From: Streptomyces seoulensis
Lineage (GTDB): Bacteria; Actinomycetota; Actinomycetes; Streptomycetales; Streptomycetaceae
Reading direction: 5' to 3'
DNA: 64,000 nt
NCBI RefSeq assembly: GCF_022846655.1
Contig: NZ_AP025667.1
Span: 3,633,001-3,697,000 of the forward strand
Shown here: positions 1 through 64,000 of the stretch, piece after piece
Position numbering within the stretch: position 1 is the first letter of the stretch
How the letters are laid out: each line of letters begins with the position of its first letter
The notes under the pieces: model-generated
The model's input: the letters and a program-made list of their open reading frames with translations, nothing else
Database searches by the model: none
Told to the model about the DNA's origin: nothing
Made by a program: the position numbers and the translations under genes

Positions 1-55
1 CGAGCAGGCGGTCCGGGAGCCGCTTGGCGCGCTTGGGCAGATGGGTGTCGGACAT
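1..55 (-). CDS. 5' end of an unidentified gene, cut by the window edge
   Basis: Only 18 codons are visible, reading leftwards from an ATG whose complement lies at 53-55. The peptide begins MSDTHLPKRAKRLPDRLL, a polar, basic N-terminus. It is divergent from the MarR gene at 159, an arrangement in which MarR proteins often control the neighbour (commonly an efflux pump or enzyme). No Shine-Dalgarno sequence is evident just upstream, so the start is uncertain. Function cannot be assigned from this fragment. Confidence 0.45.
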   Translation of the reverse strand, partial: MSDTHLPKRAKRLPDRLL

Positions 56-112
56 GAGGAGGAGGCGCACGTCACCAGCGTAGGGACGCGGCAATGGACA
101 GGTAAAACTGAA

Positions 113-124
113 CAGTCCGGACTG
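113..124. promoter_or_regulatory. 12-bp perfect palindrome, candidate MarR operator
   Basis: CAGTCCGGACTG reads identically on both strands. It lies in the 103-bp gap between the divergent partial gene (start 55) and the MarR gene (start 159). MarR dimers bind palindromes in such positions and often repress themselves and the divergent gene. The assignment is positional and the site is untested. Confidence 0.4.
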
Positions 125-158
125 GACAGCCTGGGCTGATCCTCCTTACGGTGGCCGC

Positions 159-596
159 ATGGTCCACATCTCCGGCTCGGCCGCCCGCGCGGCACGCGAT
201 CTGCGGGTGGTGTTCAGCCGGCTGCGGCGCCGTATCCGTGAGGTGGCGCGGGACGCCGATCTCACGCCGCCGCAGGAGTCCGCGCTCTCCCTGGTCGGCA
301 AGCACGGCGCGGCCACGGCCAGCGCCCTCGCCGCGGCGGAGGGCGTGCGCCCGCAGTCCATGGCGGCCACGCTCGCCGCGCTGGACCAGCAGGGGCTGAT
401 CCGCCGCGCCCCCGACCCGGACGACGGCCGCCGGCAACTGGTCACGCTCACCGAGGCGGGCCGGGCCCGCGTGGAGGGCAACCGGCAGTTGCGCGAGGAG
501 TGGCTGGCCCGCGCCTTCCAGGACCGGTTCACCGAGGAGGAGCGGGAGACGGTCCTGACCGCGCTGGAGCTGCTGGAACGGCTGTCGCGCCCCTGA
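159..596 (+). CDS. MarR-family transcriptional regulator
   Basis: The 145-aa protein has the usual MarR length and layout: N-terminal dimerisation helices, a winged helix-turn-helix (about residues 50-78) and the basic wing DPDDGRRQLVTLT (about 86-98). The stretch EGVRPQSMAATLAALDQQGL is a typical recognition helix region. Members of this family are dimeric repressors released by small aromatic or oxidative ligands. It is transcribed away from the partial gene at 1-55 and is followed after 50 bp by the isochorismatase-like gene, so one or both neighbours may be targets. The ligand cannot be inferred. Confidence 0.9.
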   Translation: MVHISGSAARAARDLRVVFSRLRRRIREVARDADLTPPQESALSLVGKHGAATASALAAAEGVRPQSMAATLAALDQQGLIRRAPDPDDGRRQLVTLTEAGRARVEGNRQLREEWLARAFQDRFTEEERETVLTALELLERLSRP

Positions 597-646
597 ACCC
601 GAGCCCTTGTGGCCCGCCCTGCTCACCCCCCTCGAAAGGCCGACGC

Positions 647-1231
647 ATGTCCGTCACCACGCTCGACCCCCGTACCGCCCTCGTCGTGATCGACCTCCAG
701 GCCGGCATCACGGCGATGCCCGTCCAGCCGCACACCGCCGCCGACGTGGTGGCCCGCAGCTCCGAGCTGGCCGACGCCTTCCGCGCCCGTGACCTGCCCG
801 TGGTGCTGGTCCGGGTCTCCTTCGCCGCCGACGGCGCGGACGCCGTCCCCGGCCGCACCGAGCGCCAGGCGCGCGGCCTGGCCTTCCCCGAGGGCTGGGA
901 CATCATCGTCGACGAGCTGGCCGGGCACCCCGGTGACATCCAGGTCACCAAGCACAACTGGTCCGCCCTGTTCGGCACCGACCTGGAGGTGCAGTTGCGC
1001 CGCCGGGGCGTCACGCAGATCGTGCTGACCGGCATCGCCACCAGCATCGGCGTGGAGTCCACCGCCCGTGACGCGTACGCGGCCGGGTACAACGTCACCC
1101 TGGCCACGGACGCCATGTCCGACGCGGACGCCGACGCGCACACCAACAGCGTGGAGCGGATCTTCCCGCGCCTCGGTGAGAGCGGTACGACGGCGGAGAT
1201 CCTCGACCTGCTGGCCAAGACCCACGCCTGA
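647..1231 (+). CDS. Isochorismatase-family protein lacking the catalytic cysteine
   Basis: The 194-aa protein matches the cysteine-hydrolase (isochorismatase-like) fold in length and motifs. Asp16 in VVIDLQ and Lys102 in QVTKHNWSA fit two members of the family's Asp-Lys-Cys triad. The third position, in TGIATSIGVESTARDA, is Gly135 where active enzymes have Cys. A glycine here is known in some family members (E. coli YecD is the one I recall), so the hydrolase may be inactive or use different chemistry. The ATG at 647 follows a GAAAGG site. It lies just downstream of the MarR gene on the same strand and may be co-regulated. Confidence 0.85.
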   Translation: MSVTTLDPRTALVVIDLQAGITAMPVQPHTAADVVARSSELADAFRARDLPVVLVRVSFAADGADAVPGRTERQARGLAFPEGWDIIVDELAGHPGDIQVTKHNWSALFGTDLEVQLRRRGVTQIVLTGIATSIGVESTARDAYAAGYNVTLATDAMSDADADAHTNSVERIFPRLGESGTTAEILDLLAKTHA

Positions 1232-1243
1232 GCGGCCGTGGCG

Positions 1244-1287
1244 GGGCGGGCCCTGCGTCCTGTGCGAACAGGGTGCCGGGCCCGCCC
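1244..1287. terminator. Bidirectional hairpin between convergent genes
   Basis: GGGCGGGCCC (1244-1253) pairs with GGGCCCGCCC (1278-1287). An inner CCTGT/ACAGG pair lies within the loop. The hairpin sits between the isochorismatase-like stop (1231) and the end of the leftward gene at 1302. There is no U-tract, as is usual in Streptomyces. Confidence 0.65.
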
Positions 1288-1301
1288 GTCCTGCCGTGCG
1301 G

Positions 1302-1571
1302 TCAGTCCCCTGCGGCCGCGGCCCGCTCGACCTCGGCCTCGACCTCGGCGCGGGCCCGCCCGGTGTCGCGGGCGTACTCGTTCAGCGCGGTCTGCACGTC
1401 GCGGGCCAGGTCGCGCCAGGCGCGCAGGGCGGTCTCGTACGTCCCGGACTGCGCCCCGGTCATGCCCCGTTCGGCCGGGGGGCCGTAGGTGTCGCGCAGT
1501 TCGTCCACGGTGGCGTGCGCCGCGGCGGCCGCGCGCTGCTTCTGGACCAGTTCTTCGAAGGTGTGTGCCAC
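1302..1571 (-). CDS. Small conserved hypothetical protein
   Basis: From the GTG at 1571 the product is an 89-aa, highly charged, mostly helical protein beginning MAHTFEELVQKQRAAAAAHA and ending in an Ala/Glu-rich helix. It has no signal peptide, membrane segment or known catalytic motif. Similar short proteins starting at this point are, from memory, common and unassigned in Streptomyces. An in-frame ATG at 1694 would add 41 Asp/Arg-rich residues and also lies just after the SpoIIE-type stop (1709), so the longer form is possible. It probably lies downstream in the same transcript as that phosphatase. Function unknown. Confidence 0.65.
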   Translation of the reverse strand: MAHTFEELVQKQRAAAAAHATVDELRDTYGPPAERGMTGAQSGTYETALRAWRDLARDVQTALNEYARDTGRARAEVEAEVERAAAAGD

Positions 1572-1708
1572 ACCAACCGACCCTAGGCTCGCCGGGCGAA
1601 CCCGCCACTCGGGACCGCCGTCCGCGCCGTCCTCCGGGGTCCGTCCGCGGGCGTCGTCGTCCGTCTCGTCGTCCGTCTCGTCAAGGTCCCTCATCCCCCA
1701 CCCGTCCC

Positions 1709-4162
1709 TCACACCTCGTCCGTCACCAGATCCGCCCAGACCTGTTTGCCACCGCTGACCGGAACGGTTCCCCACGCGTCGGAGACCGCTTCGACCAGCA
1801 GGATGCCCCGGCCGCCGGTGGCCTCCCAGCCGACGCTGGTCGGCTTGAGGGGTCCGCGCGGCGAGGAGTCGGTCACCGCGATGCGCAGCCGGCGGCCGAC
1901 CAGGCTGAGATCGACCCGCACCTGCCCCTCCGTGTGCACGAGGGCGTTGGTGACCAGTTCGGACACGATCAGCAGGGCGGCGTCGGCGCTGTCCCCCGGC
2001 AGGTCCCAGGCGCGCAGGGTGCGGCGGACGAAGCGCCGGGCGTGCCGTACCGCCTCAGGGACCCGCCACACGCTCCAGCTCTCGCGGCGCGGGCGCACGG
2101 CCATGCCGTCGTAGCGCACCAGCAGCAGCGCCACGTCGTCGCCCCGGTGGGCGCCCGCGAGGAGGGCGTCGGCGGTCTGTCCCAGGTGGGCGGGGTCGGC
2201 GGCGGCGAGGTCGCGGGCGAGCCGGTCCATGCCGGTGTCGAGGTCGGTGCCGGAGGATTCGACCAGGCCGTCGGTGGTGAGCGCGAGGACCGTGCCGGGT
2301 CTCAGTCTCAGCGGGGTCATCGGGTACTCCGCACGGGTGAGCACGCCCAGCGGCGGACCGCCCTCGGCCTCCACGATCTCCGTACTGCCGTCCGGGTGGC
2401 GCAGCACCGGCTGGGGATGTCCGGCGCGTACGCACAGCGCGGTGCCCTGCTCCATGTCGATGTCGACGTAGACGCAGGTGGCGAAGAGGTCGGTCTCCAT
2501 GTCCAGCAGCAGCCGGTTGGCGTGGGCGACGACCACGTCGGGCGGGTGTCCCTCGGCGGCGTAGGCGCGCAGGGCGGTGCGCATCTGGCCCATGAGGGTG
2601 GCGGCGCCCGCGTTGTGGCCCTGGACATCGCCGATGACGAAGGCCACGTGGTTGTCGGCCAGCGGGATCACGTCGTACCAGTCGCCGCCGACCTCCAGCC
2701 CTTCGGTGGCGGGCAGATAGCGGGCGACCGCCTTGGCGCCGGGCAGCCGGGGCAGCCGGTGCGGCAGCAGGGTGCGCTGGAGCATGCCGACGAGTTCGTG
2801 CTCGGCGTCGAAGGCGTGGGCGCGGCGCAGGGCCTGTCCGGCGAGGGCGGCGCAGGCGGTGAGCAGGGCGCGCTCGTCGGGGGCGAACTGGTGCGGGCGG
2901 TCCCAGCCGATCAGGCACGCCCCGGCCATCCGGCCTCCGGCGGGCAGCGGCAGCACCGCGAGTCCGCCGGGCCCGACCCCGGCGAGGCCCGGTTCCAGGG
3001 CGGAGCCCGCGGGCCAGACGTGGGCGCGGCCGTCGCGCAGCGCGGCGGCGAGGGCGGGCATCGCGCGCACGGGCGCGTCGGGCCACTCGCCGCGCCATTC
3101 CGCCCGCCAGAGTTCGGGCCACGCCTCGGGTTCGGGCGGGTCGAGGACGGTGACGACGAGCCGGTCGTTCTCCAGTTCGGCCAGGGCGATGCGGTCGGCG
3201 CGCAGGGGTTTGCGCAGCGCGTCGACGACCGCCTGGCCGACGTCCTTGACGGTGCCCGCGGTGGCGAGATCGGCGGCGAGGCGCTGGACGCGGGCCACGT
3301 CGGTGACGTCGGAGCGGAGCTTGGAGACGTCCGCGACGGTGCCGACGAGCCGGGCGGGCCGGCCCTCGCCGCCCGGCAGGGGCCGGCCGCGCAGCCGGAG
3401 CCAGCGGGGCACGCCGGAGGGCTGGCGGACGCGGAACTCCAGCTCGCGTTCGCCGAGGGACATGTGGTCGGGTTCGACGACGGACATCAGCGCGGGCAGG
3501 TCCTCGGGCACGGTGAGCCCGAGCAGGGTCTCCACCTTGCCGTCGAAGTCGTCGCGCCCTATGCCGAAGAGCCGGAGGATCTCGTCGCCGACCTCGACCC
3601 GGCCGGTGTCCATGGCGAGGCTGAAGGCGTCGGCGGCGAGTTCACGGGTCTCGGCCGGGCCGGGCTCGGGAACGGCGACGGCGCGGGCGATCAGTTCCAG
3701 CGCGGCTCTCTCGTCGGAGCCGAAGCCGCCGGGCCGTTCCGCGACCGCGAGCAGGCAGCCGCCGCCCGGCCCGGCGAGCGGCAGGGCGGCCAGCGAGAAG
3801 TCCGGGGACGGTGTGCGGCGGCCCTCGGCGCGGTCGGCCACCTCGCTCGGGCCGAGCCAGAGGGGCCGGCCGGTGCGGTGTGCCTCGGCGACCGGCGCCG
3901 CGCCGTCGGCGGGATAGCCGTCGCGCAGGCCGTAGAGGGTGCGGGGCAGACCGACGGACTCCCTCAGGCGCAGCACGGCGGGGTCGTCGCCGGGGGCGTA
4001 CACGCCGGCGAACGCGGCGCCCGCGAGGACGAGTGCCTGTTCCAGGACGCGGCGGAGCCGGTCCTGGGTGGTGGGTGCGGCCATGAGTGTGGCGAGGACG
4101 TGCTCGGCACGCCCGGCTCCCGTTCTGCGCACCGCAGCACCCTCACTCGCCACGTTGGCCAT
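1709..4162 (-). CDS. Multidomain SpoIIE-type PP2C phosphatase with C-terminal anti-sigma-type kinase domain
   Basis: The 817-aa protein reads GAF-like (about 30-170), PAS-like (180-290), second GAF (300-450), SpoIIE/PP2C (about 470-670; GGDWYDVIPL and IGDVQGHNAGAA carry the metal-binding Asp residues) and HATPase_c (about 690-815; N-box SELVTNALVH, G2-like GRGILLV). In this family the PP2C part dephosphorylates a STAS anti-anti-sigma factor. The HATPase part resembles RsbW-type anti-sigma kinases, so one chain may hold both opposing activities of a partner-switching module. It is divergent from a second SpoIIE-type gene at 4413. No clear ribosome site precedes the ATG at 4162, so the exact start is uncertain. 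A STAS protein lies far away at 44301 and is not demonstrably its partner. Confidence 0.9.
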   Translation of the reverse strand: MANVASEGAAVRRTGAGRAEHVLATLMAAPTTQDRLRRVLEQALVLAGAAFAGVYAPGDDPAVLRLRESVGLPRTLYGLRDGYPADGAAPVAEAHRTGRPLWLGPSEVADRAEGRRTPSPDFSLAALPLAGPGGGCLLAVAERPGGFGSDERAALELIARAVAVPEPGPAETRELAADAFSLAMDTGRVEVGDEILRLFGIGRDDFDGKVETLLGLTVPEDLPALMSVVEPDHMSLGERELEFRVRQPSGVPRWLRLRGRPLPGGEGRPARLVGTVADVSKLRSDVTDVARVQRLAADLATAGTVKDVGQAVVDALRKPLRADRIALAELENDRLVVTVLDPPEPEAWPELWRAEWRGEWPDAPVRAMPALAAALRDGRAHVWPAGSALEPGLAGVGPGGLAVLPLPAGGRMAGACLIGWDRPHQFAPDERALLTACAALAGQALRRAHAFDAEHELVGMLQRTLLPHRLPRLPGAKAVARYLPATEGLEVGGDWYDVIPLADNHVAFVIGDVQGHNAGAATLMGQMRTALRAYAAEGHPPDVVVAHANRLLLDMETDLFATCVYVDIDMEQGTALCVRAGHPQPVLRHPDGSTEIVEAEGGPPLGVLTRAEYPMTPLRLRPGTVLALTTDGLVESSGTDLDTGMDRLARDLAAADPAHLGQTADALLAGAHRGDDVALLLVRYDGMAVRPRRESWSVWRVPEAVRHARRFVRRTLRAWDLPGDSADAALLIVSELVTNALVHTEGQVRVDLSLVGRRLRIAVTDSSPRGPLKPTSVGWEATGGRGILLVEAVSDAWGTVPVSGGKQVWADLVTDEV

Positions 4163-4412
4163 TACAGCGCGTGCGGGCGCGTGGCGCAGCCCCTGTGCAC
4201 CGACCGCGCGCGGTTTTTCCCTTCCGCTCGATTGCCCCGAAAGCCCCGGAGGCGTACGTATCCGCTCGTTCCGTGCCCCGGCATGGGCATCCCCGGAAGG
4301 GGTACTCGGACGTATCACCAGAAGTGGGACTCGTCCGCAGGTCAGGGGCGTGCGGTGGCCCCGCGCACGCGGCCGCGGTCTGGGAGAGGGGCCGTACGAG
4401 GAGGTGGTCGGC
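4163..4412. promoter_or_regulatory. Divergent intergenic region between the two SpoIIE-type genes
   Basis: The 250 bp between the starts at 4162 (minus) and 4413 (plus) must hold promoters for both phosphatase genes. The only local drop in G+C is around 4205-4240, near a TTTTTC run. No convincing -35/-10 pair or operator was identified. Confidence 0.4.
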
Positions 4413-6545
4413 GTGGCCGACACGCCGGGGCCCGCGCGGGAGCCCCCGGTGGCCGGCGGGGCCGGACGGCCCCTGCTCCCGGTCGCCCTGGCCGCGATGA
4501 TGGACGACGTGGGCGCGCACTCGGGCGCGGTCTACCTCCTCAGGCCGGACGTGCCGGTGCTGGAGATGGCGGTGATGGCGGGCCTGCCGCGGGCGTTCGC
4601 CGCGCCCTGGGAGCGGGTCGGGGTGAGCGCGCCGATCCCGGTCGCGGAGGCCGTACGGCTTCGGCGGCCGGTGTGGGTCTGCGGCGGGGAGGAGATGGCG
4701 CGCCGCTATCCCCGGATCGCGGTGGTGCTGCCCTACCCCTTCGCGCTGGCGGCGCTCCCGCTGGCTACGGAGGAGACCGTGTACGGCGCGGTGTTCGTGA
4801 CCTGGCCCGCCGGGCACGGCACGGAGCTGTCCGAGCGGGAGCGGACCCTGCTGACGGCGGGGTGCGAGCGGCTGACACGGCTGCTGGAGCGGGCCACGGC
4901 CGAGGACCGGACGCCGGGTCCCGAGCGCGATCAGGTGGCGTCGCCGGACGCGGCCGTCGTGGACACGGCGGGCCCGCAGGAGGCGGCGCGGATGGTGGCC
5001 CGGCTGCCCTACGGGCTGGTGTCCATGGACCTGCACGGCCGGATCGGGCACGTCAACGCGGCGGCCGCCGAACTGCTGGGCCGACCCGCGGACGAACTGC
5101 TGGGCACCCTGCCCTGGGTGTCGGTGCCGTGGCTCAACGACCCGCTGTACGAGGACCGTTACCGGGCCGCGCTGATCAGCCGCCGCCCGACCTCGTTCGT
5201 GGCGCTGCGGCCGCCCGGTCACTGGCTGTCCTTCCGGCTCTACCCGGGCAGTTCCGGGCTGAGCGTGCGGATCACACGGGTCCGGGCGCTCTCGGAGCGC
5301 ACGAGCACCCCGGCCGAGACCGGGCCGCACCGGCTGGTGACGATCTCCCGGCTGCTGAGCCTGACGGGGGCGCTGACCGAGGCGGTGGCGGTGGACGACC
5401 TGATCCAGCTCATCGCGGACGAGGTGGGTCCGGCGGTCGGCAGTCACGCCCTGGTGCTGCTCGCCTCCGAGGAGGGCCGGCTGCGGGTGCTCGGTCACCG
5501 CGGCTTCCCCGACGAGCGGGTGGTGCGGTGGTTCGACGGGATGCCGCTGAGCGAACGGACGCCGGGTACGCAGGCGTTGAGCAGTGGGGTGCCCGCGTTC
5601 TTCGAGTCGGTGGAGCATCTGGAGCGGCTGTATCCCGTGCGGCGCGAGACCCGCGACGGCTTCGCGGCCTGGGCGTATCTGCCGCTGGTCGCCTCCGGAC
5701 GCCCGGTGGGGACGTGCGTACTGGCCTACGCGGAGCCGCACTCCTTCCCCGCCGAGGAGCGGGCCGTACTGACCAGCCTCGGCGGTCTGATCGCCCAGGC
5801 GCTGGAGCGGACGCTGCTGTACGACGCCAAGCACCGGCTGGCGCACGGCCTGCAGGAGGCGCTGCTGCCGCACTCGCTGTCCCCGCCGCCCGGCATCGAG
5901 GCGGCCGCGCGCTATCTCCCGGCGACGCGGGGCATGGACATCGGCGGCGACTTCTACGACCTGGTGCCGACCCGGCCGCAGGCGTCCGCCGTCATCGGCG
6001 ACGTGCAGGGGCACAACGTGACGGCGGCCGCGCTGATGGGCCAGGTCCGCACCGGCGTCCGCGCGTACAGCGCGGTGGGGCAGTCGTCGGGCGAGGTGAT
6101 GAGCAGCATCAACCGGCTGCTGATCGACCTCGGCAGCGAACTGTTCGCCAGTTGCCTCTATCTACGCCTCGATCCGGCGCACGGCCGGGCCGTCATGGCG
6201 CGGGCCGGGCATCCGCCGCCGCTGCTCAGGCTGCCGGACGGCCGGGTACGGGTGCTGGACCTGGCCGGGGGCCCGCTGCTCGGCATCGACCCGGAGGCGG
6301 CGTATCCGACGACGGAGGTCTCGCTCGCGCCGGGTTCGGTGCTCGCCCTCTATACGGACGGCCTGGTGGAGTCGCCCGGTGTGGACATCGAGGACGCGCT
6401 GACCGACCTGGGCGCGCTGTTCTCCGAGGCGGGGGGCGGTCCGCTGGAGGAGGTGGCGGACGCGCTGGTCCGGCACGGCACGGCGGGCCGGGACCGGGTG
6501 GACGACGTGGCGATGCTGCTTCTCCGGGCGCGGGACGGGAATTGA
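4413..6545 (+). CDS. SpoIIE-type PP2C phosphatase with GAF and PAS sensory domains
   Basis: The 710-aa protein has an N-terminal GAF-like region (about 20-150), a PAS domain (about 185-290; LPYGLVSMDLHGRIGHVNAA), a second GAF (about 320-470) and a C-terminal SpoIIE/PP2C phosphatase (about 490-705; MDIGGDFYDLV, VIGDVQGHNV and a final VDDVAMLLL with conserved acidic residues). Unlike its divergent neighbour it lacks a HATPase domain. The GTG start is chosen because GAGGAGG ends about 8 nt upstream. It likely dephosphorylates a STAS protein in response to a signal sensed by GAF/PAS, but the partner is not identified here. Confidence 0.9.
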   Translation: MADTPGPAREPPVAGGAGRPLLPVALAAMMDDVGAHSGAVYLLRPDVPVLEMAVMAGLPRAFAAPWERVGVSAPIPVAEAVRLRRPVWVCGGEEMARRYPRIAVVLPYPFALAALPLATEETVYGAVFVTWPAGHGTELSERERTLLTAGCERLTRLLERATAEDRTPGPERDQVASPDAAVVDTAGPQEAARMVARLPYGLVSMDLHGRIGHVNAAAAELLGRPADELLGTLPWVSVPWLNDPLYEDRYRAALISRRPTSFVALRPPGHWLSFRLYPGSSGLSVRITRVRALSERTSTPAETGPHRLVTISRLLSLTGALTEAVAVDDLIQLIADEVGPAVGSHALVLLASEEGRLRVLGHRGFPDERVVRWFDGMPLSERTPGTQALSSGVPAFFESVEHLERLYPVRRETRDGFAAWAYLPLVASGRPVGTCVLAYAEPHSFPAEERAVLTSLGGLIAQALERTLLYDAKHRLAHGLQEALLPHSLSPPPGIEAAARYLPATRGMDIGGDFYDLVPTRPQASAVIGDVQGHNVTAAALMGQVRTGVRAYSAVGQSSGEVMSSINRLLIDLGSELFASCLYLRLDPAHGRAVMARAGHPPPLLRLPDGRVRVLDLAGGPLLGIDPEAAYPTTEVSLAPGSVLALYTDGLVESPGVDIEDALTDLGALFSEAGGGPLEEVADALVRHGTAGRDRVDDVAMLLLRARDGN

Positions 6546-6557
6546 GCCCCGGCACAC

Positions 6558-6595
6558 GGACGGTCCGGCCCTCCCGCCGGAGGGCCGGACCGTCC
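6558..6595. terminator. Strong bidirectional hairpin terminator
   Basis: A perfect 17-bp stem, GGACGGTCCGGCCCTCC (6558-6574) with its complement at 6579-6595, closes a 4-nt loop. It begins 13 bp after the phosphatase stop and lies before the end of the leftward protease gene at 6659, so it can serve both. Confidence 0.85.
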
Positions 6596-6658
6596 CCGCC
6601 CGCGGCCGCGGTGCGGCCGGGCGGGGCATGGGGTGCGGCTCAGTGGTGCCGCGGTGGG

Positions 6659-8113
6659 TCAGTTGGACCCGGTGAGGGAGGAGGTGCCGCCTCGGTGACC
6701 GGAGCGGCCGTGGTGCTTGGTGCCCTGCTGGTCGGCCGCCGCGCCCTGCTCGTCGGCACCGGCGCCCGCCTGCTCGTCGGCACCCGCGCCCGCGCCGGCC
6801 TGGTCGTCGGCGCCGCCGCCGATCTGGTCGCCGCCCGCCTGGTCCCCGGCACCGGCCTCGTCACCGGCACCGGCCTCGTCACCGGCACCGGCCTGGTCAC
6901 CCGCGCCGGCCTCGTCACCCGCACCGGCCTCGTCACCGGCGCCCGCCTGGTCACCCGCGCCGGCACCGCCGTCGCCGAGGGTGGCGCCGGTGGCCGCGAG
7001 GGCGGTGGTGACCGGCTGGAAGAAGGTCTCGCCGCCGCTGGTGCAGTCGCCGCTGCCGCCGGAGGTCAGGCCGATCGCCGCGCCCTCCTGGGTGAACAGC
7101 GAGCCGCCGCTGTCGCCGGGCTCGGCGCACACGTCGGTCTGGATGAGGCCGGTGACGGTGTCGACGCCGTTCGGGTCGGTCTCGCTCTGGAAGTTGACGG
7201 TGGCGTCGAGGCCGGTGACCTGGCCGTCGTGCAGTCCGGTGGTGGAGCCCATGCGGAACACGGCGGAGCCGACCGTGGCCTCCGCGGCCTGGGTGATCTG
7301 CACGATCTGGCCGTTGCCCGCGTTGACCTCGCTGGGCGCCTCGGTCGCCGGGTCGTCGTACTTGACGAGCGAGAAGTCGCCCTCACCGGGGAAGGTCGCC
7401 TGGTCCACGGTGGCGAGGGGCTGGCCGGTCTCGGAGTCGGACCACTGCTTGGCCGCGACCCCGCAGTGACCGGCCGTCAGGAAGGCCGGGCTGCCGTCGG
7501 CGGCGGTGACGTTGAAGCCCAGGGAGCAGCGGACGTTGCCGCCCTGCACCTGGGAGAAGATGGCGTCGCCGCCGGAGACGAAGGTCTTGAAGGTGCCGCC
7601 GGTCTTCTTCAGCGTGGCCGTGCCGGAGCCGAGACCGTCGACGGTGGACTCCAGCCGGTCCCACTTGGCGCCGGTCACCGTGCTGTCGGCGCTGACGATC
7701 ACCTTGTTGGTGCGCGGGTCCACGGCCCAGGCGGTGCCGGGGATGGCCGCCTTGGTCCGCAGGGTCTTCGCGGCGGACTGGAGGTCGGCGGTGCTGTTCT
7801 CCACCTGCCGTACGACCGCGCCCGCACTCTTCGCACGTGCGACGGCGTCACCGTCGCCGACGGCGTTGACGACGAGCTGCCGCTTGGCGCTGTCGTAGTA
7901 GGAACCGGCGAACTGGCCGCCGAGGGACTGCTTCAACTGGGCGGCGAGCAGCGTGGCGTCGGTGGCCTTCAGGGGCTTCACGGTGCCCGTCGCGGCCGTG
8001 CCCTCGTCCTGGGACGCCATGGCGTTGGGCAGCAGAAGGGCTGCCGCTCCGAGCGCCGCCACACCGCCCACCGCTATCGCGGCCTTGCGCTTGGGCATTC
8101 GCTTGTGACTCAA
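6659..8113 (-). CDS. Secreted S1-family (streptogrisin/alpha-lytic-like) serine protease with repetitive acidic C-terminal tail
   Basis: The 484-aa product is a pre-pro-protease. The TTG at 8113 is chosen because AGGAGGT lies 7 nt upstream and a signal peptide (MPKRKAAIAVGG...) follows at once. A propeptide spans about residues 45-180. The mature domain carries the triad His216 (LTAGHCG), Asp246 (GEGDFSLVKY) and Ser335 (EPGDSGGSLF). After about residue 381 comes an unusual 104-aa tail of AGAGD(E/Q) and AGADEQ repeats ending in a basic KHHGRSGHRGG stretch. Streptogrisins normally end soon after the catalytic domain or carry a chitin-binding module, so this tail is noteworthy. It may tether or space the enzyme at the cell surface (inference). 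Confidence 0.92.
   Translation of the reverse strand: MSHKRMPKRKAAIAVGGVAALGAAALLLPNAMASQDEGTAATGTVKPLKATDATLLAAQLKQSLGGQFAGSYYDSAKRQLVVNAVGDGDAVARAKSAGAVVRQVENSTADLQSAAKTLRTKAAIPGTAWAVDPRTNKVIVSADSTVTGAKWDRLESTVDGLGSGTATLKKTGGTFKTFVSGGDAIFSQVQGGNVRCSLGFNVTAADGSPAFLTAGHCGVAAKQWSDSETGQPLATVDQATFPGEGDFSLVKYDDPATEAPSEVNAGNGQIVQITQAAEATVGSAVFRMGSTTGLHDGQVTGLDATVNFQSETDPNGVDTVTGLIQTDVCAEPGDSGGSLFTQEGAAIGLTSGGSGDCTSGGETFFQPVTTALAATGATLGDGGAGAGDQAGAGDEAGAGDEAGAGDQAGAGDEAGAGDEAGAGDQAGGDQIGGGADDQAGAGAGADEQAGAGADEQGAAADQQGTKHHGRSGHRGGTSSLTGSN
6715..6966. repeat. 18-bp tandem repeat tract encoding the protease tail
   Basis: On the plus strand, units close to GGCCTCGTCACCGGCACC recur every 18 bp from about 6838 to 6966, about seven copies. 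On the protein side the residue after AGAGD runs Q,E,E,Q,E,E,Q, so a 54-bp higher-order repeat overlies the 18-bp monomer. A looser AGADEQ-type tract continues leftwards to about 6715. The tract stays in frame and probably varies in copy number between strains. Confidence 0.85.
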
Positions 8114-8754
8114 CTTCTCGACCTCCTGGGTACGGGGGTCTGCCGCTGTCGGGCAGTTCGTAGGGGGGTGCCGGCTGGCTACAGGTACGGGCGGTTCACC
8201 CGGCGCGTTCAATTCCAATTGCCAACTTCGTTGTGTGCGTGGGGAATCAGCCACGACGGCGCCGGATCCGGCACCCAGGCACCCCGGTCACGCCGAGTCA
8301 CCGGCGCATCACCCTCCGCCCAGCACATGGAGCGGAATCCCCGCTTCAGGGAATCTGCACATCCCGCGCCCAACGAGGTCACGTCCGAGGGGGTTTCCGC
8401 ACCGGCGCACGTGTCCCGGACACGCGTTTGGTGAGGTGTGCCGGATTCGCGTTACCGGCGGTAGTGGAGACGGCGCGACGATGGCGCGGGGAATGTGAAG
8501 GAGCGCCAGGCGCGACGTGCGCACGCCTGCACGAATGACCCCTACTGTGCGCCGAACTCGCTGGTGAGAGCCCTGAGTAAGTGGAATCGGGCGCGGCGTG
8601 CGTGCTTTGATCCATCGCATCGCGGGGCCCGCCCCAGGGCTGCCGGAGACGGCGGCCGGAAGGTCCGGGAACCCCTCGCGGTCGCGGCCGTCATCTGTCC
8701 CCAGAGGGGGCCGCTCTCCCCCTTGTGAAGACCCATACGAAGGGAAGTTCCATC
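8114..8754. other. Intergenic region upstream of the protease and the double-glycine peptide
   Basis: These 641 bp between divergent starts hold no gene I can support. Reading frames such as the GTG at 8495 have no ribosome site and no recognisable product. The protease RBS (AGGAGGT at about 8121-8127, complement) and the peptide RBS (AGGGAAG, 8741-8747) lie at the two ends. The promoter of the peptide operon should be here, but I see no convincing -10/-35 pair. Confidence 0.5.
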
Positions 8755-8970
8755 ATGAACTCCACCCCCCGTGTCGAGACCGTCGAGATCTCGGACGCCG
8801 AGCTGGACAACGTTTCCGGCGGCCTGTCCGTGAACGCCCTCTCCACCGTGACCGGCGCCGTCAACGGCATCGCCCCGGTTTCCGGCCTGGTGGACACCGC
8901 CGTCGGCACCGTCGAGGGTGTCACCGGCCTCAACACGGCCCCGGTCACCGGCCTGGTCGCCGGTCTCTGA
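8755..8970 (+). CDS. Double-glycine leader peptide precursor (bacteriocin-like, cysteine-free)
   Basis: The 71-aa product has a 23-residue leader ending in ELDNVSGG, the signature cut by C39 peptidases, and a 48-residue core starting LSVNALSTVTG. The core is rich in Gly, Val, Thr, Ala and Leu, has no Cys, Lys, Arg or aromatic residue, and carries only Asp47 and Glu54. Three GxxxG motifs sit at 34-38, 51-55 and 66-70, and APVSGLV/APVTGLV is an internal repeat. The ATG is chosen because AGGGAAG lies 7 nt upstream; an in-frame GTG at 8725 lacks such a site. Next come a HlyD-like gene and two NHLM-type ABC transporters. With no Cys, lanthionine formation is excluded. Activity (antimicrobial, signal or surface peptide) is unknown. 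Confidence 0.88.
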   Translation: MNSTPRVETVEISDAELDNVSGGLSVNALSTVTGAVNGIAPVSGLVDTAVGTVEGVTGLNTAPVTGLVAGL

Positions 8971-8986
8971 CCGCACCTCGGTGTCA

Positions 8987-9026
8987 CCGAGAGTCCCGGA
9001 CCCCCTCGCGGGTCCGGGACTCTCGG
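8987..9026 (+). terminator. Perfect 17-bp hairpin between precursor and exporter genes (terminator/attenuator)
   Basis: Bases 8987-9003 pair without mismatch with 9010-9026 around a 6-nt loop, starting 16 bp after the precursor stop. The next gene begins at 9079 on the same strand. A partial terminator here would give much more precursor than exporter mRNA, and the stem could also protect the short transcript's 3' end. Confidence 0.85.
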
Positions 9027-9078
9027 GCGTCCCGAAACACTTCCGTGCCGTCGTCTCTCCTCGGGTGAGGGAAGTTCC

Positions 9079-9885
9079 GTGCAGTTCCGCCAACAGGCCC
9101 TCGCCAAGCTCCAGTCGCCGGAGGATCTCGACCTCCCGGTGCGACTGGCACGCCCGCAGGGGTGGCTCGTCCTCGGAATCACCGTCGTCGTGATGGCGGC
9201 AGCCTCGGTGTGGGCGGTGACCGGTTCGGTCGCCTCCACCGTGAGCGCCCCGGCCATCCTCACGCACGGGCAGGGCAGTTACATCCTCCAGAGCCCCGTG
9301 GCCGGTCAGGTCACCGGCGTGCTCGCCAAGCAGGGCCAGCACCTGCCCGCGAACGCGCCCGTGCTCAAGGTCCGTACCGCGCAGGGCGATTCGGTGATCC
9401 GTACCGTCGCGGCCGGCCGGGTCACCGCGCTGGCCGCCACCATCGGGCAGATCGTGCAGACCGGCGCCGACGTGGCCGCCGTGGAGAAGGTCGCCCACGA
9501 CTCGGACCCCTTGTACGCGACCGTCTACGTCCCCGCCGAGAACGCCGCCGCCATCCCGGCCCACGCCACCGTGGACCTGGCCGTGTCCTCCGTACCCGCC
9601 GAGCGCTACGGCGTGCTGCGCGGCCGCGTGAAGTCGGTGGACCGCGCGGCGCAGTCCGCCCAGTCGATCGGCGCGTTCCTCGGTGACAGCCAGCTCGGCC
9701 AGCAGTTCACGCGCAAGGGCCGCCCGGTCGCCGTCCTCGTCACGCTCGACAAGTCGGCTTCCGCGAAGAGCGGTTACCGCTGGTCCTCGGCCGGGGGGCC
9801 GCCCTTCGGGCTCGACTCCATGACCCTGGCCTCCGGTTCGGTCCACCTGACCGACCAGCGTCCGATCGATTGGCTGCTCCCGTGA
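9079..9885 (+). CDS. HlyD-like membrane-fusion/adaptor protein of the peptide exporter
   Basis: The 268-aa protein has one N-terminal membrane segment (about 28-50) followed by two lipoyl-like half motifs (SYILQSPVAGQVTGVLAKQG and RTVAAGRVTALAATIGQIVQ) and a beta-rich region, the layout of short NHLM-type HlyD proteins. It lacks the long coiled-coil hairpin of Gram-negative HlyD, as expected without an outer membrane. It probably couples with the two ABC proteins to move or hold the peptide outside the membrane. The GTG start follows GAGGGAAG with a TTCC spacer like that of the precursor gene. Its stop overlaps the next start (GTGA), which indicates translational coupling. Confidence 0.88.
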   Translation: MQFRQQALAKLQSPEDLDLPVRLARPQGWLVLGITVVVMAAASVWAVTGSVASTVSAPAILTHGQGSYILQSPVAGQVTGVLAKQGQHLPANAPVLKVRTAQGDSVIRTVAAGRVTALAATIGQIVQTGADVAAVEKVAHDSDPLYATVYVPAENAAAIPAHATVDLAVSSVPAERYGVLRGRVKSVDRAAQSAQSIGAFLGDSQLGQQFTRKGRPVAVLVTLDKSASAKSGYRWSSAGGPPFGLDSMTLASGSVHLTDQRPIDWLLP

Positions 9886-12116
9886 CCACCCCGACCGACA
9901 CCGCGCAGGAGAACCGCGGCCGCAGACGCGCCGCGCCCGCCCGCCGCCCGGTGCCCAAACCCCGTGGCGGCACGGTCCGTACGCCCACCGTGCTCCAGAT
10001 GGAGGCCGTCGAGTGCGGCGCCGCCTCCCTGGCCATGGTGCTGGGCCACTACGGCCGCCATGTCCCGCTAGAGGAACTCCGCATCGCCTGCGGTGTCTCC
10101 CGCGACGGCTCACGCGCGAGCAACCTGCTCAAAGCGGCCCGGAGTTACGGGCTGACCGCCAAGGGCATGCAGATGGACCTGGCGGCGCTCGCCGAGGTGC
10201 GCGCCCCGGCCATCCTGTTCTGGGAGTTCAACCACTACGTCGTCTACGACGGCATGGGCCGCCGCTTCGGACGGCGCGGGGTGTACATCAACGACCCCGC
10301 CAAGGGCCGCCGGTTCGTGCCCATGGAGGAGTTCGACGGCAGCTTCACCGGTGTCGTGCTGGTGCTGGAGCCGGGCGAGGACTTCAGCAAGGGCGGCCGC
10401 AAGCCCGGTGTGCTCGGCGCGATGCCCGCCCGGCTGCGCGGCACGGCGGGCACCCTGCCCGCGGCGGTGCTGGCGAGCCTGCTGCTGGTCGCGGTGGGCG
10501 CGGCGGTGCCGGCGCTCAGCCGCACCTACATCGACATGTTCCTGATCGGCGGCCAGACCTCGCTGCTCGGCGTGCTGTTCGCGTCGATGGCGACCTGTGT
10601 GGCGCTGACCCTGGTGCTGACCTGGCTCCAGCAGGCCAATCTGCTGCACGGCCGGATCATCTCCTCCACCCTGTCCAGCGCCCGCTTCCTGCGCCATCTG
10701 CTGCGGCTGCCGGTCACCTTCTTCTCCCAGCGCTCCCCCGCCGACCTGGTGCAGCGCCTGCAGTCCAACGACCAGGTCGCCGAGACCCTGGCCCGCGACC
10801 TCGCGGCGGCGGGCGTGGACGCGATCGTGGTCGTGCTGTACGCGGTGCTGCTGTACACCTACGACCCGCAGCTCACGTTCGTCGGCATCGGTGTGGCGCT
10901 GCTGAACATCGTGGCGATGCGGCTGGTGATCCGGCTGCGCGCGACCCGTACCGCGAAGCTGCGCGCGGACACCGCCCGGCTGACCAACACCTCCTACACG
11001 GGCCTTCAGCTCATCGAGACGATGAAGGCGACCGGCGGGGAGGACGGCTACTTCCGCAAGTGGGCCGGGCAGCACGCGGCGACGCTGGAGGAGCAGCAGA
11101 AGCTCGGGGTGCCGAGCGCCTGGCTGGGAGTGGTCGCGCCGACGCTGGCCACCTTCAACAGCGCGCTGATCCTGTGGATCGGCGGTCTGCGGGCGATCGA
11201 GGGGCACATCTCGGTCGGTCTGCTGGTGGCGTTCCAGGCGCTGGTGGCCCGCTTCACCGCGCCGCTCACCCGGCTCAACGGCGTGGCGGGGCGCATCCAG
11301 GACTTCGCGGCGGACGTGGCCCGGCTGAAGGACGTGGAGAACTTCCAGGCCGACCCGCTGTACGCGCGTCCCGGCGGCTCCGACGACACCCGCAGGCTGC
11401 GCGGGCACGTCGAGCTGGAGGGCGTGACCTTCGGCTACAGCCCCCTGGACAAGCCGCTGCTGGCCGAGTTCGACCTGACGGTGGGGCCGGGGCAGCAGGT
11501 GGCGCTGGTCGGCGGTTCGGGCAGCGGCAAGTCGACGGTGTCCCGGCTGATATCGGGCCTGTACGCACCTTGGGAGGGCGTGATCCGGATCGACGGGCGC
11601 CGTCTCGAGGACATCCCGCGCGGCGCGCTCGCGGCCTCGGTGTCCTTCGTGGACCAGGACGTGTTCCTCTTCGAGGGCTCGGTCCGCGACAACGTGGCGC
11701 TGTGGGACCCCTCGATCCCGGACGAGGCCGTGGAGGACGCGCTGCGCGACGCCGCGCTGTACGACGTGGTGGCACGCAGGCCGGGCGGGGTGCACAGCAA
11801 GGTCGAGCAGGACGGCCGGAACTTCTCCGGCGGCCAGCGGCAGCGGCTGGAGATCGCGCGGGCGCTGGTGCGCCGCCCCAGCATCCTGGTGCTGGACGAG
11901 GTGACCAGCGCGCTGGACGCGGAGACGGAGCTGACCGTGATGGACAACCTGCGCCGGCGCGGCTGCGCCTGCGTGGTGATCGCCCACCGGCTGTCCACGG
12001 TCCGCGACAGCGACGAGATCGTGGTGCTCCAGCACGGCACGGTCGTGGAGCGGGGCAGGCACGAGGAGCTGGTGGCGCGCGGTGGCGCGTACGCGGCGCT
12101 GGTCAGGGAGCGGTGA
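9882..12116 (+). CDS. NHLM-type peptidase-containing ABC transporter (C39 peptidase, permease and ATPase)
   Basis: The 744-aa protein is a complete leader-cleaving exporter. An N-terminal C39 peptidase carries Cys45 (QMEAVECGAASLAMVLGHYG), His118 (EFNHYVVYDG) and Asp138 (INDPAKG). A six-helix permease spans about residues 165-460. The ATPase has Walker A GGSGSGKST (about 544-552), signature SGGQRQRL and Walker B ILVLDE. C39 domains cut after double-glycine leaders such as VSGG in the precursor at 8755. The GTG at 9882 overlaps the HlyD stop by 4 bp; an in-frame TTG at 9870 is less likely. It is the maturation and export engine of the locus. Confidence 0.95.
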   Translation: MTTPTDTAQENRGRRRAAPARRPVPKPRGGTVRTPTVLQMEAVECGAASLAMVLGHYGRHVPLEELRIACGVSRDGSRASNLLKAARSYGLTAKGMQMDLAALAEVRAPAILFWEFNHYVVYDGMGRRFGRRGVYINDPAKGRRFVPMEEFDGSFTGVVLVLEPGEDFSKGGRKPGVLGAMPARLRGTAGTLPAAVLASLLLVAVGAAVPALSRTYIDMFLIGGQTSLLGVLFASMATCVALTLVLTWLQQANLLHGRIISSTLSSARFLRHLLRLPVTFFSQRSPADLVQRLQSNDQVAETLARDLAAAGVDAIVVVLYAVLLYTYDPQLTFVGIGVALLNIVAMRLVIRLRATRTAKLRADTARLTNTSYTGLQLIETMKATGGEDGYFRKWAGQHAATLEEQQKLGVPSAWLGVVAPTLATFNSALILWIGGLRAIEGHISVGLLVAFQALVARFTAPLTRLNGVAGRIQDFAADVARLKDVENFQADPLYARPGGSDDTRRLRGHVELEGVTFGYSPLDKPLLAEFDLTVGPGQQVALVGGSGSGKSTVSRLISGLYAPWEGVIRIDGRRLEDIPRGALAASVSFVDQDVFLFEGSVRDNVALWDPSIPDEAVEDALRDAALYDVVARRPGGVHSKVEQDGRNFSGGQRQRLEIARALVRRPSILVLDEVTSALDAETELTVMDNLRRRGCACVVIAHRLSTVRDSDEIVVLQHGTVVERGRHEELVARGGAYAALVRER

Positions 12117-12117
12117 G

Positions 12118-14934
12118 ATGACGTCCACGCACGACGGTGATCTGGTGCTGGGCGCCCTCGGCTCGCTGGGCACGCGGGTCGACTGCGCCGGGCTGAACCG
12201 GCTGGATCTCGAAGGACCGCAGGTGCTCTGGCTGGTGGCGGCCGGCGCCCTCGACCTGTTCGCGGTGGACGCCGCCGAGCAGGGCCACTGGCACCACCTG
12301 GGCCGGCTGGAGGCGGGCGCGCTGCTGCTGGGCCCGGTCGCCGGCCCCCAGCACTCCCTGGTGGCCCGCCCGGTGCGGGACTGTGTGGTGCACCGGGTGA
12401 ACCTGCGCGAGCTGTACCAGGGCGCGCACACCGAGACCTGGTCGTACGACGAGTACGGCAACCCGCAGTACGTGCCGCCCTCCTCCAGCCCGCTGGAGTA
12501 CGCCCTCGCGCTCGGCGTCGGCCGCGGCCTGTCGGTGCTGTTCCAGGCGCCGCTGACCGAGGACCGGTCGGTGGCGCCGTCGGACGACGACGTGTTCTGG
12601 ATGCAGGTGCCGCCGGGCAGCGCCCAGTACGGCTCGATGTACGGCGCGGAGGCCGCCGCCGACCTGCTGATGGACCCGGCGCTGTGGCAGAGCCTGGTCG
12701 ACCAGCAGTACCGGCTGCTGACCGCGCTCGACCGGTGGATCGAGCAGTTGGAGCGCACCCACGAGACGCGTGCGGCCGCCGGTATCAAGGCCGGTGAGGC
12801 GGTACGCGCCCACGCCGACCAGACGCTGCTCGCCTCCATCGGCAAGCGCTCGGCCCGGCGGACGACCGCGGCCGACGCGGACGCCGGGTACGCGGCCTGC
12901 AAGCTGGTCGCCCAGGCGGCCGGGATCACGCTGGCCGATCCGGCGCGCGGCATCGGCGAGAGCGAGCGGCTGGACCCGGTGGAGCGGGTGGCGCTGGCCT
13001 CGCGGGTGCGCATCCGGGCGGTGCGCCTGGAGGGCCGCTGGTGGCGCGAGAACGTGGGCCCGCTGGTCGGGCACCGGGCGCTGTCCGGGGCGCCGGTGGC
13101 GCTGCTGTGGCGGCGCGGCGGCTATGTCGCCGTACAGCCGGCGACGGGCCGGGAGACGCCGGTGGAGAAGGCGAACGCGGAGGAGTTCGAGCCGCGTGCG
13201 GTGATGTTCTACCGGCCGCTGCCCGAGCGGCGGCTCGGCCCGCTGGGCCTGCTCAGGTTCAGCCTGGGCGGGACGCGGAACGATCTGCTGAACCTGCTGC
13301 TGGCCGGGCTGGTCACGGTGGTGATCGGCGCGCTGGTGCCCATCGCCACGGGCAAGGTGCTCGGCGAGTACGTGCCGCAGGCGCGGGAGAACCTGATCGC
13401 GCAGGTGTGTCTCGCGGTGATGCTCAGCGGGGTGGTGTCGGCGGCGTTCACGCTGCTGGAGAACCTGACCATCCTGCGGCTGGAGGGCCGGATCGAGGGT
13501 GCGCTCCAGCCGGCGGTCTGGGACCGGCTGCTGAGGCTGCCGACCCGGTTCTTCAGCGGGCGCTCCACCGGTGAGCTGGCGAGTGCCGCGATGGGCATCA
13601 GCTCGATCCGGCGGCTGCTGGCGGGCGTCGGACCGGTGGTCGCGCAGTCGGTGACGGTCGGCGCGATGAACGTCGGCCTGCTGCTGTACTACAGCGTGCC
13701 GATGGCACTGGCCGCGATCGGGATGCTCGTGGTGATCGCCGCGGTCTTCCTGGGGCTCGGGCTGTGGCAGGTGCGCTGGCAGCGGCGGCTCGTGACGCTC
13801 GGCAACAAGCTGAACAACCAGGCGTTCCAGACCCTGCGCGGTCTGCCCAAGCTGCGGGTGGCGTCGGCGGAGAACTACGCGTACGCCGCGTGGGCCCGCG
13901 AGTTCGCGCGCAGCCGGGAGCTCCAGCAGAAGGTCGGCCGGATCAAGAACCTCAGTTCGGTGCTGGGCGCGGTGTATCTGCCGATCTGCACGCTGGTGAT
14001 GTTCATGCTGCTGGCGGGTCCGGCGAAGGGCGCGATGTCGGCGGCCTCGTTCCTCACCTTCAGCACGGCGGTGACGATGGTGCTGACCTCGGTCACCCAG
14101 CTCACCGGCGCGTTCGTGTCGGCGGTGGCGGCGCTGCCGCTGTTCGAGGAGATCCGCCCGGTGCTGGACGCCACCCCCGAGGTGCGGGCGGGGAACACCC
14201 GGCCGGGACCGCTGACCGGCGCCCTGGAGGCCCGGCGGCTGTCCTTCCGGTACTCCGACGACGGCCCGCTGGTCCTGGACGACGTGTCCTTCTCGGTGCG
14301 TCCCGGCGAGTTCGTCGCGGTGGTCGGACCGAGCGGCTGCGGCAAGTCGACCCTGCTGCGCCTGCTGATCGGCTTCGACAAGCCGGTCTCCGGCAGTGTG
14401 CTGTACGACGGTCAGGACCTGGGCGCGCTGGACCAGTCGGCGGTGCGGCGCCAGTGCGGGGTGGTGCTCCAGCACGCCCAGCCGTTCAACGGTTCCATCA
14501 TGGACGTGGTCTGCGGCACCGAGCCGTACACGCCGGAGGAGGTCATGGCGGCCATCGAGCTGGCGGGCCTCGCGGAGGACGTCCAGCGGATGCCGATGGG
14601 GCTGCACACCATCGTCGCCGGCAGCGGCGCGGTCTCCGGCGGGCAGCGCCAGCGGCTGATGATCGCGCAGGCGTTGATCCGCCGGCCGCGCATCCTCTTC
14701 TTCGACGAGGCGACCAGCGCCCTGGACAACGACACCCAGCGCACGGTCATCGAGTCCACCCGCAAGCTGAACGCCACCCGGGTCGTCATCGCGCACCGGC
14801 TGTCCACCGTGATGGACGCCGACCGGGTGGTGGTGATGGAGGACGGCAAGGTGATCCAGCAGGGCACCCCCGCCGAACTGCTCGCCGACACCGGCGGCCG
14901 GATGCACGAACTGGTGCGCAGGCAGATGGCGTAG
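12118..14934 (+). CDS. NHLM-type ABC transporter, second permease/ATPase subunit with large N-terminal domain
   Basis: The 938-aa protein has an N-terminal region of about 380 residues unlike the first transporter. It contains RRGGYVAVQPATGRETPV, resembling a degenerate C39-like substrate domain without catalytic Cys. Then follow a permease (about 385-680) and an ATPase with Walker A GPSGCGKST (about 737-745), SGGQRQRL and Walker B ILFFDEATSALD. This matches the second transporter of NHLM bacteriocin loci, which probably pairs with the C39-bearing one. The ATG follows the previous stop by 1 bp, with AGGGAG 7 nt upstream. The gene ends inside a hairpin. Confidence 0.93.
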   Translation: MTSTHDGDLVLGALGSLGTRVDCAGLNRLDLEGPQVLWLVAAGALDLFAVDAAEQGHWHHLGRLEAGALLLGPVAGPQHSLVARPVRDCVVHRVNLRELYQGAHTETWSYDEYGNPQYVPPSSSPLEYALALGVGRGLSVLFQAPLTEDRSVAPSDDDVFWMQVPPGSAQYGSMYGAEAAADLLMDPALWQSLVDQQYRLLTALDRWIEQLERTHETRAAAGIKAGEAVRAHADQTLLASIGKRSARRTTAADADAGYAACKLVAQAAGITLADPARGIGESERLDPVERVALASRVRIRAVRLEGRWWRENVGPLVGHRALSGAPVALLWRRGGYVAVQPATGRETPVEKANAEEFEPRAVMFYRPLPERRLGPLGLLRFSLGGTRNDLLNLLLAGLVTVVIGALVPIATGKVLGEYVPQARENLIAQVCLAVMLSGVVSAAFTLLENLTILRLEGRIEGALQPAVWDRLLRLPTRFFSGRSTGELASAAMGISSIRRLLAGVGPVVAQSVTVGAMNVGLLLYYSVPMALAAIGMLVVIAAVFLGLGLWQVRWQRRLVTLGNKLNNQAFQTLRGLPKLRVASAENYAYAAWAREFARSRELQQKVGRIKNLSSVLGAVYLPICTLVMFMLLAGPAKGAMSAASFLTFSTAVTMVLTSVTQLTGAFVSAVAALPLFEEIRPVLDATPEVRAGNTRPGPLTGALEARRLSFRYSDDGPLVLDDVSFSVRPGEFVAVVGPSGCGKSTLLRLLIGFDKPVSGSVLYDGQDLGALDQSAVRRQCGVVLQHAQPFNGSIMDVVCGTEPYTPEEVMAAIELAGLAEDVQRMPMGLHTIVAGSGAVSGGQRQRLMIAQALIRRPRILFFDEATSALDNDTQRTVIESTRKLNATRVVIAHRLSTVMDADRVVVMEDGKVIQQGTPAELLADTGGRMHELVRRQMA

Positions 14935-14981
14935 GCCGTGTCCGCGAAGTCCGGCCTGGCTCGACTTCGCGTACACGGCCT
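14933..14981 (+). terminator. Operon-end hairpin beginning in the stop codon
   Basis: Arms of 19 nt (14933-14951 and 14963-14981) pair with a single mismatch around an 11-nt loop. The left arm includes the last two bases of the ABC transporter TAG stop. It terminates the peptide-export operon. Confidence 0.85.
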
Positions 14982-14994
14982 CGGAGAGGGATGT

Positions 14995-15039
14995 GCCGCT
15001 TCCCGGCGAGGCCCCCCACGGACCTGGCCGGGAAGCGGC
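14995..15039. terminator. Second hairpin downstream of the peptide-export operon
   Basis: GCCGCTTCCCGGC (14995-15007) pairs perfectly with 15027-15039. It follows the first hairpin closely and may be a back-up terminator, or serve the leftward inhibitor gene ending at 15173. Confidence 0.65.
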
Positions 15040-15172
15040 TGTGGGTCCGGAAGGCGGCGGCCCCACTCCGCCTCACCCTCCCGGCGCGGGATCGCCGGTT
15101 GCTCCGCTCCAGGGGCCGCACTCCCCATTCGTGAAACCGACCCTGCGGCACGGAGCCCGTGCGATCCCGGTC

Positions 15173-15595
15173 TTAGAACGCGAAGACGCTGCTGCCGAGC
15201 GCGTCCTTCGCGCAAGCGTTGCCGAACGTGCGCTCGTAGGCGACCCGCTGGCCCTGCCAGACACCCTGGACGGTGACGACGACGGGGTCGTACAGCCGGG
15301 TGCAGTGGACATCGGCGCGGGCCTTGAGGGCGTTGAAGTCGCCTCGTATGCCGCGCAGTTCGGCACAGGCTTCCGCCGCTGCCGGGTGGGTGCCGGTGGC
15401 CGTCGGGGCGCAGCTCAGGGTGACGGCGCGCTCCGGGGTGACCGTGGTCGCGCTGTCGCCGTGGCCGGTGGTGAGGACCAGTGCCGAGGGCGCGTACAGG
15501 GAGGCAGGCGCGGCTACGGCGGAACCGGTCAGGTGTCCGCAGACGGCGGCGGCGGTGAGGCCGAGGGCCGCGGCCCAGCGCGCGGTGTTCCGCAT
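15173..15595 (-). CDS. Secreted Streptomyces subtilisin inhibitor (SSI) family protein, P1 arginine
   Basis: The 140-aa precursor has a signal peptide ending near residue 30 (AVAAPA) and a mature domain with family landmarks: [37 protein letters not shown] and the C-terminal GSSVFAF. Cysteines 62-77 and 98-128 have the SSI disulfide spacing. In SSI the reactive site is Cys-Pro-Met; here it reads CTRLYDP, placing Arg100 at P1, which predicts trypsin-like rather than subtilisin specificity. The ATG at 15595 is chosen because GGAAGG lies 9 nt upstream; the ATG at 15604 directly abuts it. Family members are abundant secreted dimers that restrain the producer's own proteases. Confidence 0.95.
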
Positions 15596-16047
15596 GGTGT
15601 GCATCCTTCCGCTCGATCATTGAGGGTGTGCCGGCCGGTGCCCGGTGGGGCGCCGCAGCGGCGAGCGCCACTCTGCCGAGTCCGCAGCCGGAACACACAT
15701 CCCACCCATGACTTTCAGTAACATTGCGTATTGAATCAGTGGCGCGAAGTCACGGAATTCGAACACGTCGGCCCCGCAACGCCGGGGATTGCGAACACGC
15801 GCACCGGTCCGATGGCCGGAACTCACCGCCTGAGCAATCGGCCTGAAACATTCCGCTCCCCCGCGCGGGGGCCGCTTTCACGATCCGCCCGTGACACCTT
15901 CACGATTCCTCGCGTTCGCACGGGTTTCGCCGGACCGGGTGGGTGGGCGAACCCTCCATCGGGGCGGTCCTTGATGGATGAAACATCCCCTGGCCCCACG
16001 TCCCGATCCGGCCGTACCGTCGGCAGCCCCCGTCCCTGGAGCCTCTG
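15596..16047. other. Intergenic region between the inhibitor and the NCS1 permease
   Basis: No gene is supported in these 452 bp. The segment near 15705-15740 is AT-richer than its surroundings and probably holds the inhibitor promoter. A 14-bp palindrome CCCCCGCGCGGGGG lies at 15858-15871, and short CACGATTC-like repeats occur around 15880-15910. No operator can be named. Confidence 0.45.
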
Positions 16048-17622
16048 TTGACCCATCAGCCCACCGACTCCCCCGCTCAGGCTTCCTCGCTCACCGAGGT
16101 CGAGCCCTACGGTGTCGAGCGCATCCCCGACGAGGAGCGCACCGCGAGCCCGTCCGACCTGTTCCGGGTCGCGTTCGGCGGCGCCAACACCTTCTCCACC
16201 TGTGTGCTCGGGGCGTTCCCGGTCCTGTTCGGGCTCTCCTTCTGGCAGGGCCTCGCGGCGACGGTCCTCGGGGTCCTCGCGGGCGCTCTGATCCTGTGTC
16301 CGATGGCCGTGTTCGGCCCGGTGAACGGCACCAACAACGCGGTGTCCTCCTCGGCGCACCTGGGTGTGCACGGCCGCGTGGTCGGCTCCTTCCTCTCCCT
16401 GCTGACGGCGGTGGCGTTCTTCTCCATCTCGGTGTGGAGCTCGGGCGACGCCCTGGTCGGCGGCGCGCACCGGCTGTTCGGCCTCTCCCGCGGCCCGCTC
16501 TCGTACGTGGTCGCGTACGCGCTGTTCGCCGGGCTGGTGCTCGCGGTGTGCGTGTACGGGTTCCGGTTCATGCTGTTCGTCAACAAGATCGCGGTGACGT
16601 CGGCGACGGCGCTCTTCCTGCTCGGCGCGGTCGCCTTCGCGGGTGACTTCGACCCGTCGTACGCGGGCTCGTTCACGGCCTCGGCGGACGCCGCCACGCA
16701 GGCGATGTTCTGGCCCTCGTTCATCGGGGCGGCGCTGATCGTGCTGTCCAACCCCGTGTCGTTCGGGGCGTTCCTCGGCGACTGGTCGCGGTACATCCCG
16801 GCAAACGCCCCGCGCCGGAGGGTGGTCGGGGCCGCGTTCCTCTCCCAGGTGGCCACGCTGCTGCCGTTCGTCTTCGGTCTGGCCACGGCGAGCATCATCG
16901 CCACCAAGGCCCCGAAGTACGTCGACCCGGCCGCGCCCGACTTCGTGGGCGGACTGCTGGCGATCTCGCCGAGCTGGTTCTTCTTGCCGGTGTGTCTGCT
17001 CGCCCTGATCGGCGGCATGTCCACGGGCACGACCGCGCTCTACGGCACCGGCCTGGACTTCTCCTCGGTCTTCCCCCGGCTGTCGCGGGTGCGGGCGACG
17101 CTGCTGGTCGGCGTGGTGTCGATCGCGTTCATCTTCGTCGGCCGGTTCGCGCTGGACCTGGTCCGGTCGATCTCCACCTTCGCCACGGTGATCATCACCT
17201 GCACCACCCCGTGGATGGTGGTCATGATCCTCGGCTTCTTCACCCGTCGCGGCTGGTACGACCCGGACGCCCTCCAGGTCTTCAACCGCCGCCAGCGAGG
17301 CGGCCGTTACTGGTTCACCCACGGCTGGAACTGGCGCGGGATGACGGCATGGTGGGTGTCGGCGGTGCTCGGCGTCCTCTGCACCGACATCCCCGGCCAG
17401 TTCGTGGGCCCGCTGGGCGACCTGGCGAACGGCGTCGACATCAGTCTGCCGCTGTCGCTGGCCGTGGCGGCGGTGCTGTACCTGTCCCTGCTGTGGCTGT
17501 TCCCGGAGCCTCGGGCGGCCTACGGGCCCGAGGGCGCGCGGTGGGTGCGCACGAAGGAGGCGCCGGTGCCGCCGATCACGGGGGCCGCGGAACACCCCGC
17601 CCTGACCGACGCCCTCCTCTGA
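16048..17622 (+). CDS. NCS1-family nucleobase:cation symporter
   Basis: The 524-aa protein has about twelve hydrophobic segments after a soluble N-terminus (GVERIPDEERTASPSDLFRV) and matches the NCS1 permease layout, including FGGANTFST in helix 1 and NPVSFGAFLGDWSRYIP in the middle. Family members import cytosine, purines, allantoin or hydantoins with a proton or sodium ion. The exact substrate cannot be read from sequence. The TTG start has a weak GGAG about 6 nt upstream. It stands alone, convergent with the membrane-protein gene ending at 17640. Confidence 0.88.
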   Translation: MTHQPTDSPAQASSLTEVEPYGVERIPDEERTASPSDLFRVAFGGANTFSTCVLGAFPVLFGLSFWQGLAATVLGVLAGALILCPMAVFGPVNGTNNAVSSSAHLGVHGRVVGSFLSLLTAVAFFSISVWSSGDALVGGAHRLFGLSRGPLSYVVAYALFAGLVLAVCVYGFRFMLFVNKIAVTSATALFLLGAVAFAGDFDPSYAGSFTASADAATQAMFWPSFIGAALIVLSNPVSFGAFLGDWSRYIPANAPRRRVVGAAFLSQVATLLPFVFGLATASIIATKAPKYVDPAAPDFVGGLLAISPSWFFLPVCLLALIGGMSTGTTALYGTGLDFSSVFPRLSRVRATLLVGVVSIAFIFVGRFALDLVRSISTFATVIITCTTPWMVVMILGFFTRRGWYDPDALQVFNRRQRGGRYWFTHGWNWRGMTAWWVSAVLGVLCTDIPGQFVGPLGDLANGVDISLPLSLAVAAVLYLSLLWLFPEPRAAYGPEGARWVRTKEAPVPPITGAAEHPALTDALL

Positions 17623-17639
17623 CCGGGGCTCGCGCCACC

Positions 17640-18548
17640 TCAGTCGGGCTTGCTCAGCAGCCGGGTCACCTCCTCCCCCGTCTCCGGGGTGAGGCGGCCC
17701 TCGCACTCCAGGCCCAGCGCCTGGGCCAGGTCCTTGCCGTGGAGGTCGACCAGGGCTTCCGCCAGCTCCGCGAAGGACTCCGCCGCCGTGCGGCCCCGTA
17801 CCACCCCGGTCGCCGCCGTGACCACGCCGACCAGTGCGGCGGGCCACCACCACACGGCCAGCAGGAGGTAGGCCGCACCCCAGGCCGCAAGGCGGGCGGC
17901 GGCGCTCAACGCTGCGCGGGCGGTGCCCAGTTCGGCGCGGGTGCTGTCGGGGGCGAGCAGCCACAGGTGGGGCCAGGCGACGGTGAGGTCCACCCGGTAC
18001 GCCCGCCACACGCGCCGGTCCGGGGCGGTGACCCGGTCTCCGGTCCAGCAGGGGTGGTGTGGCGCGGCCAGGCCGATCTCGTTGCGGCGGGCGTAGCGGG
18101 CCTCCGCCTCGTCCGCCAGGGCCTCGGCGTCGGCCGCACCGCCCAGCCTGGCCCGGCCGGCCGCGACCAGCGCCGTGCGGTAGGCGTGGTCGGCGGCCCG
18201 CCACCGGCGCAGCCGGCGCGCCGTGAGCCACCGGGTCACCGGACCGCGCGGCCCCGCCAGCCAGACCCGCTCGACCAGCGCGCCCAGCGCCTGCGCGCCG
18301 GTGCCCGTCAGCGCGGCCCCGGCCAGCACACCGACCGCCACCACCGCGAGCACACCCGCACTGTGCGCCCCCGGCGCGGCGGCGAGAGCGTCCAGGCGTT
18401 CCCGCAGCCGCCCGGTGTCCCGCCAGTGCCGCTGGCCCAGGGTGACCGCGGTGGCCAGCGCGACGAGGTACACCAGGCCGGGGATCGCCAGCAGGGCCAG
18501 CCAGCGTTCCGCCAGTTTGCCGCCGAGCGCGTTGAGGAACGCGGTCAC
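17640..18548 (-). CDS. Membrane protein of unknown function
   Basis: The 302-aa protein has two N-terminal membrane segments (LALLAIPGLVYLVALATAV and GVLAVVAVGVLAGAAL), a soluble middle rich in Arg/Ala helices, and a second membrane pair (about residues 210-250, AAYLLLAVWWWPAALVGVV). No known domain is recognised. The GTG start overlaps the TGA of the upstream gene by 4 bp, so the two are translationally coupled. The pair is divergent from the CHAT-TPR gene at 19107, separated by 142 bp, and may belong functionally with it (inference). Confidence 0.8.
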   Translation of the reverse strand: MTAFLNALGGKLAERWLALLAIPGLVYLVALATAVTLGQRHWRDTGRLRERLDALAAAPGAHSAGVLAVVAVGVLAGAALTGTGAQALGALVERVWLAGPRGPVTRWLTARRLRRWRAADHAYRTALVAAGRARLGGAADAEALADEAEARYARRNEIGLAAPHHPCWTGDRVTAPDRRVWRAYRVDLTVAWPHLWLLAPDSTRAELGTARAALSAAARLAAWGAAYLLLAVWWWPAALVGVVTAATGVVRGRTAAESFAELAEALVDLHGKDLAQALGLECEGRLTPETGEEVTRLLSKPD

Positions 18549-18964
18549 GGGCGCAGCCCGATCTCCCGCAGCGGCCGCCCGAAGATCCGGCACTCCGGAG
18601 CGGGGCCGCCCTCCGGCGCGGGTGCCTCGACCCGGGCGCAGCATCCGCCCGGGCAGACCAGTACGCGCAGCAGCGGGTGCCCGGCGCCGGGGAACCTCTG
18701 GTAGACGGGTGGGGCGTCCGTCCGGTACGAGCCGAGGCCCGCGGTGAACCCGGCGGCCAGCAGCAGGTCCTCCAACTCGTCGAAGTCGTCCTCCAGTTCA
18801 TCCGGTGACCGTCCACCCCGCACCTCTGCGGTGATGTGCTCGATCAGCAGGCGTCCCTCGGGGCCGAGTTCCGGCGCGTGCGCGGTCGCGGCGAGCCGGT
18901 GGCAGAGCGACGCGAGCCGCTCATGGCGCGGCCCGCCGCTCCCGTCGTCGTCGAGCCCGCTCAT
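18545..18964 (-). CDS. Small Cys-motif protein of unknown function, coupled to the membrane protein
   Basis: The 139-aa protein is acidic in its first half (DELEDDFDELEDLLLAAGF). Its second half has a cysteine cluster VCPGGCCARV followed by a further Cys in PECRIFG, a possible metal site. No named family is recognised. The ATG follows GGGAGGT by 7 nt, a strong site. Its stop overlaps the next gene's GTG. The divergent promoter region 18965-19106 is shared with the CHAT-TPR gene. Confidence 0.82.
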   Translation of the reverse strand: MSGLDDDGSGGPRHERLASLCHRLAATAHAPELGPEGRLLIEHITAEVRGGRSPDELEDDFDELEDLLLAAGFTAGLGSYRTDAPPVYQRFPGAGHPLLRVLVCPGGCCARVEAPAPEGGPAPECRIFGRPLREIGLRP

Positions 18965-19106
18965 CGCCGTACCTCCCTGGACCAGCCGACCGGCGACTCA
19001 GCATAACGAGGGTGCCCGAGGGACCACTTGGGTAAAATCGGGCCGGGGGACTCACGCGGCGCACGCCACGTACGAGAGCCCGCGGCGACACACACGGGGG
19101 CCGGTC

Positions 19107-22100
19107 ATGTCGGACGCGCACGAGGCCGCCGATGCCGCTCTCCGCCAAGTCGGCGCTCTGATCAACGAGTTCGACCGCACCGGTGACCGACGTCCGCTGG
19201 ACCGCGCGGTCGGGATCTCCCGGGACGCCCTGCGCGTGGCACCACCGGACGGCCGCGTGCACACCGCCTGCGTGGCCGGGCTGCGCACCACCCTCGTGAT
19301 GCGCTGGCTGGCGTTCCGCGACCGGCGCGACCTCGACGAGTCGATCACCCAGGGGCAGTTCCTCGCGGCCGGCCCGACCCCGGACGAGCAGGATCTCCGC
19401 CTCCTGGGCCGCATGCTGGCCGACCGCTACGACCTCACCCGCGATCCGGCCGACCTGGAGGCGGGGATCACCGCGTTACGGCGTGCCGCCGAGCTGCCGC
19501 CCATGCGGGGCTGGGACAACCGGCCTTCCCTCCTCGACACCCTCGGCGGTCTGCTGGGCGAGCGCGGCGAGGCGACGGGCAGCGACACCGATCTCGCCGA
19601 GGCGGAGCGGCTGCGCCGGGTGGCCCTGACGCTGCTGCCCGGGAACTCCCCGGAGCTGCCGACCGTACGCAACAACCTGGCCGCAGCCCTCCGCCACACC
19701 GCCAGGGTCCACCGGGACCCCGCCCGCGCGCGAGAGGCCGTCTACCTGCTCCGCGCGGCCCTCTCCGGCACCCCGCACGACTCACCGCGCCGCCCGCACG
19801 CCCTGCTCAACCTGGCCTTGGCATGCCAGACGGCGGCCGAACTCACCTCGGCCGCCGCCGACATCGAGAGCATGGTCGCCGCCTACCGCGCGGCCCTCGC
19901 CGGGACCCCGAGGGGCCACCCCCTGCGGGTGCGCACCCTCAACGGGCTGGGGGTGGCCCTCCGGCTGGCGGCCGAGCACACCGAGAGCACCGAGCCGCTG
20001 CGCGAATCCGTGGCCCTGCTGAGCGAGGCCGTACGGGAGACCCCCGAGGGCAGCCGGCCGCGTCCGCACCGGCTGAACAGCCTCGGAAACGCCCTGCACC
20101 GGCTCGGCGAACGCACCGGTGACGCGGGGCTGCTGGACGAGTCCGTACGCGTCCTGCGCGCCGCCCTCGCCGAGCCCTCGCCGCAGGAGGAGGGCCACTT
20201 CGACCGGGTGGCGAACCTCTCCCTGGCCCTGCGCGAGCGCTACCACCAGACGGGCGACCTGGAGACGCTGCGCGAGGCCGCCCGCCTGGCCCGGCTGGCG
20301 CTGAGCACCCCCCGCACAGGGAGCGACTCCGACACCCAGCTCTCCAACCTGGGAGTCATCCTGCAGACCTGGTACGAGCGGACAGGGGAAGCGGGCGCCG
20401 CCTCCGAGGCCGTGGACGCGGCCCGCCGGGTGCTCGCCCGGACCCCACCGGGCGGCGTGGAGCGGGCCAAGCGGCTGAACCACCTCGGCAACGCCCTGTT
20501 CCAGCGGTACGAGTCCGGCGGCGCACCGGCCGACCTGGAGGAGTCCGTCGCCATGCTGACCGAGGCCGTGGAGCGGACGGCGTACGGCGCCCCGGAGCAC
20601 GCCGACTATCTGCACAACCTGGGCCTGGCCAGGCTCACCGGCGCCCGCGCGGCCGAGGACCCGGTGCTGCTGAACGAGGCGGTGACCACGCTCGGCCGGG
20701 CCGTGTGGGCGTCGGCCCCCGGTGCGTCGCACACCGCCGGCCGTCTCCAGTCCTACACGTCGGCGCTGCGCACCCTGCATCTGGTGACCGAGGACCCGGC
20801 CGTGCTGCTCGCGGCGGAGGACGCCTACCGGCAGGTCGCCCGGATCACGGCTCTGCCCGCCGCGCAGCGCGTCCGGGCCGCGTACTCCTGGGGCATCGCC
20901 GCGGCGGACGCGGGCCGCTGGGAGCAGGCGCTCGAAGGATTCGAGGTCGCCCTCGCCCTGCTGCCGTTCAGCATCACCAGACGGCTGACCCGCGGCGACC
21001 AGGAGCACGGGCTGACCAGTGTGCAGGGGCTCGCCGCCGACGCCGCGGCGTGCGCGGTGCAGTTGGGCCGCCTGGACCACGCGGTGCTGCTGCTGGAGCA
21101 GGGGCGCGGGGTGCTGCTGGGCCAGACCATCGCGGCGCGCGCCGAACTGGAGCGGCTGCGGGCCGCGCACCCGGAGGCGGCCGGGCGTTTCGCGGAGCTG
21201 CGCGACCTCATCGACGCGCTGGACGCCGGGACGGCGGAGGAGGAGAACAAGGAGCACGGGGAGAGCGGGGCGAGCAGAGAGAGCGGGGAGAGCGGGGAGA
21301 ACACCGACGAGCGGCACGCGCTCGCGGCCCGGTGGGAACGGACGGTCGCCGAGATCCGCGCGCTGCCGGGCTTCGGCGGCTTCCTGGGCGGGCCGACGAC
21401 CGCCGAGGTGCGGGCGTGTGCCGGACGCGGGCCGGTGGTCGTGGCGTACGCGAGCCCGTACCGCAGCGACGCGCTGGTCCTGCTGCCGGACCGGGTGCTC
21501 CTGGTCCCCCTGCCGGGCGCCGGTCCCGCGGCCGTCGAGGCGCAGGTGCGGAGGCTCGACGGCGCGCTCGCCGGTGCGGCCGTGCCGGACGCGGAGCGGG
21601 CCGCCCAGGAGGCGGTCGCGGGGGTGCTCGCCTGGACGTGGGACCACGTCACCGGACCGGTCCTCGGCGCGCTGGGGGTGTCCGCTCCGCCGCCGGACGG
21701 TGCCTGGCCGAGGGTGTGGTGGTCGCCGGGCGGCCCGCTCGCCGCGCTGCCGTTGCACGCGGCCGGCCACCACGGCGACGGCTCCCGTACGGTGCTGGAT
21801 CTCGCGGTCTCCTCCTACACGCCGACCGTCCGCGCCCTGGCCTACGCGCGCGCCCGCGCGGCGGGCCCCCCGCCTGCCGGGCGCCTCCTGGCGGTGGTCG
21901 TGCCCGACGCCCCCGGTGCCCGCAGGCTCGGCGGGGTGCGCCGGGAGGTGCGGGAGCTGAGCGCGCTGCTGCCGACCGAGGTGGTCGCGGGCCCGCAGGC
22001 CACGTTCGCCGGGGTGATGGCGGCACTGCCCGCCCACCCGTACGTGCACTTCGCCTGCCACGGGGTCAGCGAGCCGGACGACCCCTCCCGCGCGCGGCTG

Positions 22101-22487
22101 CTGGTGCACGACCACCAGGAGCAGCCGCTGACGGTACGTCACATCTCGCGTCTGGAGCTGCCGGACGCCCGGCTCGCCGTGCTGTCGGCGTGCGAGACCG
22201 CGCGGGGTTCGGAGCGGCTGGCCGACGAGTCCATCCACATCACCTCGGCCTTCCAGATCGCCGGATACCCGCACGCGATCGGCACCCTCTGGCCGGTGCA
22301 CGACGCGGTGGCGGTCCGTGTGACCCGGAGCCTGTACCGGCGTCTGCGCGGCGAACACGGCGCCGAGAGCGAGGGGTTGGACGCCGGCCGGGCGGCCCTC
22401 GCGCTGCACCACGCCGTCCGGGAGTGCCGGACGGCCTTCCCCGGCAGCCCCAGCCTGTGGGCCGCCCATGTGCACTCCGGGGCGTGA
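19107..22487 (+). CDS. TPR-CHAT protein (caspase-like peptidase fold)
   Basis: The 1126-aa protein begins with about 650 residues of helical tetratricopeptide-like repeats (recurring LN.LG.AL..R patterns). A charged Glu/Ser/Gly linker follows (about 712-735), then a C-terminal CHAT domain. The caspase-type dyad appears intact: His985 in VHFACHG and Cys1029 in LSACETA. CHAT-TPR proteins are caspase/separase relatives, and several prokaryotic ones are implicated in conflict or regulated proteolysis. Target and activator are unknown here. A GGGGG-containing weak site precedes the ATG at 19107. A TPR partner gene follows after 38 bp. Confidence 0.9.
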   Translation: MSDAHEAADAALRQVGALINEFDRTGDRRPLDRAVGISRDALRVAPPDGRVHTACVAGLRTTLVMRWLAFRDRRDLDESITQGQFLAAGPTPDEQDLRLLGRMLADRYDLTRDPADLEAGITALRRAAELPPMRGWDNRPSLLDTLGGLLGERGEATGSDTDLAEAERLRRVALTLLPGNSPELPTVRNNLAAALRHTARVHRDPARAREAVYLLRAALSGTPHDSPRRPHALLNLALACQTAAELTSAAADIESMVAAYRAALAGTPRGHPLRVRTLNGLGVALRLAAEHTESTEPLRESVALLSEAVRETPEGSRPRPHRLNSLGNALHRLGERTGDAGLLDESVRVLRAALAEPSPQEEGHFDRVANLSLALRERYHQTGDLETLREAARLARLALSTPRTGSDSDTQLSNLGVILQTWYERTGEAGAASEAVDAARRVLARTPPGGVERAKRLNHLGNALFQRYESGGAPADLEESVAMLTEAVERTAYGAPEHADYLHNLGLARLTGARAAEDPVLLNEAVTTLGRAVWASAPGASHTAGRLQSYTSALRTLHLVTEDPAVLLAAEDAYRQVARITALPAAQRVRAAYSWGIAAADAGRWEQALEGFEVALALLPFSITRRLTRGDQEHGLTSVQGLAADAAACAVQLGRLDHAVLLLEQGRGVLLGQTIAARAELERLRAAHPEAAGRFAELRDLIDALDAGTAEEENKEHGESGASRESGESGENTDERHALAARWERTVAEIRALPGFGGFLGGPTTAEVRACAGRGPVVVAYASPYRSDALVLLPDRVLLVPLPGAGPAAVEAQVRRLDGALAGAAVPDAERAAQEAVAGVLAWTWDHVTGPVLGALGVSAPPPDGAWPRVWWSPGGPLAALPLHAAGHHGDGSRTVLDLAVSSYTPTVRALAYARARAAGPPPAGRLLAVVVPDAPGARRLGGVRREVRELSALLPTEVVAGPQATFAGVMAALPAHPYVHFACHGVSEPDDPSRARLLVHDHQEQPLTVRHISRLELPDARLAVLSACETARGSERLADESIHITSAFQIAGYPHAIGTLWPVHDAVAVRVTRSLYRRLRGEHGAESEGLDAGRAALALHHAVRECRTAFPGSPSLWAAHVHSGA

Positions 22488-22525
22488 AGCCGCGGAACCG
22501 GACGAGGAAAGGAGGGGGTCGGGAC

Positions 22526-23671
22526 ATGGCCCTCGGATGGCGCAGGAAGCGCGAGGACGACGAGAAGCGGGACGCCCCCGAACCCGGACCGCCCGCGGCA
22601 GCCGACCTGGTCGTCACGCTCATCAACGACGACGGCAGCGAGCAGGAGATCACCCGGGTCGGTCTGCCCCCGCACGAGTTCTACGGCATGCGCGCCAACG
22701 CCGCCCACCAGCGGCTCGGCCCGGAACACCCGGACACCCTGCTGGCGTTCCGCGACTACGCCCGCGCGCTGACGCGTATGGAGGGCCGCCAGGAGGAGGC
22801 GCGTGAGCGGCTGTGGGACCTGGTGCGCACCCAGTCCCTCACCATCGGCTACGTCCACGAGGACACCCTGACGACCGCCGCCGACCTGGCCGGCCTGATG
22901 CATGCCACGGGCGAGCTGGGCAAGTCCGAGGAGGTGTGGCGCAGCGTGTGGACCAGCCGCGCCGAACTCCTCGGCCCGGACCACCCGCACACCCTGGACA
23001 GCGCGTCGTCGCTGGCCTCGGTGCTGGAGGACCTGCGCCGGGAACCGGAGGCGGCCGCACTGCGCCGGGACGTGCTGGAACGCCGGAAACGGCTGCTGGG
23101 CCCGGACGACCCGGCGGTCCTCTCCGACACCGGCAGCCACGCGGCCGCGCTGGTCAAGGCGGGGCACTGGGCCGAGGCGGAACGCGAACTGCGCTCGCTG
23201 GTGGCCCGGTTGGAGCGACGGAACCTCCAGGACGACGACATCGGCCTGGCCGCCCGCGCCAACCTGGGGGCCGCGCTGTGCCGCCTGGACCGGCTGGACG
23301 AGGCGGAGGCGGTGATGCGTTCCGTGCTCACCGCCCAGCAGCGCGCCAAGGGCCCGGACCACGGCGACACCCTCTCCACCCGCAACAACCTCGCCGCCGT
23401 CCTGCACGCCCGCGAACGCTATGCGGAGTCGGCGCACATCCTGCGCGAGGTCCTGTCCCTGGTGTCCCGCCGCAAGGGCGACAGCCACCCCGACACCGTG
23501 CACGCCCGCGACAACCTGGCCAACGTCCTCATCGACAACGGCGACCACCGGGAGGCGAGCACCCTCCTCACCCGCTGCCACGCCGACTACACCCGGGTCT
23601 TCGGCCCCCACCATCCCCTGACCCGCACGGCGGCGGAACGACTGGCCTGGCTGCGGGACAACTCGTCCTGA
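22526..23671 (+). CDS. Tetratricopeptide (kinesin-light-chain-like) repeat protein
   Basis: The 381-aa protein has a basic/acidic N-terminus (MALGWRRKREDDEKR) and then at least five TPR units of the kinesin-light-chain type, with repeated LGP(D/E)HPDTL and NNLAAVL motifs. No enzymatic domain is evident, so it is probably a scaffold. The start is firm: AAAGGAGGGGG lies about 8 nt before ATG. It sits 38 bp after the CHAT-TPR gene in the same direction and probably serves as its partner or adaptor. Confidence 0.88.
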   Translation: MALGWRRKREDDEKRDAPEPGPPAAADLVVTLINDDGSEQEITRVGLPPHEFYGMRANAAHQRLGPEHPDTLLAFRDYARALTRMEGRQEEARERLWDLVRTQSLTIGYVHEDTLTTAADLAGLMHATGELGKSEEVWRSVWTSRAELLGPDHPHTLDSASSLASVLEDLRREPEAAALRRDVLERRKRLLGPDDPAVLSDTGSHAAALVKAGHWAEAERELRSLVARLERRNLQDDDIGLAARANLGAALCRLDRLDEAEAVMRSVLTAQQRAKGPDHGDTLSTRNNLAAVLHARERYAESAHILREVLSLVSRRKGDSHPDTVHARDNLANVLIDNGDHREASTLLTRCHADYTRVFGPHHPLTRTAAERLAWLRDNSS

Positions 23672-23682
23672 CAGCAGCCACC

Positions 23683-23711
23683 TTGAGTGCCCCGGACCCC
23701 CCTGCTAGCTT
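23683..23711 (+). promoter_or_regulatory. Sigma-70-like promoter before the MFS remnant
   Basis: TTGAGT (23683-23688) and TAGCTT (23706-23711) are separated by 17 bp, a good match to the housekeeping consensus. It lies just after the TPR gene stop and 39 bp before the ATG of the truncated MFS gene. It may now drive the downstream lactate monooxygenase gene. Confidence 0.5.
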
Positions 23712-23750
23712 GACCCGACCTTCCCGCCCACCACCCCCCGGACCACCCAC

Positions 23751-23876
23751 ATGCCCCCAGCCGACCGTCTCGGCCTGCTCCGCGAGCCCGACTTCCGCCG
23801 ACTCTTCGCCGCGACCGCGCTGGGGCAGCTCGGGGACCGGGTCGTCTACCGGTCTCCGGCCCCGCCCACCCCCTGA
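23751..23876 (+). pseudogene. N-terminal remnant of an MFS transporter
   Basis: The frame encodes 41 residues, with LLREPDFRRLFAATALGQLGDRVV typical of the first transmembrane region of Streptomyces MFS exporters (shown here as a known pattern, core PDFRRLFAATALGQLGDR). Then it runs into YRSPAPPTP and a stop. The rest of the roughly 400-residue transporter is absent, which indicates a deletion that joined the fifth to tenth codons after GDRVV to unrelated sequence. A promoter-like element precedes it. The lactate monooxygenase gene starts 48 bp beyond the stop. Confidence 0.7.
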
Positions 23877-23923
23877 GGCAGACTGAGCTGGGCATGACAC
23901 CCCGGACGAGAGGGAGCGGTGGC

Positions 23924-25093
23924 ATGGGCGCTCGGTGGGCCGATTTCCAGTACGAGATCTATCTGAACGGGATGAACGGGACGGTGCCCCGGCTGCCGAC
24001 CGATCTGACGCGGCTGGCGGAACTGGCGGAGCACCGGCTCGGGCCGGGCCCGGTCGGGTACGTCGCGGGGAGCGCCGGGGACGGGAGCACCGAGCGGGCC
24101 AACCGGGCCGCGCTGGAGCGGCGCCGGATCGTGCCGCGCATGCTGCGGGACGTACGGGAGCGGGATCTTTCCGTACGGGTGCTGGGCCGTACGCTGCCCG
24201 CGCCGCTGGCCCTCGCCCCCGTCGGGGTGCTGTCGATCATGCATCCGGACGCGGAGTGCGGGGCCGCTCGGGCCGCCGCAGCGCAGGGGGTGCCGTACAT
24301 CCTGTCGTCGGCATCGAGCACGCCGATGGAGACGGTCGCGGAGGCGATGGGGGACGCCGAGCGGTGGTTCCAGTTGTACTGGGGCAGCGACCGCGAGGTG
24401 ACCCGGAGCTTCCTGGGGCGGGCGAAGGCGTCCGGCTTCTCGGTGCTGGTCGTCACGCTGGACACCCCGCTGCTGTCCTGGCGCCCGCGCGACCTGGACC
24501 GGGCGTATCTGCCCTTCCTGCACGGGGTGGGCACCGCCAACTACTTCACCGACCCCGCCTTCCGCGCAGGGCTGGCCAAGCCGGTGGAGGAGGACCCGAA
24601 CGCGGCCGTCCTGCACTTCCTCGGCCTGTTCGGGGACGCCGGGCACACCTGGCCGGACCTGGCGTTCCTGCGCGAGCACTGGGACGGCCCCATCGTCCTC
24701 AAGGGCATCCTGCACCCGGACGACGCCCGCGAGGCCGCCGATGCCGGGATGGACGGGGTGGTGGTGTCCAACCACGGCGGCCGCCAGGTCGCCGGTTCCG
24801 TCGCCGCCGCCGACGCGCTGCCGAAGGTCGTGGACGCGGTCGGCGACCGACTCACCGTGCTGTTCGACAGCGGTATCCGCACCGGCGACGACATCGCCAA
24901 GACCCTGGCCCTGGGCGCCCGCGCGGTACTGCTCGGCCGCCCCTACGTGTACGGCCTGGGCCTGGACGGCCAGGCGGGCGTCGAACACGTCATCCGCAGC
25001 GTCCTGGCCGAACTGGACCTGACCCTCGCCCTCTCGGGCCACGCCTCCCCCGCCACCCTGGACCCGGGCGTCCTGACGGACGGACCGGACTAG
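23924..25093 (+). CDS. Lactate 2-monooxygenase / FMN-dependent alpha-hydroxy acid oxidase
   Basis: The 389-aa protein starts MGARWADFQYEIYLNGM, a beginning characteristic of lactate 2-monooxygenase-type proteins. It has the family FMN fold: early PLALAPVGVLSIMHPDAE, VLKGILHPDDA with the FMN-contacting Lys, and the active-site motif VVSNHGGRQ with the proton-abstracting His at residue 284. FDSGIRTGDD and LGRPYVYGL complete the phosphate site. Known enzymes oxidise L-lactate, giving acetate and CO2 or pyruvate and peroxide; which applies is not deducible. AGGGAG lies 7 nt before the ATG at 23924, favouring it over the ATG at 23894. Confidence 0.92.
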   Translation: MGARWADFQYEIYLNGMNGTVPRLPTDLTRLAELAEHRLGPGPVGYVAGSAGDGSTERANRAALERRRIVPRMLRDVRERDLSVRVLGRTLPAPLALAPVGVLSIMHPDAECGAARAAAAQGVPYILSSASSTPMETVAEAMGDAERWFQLYWGSDREVTRSFLGRAKASGFSVLVVTLDTPLLSWRPRDLDRAYLPFLHGVGTANYFTDPAFRAGLAKPVEEDPNAAVLHFLGLFGDAGHTWPDLAFLREHWDGPIVLKGILHPDDAREAADAGMDGVVVSNHGGRQVAGSVAAADALPKVVDAVGDRLTVLFDSGIRTGDDIAKTLALGARAVLLGRPYVYGLGLDGQAGVEHVIRSVLAELDLTLALSGHASPATLDPGVLTDGPD

Positions 25094-25127
25094 GGCCTGT
25101 TCCGGCCTGTTTCGCAACAGGCCCTAG
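25090..25127. terminator. Bidirectional terminator containing both neighbouring stop codons
   Basis: CTAGGGCCTGTT (25090-25101) pairs perfectly with AACAGGCCCTAG (25116-25127). The rightward gene's TAG (25091-25093) and the leftward gene's stop (complement 25124-25126) both lie within the stem. Confidence 0.85.
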
Positions 25128-26719
25128 GCCCCCTGCCCCGGCGCCTCCGCCTGGCGGGCCGTGGCCTCGGGCGTCTCCGCTATCGACAGGGAGCCGGGCG
25201 CCGTCGACGGGGTGTCGGTCAGCCAGTGCTGGGCGGGTGAGCGGTCACGGAGGGAGACCACGATGTCGGAGCCGGGACGCGCGTCGGCGGAGGCAAGTGC
25301 GAGGGTCTCGTCCCACAGCGGCAGCAACTCGCCCCGCACCGTGAGGTCGTAGCGCACGTCCTTGCCGCGCTCGGTGCCCGCGTCGTCGCAGGTGCCGAGG
25401 ATGACGACGGCGGCGTCGGCGTGGGAGTCCAGGCAGAGCTGCGGGTCGGCCTGGCTGTGCAGGAGGCCGTCCGCGTCGTACGTCCACTGCTGGGTGACGG
25501 CGTCGGAGCACAGGGCCAGCGTCACCAGCGCGCCGCGCTCGGGCTCGCCCTTGATGCCCAGGCAGAGTCCGGCTCCGGCGTTGCGCAGCCTGATGGGCCG
25601 TCCGGCCAGGGGCGGGGTCGCGGACGCCGTCGGCGAGGGCCGCGCCGTGCGCGGGTCCGCGGCGGGCGCGGCCCCGGCGGAGGCGACCGGGGTGCGGCCG
25701 CCGTCGTCCTCGGGCCACGCGGCGACGGCGAGGCCCGAGACCAGCAGCCCGGCCGAGAGGACGCCCGCCCCGGTCCGGAACGACCACCCGCTACCGCGCC
25801 CGCGCCTGGCACCACGGGCCGGCGCTCCGCGCTTCCCGCGCCGGCGCCCGCCGGGACGCGGGGCGTCGCCCTGGGCGGAGGCGGCCTGGCCCCGGCCGGG
25901 CCGGGAGTCGAGGTAGCGGCGGGCGCCCCAGCCGAGGACCGCCTCCGCGAGCAGCAGCCCGGCGCCGCTCTCGATCTGGCCGAGCTGTTCGGCGGCGTAG
26001 CGGCAGTAGGAGCAGGCGTCCAGGTGCTGTCGGACGTCCGGCAGCACGGCACCGCCCCGGCGCACGGGCACATCGAGCAGCCGGTTGTAGTGGCGGCACT
26101 CACCACTGGGGGCCAGCTCGCGGTGTGCCCGCAGCACACCGGCGCGGAGCTTCTCCCGGCTCTGTTCGAGCGCGGCGGCCGCGCCGACCGGGTCCACGCC
26201 GAGCAGCGCCGCGGGGACGGTCACGGGCTCGGCCTCGACCGCGGTGTGCCACAGCAGGGTCTGTTCGAGCCGGGGCAGGGTGTGGAAGGCGCGCTCGGCG
26301 AGGGTGCGGTTCTCCGGGGTGAGGGAGTTCGCGGCCAGCATGCCGCGCCCCCCGGCGGGCTTGCCGAGGCCCGGCAGGGCGGCGGTGACCCGGTCGGTGG
26401 CCGCCCAGTCCAGGACGGTGTCCCGTACGGCCACCAGCAGCCTGGGCCGCAGCGCCTCGGCGGGTTCGCCGAGGGTGAGCCGGTCCAGGGCCTGGTGGAA
26501 GACGGCGGCGGTGACCATGTGGGCCAGCGGTCCGAGGCCGGCGAGGCAGATGACGGCGTAGTCGGCGGCGGGCTGCCAGTGCCGTGCCATCAGCAGGGCG
26601 GCGGACCGGGACGCCTCCACGTCCGAACCGGCGCGCAGCGAGGCGGCCGTGGACTCGTCGGACTCCCCCGCCGCCATGCCGGGCAGGTAAGGGGGAAGGG
26701 GAGGCTGCGGGGTGGTCAC
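25124..26719 (-). CDS. ECF-sigma-like / ZAS zinc-motif / membrane / ricin-lectin fusion protein (copy 1)
   Basis: The 531-aa protein joins several modules. Residues 44-110 resemble sigma region 2 (ARHWQPAADYAVICLAG...RPRLLVAVRDTVLDW). Residues 143-200 resemble region 4 (LPRLEQTLLWHTAVEAEPV...REKLRAGVLRAHREL). A ZAS-type motif His232-x3-Cys236-x2-Cys239 (HLDACSYC) follows, then a basic Pro/Gly linker, one membrane segment (about 316-336) and an extracellular ricin-type trefoil (about 370-531). ZAS motifs normally occur in separate anti-sigma factors, so sigma-like, anti-sigma-like and carbohydrate-sensing parts are in one chain. AAAGGAA precedes the GTG at 26719. A paralogue lies at 34369-36204. 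Whether the sigma-like part still binds RNA polymerase is unknown. Confidence 0.82.
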   Translation of the reverse strand: MTTPQPPLPPYLPGMAAGESDESTAASLRAGSDVEASRSAALLMARHWQPAADYAVICLAGLGPLAHMVTAAVFHQALDRLTLGEPAEALRPRLLVAVRDTVLDWAATDRVTAALPGLGKPAGGRGMLAANSLTPENRTLAERAFHTLPRLEQTLLWHTAVEAEPVTVPAALLGVDPVGAAAALEQSREKLRAGVLRAHRELAPSGECRHYNRLLDVPVRRGGAVLPDVRQHLDACSYCRYAAEQLGQIESGAGLLLAEAVLGWGARRYLDSRPGRGQAASAQGDAPRPGGRRRGKRGAPARGARRGRGSGWSFRTGAGVLSAGLLVSGLAVAAWPEDDGGRTPVASAGAAPAADPRTARPSPTASATPPLAGRPIRLRNAGAGLCLGIKGEPERGALVTLALCSDAVTQQWTYDADGLLHSQADPQLCLDSHADAAVVILGTCDDAGTERGKDVRYDLTVRGELLPLWDETLALASADARPGSDIVVSLRDRSPAQHWLTDTPSTAPGSLSIAETPEATARQAEAPGQGA

Positions 26720-27140
26720 TGAGCGGTTCCTTTGGCGCGTGCGGAGCGTGGGAGCGAACCTCCGGGTGCGCACGGGGAGCGGTGGCTCGAACCGGCGTCG
26801 CTCCGACCGGTCGTCCCAACTGCCGAAACAGTCCCGGACTTCACCCCCCGCGCGGGAGTGTCAACCCTCGCACAACTTCTCCACACGCAACAAGGAGCAC
26901 GTCCCACATCGACGGGTTTGCAGGGAAGTCGGAGTCGGGTGGGTTCCGCGCGCCCCGTGTGAAGCCCGCACACGCGACGGCCGTCCGCGCACGGTTCTGC
27001 CGGTATGCCGGGCGGGTGTGGACTGGGCCCGGCCCGCTCGCGAAGTCCGCGGGCCGGCCCGATCCCGCCGCCCCGGCCGATGGACGTACGGCCTCCCCCG
27101 GCAGATGGACGTACGGCTTCCCCCGTCCGCCGGGGCGGCG
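26720..27140. other. Intergenic region upstream of the lectin fusion gene
   Basis: No gene is supported in these 421 bp. The part near 26720-26760 contains the AAAGGAA ribosome site (complement) of the leftward fusion gene. The other end holds two 22-bp direct repeats (27079-27125) just beyond the toxin gene stop. No promoter could be named with confidence. Confidence 0.45.
27079..27125. repeat. Two 22-bp direct repeats, 25-bp period
   Basis: GATGGACGTACGGCCTCCCC (first 20 bases, from 27079) recurs from 27104 with one mismatch (C to T) and the same trailing CG. The copies are separated by 3 bp. Each contains the palindrome CGTACG. They lie between the end of the toxin gene and the promoter region of the lectin fusion gene, so they could be tandem protein-binding sites. 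Confidence 0.7.
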
Positions 27141-27518
27141 TCAGATCCGCCAGGACCGGAGCCGCTCCGCCGCGCCGTACACGTCGGCGCGGCCGTCGGT
27201 CAGCTCACGGACGAGGTCGACGAGGGCGCCGTACGGCGGGTCGATCCCCGCGCCGCTGATGTGCAGATAGGCGACGGCGGTGGCGCAGGCGAAGCGGGCG
27301 TTGGCCGCGGGCAGCGGGCGGAGCACGGCGAGGGTGTGCAGCAGGGCGGCGGCCCGCCAGGCGGGGTCGGAGTCGACACCCAGCCGGGGCGGATCGACGC
27401 GGTGCCGGGCGACGGCGGCGACAAGGGCGGAGAAGTCGTCCACCGAGGGCTGGTCGGGCAGTACGTCCTCATGGCGCTGGAGCAGCCAGGGGACGTCGAT
27501 GTGGATGACGGGGGGCAT
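27141..27518 (-). CDS. Doc/Fic-family toxin-like protein with degenerate active-site motif
   Basis: The 125-aa protein has Doc length and helices. The region LLHTLAVLRPLPAANARFAC aligns with the Fic/Doc motif (HxFx(D/E)(A/G)NxR) but reads R67-P-L-P-A-A-N73-A-R75. The catalytic His, the Phe and the acidic residue are replaced, while Asn and Arg remain. Phage P1 Doc phosphorylates EF-Tu using the intact motif, so this protein may be inactive or altered in activity. Similar degenerate proteins are, from memory, annotated as Fic-family toxins in other Streptomyces. The ATG lies 6 bp after the antitoxin stop, as in classical antitoxin-first operons. Confidence 0.75.
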   Translation of the reverse strand: MPPVIHIDVPWLLQRHEDVLPDQPSVDDFSALVAAVARHRVDPPRLGVDSDPAWRAAALLHTLAVLRPLPAANARFACATAVAYLHISGAGIDPPYGALVDLVRELTDGRADVYGAAERLRSWRI

Positions 27519-27524
27519 CGCCGC

Positions 27525-27764
27525 TCAGGCGGCCTCGTGACGGGCCGGTGCCTCGTCCTCGGGGAAGGCGGCGGCGAACTCCTCCGCGTGCGCGGTGAAG
27601 AAGGCCCGGAAGGTCTCGGCGCCCTCCTCCAGCGCCCGGTGCCGGGCGATGTCGGCCGCGGCCGCCTCCCGCACCAGGGCCTTCATCGACGTACCGCGTT
27701 CCTTGGCGATCTGCCGCAGGTCCGCTAGTTCGCGCTCGCTGAACTCCACGTTGAGAGCTGGCAT
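27525..27764 (-). CDS. Ribbon-helix-helix antitoxin-like protein
   Basis: The 79-aa protein begins with a ribbon-helix-helix domain (MPALNVEFSERELADLRQIA, then RGTSMKALVREAA) and ends in an acidic helical tail suited to wrapping a toxin. It immediately precedes the Doc-like gene, with a 6-bp gap. RHH antitoxins bind palindromes over their own promoter and neutralise the toxin through the C-terminal tail. The presence of a full antitoxin beside a degenerate toxin suggests the pair is conserved for some function. Confidence 0.82.
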   Translation of the reverse strand: MPALNVEFSERELADLRQIAKERGTSMKALVREAAAADIARHRALEEGAETFRAFFTAHAEEFAAAFPEDEAPARHEAA

Positions 27765-27765
27765 G

Positions 27766-27785
27766 CCCTCACGGTACAGCGAGGG
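27766..27785. promoter_or_regulatory. Imperfect palindrome at the antitoxin start, candidate autoregulatory operator
   Basis: CCCTC (27766-27770) and GAGGG (27781-27785) flank a 10-bp centre containing GGTAC. The element abuts the antitoxin ATG (27764) and includes its ribosome site. RHH antitoxins typically bind such short palindromes. The match is short, so confidence is low. Confidence 0.3.
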
Positions 27786-27925
27786 TACTCACCCGTAAAT
27801 CGAGCCAGTTCAGCCACCCACTCCCCCGGTACCCGGCCTTCCCGGCATCCCGCCGGGCCGACACCAGCAGACGCGCCGCGCCCAGGTCCATCACATATGA
27901 GCACAAAAAGTGTCTTATTTCCTTC

Positions 27926-29542
27926 ATGCATACACCTTCGCGGCGTACTCTCCTCCGCGCCCCGCTCGCGGCCGCTGGCGCGGGACTCCTGGCCGCCTGC
28001 TCCGACTCCGGTCCCCGGCCCCGTCCGGGACCGCACGGCACGATGATGGCGGCGGGGAACTTCGTCCCGCCGGGGCCCGCGGGTTACGTGGAACCGTCGG
28101 GCCCGGAGGTCCGGGCCGCCGAGCGGCGGCGCGGCTCCGGCCGGGTGCGCATGTTCACGCTCACGGCCGGCGAGACCACGCTGGACCTGGGCGGCCGGTC
28201 CGTGCGCACCTGGGCGTACCAGGACGCGCTGCCCGGACCGCTGGTGCGGGCCACGGCCGGTGACGTGCTGAGCATCACGCTGGCCAACCGGCTGCCGGAG
28301 ACCACCACCCTCCACTCGCACGGCGTCCGGCTGCGCTGCGACATGGACGGCGCGCCGGGGCTCACCCAGGAGTCCATCCCGTCCGGGATGGACTTCAACT
28401 ACCGCTTCACCGTCGCCGACCCCGGCACCTACCTGCTGCACAGCCATGTCGGCATGCAGCCGGACCGGGGCCTGTACGCGCCGCTCGTCGTGGACGACCC
28501 CAGGGAGCCGCTGAAGTACGACAAGGAGTGGGTGATCGTCCTGGACGACTGGGTGGACGGTGTCGACGGGTCCACCCCGGAGAAGGTGCTGGAGCAGCTC
28601 AAGCCGGGCGGCGGCATGGCGATGATGGGCCCTCAGCGCCCGAGCGCCCACCCGCACGAGCACCCGAAGTCGGCCGCACCCCACCCGCCGAAGAACACCG
28701 GCCCGAACCGCATGCTGCACGGGCCGAAGAGCCGCATCCTGAACGGGGTCGGCGGCAACGTCTCGTACCCGATCTACCTCATCAACGGCCGCAGGCCCGG
28801 CGCGCCGACCTCGTTCAAGTGCCGTCCCGGTGAGCGCATCCGGCTGCGGATCATCAACGCGGGCTCGGACACCGCCTTCCGGGTGGCGCTAGGCGGCCAC
28901 AAGATGACCGTCACCCACACGGACGGCTATCCGGTCCGGCACCGGACCACGGACGCGCTGCTGGTCGGCATGGCGGAGCGGTACGACGTGCTGGTCACGG
29001 CCAAGGACGGGACGTTCCCGCTGGTCGCCCTGGCCGAGGGCAAGAGCGGCCAGGCACTCGCCGTGCTCCGCACCGACAACGGCAGAACCGTTCCTCCTGC
29101 GGACGTCAAGCTGCCCGAGCTGGACCGCGAGGTGCTCCCCGCCCGCCGTCTGCAGCCCGACGACTCGGTCGCCCTGGACCACCGCGAGCCGGACCGCGAG
29201 ATGCGCATCCGGGTCACCGGCACCATGGAGAAGTACAACTGGGGCTTCGACCACAAGCAGTACGACGTGCGCGAGCGGCACGCGGTGCGCTCCGGTGAGC
29301 GGGTCCGGATGACCCTGGTCAACGCGACCGACATGTGGCACCCCCTGCATCTGCACGGCCACACCTTCGCGCTGACCGGCATCGACTCGGTGGGCGCCCG
29401 CAAGGACACCGCCGTGGTGCTTCCGCACCGCAAGCTGGTCATCGACTTCGACGCCGACAACCCCGGCCTGTGGATGCTGCACTGCCACAACCAGTACCAC
29501 TCGGAGAGCGGCATGATGACGGTCCTCGGCTACAAGAAGTGA
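27926..29542 (+). CDS. Tat-exported multicopper oxidase lipoprotein
   Basis: The 538-aa protein starts with a twin-arginine signal (SRRTLLRAPLAAAGAG) ending in a lipobox LLAAC, so it is probably folded in the cytoplasm and anchored outside. Copper-site motifs occur in order: TTLHSHGV, LLHSHVGM, HPLHLHGHTF and LHCHNQYHSESGM, the last giving the type-1 Cys, His and Met ligands. A His/Met-rich loop (about 230-280: GGGMAMMGP, HPHEHPKSAAPHPP) resembles copper-tolerance oxidases of the CueO kind. It probably oxidises Cu(I) or phenolic compounds. No good ribosome site precedes the ATG; the upstream 40 bp is unusually AT-rich for this genome. Confidence 0.92.
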   Translation: MHTPSRRTLLRAPLAAAGAGLLAACSDSGPRPRPGPHGTMMAAGNFVPPGPAGYVEPSGPEVRAAERRRGSGRVRMFTLTAGETTLDLGGRSVRTWAYQDALPGPLVRATAGDVLSITLANRLPETTTLHSHGVRLRCDMDGAPGLTQESIPSGMDFNYRFTVADPGTYLLHSHVGMQPDRGLYAPLVVDDPREPLKYDKEWVIVLDDWVDGVDGSTPEKVLEQLKPGGGMAMMGPQRPSAHPHEHPKSAAPHPPKNTGPNRMLHGPKSRILNGVGGNVSYPIYLINGRRPGAPTSFKCRPGERIRLRIINAGSDTAFRVALGGHKMTVTHTDGYPVRHRTTDALLVGMAERYDVLVTAKDGTFPLVALAEGKSGQALAVLRTDNGRTVPPADVKLPELDREVLPARRLQPDDSVALDHREPDREMRIRVTGTMEKYNWGFDHKQYDVRERHAVRSGERVRMTLVNATDMWHPLHLHGHTFALTGIDSVGARKDTAVVLPHRKLVIDFDADNPGLWMLHCHNQYHSESGMMTVLGYKK

Positions 29543-29566
29543 GCCGGGGGCACGACGCGGACAGGT

Positions 29567-29602
29567 GACCCGCGGCCCCGGGCCCGCCCCCGTCGGCGGG
29601 TC
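29567..29602. terminator. Weak hairpin between convergent oxidase and sigma-factor genes
   Basis: GACCCGC (29567-29573) can pair with GCGGGTC (29596-29602), with an inner CCCGCC/GGCGGG alternative. It covers the end of the leftward sigma-factor gene. The stem is short and alternatives compete. Confidence 0.35.
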
Positions 29603-30149
29603 AGTGGGCGCTCAGCCAGGGCCGCACCCGCTTGCGGGCCTCGTGCAGCCGGGACTTCAGGGTGCCGAGCGGGATGCCCGCGCGTTCGGCGGCCTCGGCG
29701 TAGTCCAGTTGGCACAGGTCCCGGTAGACCAGCGGCGCGACCAGGTGCGGATGCTCGCGCTCCAGTTGGTCCAGCGCCTCCAGCAGGTCGATCCGGGAGC
29801 CCGCGATGACGCTGGTGGTGCGCGGGTCGGCGGGCTCCGGCACCTCCACCGCCGCGGGCTGCTCGGCCGCCCGCCGCTTCAGCTCGCGGTACTTCTGCCG
29901 GCAGCAGTTGGCGACGACCGTGTACAGCCAGGTGCTGAAGCGGCTGCGGCCCTCGAAGCCGCCGATGTGCCGGGCCACCTGGAGCAGTACGTCCTGCGCG
30001 GCCTCCTCGGCGTCCTCACGGCAGGGCAGGAAGCGCCCGCAGCGGCGCACCACCTCCGGCCGCAGCTCGGTCAGCAGCCGGTCCAGGGCCGCCCGGTCCC
30101 CCGCCGCCGCCAGGCGGGCAAGCTCTTCGGCCGTCGTCGCGTCCGCCAC
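29601..30149 (-). CDS. ECF-type RNA polymerase sigma factor
   Basis: The 182-aa protein has sigma region 2 (about 30-90: EDAEEAAQDVLLQVARHIGG and RFSTWLYTVVANCCRQKYRE) and region 4 (about 130-180: DYAEAAERAGIPLGTLKSRL, the promoter-reading helix-turn-helix), with no region 1 or 3, as in group 4 sigma factors. Two adjacent Cys residues (NCCR) and Cys37/Cys43 are noteworthy for redox sensing but unproven. The GTG follows a GAGGGGGAG site. It is divergent from a Ser/Thr kinase (46-bp gap), a kinase-linked arrangement, and no anti-sigma gene is adjacent. It lies convergent with the multicopper oxidase gene. Confidence 0.9.
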   Translation of the reverse strand: MADATTAEELARLAAAGDRAALDRLLTELRPEVVRRCGRFLPCREDAEEAAQDVLLQVARHIGGFEGRSRFSTWLYTVVANCCRQKYRELKRRAAEQPAAVEVPEPADPRTTSVIAGSRIDLLEALDQLEREHPHLVAPLVYRDLCQLDYAEAAERAGIPLGTLKSRLHEARKRVRPWLSAH

Positions 30150-30195
30150 GTCCGCTCCCCCTCGGAGTCGATCTCGGGCCAGGCATGATAGTCGT

Positions 30196-31575
30196 ATGCA
30201 CCCCCCGGAGCGGATCGGCCGGTATCGCCTTCAACAGCGCCTGGGCAGCGGGGCGTTCGCCACGGTGTGGCTCGCCCACGACGACGAACTGGACGCGTCG
30301 GTCGCGGTCAAGGTCCTCGCCGACAACTGGTCCCACCGGCTGGATGTGCGCGAGCGATTCCTGTCCGAGGCGCGGCTGCTGCGCCGGGCCGGTTCCAGCC
30401 GGGTCGTGCAGGTCTACGACATCGGCGAACTGGACGACGGCAGGCCGTACTTCGTCATGGAGTACGCCGACGGCGGCACCCTCGCCGACTCGTCGGCCGC
30501 CGGGCCGTTGCCGGTGGCCGAGGCGCTGGAGCTGACGTCGCTGGCCGCGCGGGGCGCCGCCGCGCTGCACGAGGCCGGGATCGTGCACCGGGACATCAAG
30601 CCGAGCAACCTCCTGCTGCGCACCGCCCCGGACGGCGGGCGCCGGCTGCTGCTGGCCGACCTGGGGCTGGCCAAGAGCCTCGCGCAGGCGTCGGCGCTGA
30701 CGCTCGCTGCGGGTTCGGCGGGCTACCAGCCCCCGGAGCAGGCCGAGCCGGGCGCGGGCATCGACGAGCGGGCCGACGTCTACAGCCTGGGCGCGGTCGG
30801 CTACGAGCTGCTCACCGGGACCGTGCCGGGCCCGCCGGGCCGGGTCGTCCCGCCCTCCCGGCTGCGGCCGGGGCTGGACGCGGACGTGGAGCGGGCGGTG
30901 CTGCGGGCACTGGAGCCGGACCGGGAGCGGCGCTGGCCGGGCGCGCGGGCCTTTGCGGACGAGCTGGACCGGCTGGCGGCGGGCACCGGCCGGGCCCGCT
31001 GGTCCGGCCCGGTGCGGGGCAGACGCGCGGTGCTCGCCGGGGCGGCCGCGGTCGCGCTGGTGGCCGCCGGAGCCGCGGTGGCGCTGGTACCGCACCGGCC
31101 CGCCGGGGGCGGCGCGGAGGCGGCCCGGGTCCGGGACGCCTCCGGCCGGATCACCGTCGAGGTGCCCGCCGGGTGGAACCGGGAGCTGCGCGACTCCGGC
31201 TGGGACCCGAGGGCCCTCGGGCTGCCGGGCGGGCGCGAACCGGGGCTGGTGGTCGCCGACGACGTGTCCCGCTGGTCCGACCTCGGCGCGCCGGTGAACG
31301 GCGTCTTCGTGGGCGTCGGCGAGGGCGACCTCACCGGCCGGGTGGCCGCGCTCGCGCACTCCGGGTGCCGTGGCGCGGACCGGCACGCGTTCACGGGGTC
31401 CGGCTGGCGGGGCACGGTGCGGGTGTGGAGCGGCTGCGCGGGCGGCGGCTCGGTCACCGAGTCCGCGCTGCGCCCCTCGGGCGGCGCGGGCGGCCCGCAG
31501 GTGTACGTACAGGTGCGTCAGCACGGCGACGCGGACGCCACCGACGGCATACTCCGCTCGCTGCGGGTCACCTGA
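30196..31575 (+). CDS. Transmembrane Ser/Thr protein kinase
   Basis: The 459-aa protein starts with a Hanks-type kinase: LGSGAFATV glycine loop, VAVKVL lysine, HRDIKPSNLLL catalytic loop, ADLGLAKS in place of DFG, and QPPEQ in place of APE. The kinase ends near residue 270. A single membrane segment (about 281-302, VLAGAAAVALVAAGAAVALV) leads to an extracellular domain of about 155 residues with two Cys pairs and no PASTA repeats. It is divergent from the ECF sigma gene by 46 bp, so it may phosphorylate that sigma factor (inference). No Shine-Dalgarno precedes the ATG; a leaderless mRNA is possible. Confidence 0.9.
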   Translation: MHPPERIGRYRLQQRLGSGAFATVWLAHDDELDASVAVKVLADNWSHRLDVRERFLSEARLLRRAGSSRVVQVYDIGELDDGRPYFVMEYADGGTLADSSAAGPLPVAEALELTSLAARGAAALHEAGIVHRDIKPSNLLLRTAPDGGRRLLLADLGLAKSLAQASALTLAAGSAGYQPPEQAEPGAGIDERADVYSLGAVGYELLTGTVPGPPGRVVPPSRLRPGLDADVERAVLRALEPDRERRWPGARAFADELDRLAAGTGRARWSGPVRGRRAVLAGAAAVALVAAGAAVALVPHRPAGGGAEAARVRDASGRITVEVPAGWNRELRDSGWDPRALGLPGGREPGLVVADDVSRWSDLGAPVNGVFVGVGEGDLTGRVAALAHSGCRGADRHAFTGSGWRGTVRVWSGCAGGGSVTESALRPSGGAGGPQVYVQVRQHGDADATDGILRSLRVT

Positions 31576-31764
31576 TCGGGGGGAACCCGCGTCCGGCCTG
31601 GCGGTGAGGCCCTGGTGAGCGGAGACTTTTGCGGGCGCGGAAGTTTTTTCCATCACGTCCCGAACTTTTCCGCCGGACGGCGCATCGGAAGCTGTGACGG
31701 CGCATCGGGCGCCGCAGGCACGCGGGGCCCCGCGTGCCGTGGACCTCAGGGAGGCTTACGCGAC

Positions 31765-32469
31765 ATGGCGACTTCATCCCCGGCCAGGCGGCGCGGGACC
31801 CTGCTCGTGGGCACCGCCGCCGTACTGGGCCTCCTGACCGCCTGCGGCAACGGCGACGTGGGCGCGGCACCGGCGAAGACGGTGTCCGGCTCGGCGGCGC
31901 CCGCGACCGAACCCTCCGACGCGGGGGAGCCCACCGGCTCCCCCGCCGCCTCCGACACCCCCTCCCCGGTCACCCAGAGCGGTGGCACCACGCCCCCCAG
32001 CTCCGCGCCGGGCACGGCGACGAAGACCGTCGCGCCCGACAGCGCCAAGAGCACCCGCTGCCACACCTCCGAACTGCGCGCCGCCGTTGGCCGCAACGAT
32101 CCCGGCGCCGGGCAGGAGAACTTCCCGGTGGTGCTCACCAACAAGTCGTCCCGCACCTGCACCCTGCGCGGCTATCCGGGCGCGGCCTTCGTGAACGCCT
32201 CCGGCACCCAGCTCGGCCGCGACCCCGAGCGCACCTCCGGCTCCCCGGTGACCGTGACGCTCCGGCCCGGCCAGAGCGCGTGGGCCGGGCTGACCTTCTC
32301 CAACCCCCAGGTCAGCGGCGCGAAGTCGGCGAAGCCGGCCTCGCTGGTGATCACCCCACCGGACGAGCGGGACCCGCTGAAGGTGACGTGGACGGGCGGC
32401 CCGGTGCCGGTCTCCGGGAACGCCTCCTCGGTCCGGCTGACGGTGTTCGCCGCCGGTTCGGGCGGCTGA
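31765..32469 (+). CDS. DUF4232-type secreted lipoprotein
   Basis: The 234-aa protein has a lipoprotein signal (RRRGTLLVGTAAVLGLLTAC), a Pro/Ser/Thr-rich linker (about 40-95) and a C-terminal beta domain with a Cys pair. TRCHTSELRAAVGRNDPGAG and SRTCTLRGYPGAAFV are characteristic of DUF4232 proteins of actinobacteria. The function of the family is unknown; an extracytoplasmic binding role is likely. The ATG is preceded by CAGGGAGG. It stands alone downstream of the kinase gene, with a relatively AT-rich upstream stretch around 31640-31690. Confidence 0.88.
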   Translation: MATSSPARRRGTLLVGTAAVLGLLTACGNGDVGAAPAKTVSGSAAPATEPSDAGEPTGSPAASDTPSPVTQSGGTTPPSSAPGTATKTVAPDSAKSTRCHTSELRAAVGRNDPGAGQENFPVVLTNKSSRTCTLRGYPGAAFVNASGTQLGRDPERTSGSPVTVTLRPGQSAWAGLTFSNPQVSGAKSAKPASLVITPPDERDPLKVTWTGGPVPVSGNASSVRLTVFAAGSGG

Positions 32470-32559
32470 CCGGGCGTCATGGCGCCGGGTCCGGTCGGCC
32501 CGGCGCACCGGCGTCTGTTTTCATGAGCGGGCACATCACCACCGGTCCGGAGGATCGCC

Positions 32560-33813
32560 CTGAACACCCCGCTCGCCGAGGCCCTGTCGGCCGTCCTGCT
32601 CGTCGCCGTGCTCGCCTGGGCGGTCGTACGGCCCTTCGGATGGACGGAGGCGGTGCTCGCGGTGCCCGCCGCCGGCATCGCCGTCCTCACCGGCGCCATC
32701 TCCCTGGACCACGCCCGCGACGAGGTGGCCCGGCTGGGCCCGGTGGTCGGGTTCCTGGCGGCGGTGCTGGTGCTGGCCCACTTCTGCGACGTGGAGGGAC
32801 TGTTCCGGGCGTGCGGGGCGTGGATGGCCCGCTGGTCGCGGGGGCGGCCGGTACGGCTGCTGACCGCGGTGTTCGCGCTGGCCTCGGTGATCACGGCCGT
32901 ACTGAGCCTGGACGCGACGATCGTGCTGCTGACGCCGGTGGTGTTCGCCACGGCGGCCCGCTCCGGCGTGCGCCCGAAGCCGCATGTCTACGCGTGCACG
33001 CATCTGTCGAACACGGCGTCACTGCTGCTGCCGGTGTCCAATCTGACGAACCTGCTGGCCTTCGCGGCGAGCGGACTGTCCTTCACCCGGTTCGCGGCGC
33101 TGATGACACTGCCGTGGCTGGCCGCGATCGGTGTCGAGTACCTGGTGTTCCGGCGCTTCTTCGCCCGCGACCTGTCGGCGGCGGCGCCCGTCTCGCGGGA
33201 CACCGGGGAGGAGCCGCCGCTGCCGCTGTTCGCGCTGGTCACCGTGGGCTGCACGCTCGCCGGGTTCGTGGTGGCGTCGGCGTTCGGCGTCGATCCGGCG
33301 TGGGCGGCGGCCGCGGGTGCGCTGGTGCTGGCCGGGCGGGCCGTGGTGCGGCGGCAGGCGACCCCGCTGTCCGTGGTGCGGGCGGCCGCGCCGCCGTTCC
33401 TGGCCTTCGTACTGGCGCTGGGCGTGGTGGTGCGGGCGGTCGTGGACAACGGTCTCTCCGACGTGCTCGGGCATCTGCTGCCGTCCGGGGGCGGGCTGCC
33501 CGCGCTGCTGGGCATCGCCGCGCTGGCCGCCGTGCTGGCCAACCTGATCAACAACCTGCCCGCCGTGCTGGTGCTGCTGCCGCTGGCCGCACCGGGTGGC
33601 GCGGGCGCGGTGCTGGCGGTGCTGCTGGGCGTGAACATCGGCCCGAACCTGACGTACGCCGGTTCGCTCGCCACCCTGCTGTGGCGGCGGATCGTGCACC
33701 AGCACGACGAGGGGGTCGGGCTCGGGGAGTTCACCCGGCTGGGTCTGATCGCCGTGCCCTCGGCGCTGGCGGTGTCGGTGGTGGCACTGTGGGGGGCACT
33801 GCACATTCTCTGA
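32560..33813 (+). CDS. ArsB/SLC13-like membrane permease with apparent CTG start
   Basis: The 417-aa protein has about ten membrane segments and family landmarks of the ion-transporter superfamily that includes ArsB and Na+/anion carriers: DATIVLLTPVVFATA, HLSNTASLLLPVSNLTN and NLINNLPAVLVLLPL with paired helical hairpins. Substrate is not deducible; arsenite or an organic anion are options. An in-frame stop at 32524 and the absence of ATG, GTG or TTG before 32608 limit the start. The CTG at 32560 has GGAGGA 5 nt upstream and yields the natural N-terminus LNTPLAEALSAVLLVAVLAW, whereas GTG 32608 would cut into the first helix. It is followed by a stress-protein gene 25 bp later. Confidence 0.82.
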   Translation: MNTPLAEALSAVLLVAVLAWAVVRPFGWTEAVLAVPAAGIAVLTGAISLDHARDEVARLGPVVGFLAAVLVLAHFCDVEGLFRACGAWMARWSRGRPVRLLTAVFALASVITAVLSLDATIVLLTPVVFATAARSGVRPKPHVYACTHLSNTASLLLPVSNLTNLLAFAASGLSFTRFAALMTLPWLAAIGVEYLVFRRFFARDLSAAAPVSRDTGEEPPLPLFALVTVGCTLAGFVVASAFGVDPAWAAAAGALVLAGRAVVRRQATPLSVVRAAAPPFLAFVLALGVVVRAVVDNGLSDVLGHLLPSGGGLPALLGIAALAAVLANLINNLPAVLVLLPLAAPGGAGAVLAVLLGVNIGPNLTYAGSLATLLWRRIVHQHDEGVGLGEFTRLGLIAVPSALAVSVVALWGALHIL

Positions 33814-33838
33814 CGGGGTGGACCGAGGAGGACATCGG

Positions 33839-34354
33839 ATGCGTGCGGTCGTCTGGCTCGTCGAGGGCACCTGGCCCGCCTGTGTGGACGCCGTGCGGGT
33901 GCACGCCCCGCACGCCCGTGAGGTGGTGCTGCTCCATGTGACGGGGCCCGAGGTGCCCGGTGTGGCGCACGGCGCGTTCGCGGGGCTGATGGGGCGGGGA
34001 CGGGCCTGGGGGCAGGGTCCGGCGGAGGGCTGGGAGGCCGACCCGGGGGACCGTCTGGAGGCCCTGGGCGACGGCTCGGCGGCGGAGCTGCTGGACGCGG
34101 CCGCCGAACGCCTGGGCCGTCCGTGCGTACGCGAGGAGCGGTCGGGGCGTCCGGAACACGAGGTGGTCGCGGCGGCCGAGGGCGCGGGCCTGCTGGTGCT
34201 GGCCCGCGACGGCGACCGCTCCCGGCTCGGCCCGCACAGCCTGGGCCCGGCGGCCCGCTTCACGGTCGACCACGCCCCGTGCCCGGTTCTGCTGGTCTGG
34301 CCCGAACAGGCTCCCGGCCTGGGCACGATCCCGCCACCGCCGCACCACCACTGA
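33839..34354 (+). CDS. Universal stress protein-like (UspA family)
   Basis: The 171-aa protein has a Rossmann-like alpha/beta pattern: a first strand AVVWLVEG and a C-terminal nucleotide region (LLVLARDGDRSRLGPHSLGP followed by FTVDHAPCPVLLVWP), the usual G..G(S/T) and VxxHAPCPVLLV signature of ATP-binding Usp proteins. The tail ends in a His run. GAGGAGG lies 7 nt before the ATG. It follows the permease gene by 25 bp, so the two are probably cotranscribed; Usp domains often accompany or regulate transporters. Confidence 0.82.
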   Translation: MRAVVWLVEGTWPACVDAVRVHAPHAREVVLLHVTGPEVPGVAHGAFAGLMGRGRAWGQGPAEGWEADPGDRLEALGDGSAAELLDAAAERLGRPCVREERSGRPEHEVVAAAEGAGLLVLARDGDRSRLGPHSLGPAARFTVDHAPCPVLLVWPEQAPGLGTIPPPPHHH

Positions 34355-34368
34355 GCCGCGCACAGGGT

Positions 34369-36204
34369 TCAGCGGTGGCGGCCCCCGTAACCGCCCCCGT
34401 AGCCGCCTCCGTACCGGCGCTCGTCGTCGTCCCGGCCGCAGCGGTCCCGGTAGGAGGAGCAGGTGTCGTCGTCCCGCTCGCCGGGTGTCGCAGCGGCGGT
34501 GGGCGTGGCGGTGGCGGTGGGTGTGGGCGTGGGGCCGGCGGAGTGTGAGGGCTCGCCGGGGGCCGGCCTGGCGGAGGCACTGCGGGCGGGGGCCTTCGTG
34601 GCCGCTCCCTCGTCCCAGTTGACGATCTCCATCTGGGGGTCGTTGCGAGCGGTGTCCACGACCCAGCGCTGGAGGGCGGTCTCGGCACGGTTCTTCAGGA
34701 CCAGCGCCCCGGAGCCGTCCGTGGCGGCCGGGGTGAGGGCGAGGTTCTGGTCCCAGCGGGGCACGAGCGTGCCCTGGAGGGTGAAGTCGTAGCGGATGAA
34801 GCGGCCGTCGCCGCCCGTGACCGAACAGGGGGCGAGCCGGACCGAGTAGCCGAGGCGGGAGTCCAGGCAGAGGGCGGGCTCGGCATCGCTGCGCAGCCGT
34901 CCGTCCGCCTCGTACCGCCAGCGCTGGCCCGGCGCCGAGGAACAGGTGACGAGTTCGGTCTCGGCGCCCTCGACGGCCTTCTGCCCCACGATGCCGACGC
35001 AGCGCCCGGAGGCCACGTTGTGCAGCCGGCCGCGCACGGTGGGCCGGTTGCCGTCCGCGCCGGCCCAGGACGGCTGCGGTGCGGGCTTGGAGGCGGTGTC
35101 CCGTGACGGGGAGGGGGTGGCGCCGTGGGCGGTGGCGGGACCGCCGTCGGACCCGAGCACGGACCACAGCACGAGGGGCAGCGCGACGAGGGCGCTGACG
35201 GTGGTGACGGCCAGCGTGAGGTTGCGGCGGCGGGTGCGCCGGAGAGCGCGGTGGGCGGTACGGCCGCCTGGAGTCCCGTTCTCCGCGGCCGGGGCGGCCG
35301 GGGGTGCGAAGTCCTCGCCGCCTGAGGGCAGGGGCGGGGCCGGGACGGGCGGCGGGGCGGTGTCGTCGGCGCGGGAGGCGCGCGAGTCGAGGTAGGCGGC
35401 GGCGCCCCAGCCGAGCACGGCTTCGGCGAGCGCGAGGCCGAGCCCGTCGTTGAAGCGGGCGAGCTGGTCGGCGGTGCGGGCGCAGTGGCCGCAGGCGTCG
35501 AGATGGCCGCGCAGGTCCGGGTCCATGGCGAGTCCGCCGCCGCGCCGGAAGGTGACGTCCAGCATCCGCAGGTAGCGCCCGCACTCGGCGTCCGGCGCCA
35601 GCTCGCGGTGGCTCTGCAGGCACTCCTCGCGCAACCGGTCCCTGGCGCGGCCGAGTTCGACGTGTGTGCTCTCCTCGTCCAGGCCCAGCAGCGCGGCGGG
35701 CACGGCGAGCGGGTCGCCCTCGACCTCGGCGTGCCAGAGCACCGCGCGCGAGGGCTGGGGCAGCCGCTGGAAGGCGCTGGCCAGCAGCCGCCTGCCGGGG
35801 GCGGGGAGCAGCCGGGCGGCGGCGCGTCCGGCGCCGGCCTGGTCGGGCCGCAGCGCGGGGTGCAGGAGTTCCTGGCGGCCGTCGCCGTCCCATTCGGCGG
35901 CGATACGCCGCACGGTGACCAGGAGCCGGGGACGCCAGGCGGCGGACGGCCCGGCCTGGCGCAGCGACTCGCCGAACAGCCGGGTGAACGCGGCCGTGGT
36001 CAGCATGCCCGCGGCGCGCGGTCCGTCGGTGCACAGCCGGGCGTAGGCGAAGGCCGCGGCCCAGTGGCGGTCGAGGAGTTCGCCCACGGGATGGGGCCCG
36101 GCCGCCGTTCCCGTCCACTTCATGAGTTCCGCGCTGAGTTCACCGTCGGAGATACCGAACGGCCTCGCGGAATCCGGGGAATTCGACGGTCCTTCGCCCT
36201 TCAC
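34369..36204 (-). CDS. ECF-sigma-like / ZAS zinc-motif / membrane / ricin-lectin fusion protein (copy 2)
   Basis: The 611-aa protein repeats the architecture of the 25124-26719 gene. Sigma-region-2-like sequence (about 44-108: LDRHWAAAFAYARLCTDG) is followed by region-4-like sequence (about 143-200: QRLPQPSRAVLWHAEVEGDP, RARDRLREECLQSHREL), then His234-x3-Cys238-x2-Cys241 (HLDACGHC), one membrane segment (about 328-350) and a ricin-type domain (about 388-550). The C-terminus adds a Thr/Pro stretch, a Cys pair and a Gly/Tyr-rich tail (GGGYGGGYGG). GGAGGA lies about 8 nt before the GTG at 36204. The strong similarity of EAVLGWGA and YLDSR after the zinc motif shows the two are paralogues. Confidence 0.82.
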   Translation of the reverse strand: MKGEGPSNSPDSARPFGISDGELSAELMKWTGTAAGPHPVGELLDRHWAAAFAYARLCTDGPRAAGMLTTAAFTRLFGESLRQAGPSAAWRPRLLVTVRRIAAEWDGDGRQELLHPALRPDQAGAGRAAARLLPAPGRRLLASAFQRLPQPSRAVLWHAEVEGDPLAVPAALLGLDEESTHVELGRARDRLREECLQSHRELAPDAECGRYLRMLDVTFRRGGGLAMDPDLRGHLDACGHCARTADQLARFNDGLGLALAEAVLGWGAAAYLDSRASRADDTAPPPVPAPPLPSGGEDFAPPAAPAAENGTPGGRTAHRALRRTRRRNLTLAVTTVSALVALPLVLWSVLGSDGGPATAHGATPSPSRDTASKPAPQPSWAGADGNRPTVRGRLHNVASGRCVGIVGQKAVEGAETELVTCSSAPGQRWRYEADGRLRSDAEPALCLDSRLGYSVRLAPCSVTGGDGRFIRYDFTLQGTLVPRWDQNLALTPAATDGSGALVLKNRAETALQRWVVDTARNDPQMEIVNWDEGAATKAPARSASARPAPGEPSHSAGPTPTPTATATPTAAATPGERDDDTCSSYRDRCGRDDDERRYGGGYGGGYGGRHR

Positions 36205-36733
36205 GGCTCTGTTCCTCCAAGAATCCACACGGAATATGGTCCGTACCAAACGGCAGGGCGACGGGTGAGGCAGCGCCCCAACTCACGTCGGCGACGGCTC
36301 ACTTGAGACATGTGAAAGCCATCGGAGCGGCCTGGATCGTACGGCGGCCGGAAATCACCCGCGCTGCGGCGACGCACACTTTTGCACAGAGTGACGGCAC
36401 GTAACAAGGGATCTCCCGCCGCGGGACGGCATGCCAGAAGTTATTTGACCGGCATTCAGTTTTTCGAGCCCGCCCCGCCTGGTCATCACGACACCGAGCG
36501 GAGGGGATCGTCGGCCATCGGGCCGGACCCCCCGGTTCCACTTAGATGGGATGTGCAACCTTTCGGCGAGGTCGCATGTCCAACTACACGTACTCAGCGA
36601 ATTTTTCGCATATGTCACCTTGAAGCGGCCACACCCGGGACCCGGCACGAACGGGTACCCGGGTGCTCGACAGCGCCGCCGTACAGGTCGCAGTGAGTGC
36701 GTGCCACCGCCGCCGAGTTGCCCGAGGAAGTCC
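36205..36733. other. Divergent intergenic region before the glycosyltransferase
   Basis: No gene is supported in these 529 bp. At the left end, a CATATT element (complement of 36233-36238) inside a small CGGA...TCCG inverted repeat could be the -10 region of the leftward lectin fusion gene. AT-rich patches occur at 36440-36470 and 36595-36620 (GAATTTTTCGCATATG). These probably carry the glycosyltransferase promoter, but no -35/-10 pair is convincing. Confidence 0.45.
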
Positions 36734-38728
36734 ATGCATCACCCCCGCGTCAGCGTGATCGTCCCCGCCTACAACGCCATGCCCGAGCTCACCGAGTGCA
36801 TCACCTCGGCGATGGAGCAGACCATCGGCCTGGACGCGCTCGAGATCATCGCGGTGAACGACGGATCGACAGACGGAACCGGCAAGGAGCTCGACCGGCT
36901 CGCCGCGCTGTGCCCCTCCCTGCGCGTCATCCACCAGGAGAACTCGGGCACCGCCGCCGTCCCGCGCAACGTCGCCCTGGACGTCGCCCGCGGTGACTAC
37001 GTCTTCTTCCTCGACTCCGACGACTACCTGGGCCCCGACGCGCTGCGCCGCATGGTGGCCATGGCCGACGAGAACAAGACCGACATCGTGCTCGGCAAGA
37101 TGGTGTCGGTCGGCGGCCGGGCGGTACCCACCGCGGTCTTCAAGAACACCCAGCCCCGTACGGACATCTTCTCCTCGGCCGCCTACCGGACCCTCGGCTG
37201 CTGGAAGCTGTTCCGCCGCTCGCTGCTGGAGCGGCTGAACCTGCGCTTCCCCCCGTTCCGCAACACCGAGGACAAGCCGTTCACCGCCGCCGCGTACCTC
37301 AACGCGGACGGCATATCCGTCGTCGCGGACTACGACTGCTACTACCAGCGCAATCGCGCGAACGGCAACAACCTCACCCTCACCGCGCAGAACCTGAGCC
37401 ACCGCATGGAGGGCACACGGCTGTGCTTCGAGACGGTGGCCCGCTATCTGGAGCCGGGCCCGCGGCGCGACCAGATCATGCGCCGGCACGTCGAGTGGGA
37501 GCTGTGCGGCCCGCTGTGGTGGCTGCTGCTCCGGGAGAGCGAGGAGGACATCCGCGAGCGCTTCTACCCGGAGATCCGCGACTGGGTGGAGAAGTGGGTC
37601 ACCGACCCGGTCATCGCCAAGCTCGTCCCCCGTGACCGACTGCTGCTGCACCTGCTGCGGGCCGACCGGTTCGACGACGTGATGACGGCCATCCGCAATG
37701 CCGACGCGGACGCCGAGCGGGGTCACGTCGTCGACGGGGGCCGGGTCTACTGGGCGCATCCGTTCTTCCGTGACACGGCGGTGGGCGTCCCGGACAGCGC
37801 CTTCGACGTCACCGGCCGCCTTCCCGTGCGCCACCGGCTCGACTCGGCGTCCTGGCAGGAGGGCGGGGTGCTGCGCCTGACCGGCCACGCCTACATCGAG
37901 AACGTCGCCTCCCTGGACGCGGCCACCGAGCTGGTGCTGCGCCGCCACGACGCGGACGACCAGGAGATCCGCGTCCCGGCGCGGGTGCACGCCGCCGCCG
38001 GGCTCCCGGACGACGAACTCCACGCGGACGCCGGCTTCGTCGCGGACATCGCCGTGCCCACGGCGGCGGCGGGCGCGGCACTGGGCCGTGGCCGGTGGAA
38101 CCTCTTCCTCGACGTACGGGCCCAGGGGGTCAGCCGCACGGTCCGGCTGAAGTCCCCCGAATCCGGGCCGGCCCCCGCGCAGACGACCGTGACGACGGAG
38201 GCGGGCACCCCCACGACCGTCACCCCGTACGTGACGAAGTGGGGGAACCTCTCCCTCGACATCGGTCAGGAGATACCGCGCGACGACACCCCGGGCCGGG
38301 TGACCGGGACGTCCTGGCACAGATCGCGCAAGGGCACGCTGGTGGTGACGGGCGAGCTCGACGGCGAGGGCGCCGAGGACGTCCGGACGCTGCGCCTGCG
38401 CGCGGAGAACGCCGCGGGCCACCGCCGCGAGGCTCCGGCGTCGCTCATCCGGTCCGGCGGCGCGTTCACTGCGGAGCTCCCGGTCAAGGGCCTGCGCCCG
38501 GGCCGCTGGACGGTGACGCTGTCCCTGTCCGGCTCCTCCCCCGTCGCCGCCGTCCCCTACCTCACCGGCCTCGGCCGCAGCCGCTGGTTCCACATCGCCC
38601 GCCCCTTCTCCGCCGGTCCGGTGAAGAAGGCGTCGGAGACGACCCTGGTGCTGGAGGTCCGCGCGGTGAACGTGCCGGGGGCGGTACGGCAGAAGCTGCG
38701 GAGCGTGGTGCGGAAGGTGCGCGTGTAG
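36734..38728 (+). CDS. GT2-family glycosyltransferase with long C-terminal extension
   Basis: The 664-aa protein has an N-terminal GT-A domain: VSVIVPAYNAMPELTECI, AVNDGSTDGT and the DxD-like FFLDSDDYLG at residues 93-102. A helical middle of about 130 residues follows, then a large beta-rich C-terminal region (about 390-640) of Ig/galactose-binding-like character. Such enzymes often build wall teichoic acids or capsular polymers (as in TagF-related proteins), transferring sugars or polyols from nucleotide donors. The polymer is not identifiable here. There is no signal peptide, so it acts in the cytoplasm or at the membrane face. GAGGAAG precedes the ATG. Confidence 0.87.
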   Translation: MHHPRVSVIVPAYNAMPELTECITSAMEQTIGLDALEIIAVNDGSTDGTGKELDRLAALCPSLRVIHQENSGTAAVPRNVALDVARGDYVFFLDSDDYLGPDALRRMVAMADENKTDIVLGKMVSVGGRAVPTAVFKNTQPRTDIFSSAAYRTLGCWKLFRRSLLERLNLRFPPFRNTEDKPFTAAAYLNADGISVVADYDCYYQRNRANGNNLTLTAQNLSHRMEGTRLCFETVARYLEPGPRRDQIMRRHVEWELCGPLWWLLLRESEEDIRERFYPEIRDWVEKWVTDPVIAKLVPRDRLLLHLLRADRFDDVMTAIRNADADAERGHVVDGGRVYWAHPFFRDTAVGVPDSAFDVTGRLPVRHRLDSASWQEGGVLRLTGHAYIENVASLDAATELVLRRHDADDQEIRVPARVHAAAGLPDDELHADAGFVADIAVPTAAAGAALGRGRWNLFLDVRAQGVSRTVRLKSPESGPAPAQTTVTTEAGTPTTVTPYVTKWGNLSLDIGQEIPRDDTPGRVTGTSWHRSRKGTLVVTGELDGEGAEDVRTLRLRAENAAGHRREAPASLIRSGGAFTAELPVKGLRPGRWTVTLSLSGSSPVAAVPYLTGLGRSRWFHIARPFSAGPVKKASETTLVLEVRAVNVPGAVRQKLRSVVRKVRV

Positions 38729-38743
38729 CGGACCGCGCATCGG

Positions 38744-38766
38744 CCCACCGGCACGAAGCCGGCGGG
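38744..38766 (+). terminator. Hairpin after the glycosyltransferase gene
   Basis: CCCACCGGC pairs with GCCGGCGGG around a 5-nt loop with one internal mismatch, 15 bp after the stop at 38728. A G-rich run follows rather than a U-tract. Confidence 0.6.
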
Positions 38767-38912
38767 GGCCTGGGGGGAGGGGGGAAGTTCGCCACGGCGG
38801 CCGGGCCGGGAGCCGTGGCGGGCGGACGGGGGCACCTCCTGCGATCGACGGCCGTCACGGTGCCGCGGCCCGGAGTTGACGGCGTGGAAGTCCGCTCGGT
38901 TGGATCACGACC

Positions 38913-39743
38913 GTGTCGATCAAGCCGGGTACAGCCGAGCCACCGAACCGAACCGCCGTGCGCCTGAAGGCCGGTGTCGCCCTGCTCGTCCTCGCCCTCA
39001 CCGGCTGCGGCACCGGGGAACCGGCACCGAAGGCCCCGCGCCTCCCTCCCCGGCACGCGGGGTTCGACTACCAGATCGGCGGCGCCTACTCCCCGCCCGC
39101 CGGGGTCCGCGTCGTCACCCGTGACCGCGCCGACTCCCCCGCACCGGGCCTGTACAACGTCTGCTACGTCAACGCCTTCCAGGCCCAGCCGCAGGAACGC
39201 GCCGACTGGCCTGCCGACCTGCTGCTGCGCGACCGCGCGGGCCGGGTCGTCATCGACGAGGACTGGGACGAACCGCTGCTCGACATCGGCACCCCGGCCA
39301 AGCGGGAACGGGTGGCCCGGCGGGTGAACCGCTGGATCGACGGCTGCGCGGAGAAGGGCTACGACGCCGTCGAGCCCGACAACTACGACAGTTACACCCG
39401 CTCCCGGCACCTGCTCACCCCCGCCGACGCGACCGCGTTCATGCGTCTGCTCACCCGGCACGCGCACGCCCGGCACCTGGCCGTCGGCCAGAAGAACACC
39501 CCGGAGCTGGCCGGTCGGCGAGAGCGCGCCGGGCTGGACTTCGCGGTGGCCGAGGAGTGCGGGCAGTACGACGAGTGCGAGGTGTACGCCCGCGCCTACG
39601 ACGACCGGGTGCTCGACATCGAGTACACCGACTCGGGTCTGCGCAAGGCGTCGGCCCGCTGGGGCTCGCGGCTGAGCATCGTCCGCCGCGACCTGGACGT
39701 CTCCACACCGGACGACGAGGGGTACGTGCGCCGGACGGGCTGA
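38913..39743 (+). CDS. GH114-like (endo alpha-1,4-polygalactosaminidase type) lipoprotein
   Basis: The 276-aa protein has a lipoprotein signal with LLVLALTGC and a TIM-barrel-type domain carrying family features: LYNVCYVNAFQAQPQE, VIDEDWDEPLLDIGTP, the AVEPDNYDSY motif containing likely catalytic acids, and LAVGQKNTPEL. GH114 enzymes cut galactosaminogalactan-type polymers; the family also contains many uncharacterised bacterial members. The GTG at 38913 gives a 30-residue signal region; the GTG at 38958 would give a more compact lipoprotein signal and is a real alternative. It follows the glycosyltransferase gene and may trim a surface polymer. Confidence 0.82.
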   Translation: MSIKPGTAEPPNRTAVRLKAGVALLVLALTGCGTGEPAPKAPRLPPRHAGFDYQIGGAYSPPAGVRVVTRDRADSPAPGLYNVCYVNAFQAQPQERADWPADLLLRDRAGRVVIDEDWDEPLLDIGTPAKRERVARRVNRWIDGCAEKGYDAVEPDNYDSYTRSRHLLTPADATAFMRLLTRHAHARHLAVGQKNTPELAGRRERAGLDFAVAEECGQYDECEVYARAYDDRVLDIEYTDSGLRKASARWGSRLSIVRRDLDVSTPDDEGYVRRTG

Positions 39744-39747
39744 AGCC

Positions 39748-40257
39748 TCAAGGGCGTTCCAGCAGTTCCAGCCCGCGCGTCCACGCGAACCCGCCCGGCA
39801 CCCGCCCCTCGCCGAAGCGCACGCCCAGACCACGCAGCCGGGTCAGGCTCTCCTGGTAGGCGGGGTGGGCGGCCAGTGCCTCGCCCACGCTGGGCAGCAC
39901 CGCGATCGGCACGCCCAGCCCGAGGGCCTCGCACAGCGTGCCGACGGCCAGGGTGTCCGCGATGCCCGCGGCCCACTTGTTGACCGTGTTGAAGGTCGCC
40001 GGGGCCACCACGACCGCGTCCGGCTGCGGGAAGGGGCGCGGGTCGGCCGGGGAACGCCAGGCGGAGCGGACCGGGCGGCCCGTGCGGGACTCGGCGCCGG
40101 CCGCGTCGAAGAAGCCGTTCATCGCCGCCGGGGTGGCGATCACGCCCACCTCCCAGCCCCGCTCCTGGGCCGCGGCGATCAGCGTGCCGACGCCGGAGGC
40201 GATGCCGGCCGCGCAGACGACGACGAGGAGAAAGGGCTTCCCGGCGGGTTCGGTCAC
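39748..40257 (-). CDS. Flavoprotein-family (HFCD-type) protein
   Basis: The 169-aa protein matches the flavin-binding fold of cysteine decarboxylase/UbiX-like flavoproteins. The N-terminal strand LLVVVCAAGIASGVG is the phosphate-binding region, followed by VIATPAAMNGFF, then VVVAPATFNTVNKWAAGIAD, a variant of the PANANT motif. LGVPIAVLPSVGEALAAHP fits the substrate clamp region. The reaction is unknown. The GTG at 40257 has only a weak upstream site. It lies 31 bp downstream of the ferredoxin gene on the same strand and may be cotranscribed with the P450. Confidence 0.82.
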   Translation of the reverse strand: MTEPAGKPFLLVVVCAAGIASGVGTLIAAAQERGWEVGVIATPAAMNGFFDAAGAESRTGRPVRSAWRSPADPRPFPQPDAVVVAPATFNTVNKWAAGIADTLAVGTLCEALGLGVPIAVLPSVGEALAAHPAYQESLTRLRGLGVRFGEGRVPGGFAWTRGLELLERP

Positions 40258-40288
40258 CGGGAAACCCTATCGGCGGGGCGGGCGGGGG

Positions 40289-40489
40289 TCAGCTCTCGGT
40301 GACGGTGATCGCGCCGACCGGGCAGGCGCGGGCCGCCTCGCGCAGCATGGGGCTGCCCGCGCCGTCCTCGCTGCCGGGCAGCAGCGCGCTGTACCCGTCG
40401 TCGTCCTGGGTGAAGACGCTCGGCGCGGCCAGTGTGCACTGGCCCGCTCCGATGCAGAGGTCCTTGTCGATCTCGATGTCGGTGTGCAT
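40289..40489 (-). CDS. [3Fe-4S]-type ferredoxin
   Basis: The 66-aa protein has Cys12, Cys18 and Cys56 (LCIGAGQC ... ACPVGAI). In place of the fourth cluster Cys, the usual CxxCxxC pattern is reduced to Cys-x5-Cys, which marks a [3Fe-4S] ferredoxin. Such ferredoxins donate electrons to CYP105-family P450s in Streptomyces, and this one lies 13 bp downstream of the P450 gene at 40503. No ferredoxin reductase is encoded nearby. Confidence 0.94.
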   Translation of the reverse strand: MHTDIEIDKDLCIGAGQCTLAAPSVFTQDDDGYSALLPGSEDGAGSPMLREAARACPVGAITVTES

Positions 40490-40502
40490 GGCGAGCAGCC
40501 TC

Positions 40503-41732
40503 TTACCAGGTCACGGGGAGTTCCAGCATCCCCTGGATCGTGTCGCCGGGCTTGAACGGGATCTCCTCGGCCGGTACCGCGAGGCGCAGCCCGGGCAGCC
40601 GGGCGAGCAGGGTGCCGAGGGCGATCTCCAGCTCCGCGCGCGCCAGGTTCTGGCCCAGGCACTGGTGGATGCCGAAGCCGAAGGCGACGTGATGGCGGGC
40701 GGAGCGGTTGAAGTCGAGGGCGTCGGGGTCCGCGTAGACGGAGTCGTCGCGGTTGATCACCGAGGTGGAGAACATCACGCCGTCCCCGGCGCGGATGGTG
40801 ATGCCGTCGATCTCGATGTCGTCGACCGCCACGCGGACCAGGCCGTCCGCGATGGAGAGCATGCGCATCAGCTCCTCCACGGCACTCGGCAGGAGCGTGG
40901 GGTCGGCGCGCAGCTCGGCCAGCCGGTCGGGGTGCTGGAGCAGGGTGTAGGTGCCGAGCGAGATCATGTTGGCGGTGGTCTCGTGCCCGGCGACCAGCAG
41001 GATGACGGCGAGCGAGACGAGTTCGGCCCGGTCCAGCGCGCCCGCGCGGAGCTGTTCGTGGACCAGGTCGTCCAGCACCCCTTCGCCCGGCTCGGGGTGG
41101 GCGGCCTTGGCGTCGATGAGTCCGCCGAGGTAGGTCTCCAGCTCCTTGCGGGCGTTCTGGCTGTCGTCCGCAGTCGGCCCGCGCAGCAGCTTGCGGGACT
41201 GCGCCTCGAAGAACTCGTGGTCGGCGTACGGCACCCCGAGCAGGCCGCAGATCACCATGGACGGCACGGGCAGCGCGAACGCGGACACCAGCTCGGCCGT
41301 CGGGCCCTGCTCGATCATGGCGTCGAGAAGGTCGTCGACGATTCGCTGGATGGTGGGACGCAGCGCGGCGGCGCGCCTGACCGTGAACGACGGGATCATC
41401 ATCCGCCGCTGGATCTGGTGCTCGGGGTCGTCCAGGCCCAGCAGGGCGACCCGGCGGTCCCGTACGCCCGCGAACCGGGCGGTGGGGATCGGGAACTCGG
41501 GGCGGCAGCGGTCGCTGGAGAGCCTGGCGTCGGCGAGCAGCGCGCGGGCCGCGGCGTGGCCGGTGACGGCCCAGACCTCCCGGCCGTCGTACAGGGTGAC
41601 GCGGGAGACCGGCCGCCCCTCGCGCAGCGGGCCGTACCCGGTGGGCGGGTGGTAGGGACAGGTGCGGTCCTGCGGGAAGGCGACGGGATCGGCCGCCTTC
41701 GCCGGGCCGGTGGTGTCCGTAAGTTCCGTCAT
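40503..41732 (-). CDS. Cytochrome P450, CYP105-like
   Basis: The 409-aa soluble P450 has the I-helix AGHETTAN, the K-helix ExxR in EELMRM, and the heme loop FGFGIHQCLGQNLAR with Cys358 as heme ligand. The N-terminus (FPQDRTCPYHPPTGYGPL) and LSSDRCRPEFP are typical of the CYP105 group, known for xenobiotic and late-stage natural-product oxidation. The ATG at 41732 follows GCGAGGTC. Ferredoxin and flavoprotein genes follow in the same direction, giving an electron-transfer operon. Confidence 0.94.
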   Translation of the reverse strand: MTELTDTTGPAKAADPVAFPQDRTCPYHPPTGYGPLREGRPVSRVTLYDGREVWAVTGHAAARALLADARLSSDRCRPEFPIPTARFAGVRDRRVALLGLDDPEHQIQRRMMIPSFTVRRAAALRPTIQRIVDDLLDAMIEQGPTAELVSAFALPVPSMVICGLLGVPYADHEFFEAQSRKLLRGPTADDSQNARKELETYLGGLIDAKAAHPEPGEGVLDDLVHEQLRAGALDRAELVSLAVILLVAGHETTANMISLGTYTLLQHPDRLAELRADPTLLPSAVEELMRMLSIADGLVRVAVDDIEIDGITIRAGDGVMFSTSVINRDDSVYADPDALDFNRSARHHVAFGFGIHQCLGQNLARAELEIALGTLLARLPGLRLAVPAEEIPFKPGDTIQGMLELPVTW

Positions 41733-42081
41733 GGATAGACCTCGCAGACGAAGAGGTGCCTCGTACCGATCTTCATTAGATGCCCAGGGCACCTATAGGG
41801 CGACGGCAAGTTCGGCCAGATCGGCGACCCGTGGGATCTGGCCGAAGAAGCACGTCCACCGGGGGTGTCCGGGCACCGGAATCCGTCCGTCCGACGCACA
41901 TCGGTCTTCCCAGTGTGGTCGCGTACGGCCCTTTTCGGCCACCCCCCGCCCGGACGAGCCGCGAGATTCGGCTATTCACCCGCGTGGCCCAGAGAGTGCG
42001 CGGTACGGATGATTCCGGCGGCCCCCGGTGTTTCGGTGGACCGCAGGAGTGAAGCCGTCGACACGACGAAGGGGACGAGTC
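41733..42081. other. Intergenic region between the P450 and F420-type oxidoreductase genes
   Basis: No gene is supported in these 349 bp. The left end carries the P450 ribosome site and an inverted repeat (41754-41794). The right end carries GAAGGGGACGA before the ATG at 42082. The remainder shows nothing I can name. Confidence 0.45.
41754..41794. promoter_or_regulatory. Inverted repeat flanking a possible -10 element upstream of the P450
   Basis: AGGTGCC (41754-41760) and GGCACCT (41788-41794) are 7-bp inverted arms. On the minus strand the segment between them contains TCTAAT, a plausible -10 for the P450 gene starting at 41732. A repressor binding both arms would block it. No regulator gene is adjacent. 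Confidence 0.35.
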
Positions 42082-42531
42082 ATGCCTCTCGAGGGCGAGT
42101 ACGAACCGAGCCCGGAGCAGTGGGTGCGCGATCAGGTCGAGCTGTACGAGGGTTCCGGCGGCAGGGAGGGGACGACGCTGCGCGACACGGGGCTGCCGGT
42201 GATCATCCTGACCACGCGCGGCAACCGCAGCGGCAAGATCCGCAAGACGCCACTGATGCGGGTGGAGCACGACGGGAAGTACGCGGCGATCGCGTCCGTG
42301 GGCGGCGCGCCCAAGCACCCGGTCTGGTACTTCAACGTCAAGGCCGATCCCGAGGTCGAGCTCCAGGACGGCCCGGACAAGCGGGAGATGCGGGCCCGTG
42401 AGGTCGAGGGCGACGAGAAGGCGAAGTGGTGGGAGCGGGCCGTCGCCGCCTACCCCCCGTACGCCGAGTACCAGGAGAAGACCGACCGGGAGATCCCGGT
42501 GTTCGTCCTGGAGCCGGCGGACGCGGGCTGA
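42082..42531 (+). CDS. Deazaflavin (F420)-dependent nitroreductase-family protein
   Basis: The 149-aa protein has the split-barrel Ddn-type layout: [33 protein letters not shown] is the F420-contact region (signature [14 protein letters not shown]), followed by [20 protein letters not shown] and a final IPVFVLEP strand. Relatives reduce quinones or nitro compounds with F420H2. GGGG lies about 9 nt before the ATG. It stands alone and is followed by a strong terminator. Confidence 0.92.
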
Positions 42532-42537
42532 GCGGGC

Positions 42538-42593
42538 GCCGGGGGACGGTTCGCGCGCATCCCGCGTCCGGCGGGTGTGGACCGTCCCCCGGC
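42538..42593. terminator. Hairpin between convergent genes
   Basis: GCCGGGGGACGGT (42538-42550) pairs perfectly with ACCGTCCCCCGGC (42581-42593). It lies 7 bp after the rightward stop and 13 bp before the end of the leftward CDF gene. Confidence 0.75.
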
Positions 42594-42606
42594 GGGCACG
42601 TGAGGG

Positions 42607-43644
42607 TCAGGCCCCGCCGCGCTCCCCCGTCGCGGCGGGGCTTTCCTGTGCGGCACGCGCGGTGTGGTCGTGGTCCGTGTGGTCCCGGTCGGTCACGTCG
42701 AGGAAGATCTGCCCGGCGTCGGGGAACATCTCGGCGACGGACCGCTTGATGCGGACGGCGACCTCCTCGACCTCCTCGCTGTCCATCCCCGGCACCAGGT
42801 CGACGCGCGCGGCCACGAGGGCGGAGTCGACACCGGTCTTCATCGTGAACAGCGCCTCCACGCTGTCGATCTCCGGCTGGGCGCGCAGCAGTTCCCGTAT
42901 CCGCCCGGTCAGCTCGGGGTCGGCCGCCTCGCCGATGAGCTGGTCGCGGGCGTCGCTGCCGAGCCGGTAGGCGATGTAGACCAGCAGGGCGCCGATCAGG
43001 ATCGACGCGCAGCCCTCCCAGAGGGCCTGCCCGGTGATCATGTGCAGCACCATGCCGATGGCGGCGAAGGTCACGCCGAGCACCGCGGTGCCGTCCTCGG
43101 CGAGCACGGTACGCAGCGCGGGGTCCTGGACGTCGCCGACTCCCTCGCCCTGCCGGTGCGCCTGGCGCACCGCCCGGATCAGGGAGATCCCCTCGGCGAC
43201 GAAGGCGACGCCGAGCACGACGAGGCCCGCTATGTAGCCGCTGAACGTCTCCTCACTGCCGTTCCTGATCGCCTCGAAGCCCTGGAAGAAGGAGAAGCAG
43301 CCGCCCATGACGAAGATCCCGACGGCGGCGAGCAGGGACCAGAAGAACCGTTCCTTGCCGTAGCCGAAGGGGTGGCGGGCGTCCGGCGGGCGACGGCTGC
43401 GGCTGAGGGCGGCCAGCAGGAACACCTCGTTCAGGCTGTCGGCCACGGAGTGCGCGGCCTCCGACAGCAGGGCGGGCGAGCCCGCGAAGATCCCGCCGAC
43501 GGCCTTGGCCACCGCGATCACCAGATTCGCGGCGAGTGCCACGAGGACGGTGACGCGGGTGTGCCCGTCGGTCTCGGCGGCCTCCTGGCCGCCACTGTCG
43601 CCGGCCGTCGCGGCCGGCCGCTGTTCCTGGGAAGTAGAGCTCAC
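42607..43644 (-). CDS. Cation diffusion facilitator (CDF) family metal exporter
   Basis: The 345-aa protein has about six membrane segments and a cytoplasmic C-terminal domain. Metal-site motifs include LLSEAAHSVADSLNE in helix 2, DARHPFGYGKERFFW after it, and VLAEDGTAVLGV in helix 5; the usual second-site Asp/His pair is here Glu-Asp. The C-terminus ends in a His/Asp-rich TDRDHTDHDHT segment. CDF proteins export zinc, iron or other divalent ions by proton antiport. The GTG at 43644 has only a weak upstream site. It is divergent from the DUF4235 gene. Confidence 0.88.
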   Translation of the reverse strand: MSSTSQEQRPAATAGDSGGQEAAETDGHTRVTVLVALAANLVIAVAKAVGGIFAGSPALLSEAAHSVADSLNEVFLLAALSRSRRPPDARHPFGYGKERFFWSLLAAVGIFVMGGCFSFFQGFEAIRNGSEETFSGYIAGLVVLGVAFVAEGISLIRAVRQAHRQGEGVGDVQDPALRTVLAEDGTAVLGVTFAAIGMVLHMITGQALWEGCASILIGALLVYIAYRLGSDARDQLIGEAADPELTGRIRELLRAQPEIDSVEALFTMKTGVDSALVAARVDLVPGMDSEEVEEVAVRIKRSVAEMFPDAGQIFLDVTDRDHTDHDHTARAAQESPAATGERGGA

Positions 43645-43814
43645 CTGTCGCCGAATGCCCCCGGCCGGGAGGATCACACGGGCCTGTACGGGGGAGGCCG
43701 GGGGCGCTCGAAGGCGTCGCGGGCGCACCACGCCGACCGGCCGGGGCCCGTGCGAACGGGTGGCGCGGCCGGGCCGCCGGAGAGGAGACGGGCGCGGTGA
43801 GGAAGGAGTGACGC

Positions 43815-44123
43815 ATGGCGAAGAACAAGAGCAAGAGCAGGACGCCGCTGGTCCACAAGCCGGTCGGCTTCGCGATCAGCTGGGCCGGCGGTGCGCTGGC
43901 CGGGCTGGCGTTCCGGAAGGCGTGGATGGTGATCCGGCACGAGGAGGAGGCGCCCGACCCGCTGGACCCGGACCGCGGCTGGGGCGAGATCCTGCTGGCG
44001 GCGGCGATGCAGGGCGCGATCTTCGCGGTGGCCCGCAGCGTGGTGGACCGCACCCGCGCCAAGACGGTCGCACGCTCCACGGGCACCTGGCCGCACCCCG
44101 GCGCGGCCCCGGCCAAGCGCTGA
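43815..44123 (+). CDS. DUF4235 membrane protein
   Basis: The 102-aa protein has a basic N-terminus (MAKNKSKSRTPLVHKP) and two hydrophobic segments (GFAISWAGGALAGLAFRKAW and ILLAAAMQGAIFAVARSVV). This layout matches the actinobacterial DUF4235 family, whose role is unknown. The start is firm, with AAGGAG 9 nt upstream. It is divergent from the CDF exporter. Confidence 0.9.
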   Translation: MAKNKSKSRTPLVHKPVGFAISWAGGALAGLAFRKAWMVIRHEEEAPDPLDPDRGWGEILLAAAMQGAIFAVARSVVDRTRAKTVARSTGTWPHPGAAPAKR

Positions 44124-44300
44124 GCAACACACCGGCCGTCGGGGCCGGCGGACCATCAGCCGATCACAACCACACAGATTCGAACCGACTGCGTCAAACC
44201 CGAAGACATATGTCAAGCGAACATGCTCAAATTCCTCCTGTCGTAGCTGAGTCCCGGGCGGCGCGGTGCGTCGCGGGCGCGGGTGGGAGGTGGTGCCGTC

Positions 44301-44669
44301 GTGCGGGAGGAACCGACCCCGGCCACCCGGCATCTGCGCGTGCGCGAGGACCGCGGCCACACCGTGCTGGAGTTACGGGGTGAGATCGACATCGCCTCGG
44401 CGGCGGAGATCTCGCCCCTGCTGGACCGGCTCACCGGCCGCGAGCGCGCCCGCCTCGTCCTGGATCTGCGCCCGGTGGAGTTCTTCGACTGCTCGGGGCT
44501 GCGCCTGGTGAACCGGGCACGGCGCCGCGTCCTGGAACGCGGCGGCCGTCTTCACCTGGTCTGCGTCCACCCGTTGACCCTCCGCGTCCTCAGCACCACA
44601 GGACTGACCCGCGTCCTGCCCCCGCACCCGACGCTGGAGGCGGCCCTGCGGGCGTCGGACACTTCCTAG
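44301..44669 (+). CDS. STAS-domain anti-sigma factor antagonist
   Basis: The 122-aa protein is a single STAS domain: TVLELRGEIDIASAAEI, then VLDLRPVEFFDCSGLRLV with the phosphorylatable Ser in DCSGL, and RVLSTTGLTRVLPPHPTL. Proteins like this (BldG, RsbV and related) bind an anti-sigma kinase when unphosphorylated and are reset by SpoIIE-type phosphatases, two of which are encoded at 1709-6545. The GTG at 44301 is favoured because GGGAGGTGG lies 8 nt upstream; GTG 44283 is an alternative. No anti-sigma gene is adjacent. Confidence 0.9.
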   Translation: MREEPTPATRHLRVREDRGHTVLELRGEIDIASAAEISPLLDRLTGRERARLVLDLRPVEFFDCSGLRLVNRARRRVLERGGRLHLVCVHPLTLRVLSTTGLTRVLPPHPTLEAALRASDTS

Positions 44670-44673
44670 GGCT

Positions 44674-45627
44674 TCAGGCGCCCGCCGGCTGCTCGAAGAG
44701 CGCGCTGACCGATTCCCCGTCGTGGATGCGCCGCATCGCCTCGGCCAGGGCAGGGGCGATGGACAGCACGCGGAGCTTGTCGGTGCGCTCGTCCTCCGGG
44801 ACCGGCACCGTGTTGGTGCAGACGATCTCCAGTACGTCCGGCTGCTCGCCCAGCCGCTTCAGGGCGCCCGAAGCGAACAGACCGTGGGTACAGGCGACCC
44901 GGATCGAACGCGGCTCCAGCTCCCGCAGCCGGTCGAGGAGTTCGATGACGGTGCTGCCCTTGGCGATCTCGTCGTCCAGCACGATCACGTCCCGGCCGGT
45001 GATGTCGCCGATCACCGAGCTGATGCTGACCCGGTCGTCCGCGAACCGCTGCTTGGCCCCGGCCGCGACGCGTGCGCCGAGCAGGCGGGCGAAGGCGGCG
45101 GCCTCCTTGGCGTTGCCGAGGTCGGGGGAGACGACCGTGGTGCGGGTGAGGTCGTACTGCCTGAAGTGCGAGGCCAGTTCGCGCAGTGCGTGCAGATGGT
45201 CGACCGGCACCGAGAAGAAGCCGTGCACCTGCGGGGCGTGCAGGGTCATGGTGAGCACCCGGCTCGCCCCCGCCGCCACCAGCAGGTCGGCGACCAGGCG
45301 GCCGCCGAGCGAGATGCGGGGCGTGTCCTTCTTGTCGGAGCGGGCGTAGGAGTAGTGCGGCATGACGACGGTGATCCGGGCCGCCGAGGCGCCGCGGGCC
45401 GCGTCGCACATCATCAGCAGTTCGACCAGGTGCTCCTGCACCGGCCTGACCAGCGGCTGGATCAGGAACACGTCCCGCTCCCGGCAGTTGGCCCGGAGCT
45501 GCACCTCCAGGCAGTCGTTGGCGAACCGGCTGACCCGTGCCGGGCTGAGGGTGACGCCCAGGTGCGCGCACACCTCCTCGGCCAGCCGGGGGTGGGCGCT
45601 GCCGCTGAAGACGGCGATGTCTCGCAC
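44674..45627 (-). CDS. Ribose-phosphate pyrophosphokinase (PRPP synthetase) paralogue
   Basis: The 317-aa protein has both phosphoribosyltransferase-type halves: FSGSAHPRLAEEV, RDVFLIQPL, MPHYSYARSDKKD with the ATP-site basic residues, LTMTLHAPQVHGFF, and the PRPP loop VIVLDDEIAKGST. Several positions differ from the housekeeping enzyme: DDEIAKGST for the usual DDMIDTxGT, and DLGNAKEAAAFA in the catalytic loop region. It may be a second, specialised synthetase. The GTG follows GAGGAG by 7 nt. It is convergent with the STAS gene. Confidence 0.88.
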   Translation of the reverse strand: MRDIAVFSGSAHPRLAEEVCAHLGVTLSPARVSRFANDCLEVQLRANCRERDVFLIQPLVRPVQEHLVELLMMCDAARGASAARITVVMPHYSYARSDKKDTPRISLGGRLVADLLVAAGASRVLTMTLHAPQVHGFFSVPVDHLHALRELASHFRQYDLTRTTVVSPDLGNAKEAAAFARLLGARVAAGAKQRFADDRVSISSVIGDITGRDVIVLDDEIAKGSTVIELLDRLRELEPRSIRVACTHGLFASGALKRLGEQPDVLEIVCTNTVPVPEDERTDKLRVLSIAPALAEAMRRIHDGESVSALFEQPAGA

Positions 45628-45815
45628 GATCCGCTCCTCGCATGATCGGTACGGGCTGGGCGGCCATGCTATCGGCCGTCCCCGCCCGGTCAGCGCGCCT
45701 GACGTGGCGGGTCTCGTACGGGTCGGCCGGGGTAACTACGTCAACGGGACGGGATGGTCAACTCGCTTGTCTGTTCGCTTATTTGGTGGGCATGTGAGGA
45801 GGGGAAGGGAGAACC

Positions 45816-46484
45816 GTGGACATGACGACTTCGGTCAAGGAGCGGACGCGGCGCGTGCCCGGCTGGGTCAAGGTGCTCGCCGGCATCGCCCTGGTGCTCG
45901 TGCTGCTGTTCGCCGGGATACGGCTGGCCGTGCTGCCCGGCATCAAGGACCTGTTCGGCACCGAGTCCCGCGACCGCTCGGGCCCGGCGCTGCTCCAGTC
46001 GATCCAGGACATGAGCCGCTACGACGCCGCCTCGGGCAACTTCCAGGTCGTCGTGGACCTGGAGAAGGACGCCAAGTACCTGCCCGACGCGCTGCGCGGC
46101 TCGCGCACCCTGTACGTCGGCGCCGGAACCGTGGACGCCTACGTGGACCTCGGCAAGCTCGGCGAGAAGGACGTGACGGTCGACGAGGACCGCACCTCCG
46201 CCACCCTGAAGCTGCCGCACGCCCAGCTCGGCAAGCCCGCGCTGGACCCGGACCGCTCCTACGCCGTCTCCAAGCAGCGCGGCCTGCTCGACCGGCTCGG
46301 CGATCTGTTCTCGGACAACCCCAACGGCGAGCAGGCGGTGCAGAAACTCGCCGTCAAGCACATCGGGGAGGCCGCCCGGGACAGCGAGCTGACCGCGCGC
46401 GCCGAGACCAACACCACCGGCATGCTCCAGGGCCTGCTGCGCTCCCTCGGCTTCAAGGACGTACGCGTCTCGTACGGCTCCTGA
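45816..46484 (+). CDS. DUF4230 protein
   Basis: The 222-aa protein has one N-terminal membrane segment (VLAGIALVLVLLFAGIRLAVL) and an extracytoplasmic domain with NFQVVVDLEKDAKYLPDALR and VGAGTVDAYVDLGKLG, features of the DUF4230 family. Function is unknown. The GTG lies 4 nt after GGGAAGGGAG and an in-frame ATG at 45822 lies 10 nt after it, so either may be used. It is followed after 84 bp by a VanZ-like gene. Confidence 0.88.
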   Translation: MDMTTSVKERTRRVPGWVKVLAGIALVLVLLFAGIRLAVLPGIKDLFGTESRDRSGPALLQSIQDMSRYDAASGNFQVVVDLEKDAKYLPDALRGSRTLYVGAGTVDAYVDLGKLGEKDVTVDEDRTSATLKLPHAQLGKPALDPDRSYAVSKQRGLLDRLGDLFSDNPNGEQAVQKLAVKHIGEAARDSELTARAETNTTGMLQGLLRSLGFKDVRVSYGS

Positions 46485-46568
46485 AGTTCCGCCCGGCACG
46501 GCATCACCGGCCGCTCTCCGGGCACTCGCTGCTTCTCACGGGGATGTCCACGACTGGAGGACCATCGC

Positions 46569-47153
46569 ATGGCCCGTACCGCCCTACGCCTGCCGACCGT
46601 ACTGCGCACCCCCTGGCGGCGCGACCGCCTGGAGAAGACCGAGCCCGAGCCCGAGCCGGCCCCGGCACCGGCGGTGGCGGAGCGCAGGCCGCTGCCGCTG
46701 CCGATCCGGCTGCCGATCATGCTGCTGGCGTTCGTGTTCATGGTGGCGTTCGCCATCGCGCTGGCCCGGGTCACCCTGGAGCCGTCGCCCGCGTCGGAGG
46801 CGCTGACGCACAGCAACATGCGTCCCGGCAACTCGCTGAAGGCGTACTTCGACTACGGGACGGTGCGCGACACCCTGAAGCAGATCGGCGGCAACGTCCT
46901 GCTGGGCGTGCCCTTCGGCGTGCTGGTCCCGGTGCTGGCGCCGCGGGCGCGGGGTGTGCTCCAAGTCCTGTTCCTCACCGGCCTGGTGATGCTGATGGTG
47001 GAGCTGACCCAGGGCGCGCTGATCACCGGACGGGCCTTCGACATCGACGACGTCATCCTCAACACCACGGGTGCGCTGCTGGGTTGGCTGCTGCTGGGGC
47101 GCCGGATGGGACGGGCGGTGCACGCGCGGCGGCCCAAGACCGTGGAGGAATGA
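46569..47153 (+). CDS. VanZ-family membrane protein
   Basis: The 194-aa protein has a soluble, Pro/Glu-rich N-terminus and four membrane segments. The VanZ features are present: NVLLGVPFGVLVPVL, VELTQGALITGRAFDIDDVI and LNTTGALLGWLLL. VanZ proteins give low-level teicoplanin resistance in some hosts, but most members have no known role. TGGAGGA lies about 8 nt before the ATG. Confidence 0.9.
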   Translation: MARTALRLPTVLRTPWRRDRLEKTEPEPEPAPAPAVAERRPLPLPIRLPIMLLAFVFMVAFAIALARVTLEPSPASEALTHSNMRPGNSLKAYFDYGTVRDTLKQIGGNVLLGVPFGVLVPVLAPRARGVLQVLFLTGLVMLMVELTQGALITGRAFDIDDVILNTTGALLGWLLLGRRMGRAVHARRPKTVEE

Positions 47154-47187
47154 GCGTCCGCCACCGGTTTGTCCGGCCGGCCGGGCG

Positions 47188-47200
47188 CTGGTCTGTACCA
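47188..47200. promoter_or_regulatory. DasR-like operator upstream of the glucanase gene
   Basis: CTGGTCTGTACCA matches the central DasR (dre) consensus CTGGTCTAGACCA at 11 of 13 positions. It ends 5 bp before the -35 hexamer of the promoter at 47206-47234. DasR is the GntR-family regulator of N-acetylglucosamine metabolism and chitinases, so this glucanase may be in that regulon. Confidence 0.5.
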
Positions 47201-47205
47201 AAGTA

Positions 47206-47234
47206 TTGACGGCCCCGGTCCCGATCTCTAGAAC
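47206..47234 (+). promoter_or_regulatory. Sigma-70-like promoter of the glucanase gene
   Basis: TTGACG (47206-47211) and TAGAAC (47229-47234) are separated by 17 bp, close to the HrdB-type consensus. The hexamers lie 37-65 bp before the ATG at 47271. Confidence 0.65.
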
Positions 47235-47270
47235 AAGAGGCGTCACTCCCCCCATGTGAAACGGAGAGTC

Positions 47271-48503
47271 ATGGCATCCCCACGCCTGCTCCGCAGATGC
47301 CTCCTGGCCGCTCTCTCCGCCGCGCTGGTCGGCTCGGCGGCCGTCGGGCCCGCGAGGGCCGAGACGGCCGCCCCGACCGCCGCGGCGGCGACGTTCTCGG
47401 ACTCCTTCGACGGCCCGGCGGGCTCGGCCGTCGACGGCTCCAAGTGGACGCTGGAGACCGGAGACAACGTCAACAACCACGAGCGGCAGTACTACACCTC
47501 GGGCACCAAGAACGCGGCACTGGACGGCCAGGGCCACCTGGTCATCACCGCCAAGCGCGAGAACCCGGCGAACTACCAGTGCTGGTACGGCAGTTGCCAG
47601 TACACCTCGGCCCGGCTGAACACCTCGGGCAAGTTCAACGCGCAGTACGGCCATGTCGAGGCCCGGATGAAGATCCCGCGCGGACAGGGCATGTGGCCCG
47701 CGTTCTGGATGCTGGGCACGCCGGTGAACTGGCCGGACTCGGGCGAGATCGACGTGATGGAGAACGTCGGCTTCGAGCCCTCCACCGTGCACGGCACCAT
47801 CCACGGCCCCGGCTACTCCGGCTCGGGCGGCATAGGCGCGGGCTACTCGCTGCCGAACGGACAGGCGTTCGCGGACGCCTTCCACACCTACGCGGTCGAC
47901 TGGGCGCCCGACTCCATCACCTGGACGGTCGACGGCAACGTCTACCAGCGGCGCACCCCGGCCGACCTGGGCGGCAGGACCTGGGTGTTCAACAAGCCGT
48001 TCTTCCTGATCCTGAACCTGGCGGTCGGCGGCTACTGGCCCGGTGACCCGGACGGCTCGACCCAGTTCCCGGCGCAGCTCGTCGTGGACTCGGTGTCGGT
48101 GACCACGAGCGGCGGCTCTACGGGAGGCAAGGCCATCCGGGGTCTGGCCGGCAAGTGCGCGGACGTGGCGGCGGCGAACTCCGCCAACGGCACCCCCGTA
48201 CAGCTCTACGACTGCAACGGCTCCGCGGCCCAGCAGTGGACCGTCGGGTCGGACGGCACGATCAGGGCGCTCGGCAAGTGCCTGGACCTCAAGGACAACG
48301 GCACGGCGGACGGCACTCCCCTGCAACTGTGGGACTGCGCCGGCAGCCCCAACCAGAAGTGGGTCGTCTCCTCGGCCAACGACATCGTGAACCCGCAGGC
48401 CAACAAGTGCCTGGACGTGACGGGCGCCAACTCGGCCAACGGCACCCGGCTCCAGCTCTGGACCTGCAACGGCAGCGCCGCCCAGAAGTGGACGGTGGGC
48501 TAG
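47271..48503 (+). CDS. Secreted GH16 beta-glucanase with C-terminal ricin-type (CBM13) domain
   Basis: The 410-aa protein has a signal peptide (residues 1-31, ending in ARAE), then a GH16 domain (about 45-275) with the catalytic motif GEIDVMENVG (ExDxxE). After a Ser/Gly linker comes a ricin-type trefoil (about 285-410) with three QxW repeats (QQW, QKW, QKW). GH16 enzymes of this group cut beta-1,3- or mixed-linkage glucans. The ATG is favoured over the GTG at 47256 by the GGAGAG site. A DasR-like operator and a good promoter lie upstream. The stop abuts the end of the leftward gene at 48504. Confidence 0.93.
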   Translation: MASPRLLRRCLLAALSAALVGSAAVGPARAETAAPTAAAATFSDSFDGPAGSAVDGSKWTLETGDNVNNHERQYYTSGTKNAALDGQGHLVITAKRENPANYQCWYGSCQYTSARLNTSGKFNAQYGHVEARMKIPRGQGMWPAFWMLGTPVNWPDSGEIDVMENVGFEPSTVHGTIHGPGYSGSGGIGAGYSLPNGQAFADAFHTYAVDWAPDSITWTVDGNVYQRRTPADLGGRTWVFNKPFFLILNLAVGGYWPGDPDGSTQFPAQLVVDSVSVTTSGGSTGGKAIRGLAGKCADVAAANSANGTPVQLYDCNGSAAQQWTVGSDGTIRALGKCLDLKDNGTADGTPLQLWDCAGSPNQKWVVSSANDIVNPQANKCLDVTGANSANGTRLQLWTCNGSAAQKWTVG

Positions 48504-48773
48504 TCAGCCCTTGCCTCGGCGGGTGCCGCCGCGCACCCGCCAGGTGAACTTGTCGCCGCCGACCCAGCGGACCACGTCGGGGTCGTCCAAATCGTGGATG
48601 ACGATGCCGCGGGCGGCGGCGGCCTCCAGCACCCCCGTGATGGACGTGACCTCTCCGATCACCTCGCCGTCGATCTCCATGATCCGGAAGGGCGGCGAAC
48701 CCGGCCTGCCCTCACAGACCCCGAGCACCCGGATGCGCGGATTGGCCATGTACGGAGCTGATTGTTCGGTCAT
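48504..48773 (-). CDS. Small conserved hypothetical protein
   Basis: The 89-aa protein (NPRIRVLGVCEGRPGSPPFR, then IDGEVIGEVTSITGVLEAA) has no signal, membrane segment or known motif. It is probably a small alpha/beta protein. Neither the ATG at 48773 nor the in-frame ATG at 48749 has a Shine-Dalgarno site; a TAGGCT element 13 bp upstream of 48773 would suit a leaderless mRNA. From memory, similar proteins occur in other Streptomyces. Function unknown. Confidence 0.72.
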   Translation of the reverse strand: MTEQSAPYMANPRIRVLGVCEGRPGSPPFRIMEIDGEVIGEVTSITGVLEAAAARGIVIHDLDDPDVVRWVGGDKFTWRVRGGTRRGKG

Positions 48774-48896
48774 GTCTTAGAGCCTAGAACGCGAGGCGCG
48801 CGGACGACTCGTCCGCACGGGCCGTCCGGGCCGCCGCCGTGCGGGGGCCGCCGCCGTGGGCAACCCTGGAGGTCCGTGCGGAGCCGGGAGGTGGCC

Positions 48897-49925
48897 ATGG
48901 AACCCGTCGCGGCGCTGGACCGGATCGCCTTCCTGCTGGAGCGCTCGCTCGCGCCCACCTACCGGGTGCGGGCGTTCCGGACGGCCGCACGCGTGCTCAA
49001 GGACCTCTCCGAGGACGAGATCGCCCGGCGGGTCTCCGCGGGGACGCTCCAGACGCTGAAGGGGATCGGCCCGAAGACCGCGAAGGTGGTCGAGGAGGCG
49101 GTGGCCGGAGAGACTCCCGCCTATCTGCGCTCGCTGGAGGAGGACGCCGGGGGCCCGCTGACGGCGGACGGCGGCGAGGAGCTGCGGGCGCTGCTGCGCG
49201 GCGACTGCCACACCCACTCGGACTGGTCGGACGGCGGCAGCCCGATCGAGGAGATGGGCTGGGCCGCGGCCGGGCTGGGCCACGAGTGGACCGCGCTCAC
49301 CGACCACTCCCCCCGCCTCACCGTGGCCCGCGGCCTCTCCCCCGAGCGGCTGCGCGAGCAGCTCGGCCTGATCGAGACGCTGAACGAGCGCTGGGCGCCC
49401 TTCCGGCTGCTCACCGGCATCGAGTGCGACATCCTGGACGACGGCACGCTGGACCAGGAGCCGGAGCTGCTGGAGCGGCTGGACGTCGTGGTGGTGTCGG
49501 TGCACTCCAAGCTGAAGATGGACGCGGCCGCGATGACCCGCCGGATGGTGGCCGCCGTGTCGGATCCGCACGCCGACGTGCTCGGCCACTGCACCGGCCG
49601 GCTGATCACCGGGCGCGGCCGCCCCGAGTCCGCCTTCGACGCCGCCGAGGTGTTCGCCGCGTGCGCCGAGGCGGGCACCGCCGTCGAGATCAACAGCCGC
49701 CCGGAGCGGCTGGACCCCCCGAAACGGCTCCTGCGTGAGGCCGTGGCGGCCGGGACGCTGTTCTCGATCGACACCGACGCGCACGCGCCGGGCCAACTGG
49801 ACTGGCAGATCCTGGGCTGCGCCCGTGCCGAGGAGTGCGGAGTGCCCGCGGAGCGGGTGGTGAACACGTGGACGGCGGACGAGCTGCTGGACTGGACCCG
49901 CGAGGGGCGGACACCGGCGTCCTGA
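48897..49925 (+). CDS. PHP-domain phosphoesterase with N-terminal helix-hairpin-helix
   Basis: The 342-aa protein starts with a PolX-like DNA-binding part (residues 1-75; LKGIGPKTAKVVEEA helix-hairpin-helix) and continues with a PHP domain. Metal ligands are visible in DCHTHSDWSDG, ALTDHSPR, TGIECDI, SVHSKLKM, LGHCTGRL and IDTDAHAP. It lacks the polymerase palm domain of PolX, matching PolX-related DNA-binding PHP proteins of actinobacteria. A DNA-repair or nucleotide phosphatase role is likely. GGGAGG lies 5 nt before the ATG. Confidence 0.9.
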   Translation: MEPVAALDRIAFLLERSLAPTYRVRAFRTAARVLKDLSEDEIARRVSAGTLQTLKGIGPKTAKVVEEAVAGETPAYLRSLEEDAGGPLTADGGEELRALLRGDCHTHSDWSDGGSPIEEMGWAAAGLGHEWTALTDHSPRLTVARGLSPERLREQLGLIETLNERWAPFRLLTGIECDILDDGTLDQEPELLERLDVVVVSVHSKLKMDAAAMTRRMVAAVSDPHADVLGHCTGRLITGRGRPESAFDAAEVFAACAEAGTAVEINSRPERLDPPKRLLREAVAAGTLFSIDTDAHAPGQLDWQILGCARAEECGVPAERVVNTWTADELLDWTREGRTPAS

Positions 49926-50049
49926 CCAGGCACCCCGCACGCGTGACCCGGATCACTCCGCCCCTCGGGAACGCCACCCCGTGGTTGTCCGTTGAACCAG
50001 ATGTGGACGCGGGCCCGACCTGACCTGGACCCCGTCCGCTGATGGACCG

Positions 50050-50081
50050 CCCCGGTCGTGATTCCCCCGTCACGGCCGGGG
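50050..50081. terminator. Hairpin between convergent genes
   Basis: CCCCGGTCGTGA (50050-50061) pairs with TCACGGCCGGGG (50070-50081) with one G-U wobble, between the PHP gene (stop 49925) and the ROK gene (end 50103). Confidence 0.75.
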
Positions 50082-50102
50082 CATCTTCGTGTCGCGGCCC
50101 CC

Positions 50103-51392
50103 TCAGCGCGGGGCGCGCTCGTCCAGCGCGGCCCGCCAGGCGGGCGGCCGGTCCTCGGGGGCCGGTTCGGCACGCCGGCCGCCCCGGGTGAAGAAATCAG
50201 CCAGCGGCAGGATGGCCGCGCCGACGGTCACCGCGTCGGGGCCGAGCCGCCCGAGCTCGATGGTGACCTGGTCCGCCGGATGCCGCAGCGCGTAGGTGGT
50301 CGCGTGGTGGCGTACGGCGGGCAGGAAGCGGGTGCCGAGCTGGAGCCCGGCCCAGCCACCGATGAGGATGCGCTCGGGCTGGAAGAGGTTGATCAGGTCG
50401 GAGAGGCCGGCGCCCAGGTACTCGGCGGTCTCCTCCAGCACGGCGAGTGCGACCGGGTCGGGCTCGGTGCCCCCGGCCGGGTAGGCGGCGGCGAGCATCG
50501 CGGTGAGCGCGGTCTCCTCGTCGGTGCCCTCGGGCGGGCGCCCGCCCTCCTCGCGCCAGCGGGCCAGCAGCGACTCGGCGCCCGCGTACGCCTCCAGGCA
50601 GCCCGGCGCCCCGCACCGGCAGCGGCGCCCGCGCACCCGTACCGTCAGATGCCCCCACTCCACGGCGCGGCCGTGCTCCACCTCGGGGGTGACCAGGCAG
50701 GCGCCGACGCCGGAGCCGAAGAGCACCACCAGGGCGTTGCGGGCGCCGCGCCCGGCACCGAACCACATCTCGGCCTGGCCGAGCGTCTTGGCGCCGTTGT
50801 CGATGAAGTACGGCACGCTCTCGGGGAGCTGGGAGGTCGAGCGGAGCAGCCGCTCCAGCGGGACGGCGTCCCAGCCGATGGTCTGGCCGTGCACCACGGC
50901 GCCCCGGTCGCCGGTGTGCTCGACGATGCCGGGCACGCCCACGCCGACGCCGAGCAGCCGTTCGGGTCTCGCGCCCTCGACGGCCAGCACCTCGGCGACG
51001 CCGTCCCTGATGTGGCCGGTGATGTCGTCCACGTCGTAGCCGGGCCGGGTCAACGGGCGCTCTGCGCGGGCGAGTTCGGTGAGGGCGAGGTCGAACAGCT
51101 CGACCCGGACGCGGGTCTCGCCGACGTCCACGCCGATCATCTGGCCGCTGTGCGGGGCGACGCGGAGGAGGGTGCGGGGGCGGCCGCCGTCGGAGTCGAC
51201 GCTGCCGGCCTCCTCCACGAGTCCGTCCGCGATCAGGTCCGCGACGACGTTGCTCACCGAGCCGGAGCTGAGTCCGGTCGCCGGGCCCAGCTCGAAGCGG
51301 CTGAGCGGGCCGTCGAAGTACAGCCTGTGCAGCACGGCAGTGCGGTTGCCCCGCCTCAGATCGCGTACCGTGCGCCCGTTCCGCCCCGCCAT
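50103..51392 (-). CDS. ROK-family transcriptional repressor
   Basis: The 429-aa protein has an N-terminal winged helix (LSRFELGPATGLSSGSVSNV) and a C-terminal ROK domain. VGVDVGETRVRVELFDL is the phosphate motif and CRCGAPGCLEAYAG the zinc motif. Such proteins (NagC/XylR type) repress sugar genes until a sugar binds. GGAAGGGG precedes the ATG at 51392. No sugar operon is adjacent, so its targets are elsewhere or include the glucanase to its left (inference). Confidence 0.92.
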   Translation of the reverse strand: MAGRNGRTVRDLRRGNRTAVLHRLYFDGPLSRFELGPATGLSSGSVSNVVADLIADGLVEEAGSVDSDGGRPRTLLRVAPHSGQMIGVDVGETRVRVELFDLALTELARAERPLTRPGYDVDDITGHIRDGVAEVLAVEGARPERLLGVGVGVPGIVEHTGDRGAVVHGQTIGWDAVPLERLLRSTSQLPESVPYFIDNGAKTLGQAEMWFGAGRGARNALVVLFGSGVGACLVTPEVEHGRAVEWGHLTVRVRGRRCRCGAPGCLEAYAGAESLLARWREEGGRPPEGTDEETALTAMLAAAYPAGGTEPDPVALAVLEETAEYLGAGLSDLINLFQPERILIGGWAGLQLGTRFLPAVRHHATTYALRHPADQVTIELGRLGPDAVTVGAAILPLADFFTRGGRRAEPAPEDRPPAWRAALDERAPR

Positions 51393-51508
51393 GTGGCCCC
51401 TTCCGACCCGTGCCCGACCTGCAACATACCCTTCGGCGCAGGCCGGACACGACTTCACGGGCCCCCTTATTTCATGCTGTGAGATTTCCAGGGGGTGCGG
51501 GTGCGGGC

Positions 51509-54500
51509 TCAGCCGGCCGCGTACACGTCCTCCACGTAGCGACCGTCGCCGACCAGGTCGTCCAGCCAGGCCGACGCCGCCGCGTCGTCCGCGCCCGGCG
51601 TGCGCTCGCGGTACATCGCGCGGAACGCGTCGCGGACGCCGGGCGCCATGCGGGCGCCGTCGCCGCAGACGTAGACCCGCGCCCCGGCGCCGAGCAGCTT
51701 CCAGACCTCGTCGGCCTCGGCGGCGATGCGGTGCTGGACGAACTGGACGCCGTCGACGGGGGCCGCGCTGAAGGCGGGGCGCAGCGAGACGGCACCGGCG
51801 GCCTCGGCCGCGCTCAGTTCGGCGGCGTGCAGATAGTCGGCCTCGGGGGCGTCACAGCCGAAGTAGAGCAGCGCGGGCGGGAGTTCGGCACCCTGGGCGC
51901 GGGCTGCCGCCCGGTCCATGACGACGCCGCGGAACGGCGCGAGACCGGTGCCGGCCGCGATCAGCACGACGGGGGTGGAGGTGTCGGTGCGGAACACCTC
52001 GCGGCAGGGCTGGACCCTGGCGTACACGGTGTCACCGGCCCGCAGACCGGCCAGGTGGCCCGAACCGGTGCCCCGGTAGCGGCCGTTGCCGGAGCGGGCG
52101 GGGGCGTCCAGCACCGAGACCATGAGGTCGGCGTGGCGCGGGTCGGCGGCCGGGGAGGAGGAGACCGAGTAGTGCCGGGGGCGCAGCGGGGTGAGCATGT
52201 CGAGCAGGCGGGGCCAGTCGAGGGCCTCGCGCAGGGCGGGGTGGTCCTCCAGGAGTTCGAGCAGGGTGCGCGGGTCGTCGCCGGTGAGGGCGGCGAGGGC
52301 GGCACGCTCGGGCGGGCAGGGGTTGGCCTCGGCGAGCAGTTCGCGCTGGCGCGCGGTGGGCCGTTCCTGCAACTCGACGTGCCGGGTCAGGAGTTCGCGC
52401 ACGCTGAGCGGGCGGTCCACGGCCAGGCCGTCGCGGCGCGGGCGGGTGGCGCGGATGTCGAGCAGCGCTTCGGGGTCGGCGCCGAGCGCGGCGAGGGCCC
52501 GCTCCACGGTCTCGGGGGCGTTGACCGGCAGCACGGTGAGGTGGTCGGCGGTGCGGTAGGTGACACCGTCGGGCAGGGCGACGCGCAGGAACCGCTTGAC
52601 CCGCGGGTGGCCGGGCGCGGTGAGGTCGTACGCCTCGGTGACGGTCATCGGGACCAGCTCGTGCCGCTCGGCGAGGGCGTCCAGCGGGCCGCCGGTCAGG
52701 GCGCGGACCTCGTAGGCGGTCTCGGGCTCGTCGGCGGGGGCGGTGGCGTCCGGGTCGCCGTACTGCCGGAGCAGGGCGGTGCGCAGGGCGGTGGTGTAGT
52801 CGCGGACGGCGCCGGTGAGGTCGCCGGAGGCGTCGGCGGCGGCGCGCTCGGTGAGGCGGGTGGCGCCCAGCTCGGCGAGGCGGGCGTCGATGCGGGTGGG
52901 CATGTGCTGGTAGGTGGCGGCCCAGTTGCGGTCGCCGACGCCGAGCACGGTGTAGGTGACGCCGGTGAGGTCGTGCTCACCCTCCAGCCAGGCGGCGAAG
53001 GCGATGGCGTCGTCGGTGGGGCGGCCGTTGTAGGAGGCGGCGGCGATGACGACGGGCCGGTCGGTGGGCAGGCCGTCGGCGTACGCGTCCAGCGGGGCCA
53101 CCTCGGTGGCGGCGCCGAGGGCGGCGGCCTCGTCGGCGAGCTGTCCGGCGAAGTCGCGGCAGGTGCCGTAGTTGCTGCCGTGCAGGAACAGGGCGGCGGT
53201 GCCGGGGCGGACACGGGCGGGGAGACCCAGCGTGTCGGTGTCCTCGGCGGCCTGCGCGGCGACGGCGCCGGGCAGCGAGGAGTGGACGCGGTCGGCGTCG
53301 GTGCGCGGGGTCAGGGTGAGGGTGAAGCCCTCGGGCTTGAGGGTGAGCGTCTCCTTGATGTCCAGCTCGTAGCCGGCGTGGTCGTGCAGCCGGTAGCGGT
53401 GGACCAGCATGGCGAGCAGCATGGTCGCCTCGTGCAGCGCGAACTGCCGTCCGATGCAGGCGCGTTCGCCGGTACCGAAGGGCTTGAAGGCGTGCACCGG
53501 GCGGGCCGCCTCGGCCTCGGCGGTGAAGCGGTCGGGGTCGAACAGCTCGGGGTTGTCGCCCCAGACGGGCTGGCGGTGCAGCATCGGCACGAGCACGCTG
53601 ACGGCCTGCCCGGCGCGCAGCGGGACCCGACCGCCGAGCAGGGTGTCCTCGCGGGCCTCCCGGCTGAAGGCGGCGGCGGTCGGCCACAGCCGGAGCGCCT
53701 CGTTGAGCACCTGGCGGGTGTAGGTGAGGCGGCCGATGTCCTCGTAGGTCGGCTCGGGGTCGGCGGCGTCGCCCCACAGGGCGTCGGCCTCGCGCTGGAC
53801 CAGGCGCAGCGCGGTGGGGTGCTTGGCCAGGTAGTACAGCGCGAAGGACATCGCGCCGGAGGTGGTCTCGTGGCCCGCGATGAGGAAGGTGATGACCTGG
53901 TTGCGGATGTTCGCGGTGTCCAGGGTGGTGCCGTCGGCGGGGTGCTGGGCGCTGAGCATCAGTCCGAGCAGGTCGTCGGCCTCGCTCTGGTCGGTGCCGG
54001 TGCGGGTGGCGATGACCTCGTCCACGACTCCGGCGAGATAGTCGGCGTCCTTGCGGAAGGCGGCGTCGGCGGCGGAGTAGTCGCCGCCCGGCACGCGGGC
54101 CAGGCGGGTCATGCTCCACTCGAGGCAGCGCACCATCGACTCGACGAAGGGGTGCGGCTCGGCGCGCTCGAAGGAGCCGAAGTCGTAGTCGAACCCGGCC
54201 AGGCCGATGGTGTCGAGCGTCATCCGGGTCATGTCGTCGGGGACGTTCACCGGCTGTCCGGCGCGGGCGGCGCCGTCCCAGGCGTCGATGAGGCGCTGGG
54301 CCACCTTCAGCATCACCGGGTGGTAGGAGCGCATCGAGCCGAGCGCGAAGGCGGGCATCAGGATGTCGTGCGCCTTGGCCCAGTTCGGCTCGTCGTTGTA
54401 CGCGGTGAACAGGCCGTCGGCCGCGAAGGCGCGCACGTTCTCCAGCGCGGGCCCGATGTGCTTGGCGAACCGGTCCTCGTCCGCCAGGTCGGCGATCAGG

Positions 54501-54682
54501 TCGGCGTCGGCGACGAACAGCGCGTCCCGCCCGTGCAGGCGGCGCACCAGCACCGGCCCGTGGGTCCGCATCAGCTCCATGACCTGCTGGATGGGGGTGC
54601 GGGTCGGCCCGGTGGCGGAGATGTCGACGACCGGCACGCCGGTGACGACGGGGGGCTCGGGGTGCGGTGCGGTGGGGGGCAT
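51509..54682 (-). CDS. Self-sufficient cytochrome P450-NADPH reductase fusion (CYP102/P450-BM3 type)
   Basis: The 1057-aa protein has a heme domain (1-470; I-helix AGHETTSG at 269, FGTGERACIGRQ with Cys409), a flavodoxin-like FMN domain (from about 496; LHGSNYGTCRDFAGQL and ASYNGRPTDDA), and an FAD/NADPH reductase (RHYSVSSSP, IAAGTGLAPFRG, YVCGDGARMAP). CYP102 enzymes hydroxylate fatty acids using NADPH without separate partners. A PAS-LuxR regulator is divergent at 54925. No clear ribosome site lies before the ATG. A related stand-alone heme protein is encoded at 61443. Confidence 0.95.
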   Translation of the reverse strand: MPPTAPHPEPPVVTGVPVVDISATGPTRTPIQQVMELMRTHGPVLVRRLHGRDALFVADADLIADLADEDRFAKHIGPALENVRAFAADGLFTAYNDEPNWAKAHDILMPAFALGSMRSYHPVMLKVAQRLIDAWDGAARAGQPVNVPDDMTRMTLDTIGLAGFDYDFGSFERAEPHPFVESMVRCLEWSMTRLARVPGGDYSAADAAFRKDADYLAGVVDEVIATRTGTDQSEADDLLGLMLSAQHPADGTTLDTANIRNQVITFLIAGHETTSGAMSFALYYLAKHPTALRLVQREADALWGDAADPEPTYEDIGRLTYTRQVLNEALRLWPTAAAFSREAREDTLLGGRVPLRAGQAVSVLVPMLHRQPVWGDNPELFDPDRFTAEAEAARPVHAFKPFGTGERACIGRQFALHEATMLLAMLVHRYRLHDHAGYELDIKETLTLKPEGFTLTLTPRTDADRVHSSLPGAVAAQAAEDTDTLGLPARVRPGTAALFLHGSNYGTCRDFAGQLADEAAALGAATEVAPLDAYADGLPTDRPVVIAAASYNGRPTDDAIAFAAWLEGEHDLTGVTYTVLGVGDRNWAATYQHMPTRIDARLAELGATRLTERAAADASGDLTGAVRDYTTALRTALLRQYGDPDATAPADEPETAYEVRALTGGPLDALAERHELVPMTVTEAYDLTAPGHPRVKRFLRVALPDGVTYRTADHLTVLPVNAPETVERALAALGADPEALLDIRATRPRRDGLAVDRPLSVRELLTRHVELQERPTARQRELLAEANPCPPERAALAALTGDDPRTLLELLEDHPALREALDWPRLLDMLTPLRPRHYSVSSSPAADPRHADLMVSVLDAPARSGNGRYRGTGSGHLAGLRAGDTVYARVQPCREVFRTDTSTPVVLIAAGTGLAPFRGVVMDRAAARAQGAELPPALLYFGCDAPEADYLHAAELSAAEAAGAVSLRPAFSAAPVDGVQFVQHRIAAEADEVWKLLGAGARVYVCGDGARMAPGVRDAFRAMYRERTPGADDAAASAWLDDLVGDGRYVEDVYAAG

Positions 54683-54924
54683 GGCGCGGCAACTGCCTTT
54701 CGCGGGGCGGGACTAGCGATTCGCGGGGGGCGGGACTGGCACTGTCCAGCGTGCTCCAGCGGTGGGGCGCGTCGACGCCTGGCCACTACACGAACGTGCA
54801 GTGGAAAGTCGGCGGGAGCACTTGCGCACCGGCTCGGAGCTTCCCCCGAAGTTGCCGCTGACCTGGGTTTTCGTCTTGGATGACCTGGATGGCGGCGGGA
54901 CGGCTCGGCACCTTGGAGGCTGGC

Positions 54925-55569
54925 GTGGAATGGGGCCTGGCGGATGCCGTGGTGTGGCGCAACAGGGCCCTGACGCTCTTCGACCGGGTGGCGGTACCGG
55001 TCGCGGTCTGCGACGTGTACGGCCAGGTGGTGCTGGCCAACCCGGCCATGGCGGCCGAGTGCGGTACGACCCCGGGGCAGCTCCGCGGCCGTGACGTGCT
55101 GGAGCTGTTCCGGCCGCAGGAGGCCGGCCAGGTGGAGCGGATCGCCCAGGCCCTGCGGCTGCGGCACCGCTCCCGCTACCAGGTGTCGGTGAGCTGGAGC
55201 GCGCCCGGCGGGGTGGAGCGGTTCGGAGAGCTGACCGCGGACCCGGTGAGCGACAGCGTGGACGCGGTCCCGGCGCTGCTGGTGATGCTGCGGGTGCTCG
55301 GGGAGAGCGGCCCGGACCCCGTCCCCGAGCCGGAGCCCGTCACCCCGGTGGAGGGCGCGGTGCTGGCGTTGCTGGCCGGGGGCGCCACGACCGACCGGGC
55401 AGCCCGCGAGCTGGGGCTGAGCCGGGACGGTGTCGCCTATCACCTGCGCCGCCTGTCCGCCCGCTGGGACGCGGCCAACCGGACGGAACTGGTCGCCCGC
55501 GCCTACGCCTTGGGCGTACTCGCGCCGGGGGTGTGGCCGCCTCGGGTACGGGGAGCCGAGGCGGAGTAG
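54925..55569 (+). CDS. PAS-LuxR-type transcriptional regulator
   Basis: The 214-aa protein has an N-terminal PAS-like sensor (about 12-110; FDRVAVPVAVCDVYGQVVLA) and a C-terminal LuxR/GerE helix-turn-helix (about 150-200; TDRAARELGLSRDGVAYHLR). The GTG at 54925 is chosen because TTGGAGG lies 5 nt upstream; ATG 54880 would extend it by 15 residues. It is divergent from the P450-reductase fusion gene, with 240 bp between starts, and is probably its regulator. PAS-LuxR proteins regulate polyene clusters in other Streptomyces, but no such cluster is in this window. Confidence 0.85.
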   Translation: MEWGLADAVVWRNRALTLFDRVAVPVAVCDVYGQVVLANPAMAAECGTTPGQLRGRDVLELFRPQEAGQVERIAQALRLRHRSRYQVSVSWSAPGGVERFGELTADPVSDSVDAVPALLVMLRVLGESGPDPVPEPEPVTPVEGAVLALLAGGATTDRAARELGLSRDGVAYHLRRLSARWDAANRTELVARAYALGVLAPGVWPPRVRGAEAE

Positions 55570-55676
55570 GGCCGCGGGCGGAAATTCCCTTGGCCCGGCA
55601 CGCCCGCGCTCTATACCCTCGACTCCCGAAACCTAGACCCCCTAGGCTCACGGCTACAACAGAAGGGCTCCTCCCG

Positions 55677-56171
55677 ATGCGACCCCTCACCGAGCAGGAC
55701 ATCCGCGCCTCCTTCGTCAACTGCTCCAAGGGCGACGCCAAGAGGCTGGCGATCCCCCGCGACCTGGGCGAACGACCCTGGGACGACCTCGACTTCCTGG
55801 GCTGGCGCGATCCGGGAGCGCCCGACCGCAGCTATCTGGTGCTCGAACGCGGCGAGGAGCTCGTCGGCGTCGCGCTGCGCTTCCCGACCGTCCGGCGCGG
55901 GTCCCACCACCGGAGCATGTGCTCGGTGTGTCTGACGACCCATCGCGGCGGCGGCGTCTGTCTGATGACCGCCCGCAAGGCGGGCCCCGCGGGCCGTGAG
56001 GGCAACTCCGTCGGCGTGTACATGTGCGCCGACCTGGCGTGTTCCCTGTACGTCCGGGGGAAGAAGGTGCCGGAGTCGGGGAGCAGGTTCGAGGAGAGCC
56101 TGACGGTCCCGGAACAGATCGCCCGCGCCGAGGGAAACCTGACGGCCTTCATCGATCAGTTGTACGCCTGA
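55677..56171 (+). CDS. FBP-domain (FusB/FusC-like) treble-clef zinc-finger protein
   Basis: The 164-aa protein has an N-terminal helical part (LTEQDIRASFVNCSKGDAKR) and a C-terminal zinc finger with Cys pairs CSVC and CADLAC, as in the fibronectin-binding/FusB family. FusB-type proteins bind elongation factor G and release fusidic-acid-stalled ribosomes. Most actinobacterial members are uncharacterised. GAAGG lies about 10 nt before the ATG. Confidence 0.88.
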   Translation: MRPLTEQDIRASFVNCSKGDAKRLAIPRDLGERPWDDLDFLGWRDPGAPDRSYLVLERGEELVGVALRFPTVRRGSHHRSMCSVCLTTHRGGGVCLMTARKAGPAGREGNSVGVYMCADLACSLYVRGKKVPESGSRFEESLTVPEQIARAEGNLTAFIDQLYA

Positions 56172-56245
56172 GGGCACCCCTTTCGCGTAGACGCTGCTCG
56201 AACGGCCCCGTTCGGCGCGGTTACGGAAAGGGAAGACGCCAAAGG

Positions 56246-57526
56246 ATGCCAGACGTACGGAAGTGGATGGACGGGCCGCAGCGGCGGAAGTGGGCCGACG
56301 CGCTGCGGCGTCTGCTCGCGCGCCGCCGGGAGCCGGTGGTCGTCCAGACACTGCGGTCGGCCGCCGCGGCCACGGTCGCCTATGTGATCGCGCTGCGGCT
56401 CAGTCCGGAACCGGCCCCGCTGACCGCGCCCCTGACCGCCCTGCTGGTCGTCCAGGTCACCTTCTTCGCCACGCTCACCAACGGCATCCGCCGTGTGAAC
56501 GCGGTGGTGACGGGCGTCCTGGTCGCCATCGTCTTCAGCCTCCTGGTCGGCCTGACCTGGTGGAGCCTCGCCCTGCTGCTGGTGGCCGCGCTGAGCGTGG
56601 GTCATCTGGTGCGCGTGCACGAGTACGTCAACGAGGTGGCGATCAGCGCGATGCTCGTGCTCGGCGTCACCACGGTCGGCTACACCGCCTGGGCGCGGAT
56701 CGTGGAGACGCTGATCGGCGCCATCATCGGCATGGCCTGCAATCTGCTGCTGCCGCCCCCGGTGTGGATCGACGCGGCCGAGCGGTCGATCGAGTGGCTG
56801 GCCCGCCGGGTGCGCCAGCTCATGCTCCGGATGGGTGAGGAGGCGGCCGGCGCCATCCCCTGGCAGCGGGCGGCCGAACGGCTGCACGAGGCACGGCGGC
56901 TGGACCACGACATCATCCAGGTGGACGCGGCCCTGCGGCAGGCGGAGGAGAGCCTGCGGCTCAACCCGCGCGTCAAGGAGGGCCTGCTGCACCGGGTGGT
57001 GCTGCGCACGGGCCTGGACACGCTGGAGATCTGCACGGTCGTCCTGCGGGTGCTGGCCCGCTCCTTCACCGACCTGGCGAAGTCACGGGGCGCCAAGGAG
57101 CTGTTCCCGCCGCCGATCGGGGCGACCGTGGAGCAGGTGCTGTCCGAGATCGCGGACGCGGTGGTGAGCTTCGCGGTCCTGGTGACCACCGATCTGAGCG
57201 CCAACGCCGAGTCGGCCGAGGCCCGGCTGACCGCCGAGCTGCACACGGCCGCCGCCACCCGCGACCGGCTCGCGGAACAGCTCCAGACCCATGTCGAGGA
57301 GGACTGGGAGGACTGGCAGTTGCTCGGCGCGGTCCTGACCGAGGTCAGCCGGATCATCGACGAGCTGGACACCGAGCACCGCAGCCAGCGCCTCCTGGAG
57401 GAGCTGGACCGGGTGTCGCGCCAGCAGCGCGCCAAGATGCCCCGGGTGAACCGCCTGCGCCAGCGCCTGGGCGTGCAGGAGGACCTGTGGCGGAACCGCG
57501 CGGGGGTCGGCGGGCGTTCTGGGTGA
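56246..57526 (+). CDS. FUSC/aromatic acid exporter-like membrane protein
   Basis: The 426-aa protein has about five or six membrane segments in its first 190 residues (VAYVIALRLSPEPAPLTAPL through LIGAIIGMACNLLLPPP), then a long cytoplasmic helical region of about 230 residues with coiled-coil character (EARLTAELHTAAATRDRLAE). This matches aromatic acid exporter family 1/FUSC proteins. Substrate is unknown. A GGGAAG site lies about 10 nt before the ATG. It is followed by an unknown gene after 45 bp. Confidence 0.87.
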   Translation: MPDVRKWMDGPQRRKWADALRRLLARRREPVVVQTLRSAAAATVAYVIALRLSPEPAPLTAPLTALLVVQVTFFATLTNGIRRVNAVVTGVLVAIVFSLLVGLTWWSLALLLVAALSVGHLVRVHEYVNEVAISAMLVLGVTTVGYTAWARIVETLIGAIIGMACNLLLPPPVWIDAAERSIEWLARRVRQLMLRMGEEAAGAIPWQRAAERLHEARRLDHDIIQVDAALRQAEESLRLNPRVKEGLLHRVVLRTGLDTLEICTVVLRVLARSFTDLAKSRGAKELFPPPIGATVEQVLSEIADAVVSFAVLVTTDLSANAESAEARLTAELHTAAATRDRLAEQLQTHVEEDWEDWQLLGAVLTEVSRIIDELDTEHRSQRLLEELDRVSRQQRAKMPRVNRLRQRLGVQEDLWRNRAGVGGRSG

Positions 57527-57571
57527 GGGGACACCGGGCCGGACCGGTGCCCGAACCGAGGGGGCGGACCG

Positions 57572-58621
57572 ATGGCCGAGCGGGCCGGGGTGCGGATCGA
57601 CGGGAACACGCTGCGGCTCGGTGGCGGGGTGGTGGTGCGGTTCGTGCGCACACTGCGGCTGCCGGAGCGGGGTACGCATCCGCTGCCGCCGGGGCTGGGT
57701 GAGTTCCCGCTGCGCCGGGTGGCGGACTTCGCAGGCCGGGTACCGGAGGAGTGGCGGGCGCGCGGTGGCGTGCTGCTGCCGATGTACCTGCGTGAGGCGA
57801 TGTGGCTCAGCTTCGCCGGTACGACGGAACCTGCCGCGCTCCAGGTCGGCGTCGGCAAGGTGTGCGCGGTCTCCGGCAAGCCCTGGCTGGGCGAGCTGGC
57901 GCGCGACCCGCAGAACTACGTCACGCTCCCCCGCCAGCCCTGGCTGGACGGCATCAACTCCGGCGAGGGCACCGTCCGCCAGTTCGTCGCCGTACCCCTC
58001 GGGCTCGGCGCCACCGTGGAGGGGCAGGTGACCGGCGAGGAGACCTGGGGCGGGGTGCAGTTGCAGGCGTTCGGGCTGCGCCCCGAGGCGCTCGCCCGGT
58101 GGCGGGCGGCCGAGCGCGCCCGGTCCGCGCCGCTCGCCGGGGGCTACGGCGCCCAGCCGGCCTTCGCGGCCCCGCCCGCCTTCGCCGCCCCGGCCCCCGG
58201 AGGTCCCCCGCCGTCCGCCGGCGCGGCTCCCCGGCAGGCGGCGGCGATGGGCCTGGGCGTGGGCGGCTCGATGCGCCAGGAGGTGTACCGGGACGAACGG
58301 CCCGCGGCGGACTGGTCCGGCACCCCGGCCGGGCGGGTCTTCGTCCACCTGGTCACCCCGCCCGAATGGCGCCGCATCACCGGCGAGGAGCCCCCGCCCT
58401 CGCCCGTGGACCGGGCCGCGTACACCCGGGCGGGCCTGCCCTGGTTCGACCACTACGACGACGAGGCCGCCGACCTCTCCCCCGCCGACGCCCTGAAGGC
58501 GGTGCGCCCGGTGGGCGACTGGCTGGGCGACGACCCGGAGCCCTGGCAGCAGCCGTCGCCGGGCCAGGTGGTCCCCCTGAAGGACGCGCCGGGCGAGCCG
58601 GTGACGGACGGCGACTGGTGA
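57572..58621 (+). CDS. Conserved hypothetical protein
   Basis: The 349-aa protein shows no signal peptide or membrane segment. The first 190 residues (RIDGNTLRLGGGVVVRFVRT, then GGVLLPMYLREAMWLSFAG) appear to be a compact alpha/beta domain. A low-complexity Ala/Pro/Gly stretch (about 190-225) leads to a C-terminal part ending acidic. A family name is not recognised. It begins 45 bp after the FUSC gene with a GAGGGGGCGG site and may be cotranscribed with it. Confidence 0.78.
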   Translation: MAERAGVRIDGNTLRLGGGVVVRFVRTLRLPERGTHPLPPGLGEFPLRRVADFAGRVPEEWRARGGVLLPMYLREAMWLSFAGTTEPAALQVGVGKVCAVSGKPWLGELARDPQNYVTLPRQPWLDGINSGEGTVRQFVAVPLGLGATVEGQVTGEETWGGVQLQAFGLRPEALARWRAAERARSAPLAGGYGAQPAFAAPPAFAAPAPGGPPPSAGAAPRQAAAMGLGVGGSMRQEVYRDERPAADWSGTPAGRVFVHLVTPPEWRRITGEEPPPSPVDRAAYTRAGLPWFDHYDDEAADLSPADALKAVRPVGDWLGDDPEPWQQPSPGQVVPLKDAPGEPVTDGDW

Positions 58622-58705
58622 GCGCCCGCCCCGCCTTGCCTTCGGCGGCCGGTCCGCGACAGGGTGGCCGGGACCACGGTGACGGGTGAGCACTCAAGGG
58701 GCGGC

Positions 58706-59896
58706 ATGGACAGGGCAGCGCGGGCGGAACGGGACGGCTGGAGCAGGCGGCGCTTCGTCGGCGCCATGGCGGGCACGGCCGCCGTCGTGACGGTGCCCGC
58801 ACCGGCGGCGCCGCTGCCGGAGCCCGCTCCGCGGCCCCGGCACGAGCCCCACCGGGCCGAACCGGGGCCGCGCCCGCTGTACCTGGGCACGTACACGTCC
58901 GTCGAGGGCGGCGGCAAGGGCGTGTCCGTGGCGACGTACGACCCGGTCTCGGGCTCGATCACCGACGCGGAGTCGCTGGCCGAGATCCCGGACCCGTCGT
59001 ACGTCACCGTCCACCCGGACGGACGGACGCTGTACGCGGTCGACGAGCGCGAGGACGGCGCGGTCACCGCCGTACGGCTGGCGGACCGCGAGGTGCTGGG
59101 CAGCCGGAGCACGGGCGGTTCGGGGCCCTGCCACCTCTCGGTGCACCCGAGCGGCCGCTGGCTGCTGAGCGCGAACTACGGATCGGGCAGTGTCTCCGTG
59201 CATCCCCTCGACGCCTCGGGCGCCCTCGGCGAGCGCACCGCGCTGGTCACCCACGGCAGCCCTGCGCCGGGGCCGGATCAACAGGGCCCGCACGCGCACC
59301 AGTTCATCACGAGCCCGGACGGCGGCCATGTCCTCGCCGTCGACCTGGGCACCGACACCGTCTACACCTACCGGCTGGACGCGGAGCGGGGCACGCTGAC
59401 CGAGGTGTCCCAGGCGCACACCAGGCCGGGCGCGGGCCCGCGCCATCTGACGTTCCATCCGGACGGGCGGTACGCGTACCTCGCCAACGAGGTCGACGAC
59501 ACCGTGGCCGTGTGTACGTACGACGCGGCGACCGGCCGGCTCACCGTGGGCGAGCCGCAGTCCTCGGGCGCGAGCGGGGGCACGACCAACTACCCGGCCC
59601 AGTTCGTGGTGACCCCGGACAGCCGCTTCGCCTTCCTCGCCAACCGGGGGCACGACAGCGTCGCCCGGTACGCCGTCGAGGAGGACGGCGCCCGGCTGCG
59701 GCTGCTGGACACGGTGCCGGTGGACGGGGACTTCCCCCGACAGCTCGCGCTCACGCCGGACGGCCGCCTGCTGTTCACGGCGAACCAGCGCTCCGGCACG
59801 GTGAGCGTGTTCCACGTCGACAAGGACACCGGAGCGCTGCGCCCGGCGGGCGAGCCGTTCGCGTCACCGGTCGCCGTCTGCGCGGTGCCGCTGTAG
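58706..59896 (+). CDS. Tat-exported lactonase, 6-phosphogluconolactonase (YkgB) type beta-propeller
   Basis: The 396-aa protein has a twin-arginine signal (SRRRFVGAMAG) and a seven-bladed propeller of the lactonase family: LYLGTYTSVEGGGKGVSVATYD at the start of blade one (key YLGTYT), YVTVHPDGRTLYAVDE, CHLSVHPSGRWLL, RHLTFHPDGRYAYLANE and QLALTPDGRLLFTANQ. Its extracytoplasmic location makes a role in the pentose phosphate pathway unlikely; an extracellular lactone or cell-wall-linked substrate is more likely. The ATG follows AAGGGG. Its 3' end overlaps the leftward DUF2470 gene by 33 bp. Confidence 0.88.
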   Translation: MDRAARAERDGWSRRRFVGAMAGTAAVVTVPAPAAPLPEPAPRPRHEPHRAEPGPRPLYLGTYTSVEGGGKGVSVATYDPVSGSITDAESLAEIPDPSYVTVHPDGRTLYAVDEREDGAVTAVRLADREVLGSRSTGGSGPCHLSVHPSGRWLLSANYGSGSVSVHPLDASGALGERTALVTHGSPAPGPDQQGPHAHQFITSPDGGHVLAVDLGTDTVYTYRLDAERGTLTEVSQAHTRPGAGPRHLTFHPDGRYAYLANEVDDTVAVCTYDAATGRLTVGEPQSSGASGGTTNYPAQFVVTPDSRFAFLANRGHDSVARYAVEEDGARLRLLDTVPVDGDFPRQLALTPDGRLLFTANQRSGTVSVFHVDKDTGALRPAGEPFASPVAVCAVPL

Positions 59897-60586
59897 GGCG
59901 CGCGGGCAGGCAGCGGCGGCCTGGGTGAGCAGCGCGTGCATGCGCTCGGTGAGCTGCGAGACGTCGTCGGCGGGCGTGTGGAACGCGAGCCGTACGTCGC
60001 CGTGCGCGCGGGTGCGCTCGATGCGCAGGGTGAGCCCGTGCCGGTCGACGGCGAGCGGTGCCACCCGGGTCACGGCGTGCAGGCTCTCCGGCCGGACCAG
60101 CCGGGTGAGCCGCTCCACGGCGTCCGGGTGGGAGTCGGCGAGGTGGGTCAGCAACTGCGCCTCGGCGGTGGCCAGCGGGTCGGGGCGGGCGGCCGCGAAC
60201 TCCGCCGGCTCGATCAGTACGGCCCCCGTGGGCTGGCGCAGCACCACGCGGGTGGGCCGGAACAGCAGTCGCGCGCCGCGCTGCGAGAAGAAGCCGGCGA
60301 GCCACAGCCGGGCCCGGATGCGTCGGCGCACCGGCACAGGGGCCACGTCGGCGAACTCCAGCACGGCGGTGGGCTCGCCGCGCGGGGCGCACAGCGCGGC
60401 CGCGAACAGGGCGCTGTCCTCCGGCACGTCGAGCAGCACCGCGCCGTCCCCGGTCACGGTGTGCGCGCCGACGTACTCCTCGCGGGCGCCGTCCGCGGTC
60501 ACCGCGCACGACCACGCGGTGGCAAGGACCGACCGCGCCCGCTCCGCCGCTCCCGGTTCCGCCGCCCAGTCCTGCGTGTCACCCAT
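59864..60586 (-). CDS. DUF2470-type, HugZ-like protein under iron control
   Basis: The 240-aa protein resembles the pyridoxamine-oxidase-like/DUF2470 group, which includes heme-utilisation (HugZ) proteins. The C-terminal DUF2470 part is about residues 140-215 (LLTHLADSHPDAVERL). No heme ligand can be assigned with certainty. The start is firm: AAGGAGGGCT lies 5-7 nt before the ATG. Iron control is supported by an iron-box match at 60599-60617, overlapping that site's end. Its 3' end overlaps the lactonase gene by 33 bp. Confidence 0.85.
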   Translation of the reverse strand: MGDTQDWAAEPGAAERARSVLATAWSCAVTADGAREEYVGAHTVTGDGAVLLDVPEDSALFAAALCAPRGEPTAVLEFADVAPVPVRRRIRARLWLAGFFSQRGARLLFRPTRVVLRQPTGAVLIEPAEFAAARPDPLATAEAQLLTHLADSHPDAVERLTRLVRPESLHAVTRVAPLAVDRHGLTLRIERTRAHGDVRLAFHTPADDVSQLTERMHALLTQAAAACPRALQRHRADGDR

Positions 60587-60598
60587 CCCGAGCCCTCC

Positions 60599-60617
60599 TT
60601 AGGTAAGCCTTGCCTAA
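60599..60617. promoter_or_regulatory. Iron box (DmdR1/IdeR-type operator)
   Basis: TTAGGTAAGCCTTGCCTAA is a near-perfect palindrome. Its complement matches the 19-bp actinobacterial iron-box consensus TTAGGTTAGGCTAACCTAA at 16 of 19 positions. It lies 13 bp upstream of the DUF2470 ATG, touching the ribosome site. Iron-loaded DmdR/IdeR binding here would repress the gene. Confidence 0.85.
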
Positions 60618-60693
60618 CCTATCGAAGATCCGGGCGTACGCCAACCACACCGCACCGATCGGGTGACACGAACAGGCTTCCGGGAAGGCGGCG

Positions 60694-61299
60694 TCAGGCG
60701 ATGGCGCCGAGCAGCGCCCGCGCGCACAGCTCCCGCACCTGGTCCCGGTCCGGTTCGCCCTCGCGCAGCCACTCCAGGCAGACGGCGGTGGTGAAGGCGA
60801 GCCAGCCACGCACGGCCAGCCGGGCTTGCGGGGAACCCTCGAAGGCGATCCCGAACTCCGGGTCGGCCGCCAGCGCGGCGAGGATCTGCCGCTCCTGCGC
60901 GGCCAGCGCCCGCTGGTAGACCCTGCGCACCGCCTGGTCACCGGCCGCGTCGGCGCGGTGGAAGGCGCGGAAGCCGTGGGCGTGCGTCTCGACGTACCCC
61001 AGATAGGCGTCAAGACCGGCACCGAGCTGCTCGCGGACGGGTACGCCGGGGACGGCGGCGGTCATCCACAGCATCCGCTCGCTCTCCCGCTCCACCACGG
61101 CGGCGAAGAAGTCCCGCTTCGTCGGGAAGTAGTGGTACAGCAGACCCCGTGAGACCCCGGCGATCTCGGCGACCCGCTCGATCCACACGTCGTCGTACGG
61201 GCTCTCGGAGAACAGGCGGGCCCCGACCGCCAGCAGTTGCTCGCGGCGCTCCTCGGTGCTCAGTCTGCGCCGGACGCGTTCCCCCTGGTTCGCGGGCAT
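60694..61299 (-). CDS. TetR-family transcriptional regulator
   Basis: The 201-aa protein has an N-terminal TetR helix-turn-helix (EERREQLLAVGARLFSESPY, then VAEIAGVSRGLLYHYFPTKRDFF) and a helical ligand domain. It is divergent from the CYP102-like P450 gene (starts 143 bp apart) and is probably its repressor. This regulator/P450 pair is, from memory, conserved around the CYP102B gene in Streptomyces. AGGGTGA precedes the ATG. Confidence 0.92.
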   Translation of the reverse strand: MPANQGERVRRRLSTEERREQLLAVGARLFSESPYDDVWIERVAEIAGVSRGLLYHYFPTKRDFFAAVVERESERMLWMTAAVPGVPVREQLGAGLDAYLGYVETHAHGFRAFHRADAAGDQAVRRVYQRALAAQERQILAALAADPEFGIAFEGSPQARLAVRGWLAFTTAVCLEWLREGEPDRDQVRELCARALLGAIA

Positions 61300-61345
61300 G
61301 CCGTCACCCTACTGGACACCCGCGACGGCACGTTGCTTGACGTCG

Positions 61346-61382
61346 GTTCAGTAGGCGGACCAGACTGCCAGCACTATTGAAC
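61346..61382. promoter_or_regulatory. Candidate TetR operator/promoter of the P450 gene
   Basis: GTTCAGTAG (61346-61354) and CTATTGAAC (61374-61382) are inverted arms (8 of 9 matches) flanking a possible -10 CAGACT (61361-61366), which lies 18 bp after TTGACG (61337-61342). Binding across the arms would repress the rightward gene. Confidence 0.5.
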
Positions 61383-61442
61383 TCGCATCCAACACGCGAG
61401 TGGTGCAGGTCAACGGGCCACCGGATCAAGGGAGATCGCGTC

Positions 61443-62957
61443 ATGGCCGAGACGACGGGGGCCGGGCTGCCCAAGGGGTTCCGCGGTGCCGAGCAGGGCT
61501 GGCCGGAGCTGGACCGCATCCCGCGTCCGCCGCGCAGGCTCCCGGTGCTCGGCGACGTGCTGGGCGTCGACCGGCGCACCCCGGTCCAGGACTCGATGCG
61601 CCTGGCGCGCGCACTGGGTCCGATCTTCCGGCGCCGGGTGCTGGGGCGGGAGTTCGTGTTCCTGTGGGGCTCGAAACTGGCCGCGGATCTGGCGGACGAG
61701 ACCCGGTTCGCCAAGCACGTCGGGCTCGGCGTCGCCAATCTGCGCCCGGTCGCCGGGGACGGGCTGTTCACCGCCTACAACCACGAACCCAACTGGCAGT
61801 TGGCGCACGACGTGCTCGCGCCCGGCTTCAGCCGGGAGGCGATGGCCGGTTACCACTCGATGATGCTGGCGGTCGCCGGCCGACTGACCGACCACTGGGA
61901 CCGCGAACTGGGCGCCGGGCGCACGGTGGACGTGCCCGGCGACATGACCCGGCTGACGCTGGAGACCATCGCCCGCACCGGCTTCGGGCACGACTTCGGC
62001 TCCTTCGAACGCGACCGGCCGCACCCGTTCGTCACGGCCATGGTCGGCACCCTCGCGTACGCCCAGCGGCTCAACAGCGTGCCGATGCCCCCGCTGCTCC
62101 AGCGCGGCGCCGCCCGGCGCAACGCCGCCGACATCGCCTACCTCGACGACACGGTCGACGCGCTGGTGGCCGCCCGCCGCCGCTCCGGAGGCGGGGACGG
62201 CGACCTGCTGGACCGCATGCTGGAGACGGCCCACCCCGAGACCGGGGAACGGCTGTCGGCGGAGAACGTCCGCAAGCAGGTGATCACCTTCCTGGTCGCG
62301 GGCCACGAGACCACCTCCGGCGCCCTCTCCTTCGCCCTGTACTACCTGGCCGGGCACCCCGAGATCGCCGCCCGCGCCCGCGCCGAGGTGGACCGCGTCT
62401 GGGGCGACACCCCGGAGCCCGGCTACGACCAGGTGGCCCGGCTGCGTCATCTGCGCCGGGTGCTGGACGAGTCGCTGCGGCTGTGGCCGACCGCACCCGC
62501 CTTCGCCCGCGAGGCCACCGAGGACACCGTGCTGGCCGGGGAGCACCCGGTGCGCCGGGGCGGCTGGGCGCTGGTCCTCACGCCGATGCTGCACCGCGAC
62601 CCCGAGGTCTGGGGCGAGGACGCCGAGCGGTTCGACCCGGACCGGTTCGACGCCAAGGCCGTACGGGCCCGCCCGCCGCACACCTTCAAGCCGTTCGGCA
62701 CGGGGGCGCGAGCCTGCGTGGGCCGCCAGTTCGCCCTGCATGAAGCCACGTTGGTGCTCGGGCTGCTGCTGCGCCGCTACGAACTGCGGCCCGACCCCGG
62801 CTACCGGCTGAAGGTCACCGAGCGTCTCACCCTGATGCCGGAGGGCCTGCGCCTCGGCCTGGAGCGCCGGAGCGCGCCGGCCGCCGCGCCGGCCGGCGTT
62901 CCGGAGCCGGACGCGGGTTCAGCGGGACGCTGTCCAGTGCGCGGGGCGGACCAGTGA
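61443..62957 (+). CDS. Stand-alone CYP102-like cytochrome P450 (CYP102B type)
   Basis: The 504-aa P450 resembles the heme domain of the fusion at 51509 (shared FTAYN(D/H)EPNW, AGHETTSGA, FKPFGTG.RAC(I/V)GRQFALHEA). Its heme ligand is Cys425. It ends about 80 residues after the heme motif with a short Pro/Ala-rich tail and no reductase domain, so it needs separate redox partners. Related proteins in S. coelicolor (CYP102B1) hydroxylate fatty acids. AGGGAG lies about 9 nt before the ATG. A divergent TetR gene probably controls it. Its 3' end overlaps the pentapeptide gene by 39 bp. Confidence 0.94.
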   Translation: MAETTGAGLPKGFRGAEQGWPELDRIPRPPRRLPVLGDVLGVDRRTPVQDSMRLARALGPIFRRRVLGREFVFLWGSKLAADLADETRFAKHVGLGVANLRPVAGDGLFTAYNHEPNWQLAHDVLAPGFSREAMAGYHSMMLAVAGRLTDHWDRELGAGRTVDVPGDMTRLTLETIARTGFGHDFGSFERDRPHPFVTAMVGTLAYAQRLNSVPMPPLLQRGAARRNAADIAYLDDTVDALVAARRRSGGGDGDLLDRMLETAHPETGERLSAENVRKQVITFLVAGHETTSGALSFALYYLAGHPEIAARARAEVDRVWGDTPEPGYDQVARLRHLRRVLDESLRLWPTAPAFAREATEDTVLAGEHPVRRGGWALVLTPMLHRDPEVWGEDAERFDPDRFDAKAVRARPPHTFKPFGTGARACVGRQFALHEATLVLGLLLRRYELRPDPGYRLKVTERLTLMPEGLRLGLERRSAPAAAPAGVPEPDAGSAGRCPVRGADQ

Positions 62958-63743
62958 GCCCGGCAGCCTGGTGCCGGGTCCCCCTCGGGCGGCGTTGACC
63001 TGTGGCTGGGTGACGAAGAGGGCGCCGGTGAGGTCGGCGTCGGTCAGGTCGGCGCCCCGCAGATCCGCCCCGATCAGGTCGGCGTGCCGCAGGTCGGCTC
63101 CGGTGAGGTCCGCCGCGATGAGGCAGGCGCCGCGCAGGCTGACCCCGCGCAGATCGGCGCCCTTCATCCGCGCGCCGGCCAGATCGGCGCCCCGCCGGTC
63201 CCGGCCCTTCTTCCGGCCGACGCCTCGACGGGCCGACTCCGACACCCGGAGCAGGAGTCCGGCCACCTCGTGCCAGTGGGCGGCCGGGTCCAGCGCGGCC
63301 AGTTCCTCGGGCCCCTGCGCGGCGAGGCGTTCGGTGTGCTCCAGCGCGGCGCGCAGCTCCGGGTGGAGCGGCCGGGCGGTGTCGAGATCCAGCGCCTCGG
63401 TGAGGTACCACAGGAGTTCGTGCAGGCGCCGGACGACCGGGAACACGTCGAACATCAGCCGGGCCCGCGCCTTGGGGCCGGTGCGCCAGTCCTGGCCGCC
63501 GAAGGTGACCTGGGAGACGTGCTGACCGGCGCCGAAGCAGTCGTAGACCGTGCAGCCGGCGTAGCCCTTGGTACGCAGCTCGGTGTGGATGCCGCAGCGG
63601 TGGTCGTCGCGCAGGTTCACGCACGGCTTCCCGGCGGGCTTGTCGTGCGCGAAGTCGGCGGAGGCGGCGAAGGGCAGGGCGGCGCAGCACAGGCCGAAGC
63701 AGTTGGCGCAGTCGGCGCTGAGGACGGGTATGTGATCAGGCAT
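62919..63743 (-). CDS. Cys-cluster/pentapeptide-repeat protein
   Basis: The 274-aa protein starts with a cysteine-rich module (DCANCFGLCCAALPF, KPCVNL, HRCGIH, GCTVYDCFGAG) with spacing like YkgJ-type Fe-S or zinc proteins. A helical middle follows, then about 15 pentapeptide repeats, A(D/N)LxG type (GADLRGVSLRGACLIAADLT, about 185-250), which fold as a right-handed beta-helix. Pentapeptide repeat proteins such as MfpA and Qnr mimic DNA and protect gyrase, but the Cys module sets this one apart. No Shine-Dalgarno precedes the ATG at 63743. Confidence 0.85.
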   Translation of the reverse strand: MPDHIPVLSADCANCFGLCCAALPFAASADFAHDKPAGKPCVNLRDDHRCGIHTELRTKGYAGCTVYDCFGAGQHVSQVTFGGQDWRTGPKARARLMFDVFPVVRRLHELLWYLTEALDLDTARPLHPELRAALEHTERLAAQGPEELAALDPAAHWHEVAGLLLRVSESARRGVGRKKGRDRRGADLAGARMKGADLRGVSLRGACLIAADLTGADLRHADLIGADLRGADLTDADLTGALFVTQPQVNAARGGPGTRLPGSLVRPAHWTASR

Positions 63744-63837
63744 CGCGGCAAGGGTACTGACCTCCGTGGGCCCTCTTCCGCCAGGCCGTGCGCTGACTAC
63801 GCTGCTCCTGTCCGATCTTCGAGCCCGAGGAGCCGCG

Positions 63838-64000
63838 ATGCGTGTCGCCCTGTTCCTGACCTGTGTCAATGACACGCTCTACCCGGACACCGGCCGCGCC
63901 GTGGTGAGGCTGCTGAACCGGCTGGGCGTGGACGTCGACTTCCCTGCCGCGCAGACCTGTTGCGGGCAGGCCCACTACAACACCGGCTACCGGCACGAGA
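63838..64000 (+). CDS. lutA: 5' end of LutA/LldE-type (Fe-S) oxidoreductase
   Basis: The 54 visible codons read MRVALFLTCVNDTLYPDTGR, RAVVRLLNRLGVDVDFP and QTCCGQAHYNTGY, matching the N-terminal CCG half of LutA/LldE, a subunit of the L-lactate dehydrogenase LutABC. The Cys residues in LTCVND and TCCGQ are cluster ligands. GAGGAG lies 5 nt before the ATG. The gene runs off the right edge, and lutB/lutC would be expected beyond it. Confidence 0.9.
   Translation, partial: MRVALFLTCVNDTLYPDTGRAVVRLLNRLGVDVDFPAAQTCCGQAHYNTGYRHE

Follow-up and report, generated by a model that had tools for sequence, protein, structure and literature searches.

The stretch of the Streptomyces seoulensis genome analysed here (64,000 nt in full, hereafter the window) contains an intact locus in which a gene for a small precursor peptide is followed, in open frames and in the order originally predicted, by NHLM-type genes for an HlyD-like adaptor, a C39 peptidase-ABC exporter (ABC1) and a second ABC protein (ABC2) (Table 1). 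TIGR03796 and TIGR03797 matched over their cut-offs, and TIGR03794 scored just under its own on the HlyD protein (151.9 against 156.2 bits, for a protein of 268 aa against a model of 421 positions); the trio was counted as an NHLM/NHLP set. ABC1 carries C45, H118 and D138 together with the ABC motifs, the C39 motifs were found in all 105 ABC1 proteins checked, and the C39 domain is the single PF03412 match in the window genome; no peptidase domain was found in ABC2 with TIGR and Pfam profiles. A precursor match was obtained in 131 of the 199 sampled Streptomyces genomes. The order precursor, HlyD, ABC1 was the same in 80/80 named loci, with ABC2 at least partly present in 78, although these, like the other conservation counts over the 80, are upper values, the 80 having been taken from the top of 237 loci ranked by precursor similarity.

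Table 1. Features of the locus, in window coordinates
Feature	Position	Strand	Basis
Alpha-lytic-type serine protease gene, divergently oriented; neighbour, possibly unrelated	6659..8107	-	PF02983 and PF00089
Promoter-like element: AAGTGG, 16 nt, CGTGCTTTGATC	8579..8612	+	Conservation among close relatives
Conserved 5′ stretch with likely ribosome-binding site GAAGGGAAG	8680..8754	+	Alignment of 80 upstream regions and the window
Precursor peptide gene, 71 aa	8755..8970	+	Translation; relatives found by similarity search
Leader MNSTPRVETVEISDAELDNVSGG	8755..8823	+	G22 and G23 in 80/80 close relatives; TIGR01847 match
Core, 48 residues, with internal duplication of about 21 residues	8824..8967	+	Self-alignment
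Perfect hairpin, 17 bp, 6-nt loop, between precursor and hlyD	8987..9026	+	Stem counts across loci
HlyD-like adaptor, 268 aa, short form	9079..9885	+	TIGR03794 under cut-off; HlyD_3 over cut-off
C39 peptidase-ABC exporter (ABC1), 744 aa	9882..12116	+	TIGR03796, 1026.7 bits (cut-off 853.3)
C39 leader-peptidase domain	9981..10379	+	PF03412, E=8e-36
Second ABC permease/ATPase (ABC2), 938 aa	12118..14934	+	TIGR03797, 881.8 bits (cut-off 709.4); Pfam

The serine protease gene next to the unit had a tblastn match in 75 of the 80 close loci. A protease-inhibitor module formed with a neighbouring SSI gene was considered and rejected, as an SSI gene lay within reach in 6/80 loci (10/80 being on short contigs).

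Translation bore out the original description of the precursor, that is, a leader ending in VSGG (TIGR01847, 18.4 bits against a cut-off of 15.7) and a core lacking Cys, Lys, Arg and aromatic residues, with 7 Thr, 3 Ser and 8 Gly in its 48 positions; the 'acidic' character assigned to it amounts to a net charge of -2. The similarity search returned 667 relatives at E<=1, among which 120 were listed. No Cys occurred in any core of 80 close relatives or of a 43-row diverse alignment (A1: P0001, 10 database proteins with unchecked context and 32 linked loci, excluding L131, L133, L141, L146, L147, L153, L154 and close loci), and the net charge of the 43 diverse cores ranged from -4 to 0. This does not fit the NCBI name 'type A2 lantipeptide', and the corresponding profiles also stayed under their cut-offs (PF04604, 13.6 against 21.7 bits; NF040664, 13 against 46). 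The GxxxG pairs at residues 34-38, 51-55 and 66-70 had been put forward as the hallmark of the core. They are indeed present, but for a core with 8 Gly among its 48 residues three pairs do not significantly exceed chance (shuffle P=0.069), and Gly is kept unevenly among the 80 close relatives (G34 in 80, G38 in 76, G51 in 78, G55 in 80, G66 in 22, G70 in 80); with its third site so poorly kept, GxxxG was dropped as a designed helix-packing motif. The internal duplication is better supported, since residues 28-46 pair with 49-68 and the self-alignment score of 48 was matched by 1 of 1000 shuffles. Across the core rows a helix-like periodicity was observed at 100-110 degrees and none at 160-180 degrees, in shuffle and periodicity z-scores that count related rows as independent; the window core taken by itself had a helical moment that was significant at 110 degrees (P=0.009) and not at 100 degrees (P=0.125). 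Because the periodicity is helix-like, an amyloid reading based on weak FapA matches (18.2 against 100 bits; 8/43 members at E<=0.01) was abandoned. The AlphaFold model of the peptide was of low confidence (pLDDT 59, pTM 0.24), and when solved structures were searched with A1, the best match, to the end of a Nif11 protein, was not significant (E=0.37).

The HlyD, C39-ABC and ABC trio is common to the window system and to the NHLP/NHLM systems as presented in the available part of PMC2887384. The window system differs from these in that its leader is not recognised as being of nitrile hydratase or Nif11 type (neither TIGR03793 nor TIGR03798 among the profile matches listed at E<=1), and in that a profile scan covering the four-gene unit and four neighbouring genes, over which the predicted absence of a modifying enzyme holds, detected no such enzyme. 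The product could still be a RiPP if an enzyme from another locus, such as a LanM or YcaO protein, modified the Ser and Thr residues of the core: ten such residues are available, other NHLM loci use RiPP modifying enzymes (PMC2887384, in the part available), and the window genome has LANC_like matches at two places and YcaO matches at three. These lie 0.17-0.99 Mb from the locus, however, the core offers no Cys for lanthionines, and no modifying enzyme was found among 20 neighbour genes at 12 loci of the sibling peptides described below (3 of the 20 being without Pfam match). We consider trans modification quite improbable.

The first half of the promoter-like element upstream of the precursor gene reads AAGTGG in the window, the consensus of its close relatives being GATTGG; GTGCTTTGATC was mismatch-free in 72/80 of these relatives. 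In the window genome CGTGCTTWSATC occurred once (backwards control, 2) and the exact TTGG half is absent. TTGG-N16-CGTGCTTWSATC was found in 52 of 121 genomes, once in each and never in the backwards controls, and all 52 matches sit 56-142 nt upstream of a precursor gene; the element is specific to precursor promoters. RNA structure in the 5′ region was unconvincing (z-score -1.38). Between precursor and hlyD, stems of at least 9 bp were present at 74/100 loci, where gap lengths vary, against 7/80 control stretches of a fixed 108 nt inside ABC1, and we propose that the hairpin is a partial terminator or processing element. Codon use in the precursor gene (GCC 0.90, TCC 0.85, ACC 0.83) differs from that in ABC1 (0.46, 0.34 and 0.61, respectively).

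Some Streptomyces genomes encode, away from the exporter, further peptides with the same leader, different cores and a similar promoter element. Among 20 weaker precursor matches picked, 18 were such unlinked siblings (alignment A2), of which 17 carried the element within two mismatches, against 11 of 2346 control windows. The two-mismatch limit for the 11-mer was chosen after the GTGCTTTGATC count in close relatives; six siblings opened later, which played no part in that choice, all had the element within the limit, five of them exactly. Matches to the leader profile were found in 135 of 146 exporter-bearing and in none of 53 exporter-less Streptomyces genomes, in raw genome counts that ignore kinship and that take as exporter-bearing 143 genomes with ABC2 over the cut-off and three with partial matches (G001, G119 and G145), while G038, with a full-length ABC2 below the cut-off (627.5 bits), is classed as exporter-less. 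One genome without an exporter over the cut-off, G043, gave a weak precursor match (1.9e-4). A looser DNA pattern for the leader matched in 160/199 genomes, 19 of which belong to the 53 without an exporter (backwards control, 1 match); the 11 matches in 7 of these 19 could not be read as small leader peptides, owing to long frames, no plausible start or unlike composition. Twelve loose-pattern stretches opened in exporter-bearing genomes comprised five that were not peptides, the six later siblings and one tandem pair. The pair, in G145, consists of two precursors about 5 kb before ABC2. The shared leader, the shared promoter element and the co-occurrence lead us to infer one shared exporter, and suggest that its substrates may be a family of dispersed peptides with surface or signal functions instead of one antibiotic. 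The NHLP/NHLM systems likewise have several precursors per exporter, according to the available part of PMC2887384.

The original prediction had named a similar S. coelicolor locus, SCO0753-0756, whose gene order in PMC6629963 (available in part) is that of the window unit; the qPCR primers 0753for, 0753rev, 0754for and 0754rev given there match L075 (S. hyderabadensis) at corresponding places with 0, 0, 1 and 0 mismatches. On gene order and primer matches in relatives, we take the window unit to be the unit published under those names. According to the same part of that paper, the unit is controlled by the morphology-linked Sco5282/5283 two-component system, with SCO0753 showing the strongest induction of any gene (log2 6.3, with 4.25-4.4 for SCO0754-0756) in the dispersed sco5282-D125G strain and being nearly silent in the null mutant, and its authors noted the lack of Cys in the SCO0753 peptide and suggested a role at the hyphal surface. 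The promoter element, unlinked siblings, hairpin and duplication appear neither in that part nor in the original prediction, and our literature searches yielded no description of a product of the peptide gene itself, of its cleavage or of a mutant phenotype; the promoter-like element, the unlinked siblings, the co-occurrence of leader and exporter and the intergenic hairpin are new here.

Such control would also suit a peptide that is secreted as a pheromone or stress signal and sensed through a two-component system. Streptococcal double-glycine communication peptides such as VP1 and BriC are unmodified, share exporters and have non-killing roles, and differ from the window system in genus, regulators and exporter family. 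Weak VP1 matches (6/43 members at E<=0.01; 15.7 bits for the window peptide against a cut-off of 85) and the PAS/GAF-SpoIIE sensor-phosphatase gene lying upstream at 3939-6545 point in the same direction. On the other hand, the profile scan of the four-gene unit turned up neither a kinase nor a response regulator, and the core is a hydrophobic one of 48 residues, from a gene whose codon use fits bulk production. We regard this pheromone or stress-signal reading as unlikely.

The same control bears on the antimicrobial role that the original prediction had allowed. A class II bacteriocin, or one peptide of a class IIb pair acting with an unlinked sibling, would insert into competitor membranes, and both the double-glycine leader over its cut-off and the C39 exporter of class II are in place. 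The GxxxG pairs agree with this, for a few siblings the NCBI name is class IIb bacteriocin, TIGR03949 matches 4/18 siblings at E<=0.01 (one scoring 19.4 bits, below the cut-off of 21.5), and within the unit it is the core that diverges most (mean distance 0.28, against 0.24 for HlyD and 0.11 for ABC1). Core divergence, however, tracks that of ABC1 (rho 0.74), none of the 43 diverse cores is positively charged, and the 108-nt gap between precursor and hlyD is too small for an immunity gene. Neither a sibling nor a partner peptide was found in the window genome, where the leader pattern and the A2 profile gave one match each, both being the linked precursor. Co-divergence, the small gap, wide occurrence and the published two-component control all weaken the antimicrobial role, to which we assign a low probability.

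Our best reading, with about an even chance of being correct, is that one exporter and its dispersed substrates make up a peptide system with surface or signalling functions and not an antibiotic one. Judging from S. coelicolor, a regulator that may be orthologous to Sco5282/5283 would turn on the dedicated promoter, the precursor would be produced in large amounts, and the hairpin would hold exporter mRNA below precursor mRNA. ABC1 would cut after VSGG and, with ABC2 and the short HlyD, release the 48-residue peptide, which, Cys-free, hydrophobic and slightly anionic, would stay unmodified and form amphipathic helices at the envelope of the hyphae. There it would affect the surface, cohesion or signalling of the producer itself instead of killing rivals. 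In many other species, unlinked siblings would use the same exporter, as leader, promoter and co-occurrence suggest. Against this reading stand the divergence of the core, whose pN/pS (0.53, inflated by a low pS) is also the highest, the low confidence of the AlphaFold model, the negative sibling search and lack of the exact TTGG half in the window genome, its LANC_like and YcaO genes, and the weak precursor match in G043. SapB and the chaplins, morphogens of Streptomyces hyphae, are likewise hydrophobic and secreted; they differ from the system proposed here in that SapB is modified into a lanthipeptide-like product and that the chaplins use Sec. Somewhat speculatively, the whole may form a dispersed regulon under envelope-stress control, in which one NHLM exporter and one promoter type serve a widespread, unmodified, helix-forming peptide together with unlinked siblings that are interchangeable, all of them coating the surface of the hyphae or tuning it.

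Public annotation often calls these peptides lantipeptides, which their sequence contradicts. If one exporter and one promoter type do serve many scattered peptides, these would be findable by promoter plus leader. If true, this reading would also give the two-component system a concrete effector, linking it to mycelial dispersal, a trait important in fermentation.

The export locus anticipated in the original prediction, in which a precursor gene is followed by HlyD, C39-ABC and ABC genes, was borne out by translation and by NCBIfam and Pfam assignments, yet the main interest lies elsewhere than that prediction had placed it. The analysis yielded evidence for a dispersed, probably exporter-dependent peptide family with a common promoter element. 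The locus itself is a known and widely conserved Streptomyces unit, and its public name fits badly. The likeness drawn to SCO0753-0756 of S. coelicolor was correct: the published qPCR primers for SCO0753 and SCO0754 (PMC6629963) fit a relative from S. hyderabadensis (L075) with 0, 0, 1 and 0 mismatches at corresponding places, as against 6, 3, 5 and 5 mismatches in the window, where the best match of primer 0754for sits elsewhere.

Coordinates of the export unit and neighbouring features in the window
Feature	Position	Description
Alpha-lytic-type serine protease gene	6659-8107 (-)	divergent; long AGAGDQ/AGAGDE repeat tail near C-terminus
CGTGCTTWSATC	8601-8612	
Precursor gene	8755-8970	MNSTPRVETVEISDAELDNVSGG plus 48-residue core, by translation
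Hairpin	8987-9026	17-bp perfect stem
HlyD-like adaptor gene, short	9079-9885	follows precursor
C39-ABC exporter gene (ABC1)	9882-12116	overlaps HlyD gene by GTGA
Second ABC protein gene (ABC2)	12118-14934	last gene of unit
SSI (subtilisin-inhibitor) gene	15173-15604 (-)	just downstream of exporter

Both ABC1 and ABC2 scored above the NCBIfam cut-offs as NHLM/NHLP equivalogs. The HlyD adaptor fell slightly below its cut-off, its best match being to the C-terminal portion of a model that is longer, and the short form may have lost the part spanning the Gram-negative periplasm. The C39 domain of ABC1 contains C45, H118 and D138, and both ABC motif sets are there too; the C39 motifs are kept in all 105 relatives with a usable ABC1. 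In the window's own genome, a single contig of 6.54 Mb, there is one C39 match. Leader cutting and export of the precursor by this unit are strongly indicated, and the core is likely to be unmodified.

A protein search with the precursor gave 667 relatives; among the 120 listed, those with a visible taxon were Streptomyces, and many carry the name 'type A2 lantipeptide', a term also applied to a relative in PMC13047742 after matching an NCBI record so named. In the 80 named loci (the best 80 of 237), the order precursor-HlyD-ABC1 was invariable and ABC2 was at least partly there in 78, with two loci (L012 and L050) ending before it. A divergently oriented alpha-lytic-type protease lies upstream of the unit in 75 of these 80 loci, and an SSI gene is within reach in 6. 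At phylum scale, ABC2 was found at E<=1e-180 in 11 of 296 genomes, of which 8 belong to the genus of the window. Among 199 genus genomes, ABC2 was over the cut-off in 143 and partial in 3 further ones, and the precursor matched at E<=1e-3 in 131. A precursor of the window type occurs somewhere in 144 of the 146 exporter-bearing genomes (130 by precursor match, inspected in part, plus 5 by the sibling profile described below and 9 by a leader regular expression beside the exporter). The two exceptions are G120, with a truncated contig, and G188, whose ABC1 is only ~50% identical; G043 is the opposite exception, with a weak precursor match and no exporter over the cut-off. G167 and G188 have a second NHLM exporter (L156 and L159, ABC1 ~50% identical), with no recognisable precursor of the window type.

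The prediction had singled out GxxxG motifs as a marking feature of the core, which was not supported: the shuffle test was not significant (P=0.069), and the third-motif G66 was the main glycine lost among 80 close relatives (71 distinct proteins), in which the core is strongly kept. An internal duplication in the core was significant, being reached by 1 of 1000 shuffles. Cys was absent from all 43 diverse cores and Lys or Arg present in 6, with net charges from -4 to 0. Periodicity in the family, calculated over related rows, was strongest from 100 to 110 degrees, where z reached 5.8 and 9.7, with z 3.4 at 120 and 4.9 at 130 degrees and no signal at 160-180 degrees. An AlphaFold model (pLDDT 59, pTM 0.24) placed helices at 23-36, 43-57 and 62-70, no more than a weak hint. 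Across 100 loci, core distance tracked that of ABC1 (rho 0.74; HlyD 0.85), yet the core was the most divergent part (mean distance 0.28, against 0.24 for HlyD, 0.13 for the leader and 0.11 for ABC1) and had the highest pN/pS (0.53; protease 0.44, HlyD 0.36, leader 0.30, ABC2 0.27, ABC1 0.19; 30 sampled sequences for each part). The core is therefore constrained but not frozen. Furthermore, precursor pS was low (0.18 vs 0.28-0.33), and the codons GCC, TCC, ACC and GTC were used at 0.90, 0.85, 0.83 and 0.71, unlike ABC1 (0.46, 0.34, 0.61 and 0.42), which suggests high expression.

Eighteen peptides encoded away from any exporter have the leader in common with the precursor and carry different cores. 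A profile of these unlinked siblings matched in 135 of the 199 genomes, every one exporter-bearing (132 over the cut-off, 3 partial), and in none of the 53 exporter-less Streptomyces genomes (Fisher 9e-38, in a test leaving phylogeny out). At least two matches were present in 61 genomes, with 77 extra in total (inspected in part), of which at least one is linked: in G145, two different precursors stand in tandem, ~0.6 kb apart, before one exporter (L216). In the database, the profile found 956 proteins, mostly 'hypothetical' among the 120 listed, with a few 'class IIb bacteriocin' or 'type A2 lantipeptide'; since the profile contains the shared leader, some may be of the linked type. Eleven looser leader-pattern matches in 7 exporter-less genomes included no such leader peptides. 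The string DQDLDTVSGG (L207, L209, L210 and L211) recurs within long open frames, in both exporter-bearing and exporter-less genomes, and looks like a portion of larger proteins rather than a leader peptide. The window's own genome has no sibling by leader pattern or profile. No RiPP enzyme was found among 20 neighbour genes at 12 sibling loci (3 of the 20 without a Pfam match). Near three siblings with similar cores (L113, L116 and L120) lies a gene with sigma-70 region 2 and 4 domains, possibly a local regulator, and another sibling (L109) has an SSI-like gene ~0.8 kb off.

Alignment of 80 upstream regions with that of the window revealed a conserved module centred on GATTGG, a spacer of 16 nt and CGTGCTTTGATC. 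GTGCTTTGATC was found at <=2 mismatches within 250 nt upstream of 17 of the 18 unlinked siblings; among linked precursors the counts were 35 of 39 (distant) and 79 of 80 (close), and among control windows 11 of 2346. Six further unlinked siblings came from additional leader-pattern matches; none has more than 2 mismatches, and five are exact. The tandem pair of G145 has the element at 2 and 3 mismatches. CGTGCTTWSATC occurs once in the window's genome and its backwards control twice, so that this half alone is not above chance there. TTGG-N16-CGTGCTTWSATC was present as a single copy in 52 of 121 genomes, always preceding a same-strand precursor by 56-142 nt, with no backwards-control matches; the exact TTGG is absent from the window's element. 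Sco5282, of the published two-component system Sco5282/5283 controlling SCO0753-0756, is a candidate reader of this promoter-like element.

In the dispersed sco5282-D125G strain, SCO0753 was the top induced gene (log2 6.3) and SCO0754-0756 were induced by log2 4.25-4.4, while SCO0753-0756 were almost silent in the null mutant (PMC6629963). This lower induction of SCO0754-0756 is consistent with the hairpin, which lies in the 108-nt gap separating hlyD from the precursor, acting as a partial terminator; stems of at least 9 bp occur in this gap in 74 of 100 loci vs 7 of 80 control stretches. SCO0753 was also up in an aor1 mutant, along with two SapB cluster genes (PMC5733086), and SCO0756 was up in a mutant of polyprenol phosphate mannose synthase (PMC5882110) and slightly down in PMC6414726 (values of -0.8 and 0.6, which seem to be a log2 value and a fold change). 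For a cluster labelled 'bacteriocin', which may be that of SCO0753, PMC4895711 gives 796,462 as a primary start site. In the mainly openly readable literature, we recognised no description of the product, siblings or promoter element for loci of this type. PMC6629963 remarks on the absence of Cys in SCO0753 and proposes a possible role at the hyphal surface. The best-supported candidate function of the peptides is a self-directed surface or signalling role.
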